From contig JAJRTW010000085.1 in the NCBI GenBank assembly GCA_024278075.1, forward strand, positions 1-33,841: DNA of 33,841 bases, in the 5' to 3' direction. Positions 1-33,841 of the stretch are shown here, one piece after another; position 1 is the stretch's first letter, and the number at the start of each line of letters is the position of its first letter. Under the pieces are notes generated by a model. It saw only the letters and a list, made by a program, of their open reading frames with translations, was not told the DNA's origin and did no database searches. Position numbers and translations under genes: made by a program. Source of the DNA: Bacteroidota bacterium (lineage in GTDB: Bacteria; Bacteroidota; Ignavibacteria; Kapaibacteriales; UBA2268).

Positions 1-9
1 AAAAAAAGA

Positions 10-270
10 GTGTATAAGATTATTCTTCCGAAAAGTGTCCGCAAAGAATTGGATAAGATAAGTGGTTCTTATTATAATAAAATAAGAAATATAATACTTT
101 CGATGGAAGATAATCCGAGAATGATCGGTTGTTTGAAGTTGTCTGATTCTGAAGAATATCGTATTAGAGTGGGATCTTTCAGATTGTTATATGATATTGA
201 TGACGAAAATAAGATTGTAACAATCTATAAAATTCAGCATAGAAAGGATGTGTATAAGAAGAAAAAATAA
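10..270 (+). CDS. RelE/ParE-family toxin-like protein (86 aa)
   Basis: ORF MYKIILPKSVRKELDKI...YRIRVGSFRLLYDIDDENKIVTIYKIQHRKDVY matches the RelE fold pattern (basic N-terminal helix, 'YRIRVGxFRLLYDI', 'I.HRKDVY'). GTG start; the reading frame is open to the window edge, so the true start and any antitoxin may lie upstream. Confidence 0.85.
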   Translation: MYKIILPKSVRKELDKISGSYYNKIRNIILSMEDNPRMIGCLKLSDSEEYRIRVGSFRLLYDIDDENKIVTIYKIQHRKDVYKKKK

Positions 271-332
271 ATTAAAATATATTTAAGCGTTTGCTTATTT
301 GAGTTCCTATTGGAATTGCTAATTTAATATTT

Positions 333-375
333 AACGCTAATGCAGATCAGCAGTAGTAGCTGAATTAATAGCGTT
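333..375 (+). terminator. Hairpin AACGCTA...TAGCGTT followed by T-rich tract; possible terminator after the toxin gene
   Basis: 7-bp outer stem (333-339/369-375), 5-bp inner stem TCAGC/GCTGA (347-351/359-363), followed by TTGTTTTTG. Confidence 0.4.
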
Positions 376-494
376 TTGTTTTTGTCAGAAACCAAAAGGT
401 TTGTCTGAAGCTGATAATTAATTATATTTTAATAATACTGTATAAATTAATATATCAAGGTGATGATATGATTAATATAATGTAAGAGAGAAAC

Positions 495-677
495 TTGATT
501 AAGGAAATATTTCGGGATGTGATAAATGAAGTAATTCGTGAAGAAAGGATCGTTTTTTATGATTCGATTATTCCCTTTGCTTCGAGGCCGGAAACAGAAG
601 ATATAGAGAAATTATATGGCTGCCCGGATGATTATAAAAAAGAAGATTTTGTGGATATGACAAACTGGGCAAAATGA
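495..677 (+). CDS. Small acidic protein, probable antitoxin partner of the following RelE-like gene
   Basis: 60-aa ORF; its stop codon overlaps the ATG of the downstream toxin-like frame (ATG at 674, TGA at 675-677), typical TA coupling. No family recognised. Confidence 0.5.
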   Translation: MIKEIFRDVINEVIREERIVFYDSIIPFASRPETEDIEKLYGCPDDYKKEDFVDMTNWAK

Positions 678-956
678 TGAAAGTGAATTTTCATCGGCAC
701 GCAGTAAAAGCTTTGGAGAAACTTAGCACGAAGAATAAGGAAAAAATTCGGGAAAAAGTTATTAAATTTACATCTTCTATACAATGGCACTGGAATAATT
801 CCTTTTCAAGAGTTACAAATTAAGAAATTGGATGGGAAATGGAAGGGATGCTATCGTATGAGAATTGGAAAAAGAAGAATGATATTTACTTTGGACCCCA
901 ATAATTGGGAAATGAATATATTCGAAATCGACAACAGAGGAGATATTTATAAGTAA
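674..956 (+). pseudogene. RelE/ParE-like toxin gene with a 1-nt frameshift
   Basis: Frame 1: MMKVNFHRHAVKALEKLSTKNKEKIREKVIKFTSS..., stop after about 50 codons. A second frame continues GTGIIPFQELQIKKLDGKWKGCYRMRIGKRRMIFTLDPNNWEMNIFEIDNRGDIYK*. Total 283 nt = 3n+1. Confidence 0.75.
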
Positions 957-997
957 TTAATAATTAAAATATATGTAAGCGTTGTCTTACTGCGTTC

Positions 998-1109
998 TTA
1001 TTCGAAAACTGGTAATTTTTAAATAAGTAGAATGCAAGTAAAGGCGCGCCCCGGATATGGGGCGTTTTCCTTTTTGTTCTACTTATGGGTATACCAGTAC
1101 CTCGAATAA
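998..1109. repeat. 112-bp imperfect inverted repeat / long hairpin
   Basis: Four nested paired blocks: TTATTCGA (998-1005)/TCGAATAA (1102-1109); CTGGTA (1009-1014)/TACCAG (1092-1097); ATAAGTAGAA (1023-1032)/TTCTACTTAT (1077-1086); CGCCCC (1047-1052)/GGGGCG (1059-1064). Confidence 0.8.
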
Positions 1110-1138
1110 GGGCAAAATGTGAAAATGCCCTTTTTTTT
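1110..1138 (+). terminator. Rho-independent terminator
   Basis: GGGCA-aaatgtgaaaa-TGCCC followed by T8. Confidence 0.65.
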
Positions 1139-1188
1139 ATGCTCAAAAGGAGCTGAGTGTTGTTAAACATAAATTATTGGAATGTTAT

Positions 1189-2223
1189 ATGGCTATTTTA
1201 ATGGATGGTGTTACGGGGATACTGGGTTCGTCGATCGGGCCGGAACTGGAAGGGGATGTTTATTATCTTGTAAGAGGAGGGGAATTCAATCAAAGGCTGC
1301 CGGCCGATATTAATAAAGAGAAAATTATCCCCTGCGACATCACAAAGCCTTTGTGCGGCTTGTCTGATGATAATATCAAACGCCTTAACGATATTGGAAT
1401 TGAAAAGTATCTGCATCTCGCCGCCGATGTTAGTTTCGCTACCGAGGATATAGACGGAAAAATATGGAATACTAATTATTATGGGACCAAAAATGCAATA
1501 CAATTAGCAAAGCACTTAAATGCAAAAGAGTTTTTGCACTGTTCAACGGCGTATGCCGAGGATCAAAGGAATCCTTACGAAATTTCTAAACGGGCTGCCG
1601 AGAATTTGGTGAGGAATTCCGGTATTTCATATAGCATTTTTCGCCCAAGTTCGATAATTGGCGATTCAAAAACCGGCCATATATCTGATTATAATGGATA
1701 TTATGGGGTTTATTCATTTTTCCATAAAATTGCTCAGAAAAAAAGGGGTGTAAATAAGGACGCAACTATCAATATAACTATATCAATGATAGGTTCAAGC
1801 TCATCAACACTAAATCTTATTTCTTTGGACTGGGTAAAATATATAATGTCAGCTTTGATTAACAAAGAAATCTGCAATAAAACCTACCATTTAACACATA
1901 ATGACCCGCAAATAGTCAGACTGATAGGGGAATGGAGCTGTATGGCACTGAATATTACAGGGATAAAGTATTGGGAATCAGTCGAAGATCGGGAAAATTA
2001 TTATCGAACGAATAAAACTCCGTCTTTTCTTCAAAGGCAAGTGGATAAAATAATGAATAGATATACTCCTTATGTTACCGAGGAAAGGAAATTCCCACTC
2101 GATACGGTTATAGCGGCTTTGGGGACGGAATATAAATCACCTCCGGCAATTTCAGAAAAAACAATTGCTATTATTATTAATTATGCTGTCAAAAATAATT
2201 TTAAGAATCATACGACAACTTAA
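1189..2223 (+). CDS. Extended SDR / thioester-reductase-like NAD(P)-binding protein
   Basis: N-terminal glycine motif GVTGILGSSI, 'LHLAADVSF', 'NTNYYGTKNAIQLA', 'HCSTAYAED', active-site-like YEISK, 'FRPSSIIGDSKTG'. The track ORF starts at 1177; ATG at 1189 is the more likely start. Confidence 0.8.
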   Translation: MAILMDGVTGILGSSIGPELEGDVYYLVRGGEFNQRLPADINKEKIIPCDITKPLCGLSDDNIKRLNDIGIEKYLHLAADVSFATEDIDGKIWNTNYYGTKNAIQLAKHLNAKEFLHCSTAYAEDQRNPYEISKRAAENLVRNSGISYSIFRPSSIIGDSKTGHISDYNGYYGVYSFFHKIAQKKRGVNKDATINITISMIGSSSSTLNLISLDWVKYIMSALINKEICNKTYHLTHNDPQIVRLIGEWSCMALNITGIKYWESVEDRENYYRTNKTPSFLQRQVDKIMNRYTPYVTEERKFPLDTVIAALGTEYKSPPAISEKTIAIIINYAVKNNFKNHTTT

Positions 2224-2284
2224 GCATTATCAATAATAGCTGAAAATATCCATAATTCAATCTCAACATCTCTCCATCAAAGGA

Positions 2285-2662
2285 CTTTGATGATGATTTG
2301 TGTCCTTTTGATGATGATTTGTGTCCTTTTGATGAAGATTTGTGTCCTTTTGATGAAGATTTGTGTCCTTTTGATGAAGATTTGTGTCCTTTTGATGAAG
2401 ATTTGTGTCCTTTTGATGATGATTTGTGTCCTTTTGATGATGATATTCCTGTCTTTGATGGTTATATTCCTGTCTTTGATTGTTATATATCAAGCATTTA
2501 TGGTGATTATCCGGCAATGAATGGTGAATCTGCGGCAATGAATGGTGAATCTGCGGCAATGAATTAAGAATTAATGGCAATGAATGGTGATACTGTGGCA
2601 ATGAATGATGATTCTATGGCAATGAATTAAGAATTAATGGTTATGAATGGAGATTCTGCGGC
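2285..2662. repeat. Continuous 21-bp-period tandem array (about 18 units) with drifting consensus
   Basis: Units in register from about 2285: TTTTGATGATGATTTGTGTCC / TTTTGATGAAGATTTGTGTCC (several), CTTTGATGGTTATATTCCTGT, AATGAATGGTGAATCTGCGGC, AATGAATTAAGAATTAATGGC, etc. Confidence 0.95.
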
Positions 2663-2686
2663 AATTGACTATTGTCCAGCGACTAA

Positions 2687-4732
2687 CTACTTCTGCGCCA
2701 CATCCTCAATCTTCCCGCCGCTGATTCTTTCGATTTCGTTGCGCAATCCGGCGGCACGTTCGAAGTCCAGATCGCGTGCGGCTTTCTTCATTTCATCGAA
2801 AAGCTGATTTATTAATTGTTCACGCTGCTGGCCGGTCATGTAATTAATCATTGGTTCGGATACTTTGCGTGCTTTTTTATTTTCGTGGGTTTCGATTCTT
2901 TCCTTATGCTGCTGCTGAATGTCGGCCACCGAAGTTGAATTCAATATTTCGTCGAGTGATTTATATATGGTTTTTGGGTTAATTCCGTGCTTTTCGTTGT
3001 ATGCTTTTTGCAATTTGCGGCGGCGGTTGGTTTCGTCGATCAGCAACTGCATAGACCTTGTAATCCTGTCGGCATAGAGGATCACGAGTCCATTCACGTT
3101 CCTGGCCGTCCGTCCGGCAATCTGCAAAAGCGACCGCTCGCTACGGAGGAAACCCTCCTTGTCGGCATCCAATACCGCAACGAGCGATACTTCCGGCAAA
3201 TCCAGGCCTTCCCTCAACAAATTCACACCAACCAATACGTCATGCTCGCCAAGCCGCAGGCCGCGGATGATCTCAACCCTTTCGAGGGTTACAACATCGG
3301 AGTGAATATAGGCAACTTTAATATTCAGGCCCTGAAGATATTCGGCAAGGTCTTCGGCCATTCTTTTGGTCAGGGTAGTAACAAGCACGCGGTGGCCGCT
3401 TTCAATCCGCTTGCGAATTTCGTGGATTAAATCGTCTATCTGATTGCCGACCGGCCGGACGCTGATCTCGGGGTCGAGCAGCCCCGTGGGGCGTATCACC
3501 TGTTCGACTATCACACCCTGGCACTCCTCGAGTTCATACGGCCCGGGCGTTGCACTCACGAATATTGCCTGCTTCATAAGGGATTCGACTTCGGTGAATT
3601 GCAGCGGCCTGTTCTCGAGAGCCGACGGCAGGCGGAAGCCATGCTCGACCAATGTCTTCTTGCGGGCGCGATCGCCATTGTACATTGCCCTTAATTGCGG
3701 CATAGTCACATGGCTTTCGTCGATAATCAATAAGAAATCATCCGGGAAATAATCGATTATGCCCTGCGGGCGGTCGCCGAAAGTCCTGCCGGACAGGTGC
3801 ATGGAATAATTCTCTATGCCGGAGCAGTAGCCGACTTCCTTCATCATCTCAAGGTCGAATATAGTCCTTTGCTCAAGCCTTCGAGCTTCGAGCAGTTTAT
3901 TCTCAGCACGCAGTTCTTTCAGCCTCTCGTACAGTTCATCCCTTATATCCTGCATTCCTTTTTTAAGTTGGGATTCCGAGGTGACAAACAATTTGGCCGG
4001 ATAAATCGTGGTAGCGTCAGCTTTGGCCAGCACCTGGCCGGTTAGAGCATTGATATAACTTATCGCTTCAATCTCATCGCCGAACATCTCAATCCTGATG
4101 CCCTGCTTGGTTTCGAAGGCGGGGATAATGTCGATTACATCGCCCCGAACCCTGAACGTCCCGCGCTGGAAGTCGAAGTCATTGCGCGAATAATGCAGGC
4201 CGGTGAGCCTGTAGAGCAGCTTCTGCCTCGGCACCCTCTGCCCGACTATCAGCGGCAGCAAATGTTCCTTGAAATCCTCCTTGCGTCCAATGCTGTAGAT
4301 GCAGCTAACCGATGCAATCACAATCACATCACGCCTTTCGTCCACCAACGAGCTCGTAGCCTTCAGCCGCAGCCGGTCAATCTCGTCATTGATAGAGAAA
4401 TCCTTTTCGATATATGTGTCAGTCGTTGGCATGTAAGCCTCCGGCTGGTAGTAGTCGTAATAGGAGATGAAATATTCGACGGCATTATCGGGGAAGAAGT
4501 TTGTGAATTCGCTGTAGAGCTGTGCGGCAAGAGTTTTATTAGGCGATATGATTAAAGCGGGACGCTGAGTCTGTTCGATTAGGTTAGAAATGGTAAATGT
4601 CTTGCCCGAACCCGTCACGCCAAGCAAAGTCTGGAACCTATCGCCGCGCTCTACGCCTTCCACAAGTTGGGCGATAGCTTCCGACTGGTCGCCGGCGGGC
4701 TGATAATTGGATACTAATTTGAATTTATTCAT
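2687..4732 (-). CDS. uvrB: Excinuclease ABC subunit B
   Basis: Full-length 681 aa; [12 protein letters not shown] Walker [13 protein letters not shown] beta-hairpin, [38 protein letters not shown]-terminal UVR motif. Confidence 0.99.
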
Positions 4733-4763
4733 TAGTGATTAAACGATTTACGAGGGTAATAAT

Positions 4764-4795
4764 TATGCTGCATACGATTATGCTGCATACGATTA
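4764..4795. repeat. 15-bp tandem duplication (ATGCTGCATACGATT x2)
   Basis: Directly visible as attatgctgcatacgattatgctgcatacgatta. Confidence 0.9.
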
Positions 4796-4845
4796 ATTTC
4801 AGATACCAGATTGCAAGCATGTGGTAACAGATATAATATAAATAG

Positions 4846-4985
4846 CCACGAGTTTTAACTCGTAGAAAAAAAGATGCAATAAATATTTGGCTTTAGCCAT
4901 CAATACATGATGCTGAATGTCAAGACAGGTGTTGCACCTGACTTGCAGGAGCTATTGTCTATCGTCAGTTGTAACAACTGACGGA
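4846..4985. repeat. Cluster of REP-like palindromes
   Basis: ACGAGTT-TT-AACTCGT (4848-4863); TGGCT-TT-AGCCA; CAAGaCAGGTG-TTG-CACCTGaCTTG; CGTCAGTTG-TAA-CAACTGACG (4963-4983). Confidence 0.8.
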
Positions 4986-5032
4986 ACATAAATTAACTAT
5001 CAACTTGCGACCAGTGGCCAGCGTCTTCCGTC

Positions 5033-5989
5033 CTAAGAGAAATACTTATTCTTCGTCCATTTGAAATTCCTGTGGAAGAAAACAAGTTTGAACCGCCTGT
5101 AGAAGTTTGAGAAATTATATTCAGCAAAATCAACGGCCATGTTCAACGGATTAAAATCAAAAACATAACCGGAATTGATATTTTCAATAATCCTTGACTT
5201 GTCATAGCCGCCTACAGTGAAATAAAGATTGTCAATATCGGAAATTATCTTTTTGAAGACATGCTTTCTGTAGGGCGAATTAAAGACATCGTTCCATTTA
5301 TTGTTCGGCACAATTCCGTTATTGTCAGATTGGTCGCCCATTCTTCCCAAAAGGCCGGAGCTACCGTTTTCGGTTAGTACCACAGTTTCGGTCTTGATTT
5401 CAAGATATTCAAGGATAATCTTAATAATGCTGTCCGGGCGGATTGCCAAGTCTTCATAATTAATAAGAATCGATTTATCCTTAAACATTTCATAACCATC
5501 GGCTATCAAGCCCGGGCCTATGTCGAAATCCAAATCACTGGCAAAAAGGGTGCGAAATTTATTATTATGCCACGTCCTTACCATAGATGCAATCACATTC
5601 TCCGGGCTTCTGAACAGGAAAATAAATTTAGCATCAGGAAATATCTCGGCAATTTCAGGAATAATCAAGTAATTCCTTGGCGTTTTGTCAATAAAATATT
5701 CCTCGCCATTTTTGCAAAACCTTGCATAGAGTTTCAATGAGAATTCCCGAAGGAATTCATAATACTCAGATTTATCGCCTGCAAGGTTGCCAACCATATC
5801 CTCGAAAGCCGTATGGGCCGATTCGTGGCTGTAGACGCTCAACAGGCCTTCTTTTTTAGTCGAATAGACAGCCGGCAGCAAGAACCATGGCTCGGATATC
5901 GATGTGATTTTCGGGCAAGCCATCAGAGTCTTCTGCAGAAAAGTCGATCCCGACCGGGGAAGTGAGAATATGAATATAGGTTTTATCAT
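5033..5989 (-). CDS. Sulfotransferase family protein
   Basis: MIKPIFIFSLPRSGSTFLQKTLMACPKITSISEPWF (5'-PSB loop), 'FIFLFRSPENVIASM' (3'-PB-like). Confidence 0.85.
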   Translation of the reverse strand: MIKPIFIFSLPRSGSTFLQKTLMACPKITSISEPWFLLPAVYSTKKEGLLSVYSHESAHTAFEDMVGNLAGDKSEYYEFLREFSLKLYARFCKNGEEYFIDKTPRNYLIIPEIAEIFPDAKFIFLFRSPENVIASMVRTWHNNKFRTLFASDLDFDIGPGLIADGYEMFKDKSILINYEDLAIRPDSIIKIILEYLEIKTETVVLTENGSSGLLGRMGDQSDNNGIVPNNKWNDVFNSPYRKHVFKKIISDIDNLYFTVGGYDKSRIIENINSGYVFDFNPLNMAVDFAEYNFSNFYRRFKLVFFHRNFKWTKNKYFS

Positions 5990-6858
5990 TTATTAATTAA
6001 GTTAACAATCCTTAGCCCAAATCTATATAATACCGGATAATTCATCAGGAATTTCTTTGCTATGCCCATGAGCGATTTTTTATTCCTCTCATACCGCTCT
6101 ATTTCCAATAGCTTGACACGGAATTTTTCCTTGGCTATATCAATTCTGCCGGCCGGCAGCAGCGATAAATTCTTTTCGAAGGCCATACATAAATATCTAA
6201 TAAGATCATCTGCAGGAGCCGACGACAGGCCCTTGCCGTGCAGCCTTAGGCCAGTCCCGAAAATCCCCGTATAGTAAAAATCGTACTTCGATGCCAGCCT
6301 GATCTTCAGGTCCCAGTCTTCGTAAATCTTAAATTCACTGTCGTAGCCTCCAATTTCGAAGTATATTTCTTTTCTCATCAAAAAATCGTGGGGTATCTCG
6401 CAGCTGCGAAGCAGCACATCTTCGAGAATTAATCCTTCCTTGCTCTGGTAATATTTTGACACGTTATCGATGTATTCCCCATTTCCATTTAAAAATGCCA
6501 CTTTCGAGAAAGCAATAATATCCTTGTTTTCGGACATCTTTTTTTCTTGAATCAGGTTGAATTCCTTCTCAAGTTTGCGATTGTCAAAAAATATATCGTC
6601 GCTGTCGAGGGTTGTGATGTATTCGCCGCTTGCCTGTGTGACAGCATTGTGCCTGTTTGCCGCCACGCCCAAGTTGATTTCGTTAAATATCGGAGTTACA
6701 TTAGAATGCCTCGCTGAATAATCACGGATGATGTCGGTGGAATCATCGGTCGAGCAATCGTCGGCAACAACAATTTCAATATTGGGGTAGGTCTGAGCAA
6801 GGATGCTGTCGATGCACTGCCGTAAATATTCAGCATTATTGTAATTGGCCACAATCAC
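5986..6858 (-). CDS. Family-2 glycosyltransferase (GT-A)
   Basis: VANYNNAEYLRQCIDSILAQTYPNIEIVVADDCSTDDST...ITTLDSDDIFF. GTG start; overlaps the sulfotransferase start by 4 nt. Confidence 0.9.
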   Translation of the reverse strand: MIVANYNNAEYLRQCIDSILAQTYPNIEIVVADDCSTDDSTDIIRDYSARHSNVTPIFNEINLGVAANRHNAVTQASGEYITTLDSDDIFFDNRKLEKEFNLIQEKKMSENKDIIAFSKVAFLNGNGEYIDNVSKYYQSKEGLILEDVLLRSCEIPHDFLMRKEIYFEIGGYDSEFKIYEDWDLKIRLASKYDFYYTGIFGTGLRLHGKGLSSAPADDLIRYLCMAFEKNLSLLPAGRIDIAKEKFRVKLLEIERYERNKKSLMGIAKKFLMNYPVLYRFGLRIVNLINK

Positions 6859-7008
6859 CGATATGAGATTTTCTCTGTTAATGCTTTTCTCCTCTATTGA
6901 CTTGTCAACTGTATTATGTCATTCCGGTCATAGAGCCGGAATCCATCTTGATATAACTAAATAGCATATCGAAATAGCATGTCAAATATTGGACTCCTGA
7001 ATTCGAGA

Positions 7009-7175
7009 CTGTGTGAAAACATCTATTTATGTCATCCTGAATTTATTTCAGGATCCAAATACCGCATGAATACTGGCTCATAGATTCTGAAACGAGTTCA
7101 GAATGACAATCTCTGTGCCTTTTCACACAGCCTCATTCGCAGGAATGACAGTTTACATGATCTGTCAAAGTATGC
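7009..7175. repeat. Composite dispersed repeat: outer CTGTGTGAAAA/TTTTCACACAG inverted repeat enclosing a GATTCTGAAACgAGTTCAGAATGACA module
   Basis: Same nested organisation at about 17410-17735; the inner module also at about 15115-15150 and 31998-32026. The tail CAGGAATGACAG...GTCAAAGTATGCTT recurs at about 21180-21225. Confidence 0.75.
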
Positions 7176-7186
7176 TTTACGCGACT

Positions 7187-8161
7187 CTATCTAAATAAAT
7201 CCCTTATCAGATTCATTGTTTTCTTTATTAAAGTTACGATGCTACCCGGAAGATAATGGCCCAACAGAAGCAATGTGTAATGAATGCCTACTCTTAGCCC
7301 CCTCTTATATTTTCTGACTACCTGCCATCTTTCAAGCGTTCGCTTTTTGAAATTACGCCCCGACAGCCCGCCGGCAAGAATTACAGCCACAGGTATATCA
7401 ACTCTTTGAAATGTATAGCCACAAATATAAGATTTAAATATCATTTCGAAGTCAGCAGTAATACTTAATTTTGTGTCAAATTTCATCTTTTTTGCCAGAG
7501 AAGTTCTCATAAATAGTGCCTGATGCGAGCATATCATCCTTTTCCACAAATCTTCCGGCTTTGCTTTACCATCCCACCAATACACGAGCTGGCTGCCATC
7601 GGCATCAACTTCCGAGGGCTGCTTTATCCAGTAGTTCTTTTTTGCTGCCTGCCATATACCGCCCTCTGCCCCGCCGAAGTTCATAATCCCTTTGCCATAG
7701 ACAAGCTCGGAGCTGTCTTCAATACTTTTAATAACATTGCTTATTGTATTATCGTCATAGAACCGGTCCCCGGCATTCATAAAATTTATCCACTGGCCGG
7801 TGGCAAATTCAATCCCTTTGTTCATGGCATAGTAAATGCCGCTGTCTTTCTCGCTGGCCCACAAGTCGATTATGTCTTCATACTTTTTGATTATTTCGAG
7901 TGTGCCATCACCGGAGCCGCCGTCGATAATGATATACTCTATGTTTTGATACGACTGGCCGGCTACATTCCGAATAGTCTTTTCGATTAAATCAACAGCG
8001 TTGAATACGACGGTGACAATTGTCACCAAAGGCAGGCCGTCACGAGTGGCTTTTGCCGGACTGTTCAATCTGAGTCCCCCGCAAGCTATGCCATCGGCTA
8101 CGGGCTTTGTTTTTGAATCCGGTTTTTTCAATTGAGATAATCCATTTGTTAGAATTTGCAA
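7187..8161 (-). CDS. Family-2 glycosyltransferase
   Basis: PLVTIVTVVFNAVDLIEKTIRNVAGQSYQNIEYIIIDGGSGDGTLEIIKKY...SEKDSGIYYAMNKGIEFATGQWINFMNAGD. Start uncertain. Confidence 0.9.
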   Translation of the reverse strand: MQILTNGLSQLKKPDSKTKPVADGIACGGLRLNSPAKATRDGLPLVTIVTVVFNAVDLIEKTIRNVAGQSYQNIEYIIIDGGSGDGTLEIIKKYEDIIDLWASEKDSGIYYAMNKGIEFATGQWINFMNAGDRFYDDNTISNVIKSIEDSSELVYGKGIMNFGGAEGGIWQAAKKNYWIKQPSEVDADGSQLVYWWDGKAKPEDLWKRMICSHQALFMRTSLAKKMKFDTKLSITADFEMIFKSYICGYTFQRVDIPVAVILAGGLSGRNFKKRTLERWQVVRKYKRGLRVGIHYTLLLLGHYLPGSIVTLIKKTMNLIRDLFR

Positions 8162-9441
8162 TATAGGTCATATTCCTCGGCATCGTAAATTTCAGCCCTG
8201 ATAAAATCACCGGGCTTTAATATCCTGCCGGATTCGACAATAACAGTATTGTCAACCTCCGGTGCATCTTGCTCGGTTCTGCCGTAGTAAACCCCGTCGC
8301 TCTCTTCATCAATCAGAACTTTCAGGGTTTGGCCAATCTTTGCCTTGTTCTTTTCAAGGGATATTTTCTGTTGGGCAAGCATTAATTTATCGGCTCGCTC
8401 CTGCTTAACGCTCTCCGGCACGGGATCGCCCAGGATATGCGCCGGCGTGCCTTCTTCGCTGGAATACTGAAACACTCCAACCCTTTCCAGCCGGTTTGTT
8501 TCAATGAAGTCGAGCAGCTCGTTGAAATCATCTTCCGCCTCGCCGGGATAGCCAACAATAAACGCACTCCTGATAGCCGCGCCGGGGATTCTTTCCCTGA
8601 TATTATTGATAAGAATTTCGGTATCCTTCCTGGTTGCGCCCCTGTTCATGGACTTAAGGATTTTATCCGAGGCGTGCTGAAGCGGAATGTCAATATAGCT
8701 GCAAATATTATCCCGTTCGGCTATCACGTCCAGCACTTCCAACGGGAAATTGGTAGGATAGGCATACATCAGGCGAATCCACTCCACTCCGTCAATATCG
8801 CTTAATTTTCGCAACAGCCCGGCAAGCTCCCTTTTTCCGTAAAGGTCTTTGCCATAATAAGTTGTGTCCTCCGAGGTTAAAACTAATTCCTTAGTGCCCT
8901 TTCGCACCAGAGCTTCCACTTCTTCAATTATAGCCTCGCAGGGTTTGGTGATATGCCTGCCGCGAATGGAAGGGATAGCGCAGAATGAACATTTATGGCT
9001 GCACCCTTCGGAAATCTTGAGATAGGCCGAATGAACGGGGGTGAGCAGGGAACGTTCACCCAATAAAGTATATTTCCTATCGCCCGACAAAGTCTTCAAT
9101 ATACCATCGAACTGGCGCACACCGAAATAATAATCCACTTCGGGGATTTGACGGCGGAGTTCATTTTCGTAGCGCTGGGGCAGGCAGCCGGACACTATCA
9201 GCGATTTCAACCCGCCGGACTTTCGCATAGCGGCGGCTTCGAGGATTACACCAATGCTTTCTTCTTTGGCAGAATTAATAAAGCCGCAGGTATTAATAAT
9301 CAGTGCATCGGCTTCGTCGGCCGAATCCACATATTCGAACTCATTTTCCTTCAAATAGCCAATGATATTCTCCGAATCGACCACATTGCGGCTGCAGCCA
9401 AGAGTTAATATCGAGATTTTATTTATATCTTTTTTATTCAT
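8149..9441 (-). CDS. rimO: Ribosomal protein uS12 methylthiotransferase (radical SAM, MiaB/RimO family)
   Basis: TLGCSRNVVDSE, KISEGCSHKCSFCAIPSIRGRH (CxxxCxxC), SAFIVGYPGEAEDDF, C-terminal TRAM-like region. RimO-type rather than MiaB by overall motif content. Confidence 0.93.
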   Translation of the reverse strand: MNKKDINKISILTLGCSRNVVDSENIIGYLKENEFEYVDSADEADALIINTCGFINSAKEESIGVILEAAAMRKSGGLKSLIVSGCLPQRYENELRRQIPEVDYYFGVRQFDGILKTLSGDRKYTLLGERSLLTPVHSAYLKISEGCSHKCSFCAIPSIRGRHITKPCEAIIEEVEALVRKGTKELVLTSEDTTYYGKDLYGKRELAGLLRKLSDIDGVEWIRLMYAYPTNFPLEVLDVIAERDNICSYIDIPLQHASDKILKSMNRGATRKDTEILINNIRERIPGAAIRSAFIVGYPGEAEDDFNELLDFIETNRLERVGVFQYSSEEGTPAHILGDPVPESVKQERADKLMLAQQKISLEKNKAKIGQTLKVLIDEESDGVYYGRTEQDAPEVDNTVIVESGRILKPGDFIRAEIYDAEEYDLYCKF

Positions 9442-9490
9442 TCGTTTCTCTATTGTAGCTATTCGTAAAAAGGCTTAGTATATTCATCTC

Positions 9491-9514
9491 ATTCCCAAAT
9501 TCCGATTTGGGAAT
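9491..9514. repeat. Palindrome ATTCCCAAAT-TCCG-ATTTGGGAAT (dispersed family)
   Basis: Perfect 10-bp arms; relatives at 31538-31563 and about 33376-33395. Confidence 0.85.
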
Positions 9515-9664
9515 ACAATTTTCCCGCAAATCTCTGTTTTGCAATGGATTAGTCAAAATAATTAACGGAAGTTATTTTAACTCTAATTTCACCAATATAA
9601 CATGCTTTTTTGTGTATCGTTACTCTATTAACCTTCTCTATGAAATGCCGGCCTGCTGAATTAC

Positions 9665-9704
9665 AAATAATATATTTCATTACTAAATAATATATTTCAT
9701 TACT
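9665..9704. repeat. 20-bp tandem duplication (AAATAATATATTTCATTACT x2)
   Basis: Directly visible. Confidence 0.9.
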
Positions 9705-9841
9705 AAGAATACTAAATTAAGAATTACTACCGATTTTTTTCTATGGAAAATTTGCTTATGTTTAAGAATATGATTAAAGTGCTTTTTTGCAAATGATTAA
9801 TCCCTTATTTTAGTATGAATTATAAAGCAGCCTGAATTTTA

Positions 9842-9864
9842 ACCCGAACATTTCGGGTCTTTTA
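9842..9864 (+). terminator. Hairpin ACCCGAA-CAT-TTCGGGT plus short T tract
   Basis: 7-bp perfect stem followed by CTTTTA. Orientation and function uncertain. Confidence 0.4.
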
Positions 9865-10026
9865 CTTAACAGTTTCGTATCTTACGGGATATATTGGAGT
9901 TAGGCCGATTATGCGGTAAATATATTTGACCCATCATCGAGCAGTATTAATTATCTGTCGGCCTATGCCTGTAAGTGTTTTTGTATATTTTATGAATAAT
10001 GCAGGTTAATATAGCGTTCTTTATTT

Positions 10027-10614
10027 ATGGAAAATTTATCAACAGATGGCTTCCCGCTGTGCAAGCAGAGCAGGGTGAAAGGCTCCAGAAGGCTTGCCAG
10101 AGAAAAAGTTCTCCAGGTCCTAACTGCTTATTTTGTTTGCGAATCATCACTGGACAGCCTGTTTCAGCACGTTTTCTTTAGGAAATTCAATTTTGGCGAT
10201 GACGAGGAAAAAAAATCCAGCAAATTGCTCCGGCCGGAAGAAATATATGAACTCGAAGCCGATGTGCCGATAATATGGAAAGACGACGAAATCGAATTTG
10301 GCAGAAATCTGATCCGCTATACGATTGAGAACCTTGAGCTAATCGACAAAATGATAAATGAATTTGCCAAGAACTGGGAGCTTGAACGCATTGCCATTAT
10401 CGACCATACTCTTATGCAAATGGCTGCTACTGAATTAATTAAATTTCCCGACATACCGCCAAAAGTCAGCATAAATGAAGCTCTCGACATCGCTAAGAAA
10501 TATTCAACCCATAAAAGCAGGATTTTTATTAACGGCGTATTGGATTCGATTCTGAATAAGCTGAAAAAGGAAGGGACAATTTCGAAATCGGGCAGGGGCC
10601 TGAAGGAATATTAA
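10027..10614 (+). CDS. nusB: Transcription antitermination factor NusB
   Basis: SRRLAREKVLQVLTAYFV...; C-terminal IDHTLMQMAATELIKFPDIPPKVSINEALDIAKKYSTHKSRIFINGVLDSI is a classic NusB signature. Confidence 0.95.
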   Translation: MENLSTDGFPLCKQSRVKGSRRLAREKVLQVLTAYFVCESSLDSLFQHVFFRKFNFGDDEEKKSSKLLRPEEIYELEADVPIIWKDDEIEFGRNLIRYTIENLELIDKMINEFAKNWELERIAIIDHTLMQMAATELIKFPDIPPKVSINEALDIAKKYSTHKSRIFINGVLDSILNKLKKEGTISKSGRGLKEY

Positions 10615-10643
10615 CCTAATAAATCTATATCCGAGGTGAAACT

Positions 10644-11045
10644 ATGACTTTCCATGAAATATTTGAAACATATACTTCCGTGGCCGTATTCGGAATGTCC
10701 ACTAATCCTTCTAAACCCGCCCATTATGTGCCGGCCTTTATGATGGAAAAGGGATATGACGTTATTCCTATCAATCCTGTTGCCGAAGAAATTGCCGGGC
10801 GCAAAGCTTATAAAACCATAGCCGATGTACCGGAGAAAATTGATATTCTGAACGTATTCCGCCCCTCGGAGCAATGCCTTGAAGTAGTGGAAGAAGCCAT
10901 CAATCGAAAAAGACGTACCGGCGACATTCAACTTATCTGGCTGCAGGAAGGAATCATCAATGAAGCCGCACGCAAACTTGCCGAAGAGAATGGTATCGAT
11001 TTCATTCAGAATCATTGCATGATGAAGGAATATAATATGCTGTAG
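10644..11045 (+). CDS. CoA-binding domain protein (YccU-like)
   Basis: VAVFGMSTNPSKPAHYVPAFMMEKGYDVIPINPVAEEIAGRKAYKTIADVPEKIDILNVFRPSE...IWLQEGIINEAARKLAEENGIDFIQNHCMMKEY. Confidence 0.92.
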   Translation: MTFHEIFETYTSVAVFGMSTNPSKPAHYVPAFMMEKGYDVIPINPVAEEIAGRKAYKTIADVPEKIDILNVFRPSEQCLEVVEEAINRKRRTGDIQLIWLQEGIINEAARKLAEENGIDFIQNHCMMKEYNML

Positions 11046-11338
11046 GCATTAAGAGCAAGATAAACAGCATGAATTATAACCGCCTGCTTCAGCCGTTGGG
11101 AAAAGCAATTCTACGCCAAATGTAATCTGTTTTCTTCCGCCTAACCTAAATATTCCCAAATAGATGACAGCCCCTTTGGGAAAACAGCCGGGAAATTCAG
11201 CCCAAAACTGTCAAGTTATCTTCATATTGTGTCAATTCTTCAACACTTGCCGGTGCATTGAGCATCAGAAATGCGAATAATTTCCCATTTCATTCCTAAA
11301 TATATTTAGCAAAATCTTTGTAATTTTGTATCTTACTT

Positions 11339-11352
11339 CTTGACGCGTCAAG
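11339..11352. promoter_or_regulatory. 14-bp perfect palindrome CTTGACGCGTCAAG upstream of gltX; possible regulator site
   Basis: Self-complementary; about 60 bp upstream of the gltX ATG. Function inferred only. Confidence 0.35.
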
Positions 11353-11414
11353 TGCTATATTCCGTTTGTTAATTTTTCGTTTATTATTCACAAGTTTTAA
11401 TGAGCTAAACCGAT

Positions 11415-12878
11415 ATGTCCGTTAGAGTTAGATTTGCACCTTCGCCAACCGGCCGGCTCCACGTCGGGGGCCTTCGCACGGCTCTGTATAATTATCTGTT
11501 TGCAAAGCATTGCAATGGCAGGATTATATTAAGAATTGAAGATACCGACAGAACAAGGCTGGTGGAGAATGCGCAGGAAAATTTATTGAATTCACTGAGC
11601 TGGGCGGGCATTAAGTTCGACGAAGGGCCGGGCATTGGCGGTGAATATGGCCCGTATATCCAATCGGAAAGATTAGATATCTATTCGAAATATGCTGCCG
11701 AGCTGATTGCAAACGGCAAGGCATACTATGCTTTCGATTCCGCCGAAGAGCTTGCCGAAATGCGGCAAAGGCAACAAGATGACGGCGAGAATCCGAAATA
11801 CGCCCGCTCTTCTATGAAGAATCAATTCACCTTAGGCAGCGAAAAGACGCAGGAATTAATCGCAGCTGGCGCCAGTTATGTGGTAAGGTTGAACGTACCG
11901 GCCGCCGTCGATGTAAGTTTCTGCGATGTGATTCGCGGCAATATAACAGTTGGTACTAATGAAATAGACGACCAGATACTTATGAAGTCAGATGGCTTCC
12001 CGACCTACCATCTTGCAAATGTGGTTGATGACCATTTGATGAAGATCACCCATGTGATTCGCGGCGAGGAATGGCTGCCGTCCACCCCCAAGCACGTTCT
12101 GCTCTACGACGGGTTCGGATGGGAGAAGCCCGGATTTGCCCACCTGCCTTTGCTGCTGAATGAAAAGAAGGCCAAACTTAGCAAACGCCACGGCGACGTT
12201 GCCGTCGAGGATTTCATTCAAAAAGGCTATTTCAAAGAAGCGTTTGTTAATTTCATTGCTCTACTCGGATGGAACCCCACAGGCAACCGCGAGATATACT
12301 CGATTGGGGAATTGATTGAATTCTTCAACCTTGAAAAAGTGAACAAGGGCGGCGCTATATTCGACACCCGAAAATTGGATTGGACAAACAGCCAATATAT
12401 GAAAACGACTCCGGTTGGTGAACTAACCGGCCTGTTGGCTCCGCTGCTCAAGGAAAAAGGTATCGATTGCAACAGCAGTTATATCGAAAGAGTTATTGAA
12501 CTTTTCCGGGAAAGGGTGCGGTTTGTTCACGAAATACCCGATACGGCAAGTTATATGTTCGACCCGCCAAAGGCCTATGAGGAAAAATATTATATTAAGC
12601 ATTGGAAAGAGGACACTCTTCAAATTATCAGGCCGTTGATTGAATTGCTGAGGAATGCCGATGAATTTACATATAGCCTGACTAAAGAATATGCAGAGAC
12701 GCAAGGGCTTAAGCTGCGTGATGTAGTCCATCCGCTTCGGCTAATGATTACAGGGCAATCAACCGGAGCCGGAATGTTCGAAACAATGGAAGTGCTTGGC
12801 AAAGAAGAATGTTTGAGCAGAATGGATTCTTTTATCGAAAGACTGGCTAATAGCGATTTGAAATTTGAGGCGGATTGA
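11415..12878 (+). CDS. gltX: Glutamyl-tRNA synthetase
   Basis: RFAPSPTGRLHVGGLRTALYNYLFAK (HIGH region), KLSKRHG (KMSKS), 487 aa. Confidence 0.98.
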   Translation: MSVRVRFAPSPTGRLHVGGLRTALYNYLFAKHCNGRIILRIEDTDRTRLVENAQENLLNSLSWAGIKFDEGPGIGGEYGPYIQSERLDIYSKYAAELIANGKAYYAFDSAEELAEMRQRQQDDGENPKYARSSMKNQFTLGSEKTQELIAAGASYVVRLNVPAAVDVSFCDVIRGNITVGTNEIDDQILMKSDGFPTYHLANVVDDHLMKITHVIRGEEWLPSTPKHVLLYDGFGWEKPGFAHLPLLLNEKKAKLSKRHGDVAVEDFIQKGYFKEAFVNFIALLGWNPTGNREIYSIGELIEFFNLEKVNKGGAIFDTRKLDWTNSQYMKTTPVGELTGLLAPLLKEKGIDCNSSYIERVIELFRERVRFVHEIPDTASYMFDPPKAYEEKYYIKHWKEDTLQIIRPLIELLRNADEFTYSLTKEYAETQGLKLRDVVHPLRLMITGQSTGAGMFETMEVLGKEECLSRMDSFIERLANSDLKFEAD

Positions 12879-13378
12879 TGAATAGTTATAGACATTTTAT
12901 ATTTAGCACAGTATTTTTTATTGTTAAGGCCGTATTAATAATCGCATCCATACTTGTTATCACCGGATGCAAGACAGTTCAAACGCCGTCGTGTATTTCA
13001 GACAAGCAAAAAGGACTGATAATCAAATGGGGCGATTACGACAATGAAAAAAGGGAATTCGTTGGTCATATTATGAAAACCGATACCGAGATCTTTTCCG
13101 TCAAAAGTGCCGGACTATTGGGGAATTATGACAAAGAGGCCTCCGTTTCAGTAGCGGGGGATGATTATTGCAAAATATTAAACAATATTCGCAAGGAATT
13201 CCTATCGACCCAAACATTGAATTCACCGGGAGATATTTCAAGAATTATTGAATTTAATAATCCGGCTACAAATGTAGTTTTACGAGCCGTTTGGAACCCA
13301 AAGTTCGAGACCTTTGGCAGCAAGGGGTTCAGAAAAATTTACAGCCAATTGCAGGATATTCTGCAAAATAATAAATAG
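12875..13378 (+). CDS. Hypothetical lipoprotein
   Basis: N-terminal hydrophobic segment then lipobox-like VITGC; overlaps the gltX stop (ATGA). Confidence 0.65.
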   Translation: MMNSYRHFIFSTVFFIVKAVLIIASILVITGCKTVQTPSCISDKQKGLIIKWGDYDNEKREFVGHIMKTDTEIFSVKSAGLLGNYDKEASVSVAGDDYCKILNNIRKEFLSTQTLNSPGDISRIIEFNNPATNVVLRAVWNPKFETFGSKGFRKIYSQLQDILQNNK

Positions 13379-13480
13379 CCACGCTCTTCAGCCGTTGAAA
13401 AGGTTGGTTGGCAATAATTTACTTTTCGATAGGATACTGCGTAAAACAGCGAATAAATCTATTAAAGAAAGCAGGCAGTT

Positions 13481-14890
13481 ATGAAGGTTTTTATTATTGA
13501 TGATAACAAGGATTTTTGCACAACTATCGCCGACATAGTCCAGTCATTTGGATTTGACACCGATACGATGCAGAACCCGAACGAAGCCATGTCTTATCTG
13601 GATAGGTACAATCATTCGATTGGCCTGATTCTTCTGGATATAGAATTTGGCACGGGCGTCGACAAAAACGGCCTCGACGTGCTTGAATATTGCCGCAGGA
13701 ATTTTCCGGCTATACCTGTGGTTATGATTTCTGGCAAAGGCTCGATAGAAACTGCGGTTCGGGCCACCAAACTCGGCGCTATTAATTTTATTGAAAAGAG
13801 CATAATCAGCATTGACAAAATCAAAGAAGTGCTCGATAGCGCCATGGCCAGGCTCGGCGCCCAGGGCGAAGCGAAGGAAATTCAGAAGTTCCTCGAATTG
13901 AACGGGATATTCGGCAGAAGTAATATGCTGCTCGACATTGGCGACAGTATCATCAGGTTCGGGCGAACGGATTTGAATGTGATGATTACCGGCGAAACCG
14001 GCACCGGCAAGAAATTAATCGCCAAAGCAATTCACTCTGTCAGCCGGAGGGCAAAATACCCTTTCGTTACCGTCGACATCCCCAACATCCCAAAGGAGCT
14101 GTTCCAGAGCGAGCTATTCGGCCACAACAAAGGTTCTTTCTCCGGGGCGCTGGACAATAAAAAAGGGCTTTTCCACCAGGCCCATAAAGGCACTTTGTTC
14201 TTAGACGAAATCGGGGATATGACGCTTGACCTCCAGGCAAACCTATTTATTCCGATTGAGGAAAAATTGGTGCGCCGAGTCGGTTCCATCCACACCGAAG
14301 ATGTGGATATTCGTTTCATATCGGCCACCGACAAAGACCTATTGTTTGCAATGAAAGAGTCAAAATTTCGCGAGCAGCTCTATCACCGGCTCCGGGAATG
14401 CGAGATATACATTCCTCCGCTAAGGGAGCGAAACGAGGACATACCTGAAATAGTCGATTATTATCTGAGCGTGCACAATCGGGAATTCGACGATGCTAAA
14501 TTCTTTTCGCCATCGGCAGTCGACTTCATGCAGGAGCAGCCCTGGCCGGGAAATGTTCGTGAATTGGCCAGCGCCGTCAGGGTATCGCTGCAAACATCGC
14601 ACAAAGACGAAATCGAAATTGCCGACCTCCATAAAATAATATCAAATTCCGGAAAAACCGAAGCCGCCATTGTTACAACGGATAATTTAATATCAGCCGG
14701 CAGAACTTTGAAAGAAGACCTTGCCCAGCTGGACAAAAAGAAAATCGAAGCCACACTCGAAAGATGCCATGGCAATGTAAGCAAATCCGCTGCGCAATTA
14801 GGCATCAGCCGCGAAACACTGCACAATAAAATCCGCAAATATGTTATCGATGTGCAGACATACCGCGCGAAGGCCAAGGCAAGAAAATAA
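13481..14890 (+). CDS. NtrC-family response regulator (REC - AAA+ sigma54 interaction - Fis HTH)
   Basis: REC (IDDN, LLDIE, EKS lysine), Walker A GETGTGKK, GSFSGA at the GAFTGA position, GTLFLDEIGDM Walker B, Fis-type HTH GNVSKSAAQLGISRETLHNKIRKY. Confidence 0.93.
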   Translation: MKVFIIDDNKDFCTTIADIVQSFGFDTDTMQNPNEAMSYLDRYNHSIGLILLDIEFGTGVDKNGLDVLEYCRRNFPAIPVVMISGKGSIETAVRATKLGAINFIEKSIISIDKIKEVLDSAMARLGAQGEAKEIQKFLELNGIFGRSNMLLDIGDSIIRFGRTDLNVMITGETGTGKKLIAKAIHSVSRRAKYPFVTVDIPNIPKELFQSELFGHNKGSFSGALDNKKGLFHQAHKGTLFLDEIGDMTLDLQANLFIPIEEKLVRRVGSIHTEDVDIRFISATDKDLLFAMKESKFREQLYHRLRECEIYIPPLRERNEDIPEIVDYYLSVHNREFDDAKFFSPSAVDFMQEQPWPGNVRELASAVRVSLQTSHKDEIEIADLHKIISNSGKTEAAIVTTDNLISAGRTLKEDLAQLDKKKIEATLERCHGNVSKSAAQLGISRETLHNKIRKYVIDVQTYRAKAKARK

Positions 14891-15059
14891 TTCTGCCCCA
14901 CCTTATGGATTGATGATTTAGCAGGCCTGATGCTGTGGCAGGTCTGCCCGAAGATAATTTTCATTCAAGCCTTATCGCATCGACAATGCCGGGTTAATAT
15001 CTTTAATAGAAACTTCTGAAAAATTCGAGTTTTGCTGTCATTGCCGCGCAAGAGTTTGT

Positions 15060-15152
15060 GTTAAGAGTGTCATTCAGAGCGCAACGCAGTGGAGCGAAGA
15101 ATCCAGAAGCCGTATGGACACTGGATTCTGAAACAAGTTCAGAATGACAATC
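15060..15152. repeat. Dispersed palindromic repeat (GTCATTCAGAGCGCAACG...GATTCTGAAACAAGTTCAGAATGACAAT)
   Basis: Inner module shared with 7084-7112, 17502-17528 and 31998-32026. Confidence 0.75.
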
Positions 15153-15296
15153 TTCTCGCTATTTTATTTGTAAGTTTTTTGAAAATGACAATTCTCCTAT
15201 TTTTCAGAAGGCTCTAATAATATAAAATAATTTCAAAATATTTTTTTATTCTTTATATTTGTAATATGAGGATAATAAATAATAATAATTGATTAG

Positions 15297-16910
15297 ATGA
15301 ACTCCCCAAAAATCTTATTCGTCCAGAAAGATTTTCTTTCAAATGGGTTAATTCCTTTCCTTGAATCCAAGGGATTTGAAATAATTGATAATGTTGATTC
15401 CAGCAATAAGGCTTTAAAGTCAATCAAGAAAAACCAGCCTGATATTATATTAATCGATATAAATATCAAGGGTGAAATCGATGGTATTGAAACTGCAGAC
15501 CGCATTCGAAAGGACTGGGGCATTCCGGTTGTTTTCCTTTCAAACTCTACCGGCCAAAGTTTAATCGACAGGGCGAAACAGTCGAAGCCCTACGGATTCA
15601 TAACGAAGAAATTTTCGGATGAAGAAATTGCCATTCAAATCGAATTTGCCCTGAACATACATCGTTCGGAGTTGGATAGAATTGAAAGCAACGAAGAGAT
15701 TAAGTCCGGCACAGAAATGTTTCGCAGCATTGTTAATGCGTCGCGGGATGCAATATTTTTTATCGACAGGCAGGGCGTTATATCCTTTTGGAACAATGCG
15801 GCAACAAAAGTATTCGGGTATTCCGAGAATGAAGTAATTGGTAAAGTCTTTACTGATTTAGTAGTGGAGAACAGTTATAAAAATGACTTCAGCGATGGCC
15901 TAAGGACATGGAAAGAGAAAGATGATTTCAGGATGTTCGATTCGGTGCTTGAGCTTTATGCTATAAGACAAAACGGATATGTTTTCCCTATTGAACTTGT
16001 TTTATCGCCGTTAAAGATTTGTAATGTCTGGGGCGCCTGCGGATTTGCAAAAGATGTAACGCTACGGCTGGAAACCGACGAAGAGATGCATAAACTGATC
16101 GAAGAACTACAGGTAACCAAAGACTTAACCGAACAGAACGCAAGCGAAATGATTGAACTGAACTCGAAACTGTCCGAATCCGAAGAGCACCTGCGGGAGC
16201 TGAATGTAAGCAAAGACCGCTTTTTTTCGATTATTTCCCACGACCTGCGCGGCCCTTTCCAAGGCTTGCTTGCTTATTCCGAGATTCTTTCCAATGATAC
16301 TGAAAATCTTAGCATCGACGAGATTAATGATTTTGCCAACGCCATTAATCAATCTGCTCATAGTGTGTTCAAACTTCTGGAGAACCTGCTTCACTGGTCG
16401 AGAATTCAAAGGGGCGTTATCGAATACTTCCCGCAGGACATACCGTTTAAATTAGTTGTGGACTCCAACATCGATTTATACACAACCAGGGTTGAGCAAA
16501 AGAAAGTAAAACTAATCTCCGATATTCCGAATGATCTTTGTGTTCTTGGTGATGTCAATATGCTTAATACCGTCATACGGAACTTGCTGTCGAATGCTGT
16601 GAAATTTACCACCGCAGGCGATGAAATAGGAATAACCGCTAACACAACTGATAATGGTGAAATCCTTATTTCAGTTTATGACACAGGCGTTGGTATGAGC
16701 CAGGATGTGATCGAAAAACTTTTTAAAATAGACCATCACCATTCAACACCCGGAACCGATGAAGAACAAGGATCCGGGCTTGGGCTGATTCTTTGCAAAG
16801 ACCTTGTGGAAAAAAACAAGGGCGAAATAAGCGTCGAAAGCGAGGAAGGCAAAGGCACAACCTTCACTTTTTCTATACCCAAAGGAAATACCGATAATAT
16901 TGCGCTTTGA
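15297..16910 (+). CDS. Sensor histidine kinase with N-terminal receiver-like domain (REC-PAS-HisKA-HATPase_c)
   Basis: REC-like N-terminus; PAS 'DAIFFIDRQGVISFWNNAATKVFGYSENEVIGK'; HisKA 'FFSIISHDLRGPFQGLLAYSEIL'; N/G boxes 'NLLSNAVKFT', 'DTGVGM', 'GSGLGLILCKDLVEKNKG'. Confidence 0.95.
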   Translation: MNSPKILFVQKDFLSNGLIPFLESKGFEIIDNVDSSNKALKSIKKNQPDIILIDINIKGEIDGIETADRIRKDWGIPVVFLSNSTGQSLIDRAKQSKPYGFITKKFSDEEIAIQIEFALNIHRSELDRIESNEEIKSGTEMFRSIVNASRDAIFFIDRQGVISFWNNAATKVFGYSENEVIGKVFTDLVVENSYKNDFSDGLRTWKEKDDFRMFDSVLELYAIRQNGYVFPIELVLSPLKICNVWGACGFAKDVTLRLETDEEMHKLIEELQVTKDLTEQNASEMIELNSKLSESEEHLRELNVSKDRFFSIISHDLRGPFQGLLAYSEILSNDTENLSIDEINDFANAINQSAHSVFKLLENLLHWSRIQRGVIEYFPQDIPFKLVVDSNIDLYTTRVEQKKVKLISDIPNDLCVLGDVNMLNTVIRNLLSNAVKFTTAGDEIGITANTTDNGEILISVYDTGVGMSQDVIEKLFKIDHHHSTPGTDEEQGSGLGLILCKDLVEKNKGEISVESEEGKGTTFTFSIPKGNTDNIAL

Positions 16911-17057
16911 ATTATTGAAATAAACCCTGTATGATTCCCCACACCATTATAATTTCAACCATTTCTGTATCTGATTGTAACTACTTAGGTATATAGGTGT
17001 TTAGGTAGCATAGGGCTATTGAACCCATGATTCAAATTGGAGGTTTAAGGCTAAGTA

Positions 17058-17322
17058 GGGTTTCCTCAAAAAGTAGTCGGAGAAAAAGATTTTAGTGATT
17101 ATGCTTTAAGGAGAATAATAACCCCCTAAATCCCCCTTTTTTAAGGGGGAATTTGATCAACTATTCCCCCTTAAAAAAGGGGGAAGTGAGCCAGGCGAGC
17201 AGGGGGTTGTCCTACAATCTGCAAGGTATAAGGGCATAATAAATCAATTTCCTTGCACTTTCTAATTGAATATCTTTTGTAACTACTATAATAATAAACA
17301 GTTAGTGCTTTTTGAGGGCAAT
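17058..17322 (+). mobile_element. 265-bp MITE-like element, copy A
   Basis: Near-identical to 26913-27177. Termini CCTCAAAAAG...CTTTTTGAGG; flanked by direct repeat CTAAGTA (17051-17057 and 17323-17329); internal AACCCCCT/AGGGGGTT stem enclosing two C5/G5 hairpins. Confidence 0.8.
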
Positions 17323-17409
17323 CTAAGTATTCTATCACAAATTGCATCGGATTATAATTTGCGAAACGGATATTTGAAGTTATTTTGCATTCCCAAATCG
17401 GAGAGGTGG

Positions 17410-17735
17410 TGTGAAAACTCAATAATATGTTATCGTGCCTGTCCAGGTTTATCGAGGAAATTATTTCAGTATCCAAATTCCGCATAAATACTGGCTTATA
17501 GATTCTGAAACAAGTTCAGAATGACAGTTTTCCGTTCTGACGGTTGTTACAACCGGCAAGTAGATGAAGTCAGGGGCACGGTATGCCCGGCCCTTTCACT
17601 TTAATCCCACATTGTGGGTTTAATTCCCCGTTGCTTGCGGCGATTATTAAATTCTGTTAAACATTGATACCCCGCTGCTTGCGGCGGGGTAGTTCATTTG
17701 CAACATTCGATGACAGCCTACGGAACTTTTCACAC
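17410..17735. repeat. Composite nested repeat region (GTGTGAAAA...TTTTCACACAG ends)
   Basis: Same outer and inner modules as 7009-7133, additionally interrupted by a CGGTTGTTACAACCGG-type REP (about 17539-17557) and the 97-bp element (17602-17696). Confidence 0.65.
17602..17697 (+). repeat. About 97-bp triple-hairpin dispersed repeat, copy A
   Basis: TTTAATCCCACATTGTGGGTTTAATTCCCCGTTGCTTGCGGCGATTATTAAATTCTGTTAAACATTGATACCCCGCTGCTTGCGGCGGGGTAGTTCAT; inverted copy at 26547-26644. Confidence 0.9.
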
Positions 17736-17914
17736 AGTCTCGGAATTTGGGGAATGAGATGAACCGGAATTTGGGAATCAGACGACCAACCCAAACTCAG
17801 CAATCAAATATATTAGATGCTTTTCTAACTCTTGTTATTTTTATAAATTGTTAGTATCTAATATATCAAAATCAAAATAGAATAAAATTTGTTAAATAGT
17901 TATCCGGATTTTTT

Positions 17915-20900
17915 ATGGAATTCAAACATCTGCACAGAGCTTTTGCAATCTTGGCCTTTCTGACGGCAACGGTAGTATATATGCTGACCGTTCAGCCGAC
18001 TGTACCGTTTTGGGACTGCGGCGAATTTTCGGCAGCATCAATATGGCAGGAAGTGCCACACCCCCCCGGAGCCCCGTTGTTTTTAATGCTAGGGAAATTA
18101 TTTCATATATTTATTCCGTTCGGCGATCCCGGATGGCGTGTGAATTTGGTTTCGGTTTTTTCCAGCGCATTCATCATCCTCTTATTGTATTTGATAAGCG
18201 TTAAAGTAATTCGGAATTTCCGGAAGGAATCGATTGAGACCACTGGCGAAGCCCTGGCCATATACGGCTCGGCTTTTGTCGGTTCGCTGGCTTTGATATT
18301 CAGCGACACCTTCTGGTTCAATGCTGTCGAATCGGAAGTCTATGCACTTTCTGCTTTGTTCGTAGCCATACTTCTATATTTAATGATGAGATGGAATGAG
18401 GTGGCCGACCAGCCCGGCAATGAAAAATATCTACTTGCTATGGCCTATCTCATCGGGCTGTCCACCGGAGTCCACCTGCTGGCTGTATTGACTGTCTTCG
18501 CAATAGTATTCCTGGTTTATTTCAGAAAGTATAAATTATCCTATATGTCATTTATCGTAACCGGTATTATTTCACTAATATTGCTATATATAATCTATCC
18601 GGGAATCGTTAAATATATTCCGGCCCTGCTGGCGGGCCATACCCCCTGGCGAAATGAAGCAAGGGAATATCTGATAGAAGACAGCCCCGTTCTTACTTTC
18701 CTGACAATCGCTGCCGTAATTGGCACTATGTACGCCCTATGGAAAGGATTAAAGAACAAGAAACATATAGTCAATCTTGCGGCAAGCGCCCTGCTGCTGA
18801 TGCTCTTGGGCTATACAACATATACTCAAATACTGCTGCGGTCGAATGCCAACCCGCCAATGAACGAGAACGAGCCGAAGAACCTTACGAAACTAACCGC
18901 CTATCTTGGCCGCGAGCAATATGGCGACGACCCCGCCTGGCCCAGGCGTTTCAAGAGCGATGAGTACTACAGCCGGCACTATATTAAGAAAGATTCCAAA
19001 GGCGAATATATCTACGGGAAATGGTACCCTCCGGAACGCAAGCCGGTTTACAGAAAGGATGGCACAGGATTCACGGTCCCGACATTCAAAAAAGTTAATT
19101 TCATGGGCGAGATGATGTATATGTTGAAATATCAGATAGATCACATGTATTTCAGGTATTTCTTTTGGAATTATGTGGGAAGAATGAGCGATGTGCAGGA
19201 AGCACCGGCTGCATTTTTTAGTAAGGCAGGTGTGGATGAATTAAATTATAGATCCGGCTATAAGGACTTATTCCCAATCCGTTTCTTTATGCTGCCATTG
19301 CTGTTCGGATTAATAGGAATGATCTTCCACTTTTGGCGCGACCCCAAAATGGCTTTTCTGTTTCTGATAACATTTTTGCTGATGGGCGTACTGGCGGCGA
19401 TTGCCCAGCAGCAGCAGATGCCGCAGCCCCGCGAGCGCGATTATTTCTATACCGGGTCGTTCCTGGTATGGTGTATGTGGATTGGCCTGGGCACATACGG
19501 AATAATTGAATGGCTGGCCAAGACTAAGAAGACACCTTTGATAACGGCTTCGGTCGTTGCAATTTCTATTTTGCTGGTGCCGGTCAATATGGCCGTAGGC
19601 GGATGGAAGCTCCACAGCCGGGCCGGGAACTTTATTCCGTTCGATTATTCTTATAATATTCTGCAAAGCACCGAAAAAAATGCAATCATTTTCACCAATG
19701 GCGACAACGACACATTCCCACTATGGTATCTTCAGGATGTGGCCGGTGTGCGGCGGGACGTAAGGGTGGTGAACCTTAGCCTTGGCAACACTTTGTGGTA
19801 TGTGGACCAGCTTAAGAACCGCAGCCCGTGGGGTGCCGAACAAATCCCCTTGAGCTTTGCCGACGACAGTTTGCAGGTTGATGAACTCAGCGACAGAGCT
19901 TTAAATTATGATTTCAGCGAGGCGCAGAATGTATCGATTCCGGTCGACAGGAAAATTCTGGCTGAATATACTGCCGATTCGGCGATTATTGCCAATGGTG
20001 CAATGAACTTCAGGTTCATAGGTAAGCCGTATCAGGAAATGGAAGGCAAACAAATATATCTGGTTCGGATTCAGGACAAACTTGTGCTTGATATTCTGCG
20101 TCAGGTACGCTTCACCAGGCCTGTTTACTTCTCCACAACCGTCGGGCCGGATGCGTTTTGCGGATTGGAGCCATATTTCCGCTACGAAGGAATGGCCATG
20201 AGGATTTGCCCGGTTAAACAAAAAACCGGCAACTTAGAGCCATTCGAGCCGGAGATAATGTGGCAGTCATTGATGAATGTTGATAACAGTGACAATTTCC
20301 ACAAAGAGCCGCATTATGGCTTTAAACTTCGAAACCTCAACAAGCCCTCGGTATATTACGATGAGGTGCACCGCAGGTTGATGATGACATACAGGCACCT
20401 CTACGCTTCGTTTGCCTCGTATATGAAGGCCGACAAGAACGATCCGGACAAGGCAATCGAAATTCTTAATCAAATGAATAATATGATTTCGCCTGTCCAG
20501 TTCCCGATGACTTTCGATATGGAATACAGGATAGCTAAGTTATATGAGGACTGCGGAGAAACGGAGCAGGCAGATAAAATGTACGATTTATGCCTGCAAT
20601 CCTCCCTGGAACTTATCAATAATAATGATTTGCAGCCTGATATTATGCTGTATGAAGCCGCAGGAAGGTATGTTGGGCCTCACCGCTATGCTTCAAGAAT
20701 TTACGAAAGAAACGAAAATTATGTTGACGCAAGGGATGTGCTCGAGAAATTATTAGCGCAGGCCGAGGATTTGAAGAGAAGGTACCAGAATGCCCCAGGC
20801 TATGAGCAGGAGGCAGCGAAAATGGAATACAATATATTCGATATTAAGATGAATATCGATGAATACTATATTGCTGATTTCGAAAAGAACGACGACCTGC

Positions 20901-21052
20901 AGGGGGCGCTCGACAAGGCTAAAAGTATTTATCAACGCTATGCAAAATCGAATGACGCCGCTCAAATGACACTGGGGAGATATGTGGCCGAAAAGATTAA
21001 AGACCTCGAGTCTAAACTCGGAGTTATTGATACATCTGCCGGTTTGCAATAG
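17915..21052 (+). CDS. DUF2723-family multi-spanning membrane protein (putative PMT/GT-C-like glycosyltransferase)
   Basis: Start 'YMLTVQPTVPFWDCGEFSAASIWQEVPHPPGAPLFLMLGKLF' is the DUF2723 hallmark; many TM segments; 1045 aa with a long helical C-terminal region. Confidence 0.93.
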   Translation: MEFKHLHRAFAILAFLTATVVYMLTVQPTVPFWDCGEFSAASIWQEVPHPPGAPLFLMLGKLFHIFIPFGDPGWRVNLVSVFSSAFIILLLYLISVKVIRNFRKESIETTGEALAIYGSAFVGSLALIFSDTFWFNAVESEVYALSALFVAILLYLMMRWNEVADQPGNEKYLLAMAYLIGLSTGVHLLAVLTVFAIVFLVYFRKYKLSYMSFIVTGIISLILLYIIYPGIVKYIPALLAGHTPWRNEAREYLIEDSPVLTFLTIAAVIGTMYALWKGLKNKKHIVNLAASALLLMLLGYTTYTQILLRSNANPPMNENEPKNLTKLTAYLGREQYGDDPAWPRRFKSDEYYSRHYIKKDSKGEYIYGKWYPPERKPVYRKDGTGFTVPTFKKVNFMGEMMYMLKYQIDHMYFRYFFWNYVGRMSDVQEAPAAFFSKAGVDELNYRSGYKDLFPIRFFMLPLLFGLIGMIFHFWRDPKMAFLFLITFLLMGVLAAIAQQQQMPQPRERDYFYTGSFLVWCMWIGLGTYGIIEWLAKTKKTPLITASVVAISILLVPVNMAVGGWKLHSRAGNFIPFDYSYNILQSTEKNAIIFTNGDNDTFPLWYLQDVAGVRRDVRVVNLSLGNTLWYVDQLKNRSPWGAEQIPLSFADDSLQVDELSDRALNYDFSEAQNVSIPVDRKILAEYTADSAIIANGAMNFRFIGKPYQEMEGKQIYLVRIQDKLVLDILRQVRFTRPVYFSTTVGPDAFCGLEPYFRYEGMAMRICPVKQKTGNLEPFEPEIMWQSLMNVDNSDNFHKEPHYGFKLRNLNKPSVYYDEVHRRLMMTYRHLYASFASYMKADKNDPDKAIEILNQMNNMISPVQFPMTFDMEYRIAKLYEDCGETEQADKMYDLCLQSSLELINNNDLQPDIMLYEAAGRYVGPHRYASRIYERNENYVDARDVLEKLLAQAEDLKRRYQNAPGYEQEAAKMEYNIFDIKMNIDEYYIADFEKNDDLQGALDKAKSIYQRYAKSNDAAQMTLGRYVAEKIKDLESKLGVIDTSAGLQ

Positions 21053-21073
21053 GAATGTTAGGAGTTTAGTTTA

Positions 21074-21197
21074 GGCTGTCATTCCCGCCCTTCGACTCCG
21101 CTCAGGGTGACTATTTTAGTGTCATAGTGAGCGGAGTCGAACTATAGACACGATCGGCCCGGCTCAGGATAAACTCCAGCAGGAATGACAGCCTAAA
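21074..21197. repeat. MITE-like inverted-repeat unit TTTAGGCTGTCATTCC...GGAATGACAGCCTAAA
   Basis: 16-bp perfect inverted repeat bounding about 90 bp that itself contains CTTCGACTCCGCTCA / GAGCGGAGTCGAA. Confidence 0.75.
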
Positions 21198-21263
21198 TAA
21201 TCCGTCAAAGTATGCTTGACACGACACTAGTGCATCATCTCAGAATAAATTAATATCTTACGT

Positions 21264-21328
21264 TCCGTCAGTTGTAACAACTGGCGAATGACGACAGTTT
21301 CTATATTGCCAGTTGTAACAACTGGCGA
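21264..21328. repeat. Two REP-like palindromes GTCAGTTG-TAA-CAACTGGC and GCCAGTTG-TAA-CAACTGGC
   Basis: Same family as 4963-4983 and about 17539-17557. Confidence 0.85.
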
Positions 21329-21521
21329 AAGCAAAAGTGTAACAAAGCCGGGGGCTTAGATACAAGGGTTAACATTGCAATTATTTATGAGATGATGCAA
21401 TAGCTACCTTAAACAACCTATCTACCTACGCTACCTGCTTTTTGCGAAGCAGCCTTGCATAATTCAGGGTTACTTCATACTTGCTTTTGCAAAGAGTAAA
21501 GCAAATAAATAACTTTTTTTT

Positions 21522-22229
21522 ATGAATACATCTATTTCATTAATCATACCGGCGTACAACGAAGAGGAAAGGCTTGAAAGCTCGATTTCCACTGCAATTG
21601 ACTATCTTAGTAAATTGTAATATGATTTTGAAATTATCATAGTCGATGACGGCTCGACCGACGGCACGGCAGACAAGGCAGAATCGCTTGGCGGCAACGT
21701 AAGAGTTCTGCGCCAGCCATCGAACAAGGGCAAGGGTGCGGCCGTCCGCAGGGGCATGATAGAATCCACCGGCTCAATCAAAATATTCTCAGACGCTGAT
21801 TTTTCAACCCCAATCTATGAAACTAAAAAAATCCTCGCCAGCCTTAGTAACGGTTACGATATTTGCATTGGCAGCCGGGCGGTGGACGAATCAATGATTA
21901 TGGAGCATCAGCCCTGGTATCGCGAGTTCATGGGCAAAACATTCAATAAGATTGTTCAATTGCTTGTTCTGAGCGGGATCCAGGATACCCAGTGCGGATT
22001 TAAGGGTTTTACTGACCGTGCTGCATCGATTATTTTCCCAAAGACACAGATAGACGGCTTCGGATTTGATGTTGAGGTTTTGTACCTGGCCAGACTGAAC
22101 GGTATGAGGATACAGGAAATACCGGTAGAGTGGTATAACGACGAGCGTAGTAAAGTTGACCCATTCAAGGATTCATACCGTATGCTTCGCGATATTTTCA
22201 GGGTAAGGCAGCTGCACAGAGACAGATGA
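21522..22229 (+). pseudogene. Family-2 glycosyltransferase (dolichyl-phosphate glucosyltransferase-like) with in-frame TAA at codon 33
   Basis: MNTSISLIIPAYNEEERLESSISTAIDYLSKL*YDFEIIIVDDGSTDGTADKAESLGGNVRVLRQPSNKGKGAAVRRGMIESTGSIKIFSDADFSTP... Both sides of TAA (21618-21620) are in the same frame and conserved. Confidence 0.85.
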
Positions 22230-22455
22230 GTATCCAAATCCGCATCCATTAGCTCATATCATTCCATTTCCACCCAAAGCATTATATTCATAGTCACAAA
22301 CTTACTTCCAGCCAAAATATAAGTATAGCATTGATTCCCGCTGTTATTATCAGGTATTCGAGGGATTTGGCTTATTCTTCATAGAGATTACTTTTCCACA
22401 AAACCAATTAATACCATTAAATATTTTTTATTATTAATAATATTTACTAATTTGG

Positions 22456-22480
22456 TGTGGAGAAGTGGGTCAAAGTGGGA
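22456..22480 (+). promoter_or_regulatory. MraZ-type operator: three boxes at 10-bp spacing upstream of mraZ
   Basis: TGTGG-AGAAG-TGGGT-CAAAG-TGGGA; MraZ is known to bind TGGGN repeats separated by 5 nt upstream of its own gene. Confidence 0.7.
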
Positions 22481-22539
22481 CGCTTTTCAACCGATCTTCC
22501 ATATAAGTATTTTACATTCACTACAAATATAGCCAAATA

Positions 22540-22986
22540 ATGGGATTTTTCAAGGGGCAGGAGGTATTTTCAATCGACGCAAAGGGGCGTGTGAACATAC
22601 CGGCAAAGATGCGCAAGTGTATATCGCCGGACGCCGGAGATGCTTTTACCCTGATCCGCGGCAAGGACGATTGCATTGAGGCCTACCCGATGGATGAATG
22701 GCAAAAGATGGAAGAGAAGCTGATGAAGCTAAACCAATACGATAAAAAAAGCAGGTATTTTCTGCACAAGGTTTTGCAATGGGCAGAGGAAGTTACGATT
22801 GATTCGCAGCAAAGAATAATGCTGTCGAAGAAGCTGATTGAATTTGCCGGAATAGAGAAGAAAGTCCTTATCTCGGGCATGATTGACCATATCGAACTGT
22901 GGAATCCCGAAAGTTACGAAGAGTATATGAACAGCCGCGATGTTTCTTTCGAAGCTGCTGCCGAGGAAGTAATGAGTCTGGAATAG
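22540..22986 (+). CDS. mraZ: Division/cell wall cluster transcriptional regulator MraZ
   Basis: MGFFKGQEVFSIDAKGRVNIPAKMRK...IDSQQRIMLSKKLIEFAGIEKKVLISGMIDHIELWNPESYEEY. Confidence 0.97.
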   Translation: MGFFKGQEVFSIDAKGRVNIPAKMRKCISPDAGDAFTLIRGKDDCIEAYPMDEWQKMEEKLMKLNQYDKKSRYFLHKVLQWAEEVTIDSQQRIMLSKKLIEFAGIEKKVLISGMIDHIELWNPESYEEYMNSRDVSFEAAAEEVMSLE

Positions 22987-23221
22987 TGAGCCGGGAGTTA
23001 TGGGTTGCGAGCAAAGGGTGATATAATAAATTGCTCAATAATCAACTGAAAAAAAGCTGCAAGCATCAAGTAGCAGAATTATTGGAAAACTACTTGCAAA
23101 TAAAACTGTAACCTATAACTCGCAGCTTTAAAGATAAAGAACTTAAGCGTGATTATTTCATCAAACAAATATCGGGAAAACAAAACTAATTTCCCGATAG
23201 GGTGTTTGGGATTATAAACAA

Positions 23222-24211
23222 TTGAAAAAGAACAAAAAGCGTAAACCGGGCAAACCCCGGAGCAAAAGGCCGGACAAATCACTTCAAATCAGGTACGACT
23301 ACCACCTGCCGGTTTTTTTGCAAAAAGTTTGTGACTGCCTGGTCACAAAGAACGACGGCATATACGTTGACGGCACACTCGGCGGAGGCGGACATGCTTT
23401 CGAGATCCTCAAAAGGCTCGATTCGGGGGGATTGATTTTTGCCTTTGATAAGGATCCCGAAGCAATAAACCATTGCAAGCTGAAATTCTGCAGCGAACTT
23501 TCAGCTTCGCCGCCAAGGATAAAACTGGTCAACGAGTGCTATAGTAAGGCATTCGGCATAGAGGAGATCAAGGGAAAGGTTGACGGCTTTCTTCTCGACC
23601 TCGGGGTATCATCGCGCCAGCTCGACAGCGATTCGATTGGCCTGAGCTATCGCATAGATTCTAATCTCGACATGAGATTTACGCCCGAAGGAAGAACTGC
23701 CGAAGAGTTTCTGCATGCAGCAAAAGAGGAGGAACTTGAACAAGTTCTTCGCAAATATGGGGAAGAGCCTTTCTCGGGGAAGATAGCGCGGCGGATTGTT
23801 GAAAGGCGCCGCGCTGCTCCCGTTAAAACCACTTTCCAATTGCGAATGATTGTCGAAGAAACCGTTCCTCCCCATTTGGCATTTAAATCTCTTTCCCGCG
23901 TGTTCCAGGCCCTGCGTATTGCAGTAAACGCCGAACTCGAAGTCCTTGAGAATACTTTAACAAATATCATACCAGTTATGGCGCCCGGGGGCAGAATAGT
24001 CGTTTTGTCCTACCATTCGCTTGAGGACAGGATAGTTAAGAATGTGTTCAGAGAAAATAGGCTGAAGAAAAGCGGAGATAATGCCGGCCGGCCGGGCCTT
24101 AAGATTATCACTCCTAAACCTCTGACTCCAAGCCTCGAGGAAATCAGCCAAAATCCGCGGGCACGCAGCGCCAAGCTCCGGGTGGCCGAAAGGGTTTCCC
24201 CCACGAGTTAA
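23222..24211 (+). CDS. rsmH: 16S rRNA (cytosine1402-N4)-methyltransferase RsmH
   Basis: DGTLGGGGHAFEIL, GFLLDLGVSSRQLDS, LDMRF, ALRIAVNAELEVLE, GGRIVVLSYHSLEDRIVK. TTG start. Stop codon lies inside a REP-like palindrome. Confidence 0.97.
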   Translation: MKKNKKRKPGKPRSKRPDKSLQIRYDYHLPVFLQKVCDCLVTKNDGIYVDGTLGGGGHAFEILKRLDSGGLIFAFDKDPEAINHCKLKFCSELSASPPRIKLVNECYSKAFGIEEIKGKVDGFLLDLGVSSRQLDSDSIGLSYRIDSNLDMRFTPEGRTAEEFLHAAKEEELEQVLRKYGEEPFSGKIARRIVERRRAAPVKTTFQLRMIVEETVPPHLAFKSLSRVFQALRIAVNAELEVLENTLTNIIPVMAPGGRIVVLSYHSLEDRIVKNVFRENRLKKSGDNAGRPGLKIITPKPLTPSLEEISQNPRARSAKLRVAERVSPTS

Positions 24212-24230
24212 TACTCGGGGCTATTTATTC
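24201..24230. repeat. REP-like palindrome CCACGAGTTaaTACTCGGGGCTATTTATT overlapping the rsmH stop codon
   Basis: Same family as 4842-4865 and 25552-25580. Confidence 0.7.
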
Positions 24231-24307
24231 TCCCAGCGGCCAGCGATTAACTCTAAGAGTCATCCCCCTTAATCCCCCTTCAAAGGGGGAATTCATCGGA
24301 TAACAGC

Positions 24308-25462
24308 TCAAGTCCCAACCGCCTCTATTTCATCCTCTTTGAAACCGTAGTTGTCCATCCAGTATTTCTTAGTGAATCTAATGCTGCCGCTGCGCGATAT
24401 TTTGATGTCACGGTCAACTGCCTGCATATTCTCCGAATCGCTTAGGATTACCTTGAATAGCGGGTATTCGCTGCCGCCGAAGTTCAGGTCGACGATATAG
24501 CGGATCAGTGTGTTGATGGCCGATTCCACCAGTTTAATATCGGATTGTATTACTTCCTGGCGGATACGGAAATGCGTTTTCGATGCGGCATACGACCCCA
24601 TCTCCAGTTCGGTGGTCAGCGTCTGGGATAATATGGCCTTCGATACTTCGGCATTGCAATGCTTAATCAGATCTTTGTAGAGGTCCACCGAACTCGAGCG
24701 GTTGGCCTCATGCAGTTTAATGTCAATATCCGACGGCGTTACGATGACGGCATCTTCGGTCATATTGGCCAGCTCTTCGGCCAGCTTCCGGGATTCATCG
24801 AAGCTGGCGCCGCGCGTATATTGCCCCGTCAGGATCGGCATTCCGAACTTCTCCATAAAATTCACCCAGAACCGCATTCCGCCGTTCTTGAATGTAACCG
24901 GCCAGTAGCATTTGGAAAGCAGGGCGTTGCCATAAGGATTCAAATAGCCCGGCTCGTACCGCACACAGATGAACTTGCGTTCGGGAAGTTCCACTCCCTT
25001 GGGTTCGCCCTTTTTCCTGAACCGCAGATTTCCTTCGCCATCGAAGAAGAACCATTCCTGAGGTTTGGCCTGTATCTTCTTCGGCAGGAAATATTTCCTG
25101 CCGCCGGCAGTTGTTTCCCAGGTTATTTCGATTGGCTGGAACCCGAAAAGAGGAGCCTCGAGGATGTCGCGAATCACCTGATAGATGTCAAGCCCATTGA
25201 TTATCTTACTGATTTCCCTGACCTTTGCGTCGGACATTCCGTTTGGGATCAGAATATGTTCGAGCGACAGCACACCGCTTTTTCGCGACTGGATGCAGCT
25301 CCACACGTGCGGGTCATTCTTCAGGTCCCTGTATACATCTATGGATTTGCCCGTTCTCGATAGGATTTTATCCGGATTCGGGAGCATTCCGATATAGCTC
25401 ATAAAGGAATAGCGGGAATTCCTGGTGACCAGTTCGCGGGTTAGATTTCTTTTTTCAGGCAT
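24308..25462 (-). CDS. Mu-like phage portal protein (DUF935 / gp29-like)
   Basis: 'LKNDPHVWSCIQSRKSGVLSLEH', 'LEAPLFGFQPIEITWE', 'KFICVRYEPGYLNPYGNALLSKCYWPVTFKNGGMRFWVNFMEKFGMPILTGQYTRG', 'SKAILSQTLTTELEMGSYAASKTH' are typical of DUF935. Confidence 0.9.
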   Translation of the reverse strand: MPEKRNLTRELVTRNSRYSFMSYIGMLPNPDKILSRTGKSIDVYRDLKNDPHVWSCIQSRKSGVLSLEHILIPNGMSDAKVREISKIINGLDIYQVIRDILEAPLFGFQPIEITWETTAGGRKYFLPKKIQAKPQEWFFFDGEGNLRFRKKGEPKGVELPERKFICVRYEPGYLNPYGNALLSKCYWPVTFKNGGMRFWVNFMEKFGMPILTGQYTRGASFDESRKLAEELANMTEDAVIVTPSDIDIKLHEANRSSSVDLYKDLIKHCNAEVSKAILSQTLTTELEMGSYAASKTHFRIRQEVIQSDIKLVESAINTLIRYIVDLNFGGSEYPLFKVILSDSENMQAVDRDIKISRSGSIRFTKKYWMDNYGFKEDEIEAVGT

Positions 25463-25551
25463 AGTATTATTTCTTCGTATAATTAATAATTAGTTATTAG
25501 TCGTTGGTTTAGTATTGCATTGAAAGGTAAATATGACTATACATCCTTTTT

Positions 25552-25580
25552 CCACGAGTTAAAACTCATGGCTATTTATT
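25552..25580. repeat. REP-like palindrome CCACGAGTTAAAACTCATGGCTATTTATT
   Basis: Third member of the family at 4842-4865 and 24201-24230. Confidence 0.8.
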
Positions 25581-25627
25581 CTTGTGCCACCATCGTTTAT
25601 AGCATGGGATAGACTGGCAGGCACTAC

Positions 25628-26080
25628 TCATTTCGCCGCCCCGAGCAGATAGCCCGTAGCCACCCCGCCAAGAATATACGCCGGCACTTCCCACCAGGGC
25701 CGCTCCTTTTCTATTGTTTTGTATATGCTCACCTGCTCGATTGCAATCGAGTCCGGGCTATTTCTAATGGCCACGGAAAACAAATTCTCGGGGTATTGAA
25801 ATTTTGCCGAAACCGTATCCCGCCGCAGTATCGTATCAAGCAATGCAACAAACGGCCTGGTTATAATCACCGTGTCGCGCGTATGAATGATCTTAGTCTT
25901 AACTTTATTGATAATAATTGGCTTTCGGTTAATCGTTCTGATTACGGTGTCGGTAACAATCCTTTCGATTGCATAAGGCTGCTTTACTATAATCTCCTTC
26001 TCCGGCAGGACGTAAATCGCTACTATGAATCCGATTATGATGCAGGATATATATTTCCATATTGAATTCTTCTGTGTCAT
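25628..26080 (-). CDS. Small membrane protein with N-terminal TM and C-terminal glycine-rich hydrophobic segment; possible spanin/lysis accessory
   Basis: MTQKNSIWKYISCIIIGFIVAIYVLPEKEI...WWEVPAYILGGVATGYLLGAAK; lies in the phage module, overlaps the next gene by 4 nt. Confidence 0.55.
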   Translation of the reverse strand: MTQKNSIWKYISCIIIGFIVAIYVLPEKEIIVKQPYAIERIVTDTVIRTINRKPIIINKVKTKIIHTRDTVIITRPFVALLDTILRRDTVSAKFQYPENLFSVAIRNSPDSIAIEQVSIYKTIEKERPWWEVPAYILGGVATGYLLGAAK

Positions 26081-26367
26081 TTATGCTTTCCCCCAATATG
26101 GTTAATGAGCATACGCGAAAACCCGGCAATGCGGGTGCTAATCTCATCCAATCGAAATTGAATGTTAGTGTCCGACAGGTTCATCCGCTCTTCCAGTATC
26201 GCAATTCTTCTTTCATTGGCCGAATGCCTTTTCTCGTCGGCAATCTTTGCATTGAACATCTTCTCCGAGCTTTTTCTGAATTCGGATTTAATCGCCAGGT
26301 ATATTCCGGCAAGAGCCAGCACCAAAGTCAGTATCACAGCAAGCAGTCCTATTAATTCTATATTCAT
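26077..26367 (-). CDS. Small membrane/coiled-coil protein of the phage module
   Basis: MNIELIGLLAVILTLVLALAGIYLAIKSEFRKSSEKMFNAKIADEKRHSANERRIAILEERMN...; ATG at 26367 preferred over the track start at 26406. Confidence 0.55.
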   Translation of the reverse strand: MNIELIGLLAVILTLVLALAGIYLAIKSEFRKSSEKMFNAKIADEKRHSANERRIAILEERMNLSDTNIQFRLDEISTRIAGFSRMLINHIGGKHK

Positions 26368-26546
26368 ATTACCTTTTATATTAATCTTAAAATGTTCATC
26401 AGGCAAATCCCCTTATCCCCAGCCCTTCTCCCTCATGGAGAAAGGAGCTTCGATAGTCAAAATGTTTTCTTTCACCGCTCCAGTCTTGGGAGAGGTGCCC
26501 GGGATGATGGACAGTCCAACTCTTATTGCAAAATCCGGGTTGATTA

Positions 26547-26644
26547 ATGAACTACCCCGCCGCATAGCAGCGGGGATCAATGTTTAACAGAATTTAATAA
26601 TCGCCGCAAGCAGCGGGGAATTAAACCCACAATGTGGGATTAAA
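26547..26644 (-). repeat. About 97-bp triple-hairpin dispersed repeat, copy B (inverted relative to copy A)
   Basis: Reverse complement matches 17602-17697 almost base for base; overlaps the stop codon of the 83-aa ORF. Confidence 0.9.
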
Positions 26645-26891
26645 CGCCAAGAATTGAATTAATTTCTGTAAGTGTCAGGTCAACTCCAGGGAAATTCTTT
26701 TGCTTTATTCCATTGTTGTCATAGAAGAAATACCTGTCCCTGGCCAGATATTCCGTTTCTTCCTCTATGCCATTGGTTAAATCACAAATAACTATATGGT
26801 GATCAAGGTCAATATCCTTGACAATGATATCATCTGCTTTTTTGGACAGTACCATGTACCCGCCGGTTTTAGTTTTTTTGCTTAGTTTCAT
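26640..26891 (-). CDS. Hypothetical 83-aa protein
   Basis: ORF with ATG start, co-directional with the phage module; no family recognised. Confidence 0.45.
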   Translation of the reverse strand: MKLSKKTKTGGYMVLSKKADDIIVKDIDLDHHIVICDLTNGIEEETEYLARDRYFFYDNNGIKQKNFPGVDLTLTEINSILGV

Positions 26892-26912
26892 TGTTAATTC
26901 CTAATTACTTAA

Positions 26913-27177
26913 GGTTTCCTCAAAAGGTAGTTGGTGAAAAAGATTCTAATGCTTATGCTTTAAGGAGAATAACAACCCCCTGAATCCCCCTTTTTTAAGG
27001 GGGAATTTGATCAACTGTTCCCCCTTAAAAAAGGGGGAAGTGAGCCAGGCGAGCAGGGGGTTGTCCTACAATCTGCAAGGCATAAGAGCATAATAAATCC
27101 ATTTCCCTGCACTTTTAAGTTGAATATCTTTTGTAACTACTATACCAATAAACAGTTAGTGCTTTTTGAGGGCAATC
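26913..27177 (+). mobile_element. 265-bp MITE-like element, copy B
   Basis: Direct copy of 17058-17322 with scattered substitutions and the same termini. Confidence 0.8.
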
Positions 27178-27309
27178 TACTAAGCCAATTAATTAATAAT
27201 CACACGAAGTTGGTTGACCATGATCTGAAGCTACTGTTCTATTCGAAACTATCTTGTCATCCCCCTGAATCCCCCTTCTAAGGGGGAATTTGATATATTA
27301 TGCAGTGTG

Positions 27310-29415
27310 TTATATCGCCTTCTCCATCACAACTGTCACGTTAACACTTGCACTGTTCCAAGCCGTTGCGGCGGAAATATATAGCGTTTGTGCCGAAGAA
27401 GTGCCGAAGAAAGTGCCGGATAATGCGGCCATCACAACTGAATTCGCTCCAACTACTTCGGCATTTACAACTTCGCTTCCGCTGGCGGTAGTCCCAATAT
27501 CGACTCCACCGGTAACGGTTTTTCCTGCCGTTTCTTCAATCAGAATACTTGCTATCCGGTAGCCCGGCGGAACAATATCGATTAAAGCCGTATCGCCTGT
27601 AATATCATTTTTAGCAGCTTTAATACATTGGAATTTTTCATTCATAAAAGCACCGTTAACCTCCCCATGCAACTGCTTGTCCGAGGCATCCCACCATGAA
27701 TAGGGGAAAGCGTTTTCAGGCCTGTAATCAACCATGCAGCCAATTTGCTTCAATACGGAGGCATTGCTCCAGGCCGCCGGAACAGCACCGGTCGCTATAA
27801 ACTCAACGCCGGATGAATTGCCGGAAGCCCCCACATTGGTAAAATCATCTCCGGCTACGAAATTCTCTATCACATAACGTTTGCCAATTGTCAATGTGCC
27901 GGAGGTTTGGGTTGTTTGGCTGCCCCACTGGTCGGCGAATTCGATGCCTGATTGCATTGGCAGCCCGTTATTATAACAGGCCAGCACCTCTTCTTGCAAT
28001 AAAGCCCTATTCCACATTCGAATAAAGTATATTTCACCGCTAAAATAATATGCAGAGAGTTGCGATCCAAATATCAGAGTGCCTGTATTATCAATATCAT
28101 TTGCTGTATTCGTTGGGGTTCCGGCAGTGTCATCAATCCCATCTACATAGACCTTCGCCGAATTTGCCCTGTCGACACAAAACATAATATGCCTGCGGCT
28201 CCCCGTTATATCAGATTGTGACTTTACTAATATTTGTGTGCCGGATTTTGGGGATCTTAATTCAATAGTGCCATCTGTATTAATCATTATCCTATAATAT
28301 ACAGTCGATGCCTGCCGTTTGGACACTACGAATTGCAACCCGCCTGTTGTATCTGCTTCTATATACAATCCGAAACTGAAATCCCCGGTTCCTAAATTCA
28401 AATTATTATCATTCGTAACTACTATGTCATCATCAACGCCGTCAAATATATAACCGCCATTGGGCAAGCCCCAACCGGGCTTCCCGGCTTTATCATCTAA
28501 CGCCGCCTGCAAATCCGTTTGGTCCGATAGCGTGCCTGCGATATTGCCCCAGCTCGGGCTGCCGGCCGCCGCATCCTGCGAATATATCTTCCCGGTTGCC
28601 GTGTCAACATAGAGGGCTTTATATGCCCCCGGGTGTGTCTGAGTGGTTTTCAGGAATTCGGAAAACATCTTGCCTTCGAAATCAATCTTGAATACTTCTA
28701 CTAAATTCGATGCCCTGATGCACTTAATAAACCATACGTCAGTTTCGGCAGATAATGCATTTCCGACAAGGATTTTCAGGGCAATTTCGCCACCGTTGTA
28801 ATCATAAGTTTGCAGATAAGCAGCGATCTTATTGCCGCGGGAAGCAAAACCAATAAAGTTATTCTCGCCCATAACTTCAAGGCAGTAACTATTATCGTCG
28901 ATATAGTCGCCATTGAATATACCCATTATCCGGCTTTCCAGATAGGTAGTAAAATACTTTAGCTTGTCTGCCGCGGCCCAGTCGGTGCCGTCAAAATAGA
29001 GCATGTCATTGGCCGCCGCAGCCGGCAGTCCCGCCTGGATATTGCCGACCAGTACCTTCTTCTTATTGCCCGCATCGGCGGAATCCTCTATCAGGATAAT
29101 ATCGGCATTAACAGGAGCGGCCTTCTCGGTGAAAGACGAGAAGTCACTCGGCGACCGCTTTAGCTGGGCGTCGTCGGTAACATTGGCAAGAGCGATTTGC
29201 GATTTGGTTACGGCGTGGGGGTTGGAGGATGAAGCCAAATGCGATTGGATATTAGAATCGGCCGGCTCATAAGCTGCATCATGATTATGAGTGGCGTCTG
29301 ATTTGCTGTCCAAATCACTCTTCAGGTCGGTTTGGTCGACAATATTTCCGTTTATTTCGCCCCAGTTTATATTGCCGCTCAAAGGTGGAAAAAATTTAAT
29401 AGGCATATTAATCAA
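27310..29415 (-). CDS. Phage tail-fibre-like protein with LamG/concanavalin-like domain
   Basis: N-terminal 'WGEINGNIVDQTDLKSDLDSKSDATHNHDAAY', repeated 'WGNIAGTLSDQTDLQAALDDK', LamG-like 'YIFDGVDDDIVVTNDNNLNLGTGDFSFGLYIEAD...RHIMFCVDRANSAKVYVDG...SGEIYFIRMWNRAL'. Confidence 0.85.
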   Translation of the reverse strand: MINMPIKFFPPLSGNINWGEINGNIVDQTDLKSDLDSKSDATHNHDAAYEPADSNIQSHLASSSNPHAVTKSQIALANVTDDAQLKRSPSDFSSFTEKAAPVNADIILIEDSADAGNKKKVLVGNIQAGLPAAAANDMLYFDGTDWAAADKLKYFTTYLESRIMGIFNGDYIDDNSYCLEVMGENNFIGFASRGNKIAAYLQTYDYNGGEIALKILVGNALSAETDVWFIKCIRASNLVEVFKIDFEGKMFSEFLKTTQTHPGAYKALYVDTATGKIYSQDAAAGSPSWGNIAGTLSDQTDLQAALDDKAGKPGWGLPNGGYIFDGVDDDIVVTNDNNLNLGTGDFSFGLYIEADTTGGLQFVVSKRQASTVYYRIMINTDGTIELRSPKSGTQILVKSQSDITGSRRHIMFCVDRANSAKVYVDGIDDTAGTPTNTANDIDNTGTLIFGSQLSAYYFSGEIYFIRMWNRALLQEEVLACYNNGLPMQSGIEFADQWGSQTTQTSGTLTIGKRYVIENFVAGDDFTNVGASGNSSGVEFIATGAVPAAWSNASVLKQIGCMVDYRPENAFPYSWWDASDKQLHGEVNGAFMNEKFQCIKAAKNDITGDTALIDIVPPGYRIASILIEETAGKTVTGGVDIGTTASGSEVVNAEVVGANSVVMAALSGTFFGTSSAQTLYISAATAWNSASVNVTVVMEKAI

Positions 29416-29511
29416 TTGGTATATTAATAAAACATTTTCTCAAAAGTTTAGTTAAGCTGTTTGGTTGCTATTCCGACAGGAATTCAGCAGTTATAAAAAA
29501 TCGAATCGCGA

Positions 29512-29859
29512 TTATTCGTACCATAGAACTGCATCGAGTTTCCCACCGGTAATGCCGTTTGCAGTATACTTTATTTTGATGAACTTAAATGCGGGGTTTA
29601 GCAATATAAGCTCGGTATCGGTTGAATTCGAATTCGTTGCTATTCCTATAGTCATCCCAATTGTGGTATTATCTAAATCATCTGTGGCCTGAAGTTCAAT
29701 AGCTCCATTCAAGGTGCCAGTTACCGAATCCCATATAATTTGCAATGATGATGCAATAGCCTTGCTACCGAAATTGTTAATAGGATCAAGAATTATCGGA
29801 ATCCATTCGGTTACAAAATCGGAATCCATCGATTGTTGTCTAATTATTTCAGATGTCAT
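29512..29859 (-). CDS. Hypothetical phage virion-associated protein
   Basis: 115 aa, beta-rich; located between lysin and fibre genes. Confidence 0.45.
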   Translation of the reverse strand: MTSEIIRQQSMDSDFVTEWIPIILDPINNFGSKAIASSLQIIWDSVTGTLNGAIELQATDDLDNTTIGMTIGIATNSNSTDTELILLNPAFKFIKIKYTANGITGGKLDAVLWYE

Positions 29860-30460
29860 TATTTGTCTCCGTTTTTATTTCGAATCCGATAAGCCCTCTA
29901 ATAACCATTCTTGCCAGCGGATGATAAATATTACGTTTTCTGATAAACACACCCTGGCCGTCCCTTTGGGATGAATTTCTGCCGGGGCTGGTATTAAACC
30001 CAATAGTTCTTACCCAGCCGGCCTTCATTATACCGATGACTCTTTCTATATGCCCCGCAAAAGAATTCTTCTTTTTCCAAAATATCATGTCATGAATATT
30101 CGGTGTATATTTAACTTTGCGGCCCTTTGCCCGGGCATCATTGAATATTTTGTTTGCGACTCCCGTGCGGGAAATCGGGATAGATTGATTCATCATTTCC
30201 AGTGCCTTCACCGCCTGCGAAAAGCAATAGTATTGCCCTGCGGCACAATATGGAAGCCCCGCTTTCAGCCCGACCGAGGTTAAATATTTCTCTACTTCAC
30301 CGTCATTTCTTCTCGTCTTTTCATAAGTCCCGACCTGAGCCATTGCCGTATCGCGGGATGCCTCCAATAGGGTTGAATCACAATAAACAACATACTTCTG
30401 CTGAGATTTAGCACTGAAGGTTGGTAGAATCAGTAACACTATTATTAATATGGCCTTCAT
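29849..30460 (-). CDS. Secreted CHAP-like peptidoglycan hydrolase (endolysin candidate)
   Basis: N-terminal signal-like MKAILIIVLLILPTFSAKSQ; Cys-containing 'GLPYCAAGQYYCFSQAV'; His in 'SFAGHIERVIG'; 'TIGFNTSPG' resembles the GNTS motif of this family. Confidence 0.7.
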   Translation of the reverse strand: MKAILIIVLLILPTFSAKSQQKYVVYCDSTLLEASRDTAMAQVGTYEKTRRNDGEVEKYLTSVGLKAGLPYCAAGQYYCFSQAVKALEMMNQSIPISRTGVANKIFNDARAKGRKVKYTPNIHDMIFWKKKNSFAGHIERVIGIMKAGWVRTIGFNTSPGRNSSQRDGQGVFIRKRNIYHPLARMVIRGLIGFEIKTETNNDI

Positions 30461-30603
30461 TTATATCCTTGTGAATTTAATACTTTTTTGTTACTTCAAT
30501 TTTGTTCTGCCGGTTGTTAGTGTCAGCAATTTAGAAGCTGCAGTCTCAAGTCCGTTGGAAGAACAATAGGATCATTAAATACGATTTGCATTGCATAAAA
30601 CGG

Positions 30604-30924
30604 TCAGCCTGAAAATTGAGCTATATATACTCCCAGCACGGTCAGCCCAACGCAAATATGAACACCGAGGAAAATGAAGCCCAAAGTATGGGACAAACCA
30701 TTGTTGGGAAAGTCCATACGGGAATAGTCCGAATTGGTAAAATTTAATTTTGTAAAAGAATACACCGAAATGCCGGACAGGGCCAGAGCGAGAGCTTCAA
30801 TTATTATAATTAAAATCAGCGTGTTCATCTCGGCAATGGCAGGATTTAACAATAAATATCCACAACCGCCAAGGGCAAGCCATATAGCATTTCGCAATAT
30901 GAAATCATTAATCTTCTTCATCAT
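30604..30924 (-). CDS. Three-TM small membrane protein (holin candidate)
   Basis: 106 aa with three hydrophobic segments directly upstream of the lysin gene. Confidence 0.45.
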   Translation of the reverse strand: MMKKINDFILRNAIWLALGGCGYLLLNPAIAEMNTLILIIIIEALALALSGISVYSFTKLNFTNSDYSRMDFPNNGLSHTLGFIFLGVHICVGLTVLGVYIAQFSG

Positions 30925-30929
30925 GTCAC

Positions 30930-31379
30930 CTAAGGTTTATCGCTAAATCGGTTCATAAGATCGTCCGAAAAATATTTGTCCGAGGATGTTTTATTGGATA
31001 TTATCGGCGGAGGAGAGTTCGTTCCGGGGGAATGCCCCTTTAGTACAACCTTGCCTTCCTGAATATCCTTTAATAATCTTAAAGCATTTATTCTCCGCCA
31101 GACAACCGTATTCGGCATCCCGGTTTTCGAGTATTGATATTCGAACAGGTTCGCCGCTGCAAGGTCTATTGATAACTTTTTGATTAAAGGTTCGATAGTC
31201 CCGGTGAACGGCACATCGTATCTTCCGAATAAGAATCCGTCAATAACAGCATCGGCCATTGCAACTGCATGGTCCACTCTTGCAATATCCAGAACCTGGT
31301 CATCGGGGGAGCCGCTAAGCCTGTTAAGCTCGATAAAACCAACCTCCAGATAAAGGTCATTCTCGTTTGAATAAGGCAT
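30930..31379 (-). CDS. DUF1320 / Mu gp36-like protein
   Basis: 'YSNENDLYLEVGFIELNRLSG...DVARVDHAVAMADAVIDGFLFGRYDVPF'-type N-terminus and 'LSIDLAAANLFEYQY' are characteristic. Confidence 0.85.
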   Translation of the reverse strand: MPYSNENDLYLEVGFIELNRLSGSPDDQVLDIARVDHAVAMADAVIDGFLFGRYDVPFTGTIEPLIKKLSIDLAAANLFEYQYSKTGMPNTVVWRRINALRLLKDIQEGKVVLKGHSPGTNSPPPIISNKTSSDKYFSDDLMNRFSDKP

Positions 31380-31612
31380 AATAATCTTTAGTATATTTCC
31401 AAAACATTTAATTTATATTCCGGACAGGCTTGATTAAAGAAAAGGTAGTTATTTGCGACAGCCTGCCCGGAGATTATAGTTGTTGTGGCGCCCGGGACTT
31501 CCCGCCCTGATGCCAATACTGGTTTGCGAAAAATTTACATTCCCAAATCGAAATTTGGCAATGAGCTAAGCTTTTCCAATGAATAGCTGCTTTAATTCTG
31601 AAGCAGCTAAGG

Positions 31613-31957
31613 CTAAGGTACCAGGTTGATTGTAACGAACCCGGCACCTGTGCAGTTATTTATAGCCCTGCCGTTCACCTCTTCGCTCGCTATGGCCGGT
31701 TTTCCTTTTCCGGTTGCATCGGATGTGATATTATCTCCGATATTCACCGTAGTAGAAGTCTCTATTGCTATAGTGCCAAGCGAGACGACCGATGCCATCT
31801 CGCCATTCACCCAGTCAACTTCGCTAACGCCAAGTGCCTTAGAGTCCAATGCGCAAACCGAACCGAGATGAGATACAAACCGGAATGCGTTAAGGTCTTC
31901 AAGTGCCTTGACCGATATCGCCTGCACCGGGTTATATGTTTTGTCATTTACTGCCAT
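31613..31957 (-). CDS. DUF2190-like capsid decoration/cement protein
   Basis: 114 aa, Ala/Val/Gly-rich, located between major capsid and gp36 genes; 'ALDSKALGVSEVDWVNGEMASVVSLGTIAIETSTTVNIGDNITSDATGKGKPA'. Confidence 0.7.
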   Translation of the reverse strand: MAVNDKTYNPVQAISVKALEDLNAFRFVSHLGSVCALDSKALGVSEVDWVNGEMASVVSLGTIAIETSTTVNIGDNITSDATGKGKPAIASEEVNGRAINNCTGAGFVTINLVP

Positions 31958-32060
31958 TTTCTTTCCTCATTTAATTTGTTAATTAATCTTCAATTATTAT
32001 AGATTCTGAAATAAATTCAGAATGAACTGTGTCTTTGCCAAAATACAAATAAGTGTATTT

Positions 32061-32132
32061 GTAGGGGACGGTTCCAAACCGTCCCGGAAATTAATATTGA
32101 TCTGTGAGGGCAGGTTTAGAACCTGCCCCTAC
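32061..32132. repeat. REP doublet (BIME-like) with GTAG feet
   Basis: GTAG-GGGACGGTT-cca-AACCGTCCC ... GGGCAGGTT-tag-AACCTGCCC-CTAC; two stems in opposite orientation, each with a GTAG foot. Confidence 0.85.
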
Positions 32133-32172
32133 GATCAGTATTTATCATTGCAAACATACGATGTCACGAATG

Positions 32173-33117
32173 CTAATTATGATTCGTATCCGAGATCAGG
32201 TATGCGGCATCGGAGGCAACAGATTTGATCGTGTAGTTGTCCGTATTCCTCACAACCTTAATTTTGCCGCCATTCTCATAGTAAGTGTCGATTTCCGGCA
32301 TATCTTCGCGCTGGAAAGTGTAGCCATAACTCGGGTTGAATTCCGTCCGGCTGCCTTTGTCGCTCTGGTCAACATAAGCCAGGACAATATTATCACCCCA
32401 AACGTCGGTGAAAGTCGTGCCGTCGGTCGTATAAACCGACATGCCAACATGAATATTCGGAATGTCCGTTAGTTCTGAGAGTACCTTGCCGGTCACACTT
32501 GATATTACGGCATATTTGATTCTCTCCTGTATTTTGGAGTGCTTCATCAGAGCCTGGTAGGTTGCGTCGCCGATTATCATCGTATTCGGATAGCGGGCAA
32601 TCTTGTTGCGCACGGCCATGGCACCATCGCGGATCACATCGATCGGATCAGTGGCATTCGTATCATCATCAAACGCAGTCCCGGCATCGATCACGATTTT
32701 CAGGTCAGCCGCGAAATTGTTCGGATCGAGGGCCAAATCAGCAGCTTCCTTCTCTTTGCCAAGCTGAAGAATGTCCATCAATTCCTTCGTTATACGTTCC
32801 TCATATTTCAGGTAATTCGGTGATTCCTCTTCCTCGAGGTAATCGATAGCGATTTCCACATCACGTTCCTTAGTTTCGAACTCGACGAGTTGAAGGTCCG
32901 AAGGTGGTATCCTGTTTGAGTTCGCCCTAATGGCGCGTTCGGTCTCACGAATGATAAAAGCTTCCTTACCGAAAACCGGGATTTTTCCTTTAAGTTTCGA
33001 TACTTTCACATGCGGAAAAAGAAAGCGTGCTACCATCGAAGCGTTATTATACCCTTGTGCAATCGTTGTCAACACGGGGTCGACCATACGCAGTTCATCA
33101 AGCCTTGCTGTTGGCAT
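32173..33117 (-). CDS. Phage major capsid protein
   Basis: 314 aa; 'MVDPVLTTIAQGYNNASMVARFLFPHVKVSKLKGKIPVFGKEAF', 'DVIRDGAMAVRNKIARYPNTMIIGDATYQALMKHSKIQERIKYA', 'DMPEIDTYYENGGKIKVVRNTDNY'. Confidence 0.87.
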   Translation of the reverse strand: MPTARLDELRMVDPVLTTIAQGYNNASMVARFLFPHVKVSKLKGKIPVFGKEAFIIRETERAIRANSNRIPPSDLQLVEFETKERDVEIAIDYLEEEESPNYLKYEERITKELMDILQLGKEKEAADLALDPNNFAADLKIVIDAGTAFDDDTNATDPIDVIRDGAMAVRNKIARYPNTMIIGDATYQALMKHSKIQERIKYAVISSVTGKVLSELTDIPNIHVGMSVYTTDGTTFTDVWGDNIVLAYVDQSDKGSRTEFNPSYGYTFQREDMPEIDTYYENGGKIKVVRNTDNYTIKSVASDAAYLISDTNHN

Positions 33118-33179
33118 ATTATCTCCTGTTAATTATTATAAATCCGTTGATTAATATTTCAATCTTCATTTCATCTCAT

Positions 33180-33310
33180 AATCTCCCCTCTTGAGAGTCC
33201 AATCACTTGTTTCCCCTCTTGAGAGGGGATTAAGGGGTGTGTAATTCCCCATAAATTCTAATTTCGTCTCCACCTCATAATCTCCCCTCTTGAGAGGGGA
33301 TTAATGGGTA
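33180..33310. repeat. Short direct and inverted repeats TCTCCCCTCTTGAGAGGGGATTAAGGGGTG
   Basis: Three partial or complete copies between the capsid and protease genes. Confidence 0.75.
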
Positions 33311-33325
33311 TGTTCTTCTCCCATT

Positions 33326-33385
33326 CCCAAATTCTTCTTCTTTCCTCATACCCAAATTCTTCTTCTTTCCTCATACCCAAATTCA
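33326..33385. repeat. 25-bp tandem repeat CCCAAATTCTTCTTCTTTCCTCATA x2.4
   Basis: Units at 33326-33350, 33351-33375 and partial 33376-33385. Confidence 0.9.
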
Positions 33386-33542
33386 GATTTGGAAATGCTA
33401 TTTTCAACCAAAGCTGTGCTTTGAATAACAAACAATTTCAATCCATATTCCCCACCATTCGACTGAGTTTATCCTAAGCGAAACCGAGGGATTCGGGAAG
33501 ACAATTTCTCCTCATCACAAGGATGGGCGCAGGGGTGGTCCC

Positions 33543-33710
33543 CTACCGCCCAACAATCCCCTGCACCAAACACACAGCCTCCTCATAAGATAATCCCGGA
33601 GTCAGGCTCTGCATATCGAGGGCCTTCTCATGCAGTTTCAGCCTGTCCTCAGACACATTCCGGTTTGCGAATTCATGCGATTGGCCTATCTCACCGGCAG
33701 TTTCCCTGCT
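33543..33710 (-). pseudogene. C-terminal fragment of a Mu-like protease/scaffold-like protein, truncated by an IS
   Basis: Minus-strand translation ...SRETAGEIGQSHEFANRNVSEDRLKLHEKALDMQSLTPGLSYEEAVCLVQGIVGR*; 'LHEKAL...LSYEEAV' resembles the C-terminus of Mu I-type proteins. Directly upstream of the capsid gene, as expected for a protease/scaffold. Not in the ORF track. Confidence 0.55.
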
Positions 33711-33841
33711 AGTGTATCATCCCTTAGAAAGAGTAATTAATTATATGGTTAATGGTTTTCCAGTATAAGTCCACTGAAATGGCTTTGCCCTCGTCTTATT
33801 ATATGTTTTTATATATTCCATTAATTGATCAGATAACTGCT
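33711..33841 (-). mobile_element. End of an IS630-family insertion sequence (continues beyond window)
   Basis: Contains the C-terminus of an IS630-type transposase; junction at about 33711 next to a TA dinucleotide (IS630 family targets TA). Confidence 0.65.
33741..33841 (-). CDS. IS630-family transposase, C-terminal fragment
   Basis: Minus-strand translation QLSDQLMEYIKTYNKTRAKPFQWTYTGKPLTI*; 'YN...AKPFxWTYTGKPL' is the hallmark C-terminus of IS630-family transposases. Missed by the ORF track because it is cut by the window edge. Confidence 0.85.
   Translation of the reverse strand, partial: QLSDQLMEYIKTYNKTRAKPFQWTYTGKPLTI

Follow-up and report, generated by a model that had tools for sequence, protein, structure and literature searches.

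What kind of genetic element is left when phage capsid and lysis genes are kept together with a portal gene in last place, and with no terminase or tail gene beside them? This question is raised by a 33,841-nucleotide stretch of DNA from a Bacteroidota bacterium, which we call the window. The original prediction for this DNA offered two readings: an old, rearranged prophage remnant, or a retained capsid/lysis module under selection. It asked for a search for terminase genes, for dN/dS values of the structural genes, and for a synteny comparison. So far only a few lineages are known to have GTAs (gene transfer agents), which are hard to recognise because of their resemblance to prophage remnants. 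Judging from its genes and their relatives, we think that the window probably holds one of several loci that encode a domesticated particle system of phage origin in one Kapabacteria family, most likely a GTA.

The window is the entire contig C39 of a 3.74-Mb draft genome in 275 contigs, G000. The host family, as used here, comprises 54 genomes in 27 genera, which are MAGs labelled Kapabacteria or Ignavibacteria.

Gene content of the cluster in the window

The cluster fills the right third of the window. All of its genes lie on the minus strand, and the host's mraZ and rsmH are convergent with them. All ORFs except the protease are open. ORF calls and profile searches confirmed the predicted coordinates and gene order, which runs protease fragment, major capsid protein (MCP), cement, Gp36, 3-TM, CHAP, p115, LamG fibre, small ORF, Rz-like, p150 and portal. 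The last gene is indeed a Mu-type portal of 384 aa (24308–25462; PF06074, E 2.5e-96; dN/dS 0.06 in relatives), and the window as a whole contains no terminase or tail genes, as had been predicted.

The head genes lie at the other end. The protease/scaffold gene is represented by a C-terminal remnant cut at the contig edge (33561–33677), which aligns at 49% identity with the final ~40 residues of intact relatives (protease residues 313–351, E 9e-6); its N-terminal part is absent from the whole G000 assembly. The MCP (32173–33117) has an HK97 fold and is of the Phage_cap_E type (PF03864, E 1e-9), which corrects its earlier typing; its best PDB match is 3bjq (profile E 1.7e-45, Foldseek E 1e-23). 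It is followed by a capsid cement/decoration protein (31613–31957; phrog_673, E 1e-23, with PF09956 just under the cut-off) and by the head-tail adaptor Gp36/DUF1320 (30930–31379; PF07030, E 1e-18).

Several genes point to lysis. The 3-TM protein (30604–30924) is a candidate holin that occupies the same position in 44 family genomes and precedes CHAP in the sister prophages described below. The CHAP endolysin (29849–30460; PF05257, E 2e-5, and a phrog endolysin match) carries a signal peptide, and its Cys and His are retained in at least 90% of 42 homologues. An Rz-like spanin candidate (26077–26406) has an N-terminal TM segment and a coiled coil; its match to phrog_1026 is weak (E 0.003), and its family, F11, occurs in several genera. 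The membrane-anchored p150 (25628–26080), a putative spanin-like lysis protein, is kept immediately before the portal in 42 family genomes and has the same place, after CHAP, in the sister prophages.

Among the remaining genes, p115 (29512–29859) encodes a small beta-sandwich structural protein (AlphaFold2 model pLDDT 91) whose best viral matches are phage proteins, and we infer that it is a head decoration or a fibre base. The LamG fibre or spike of 701 aa (27310–29415; PF13385, E 4e-14) varies between genera, with fibre-like genes at the equivalent place in relatives. An ORF of 83 aa (26640–26891), to which we assign no role, gave no family matches in profile searches and was not seen in relatives.

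The original prediction also drew attention to wide gaps filled with host-type repeats. Both are real in G000. Gaps of 143–233 bp were found at four of the six junctions measured. A dispersed 270-bp repeat within one gap (26910–27179) is 93% identical to a copy at 17056–17325, and 26572–26644 is an inverted 97% copy of 17600–17672. In relatives, however, the medians at the same junctions are -10 to 14 bp, and thus the wide, repeat-bearing gaps are a feature of G000 and not of the element. At the contig edge, the end of a transposase-like ORF (33743–33841, minus strand) looked IS630-like by eye; Pfam and NCBIfam profile searches gave no support for that label. As the protease is truncated, the G000 copy of the cluster may be inactive. 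Elsewhere in the window, two tandem repeat arrays with a 21-bp period, TTTGATGATGATTTGTGTCCT and GGCAATGAATGGTGAATCTGC, occupy positions 2265–2680.

Distribution and gene order across the family

A portal search of 119 related genomes gave matches in 49 of the 53 same-family genomes other than G000, while in the order's other families most matches were of the long, prophage-like kind. The element-type portal is present in 47 of the 54 genomes and in 25 of the 27 genera, the MCP in 44 genomes, and all nine core cluster families together in 31. Twenty wider loci from the family displayed the identical order MCP-cement-Gp36-3TM-CHAP-p115-fibre-p150-portal, with an intact protease ahead of the MCP wherever the contig reached that far, and with differing host genes at the flanks. 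Profiles made from these 20 clusters found an equivalent cluster in further loci. The portal-last order was kept in every family locus examined, and because it is family-wide, local rearrangement is ruled out as its source. Scanning 84,980 species with an MCP alignment gave 32 loci, of which nearly all come from bins assigned to Kapabacteria, Ignavibacteria or the Bacteroidetes-Chlorobi group; one record labelled Desulfobulbaceae we take to be G046 of the host family.

The cluster has been lost, damaged or dispersed in some lineages. One genome (G002) is without the element, and the portal ORF is broken in three others (G050, G024 and G008). Gp36 is missing in genera g14 and g17, which keep the rest of the cluster. 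Genus g24 has protease-MCP-cement on one contig and Gp36-to-portal on another, with every gene open, and in G015 the protease is detached from the cluster. That the parts remain intact even when scattered is best accounted for if they serve the host in a common function.

Inheritance, selection and origin

In trees built with FastTree, the 44 element portals formed one clade with a support of 0.998, apart from 12 homologues in prophages and 18 in viral contigs. The 42 element copies of the large terminase, TerL, also formed one clade, apart from seven homologues (support 1.0), as did the element MCPs (support 0.72). The element portals are 335–394 aa long and are missing the C-terminal extension of phage portals, whose prophage and viral-contig versions measure 420–520 aa (mostly 460–520).

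The element also tracks its hosts. Mantel correlations with the host were 0.81 for a capsid concatenate and 0.72 for TerL; with one genome per genus they were 0.71 (P 0.001) and 0.48 (P 0.006). The UvrB, capsid-concatenate and TerL trees agree, and multi-member genera are monophyletic save g4 (capsid, MCP) and g17 (portal). Element dS is close to UvrB dS in several pairs (about 0.4 for G038–G024, about 0.6 for G053–G031). The exception is G037–G023 (L171 and L066), in which element dS is 0.07–0.36 compared with 1.18 for UvrB; this suggests a recent exchange of the locus between species.

Median dN/dS values ranged from 0.04 to 0.18, far below 1. They were 0.04 for the MCP, 0.05 for p115, 0.06 for both the portal and the 3-TM protein, 0.085 for TerL, 0.10 for Gp36, 0.12 for cement, 0.13 for both CHAP and the protease, and 0.175 for p150; the median for host UvrB was 0.024. 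The conserved order, the low dN/dS and the host-congruent trees support the second of the two predicted readings, a retained module under selection. The cluster is inherited from a common ancestor by nearly every family member and is kept under selection, and we regard it as close to certain that the element is domesticated and selected.

The other predicted reading, a rearranged prophage remnant decaying in the genome, would account for the truncated protease, the transposase-like end and the repeats in the gaps of G000, and for the damaged genes in a few relatives. It is contradicted by the portal-last order and open genes that are alike across 25 genera, by dN/dS values far below 1 and by gene trees that follow the host. 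We consider it refuted for the family, and give it very little probability.

The likely source of the element is illustrated by Mu-like, non-contractile sister prophages in several family genomes (for instance G018, L140/L141/L178, and G032, L138/L139/L179). These carry TerS, TerL, a long portal, MuF and a neck protein on one strand. The other strand carries protease, cement/MCP, Gp36, Gp37, Rz, 3-TM, CHAP, p150, fibre, tail genes and a PhageMin_Tail tape measure of 1910 aa. Their protease, Gp36, Rz, 3-TM, CHAP, p150, portal and TerL are homologous to those of the element; they differ from it in this two-strand head-lysis-tail layout, in the tape measure and in their patchy distribution. Where a viral contig includes further genes besides the portal, it likewise has a protease/Gp36 arm divergent from a long portal. 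These layouts suggest that the element, compared with the prophage type, kept the head and lysis genes, with the portal at the end and TerL separated. The sister prophages thus allow a before-and-after comparison, in which head, motor and lysis genes would have been kept, TerL and portal moved, and MuF and tail lost. A Mu-like prophage should have terminase, portal and MuF together, a tail and a transposase. The element does not fit this description: MuF was found in 19 of 54 genomes and not in G000, and the cluster contains neither transposition nor tail genes.

A solitary terminase

A terminase does exist, outside the stretch on which the prediction was made. The sole Terminase_6N match in G000 is a lone gene on contig C114 with host genes on either side. 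TerL matches were found in 51 of the 54 family genomes, prophage-type copies counted in. The neighbours of TerL are host genes that are common within genera and not between them. In G047, a 2.66-Mb chromosome in one contig, TerL lies at 0.95 Mb and the capsid cluster at 2.64 Mb; as the two loci are more than 0.9 Mb apart, their joint packaging is implausible. In G031, TerL immediately precedes the protease. No TerS was identified for the element.

The Walker A motif, the Walker B-like motif and the nuclease residues of TerL are conserved in 42 sequences, and by these motifs the large terminase appears catalytically intact. This bears on a third reading, that of a domesticated capsid with a use other than transfer: it might serve altruistic lysis, dispose of DNA, or act as a particle for killing or storage. 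Such uses would fit the strongly kept lysis cassette, the lack of a recognisable delivery tail and the dispensability of the adaptor Gp36 in g14 and g17. However, the portal is strongly conserved, and so is TerL, whose motor and nuclease motifs are intact; this implies DNA packaging, and we give a non-transfer use a small chance.

In G005 a lone terminase (L123, 16414–17838) lies ~6 kb from rsmH-mraZ, and in G000 it is the capsid cluster that adjoins rsmH. The nearness of both to rsmH is possibly a trace of a common ancestral position.

Tail genes and the satellite reading

Most known GTAs have tails. We searched the draft genomes with five profiles, covering four known tail-gene families and MuF: these detected contractile sheath in three of the 54 genomes, Baseplate_J in one, the sister-prophage tail protein in 13, MuF in 19 and the PhageMin_Tail tape measure in 16. 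The carriers are largely prophage-bearing genomes, and in five genomes (G000, G005, G007, G016 and G019) none of the five profiles gave a match. A contractile tail or baseplate encoded elsewhere was rejected on the negative profiles in most genomes, and sister-prophage tail or MuF genes were rejected as hidden partners on their restriction to a minority of genomes, largely prophage carriers. The particle would be either tailless or equipped with a short or unrecognised tail.

Heads without tails are also a property of cf-PICI satellites, which have head and packaging genes but no tail genes and are mobile, single-locus and integrase-bearing. A capsid-forming satellite of this kind would make its own heads and borrow tails from helper phages. 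The element resembles cf-PICIs in that its head, portal and terminase genes are not accompanied by tail genes, and some family genomes do contain tailed sister prophages. It differs in being vertical and dispersed. No integrase, replication or regulatory phage genes were found alongside the cluster, whose flanks are host genes, and thus the element would spread vertically. Instead of a single, patchily distributed integrase island, we found an element that is near-universal and host-congruent, with its terminase more than 0.9 Mb away in the complete genome. Moreover, helper tail genes were undetectable in most genomes. For these reasons the satellite reading seems improbable to us.

Comparison with known GTAs and a model

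GTAs have caudoviricete-derived particle proteins, are endogenised, often in several loci, and are inherited vertically with host co-diversification (PMC9662315). The element shows all three features: it has an HK97 MCP, a portal, TerL and Gp36; its cluster and lone TerL lie apart and are split further in g24; and it shows the Mantel correlations of 0.81 and 0.72, genus monophyly with few exceptions, and matching dS. GTAs are further expected to package mostly random host DNA, to package their own genome incompletely, to deliver the packaged DNA to other cells and to form a caudovirion-like head-tail particle (PMC9662315). For the last of these, the head genes are present, with tail genes at the counts given above (sheath 3/54, Baseplate_J 1/54, sister tail gene 13/54, tape measure 16/54).

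Among known systems, FpGTA of Faecalibacterium comes closest: it has a ~10-kb operon of TerL, portal, scaffold and MCP plus unlinked genes, is near-ubiquitous in its group and forms particles without identifiable tails (PMC12946183). The Kapabacteria element shares the near-ubiquity and the unlinked genes, and its particle would apparently likewise have no recognisable tail. It differs in belonging to another phylum, in its solitary TerL and in having its lysis genes inside the capsid cluster, and no second baseplate/tail operon was found for it. RcGTA (Rhodogtaviriformidae) is caudoviricete-derived, multi-locus, vertically inherited and selected (PMC9662315). The element is like RcGTA in all these respects, but RcGTA has a full head-tail cluster, whereas the element has no recognised tail and comes from phages with a Mu-type portal. 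The proteins of alphaproteobacterial GTAs are reported to have a reduced carbon content; this amino-acid cost signature was not seen in the element proteins, which is a further difference from RcGTA. A literature search returned no GTA report for Kapabacteria or Ignavibacteria, and as far as searches show this is the first GTA candidate in the Bacteroidota/FCB group.

We propose a model in which the protease/scaffold would direct assembly of the HK97-fold capsid and its cement around the Mu-type portal. The terminase, encoded elsewhere on the chromosome, may then fill the capsid with a headful of mostly host DNA. Judging by their families, the holin-like, CHAP and spanin-like proteins would lyse the producer, and the LamG spikes may aid binding of the particle to cells. 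As no tail genes were found, we speculate that the DNA could be delivered through a tail that is very short or of an unrecognised type, or that cells could take up particles or DNA after their release. We find it likely that host DNA is packaged and transferred by the element. Packaging and transfer without a tail is a more tentative proposal, which we hold at somewhat less than an even chance. The same caution applies to the idea of a tail-shedding GTA that consists of capsid, portal, solitary terminase and lysis genes and whose DNA might be delivered by a minimal spike or released for uptake.

If our interpretation is correct, this would be another independent GTA domestication, family-wide and vertical, in uncultured bacteria of the Bacteroidota group. 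If the element is functional without a conventional tail, it would change the view of what a DNA-transferring particle minimally needs.

A promoter array upstream of terminase and protease

Both TerL and the protease are preceded by an array of tandem AAAN4TTT motifs with a period of 11 bp. Arrays with at least 11 of 12 matches were found in 35 of 82 TerL/protease regions compared with 7 of 135 GC-matched intergenic controls (Fisher 2e-11, a P value that is overstated because relatives are not independent), and the spacing of the array is specific. The array represents a shared, uncommon promoter class that separates the TerL and protease loci from most protein genes. In G000, an array with 12/12 matches (L072, 211–232, on contig C114) lies 93 bp ahead of the lone terminase.

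The same array is found ahead of rRNA-leader-like repeats in 373 kb sampled from G035, and we therefore rejected a dedicated operator linking the TerL and capsid promoters. One possibility is that the array belongs to strong promoters as an UP-like element. A perfect copy also occurs within the window (15224–15297), before a REC-PAS-histidine kinase gene (15297–16910); chance or a regulatory link are both possible.

The G035 repeat combines the A-tract array with a TTGACATATC-like box, a TAnnTTTG-like box and a boxA-like TGTTCTTTG leader. At least four copies are present in the 373 kb (L282, 8682; L283, 1530; L296, 1561; L297, 11218), and they resemble rRNA promoter/leader copies. In L297, a group I intron-like match that scores below the gathering score lies inside the 23S rRNA gene (6375–6570).
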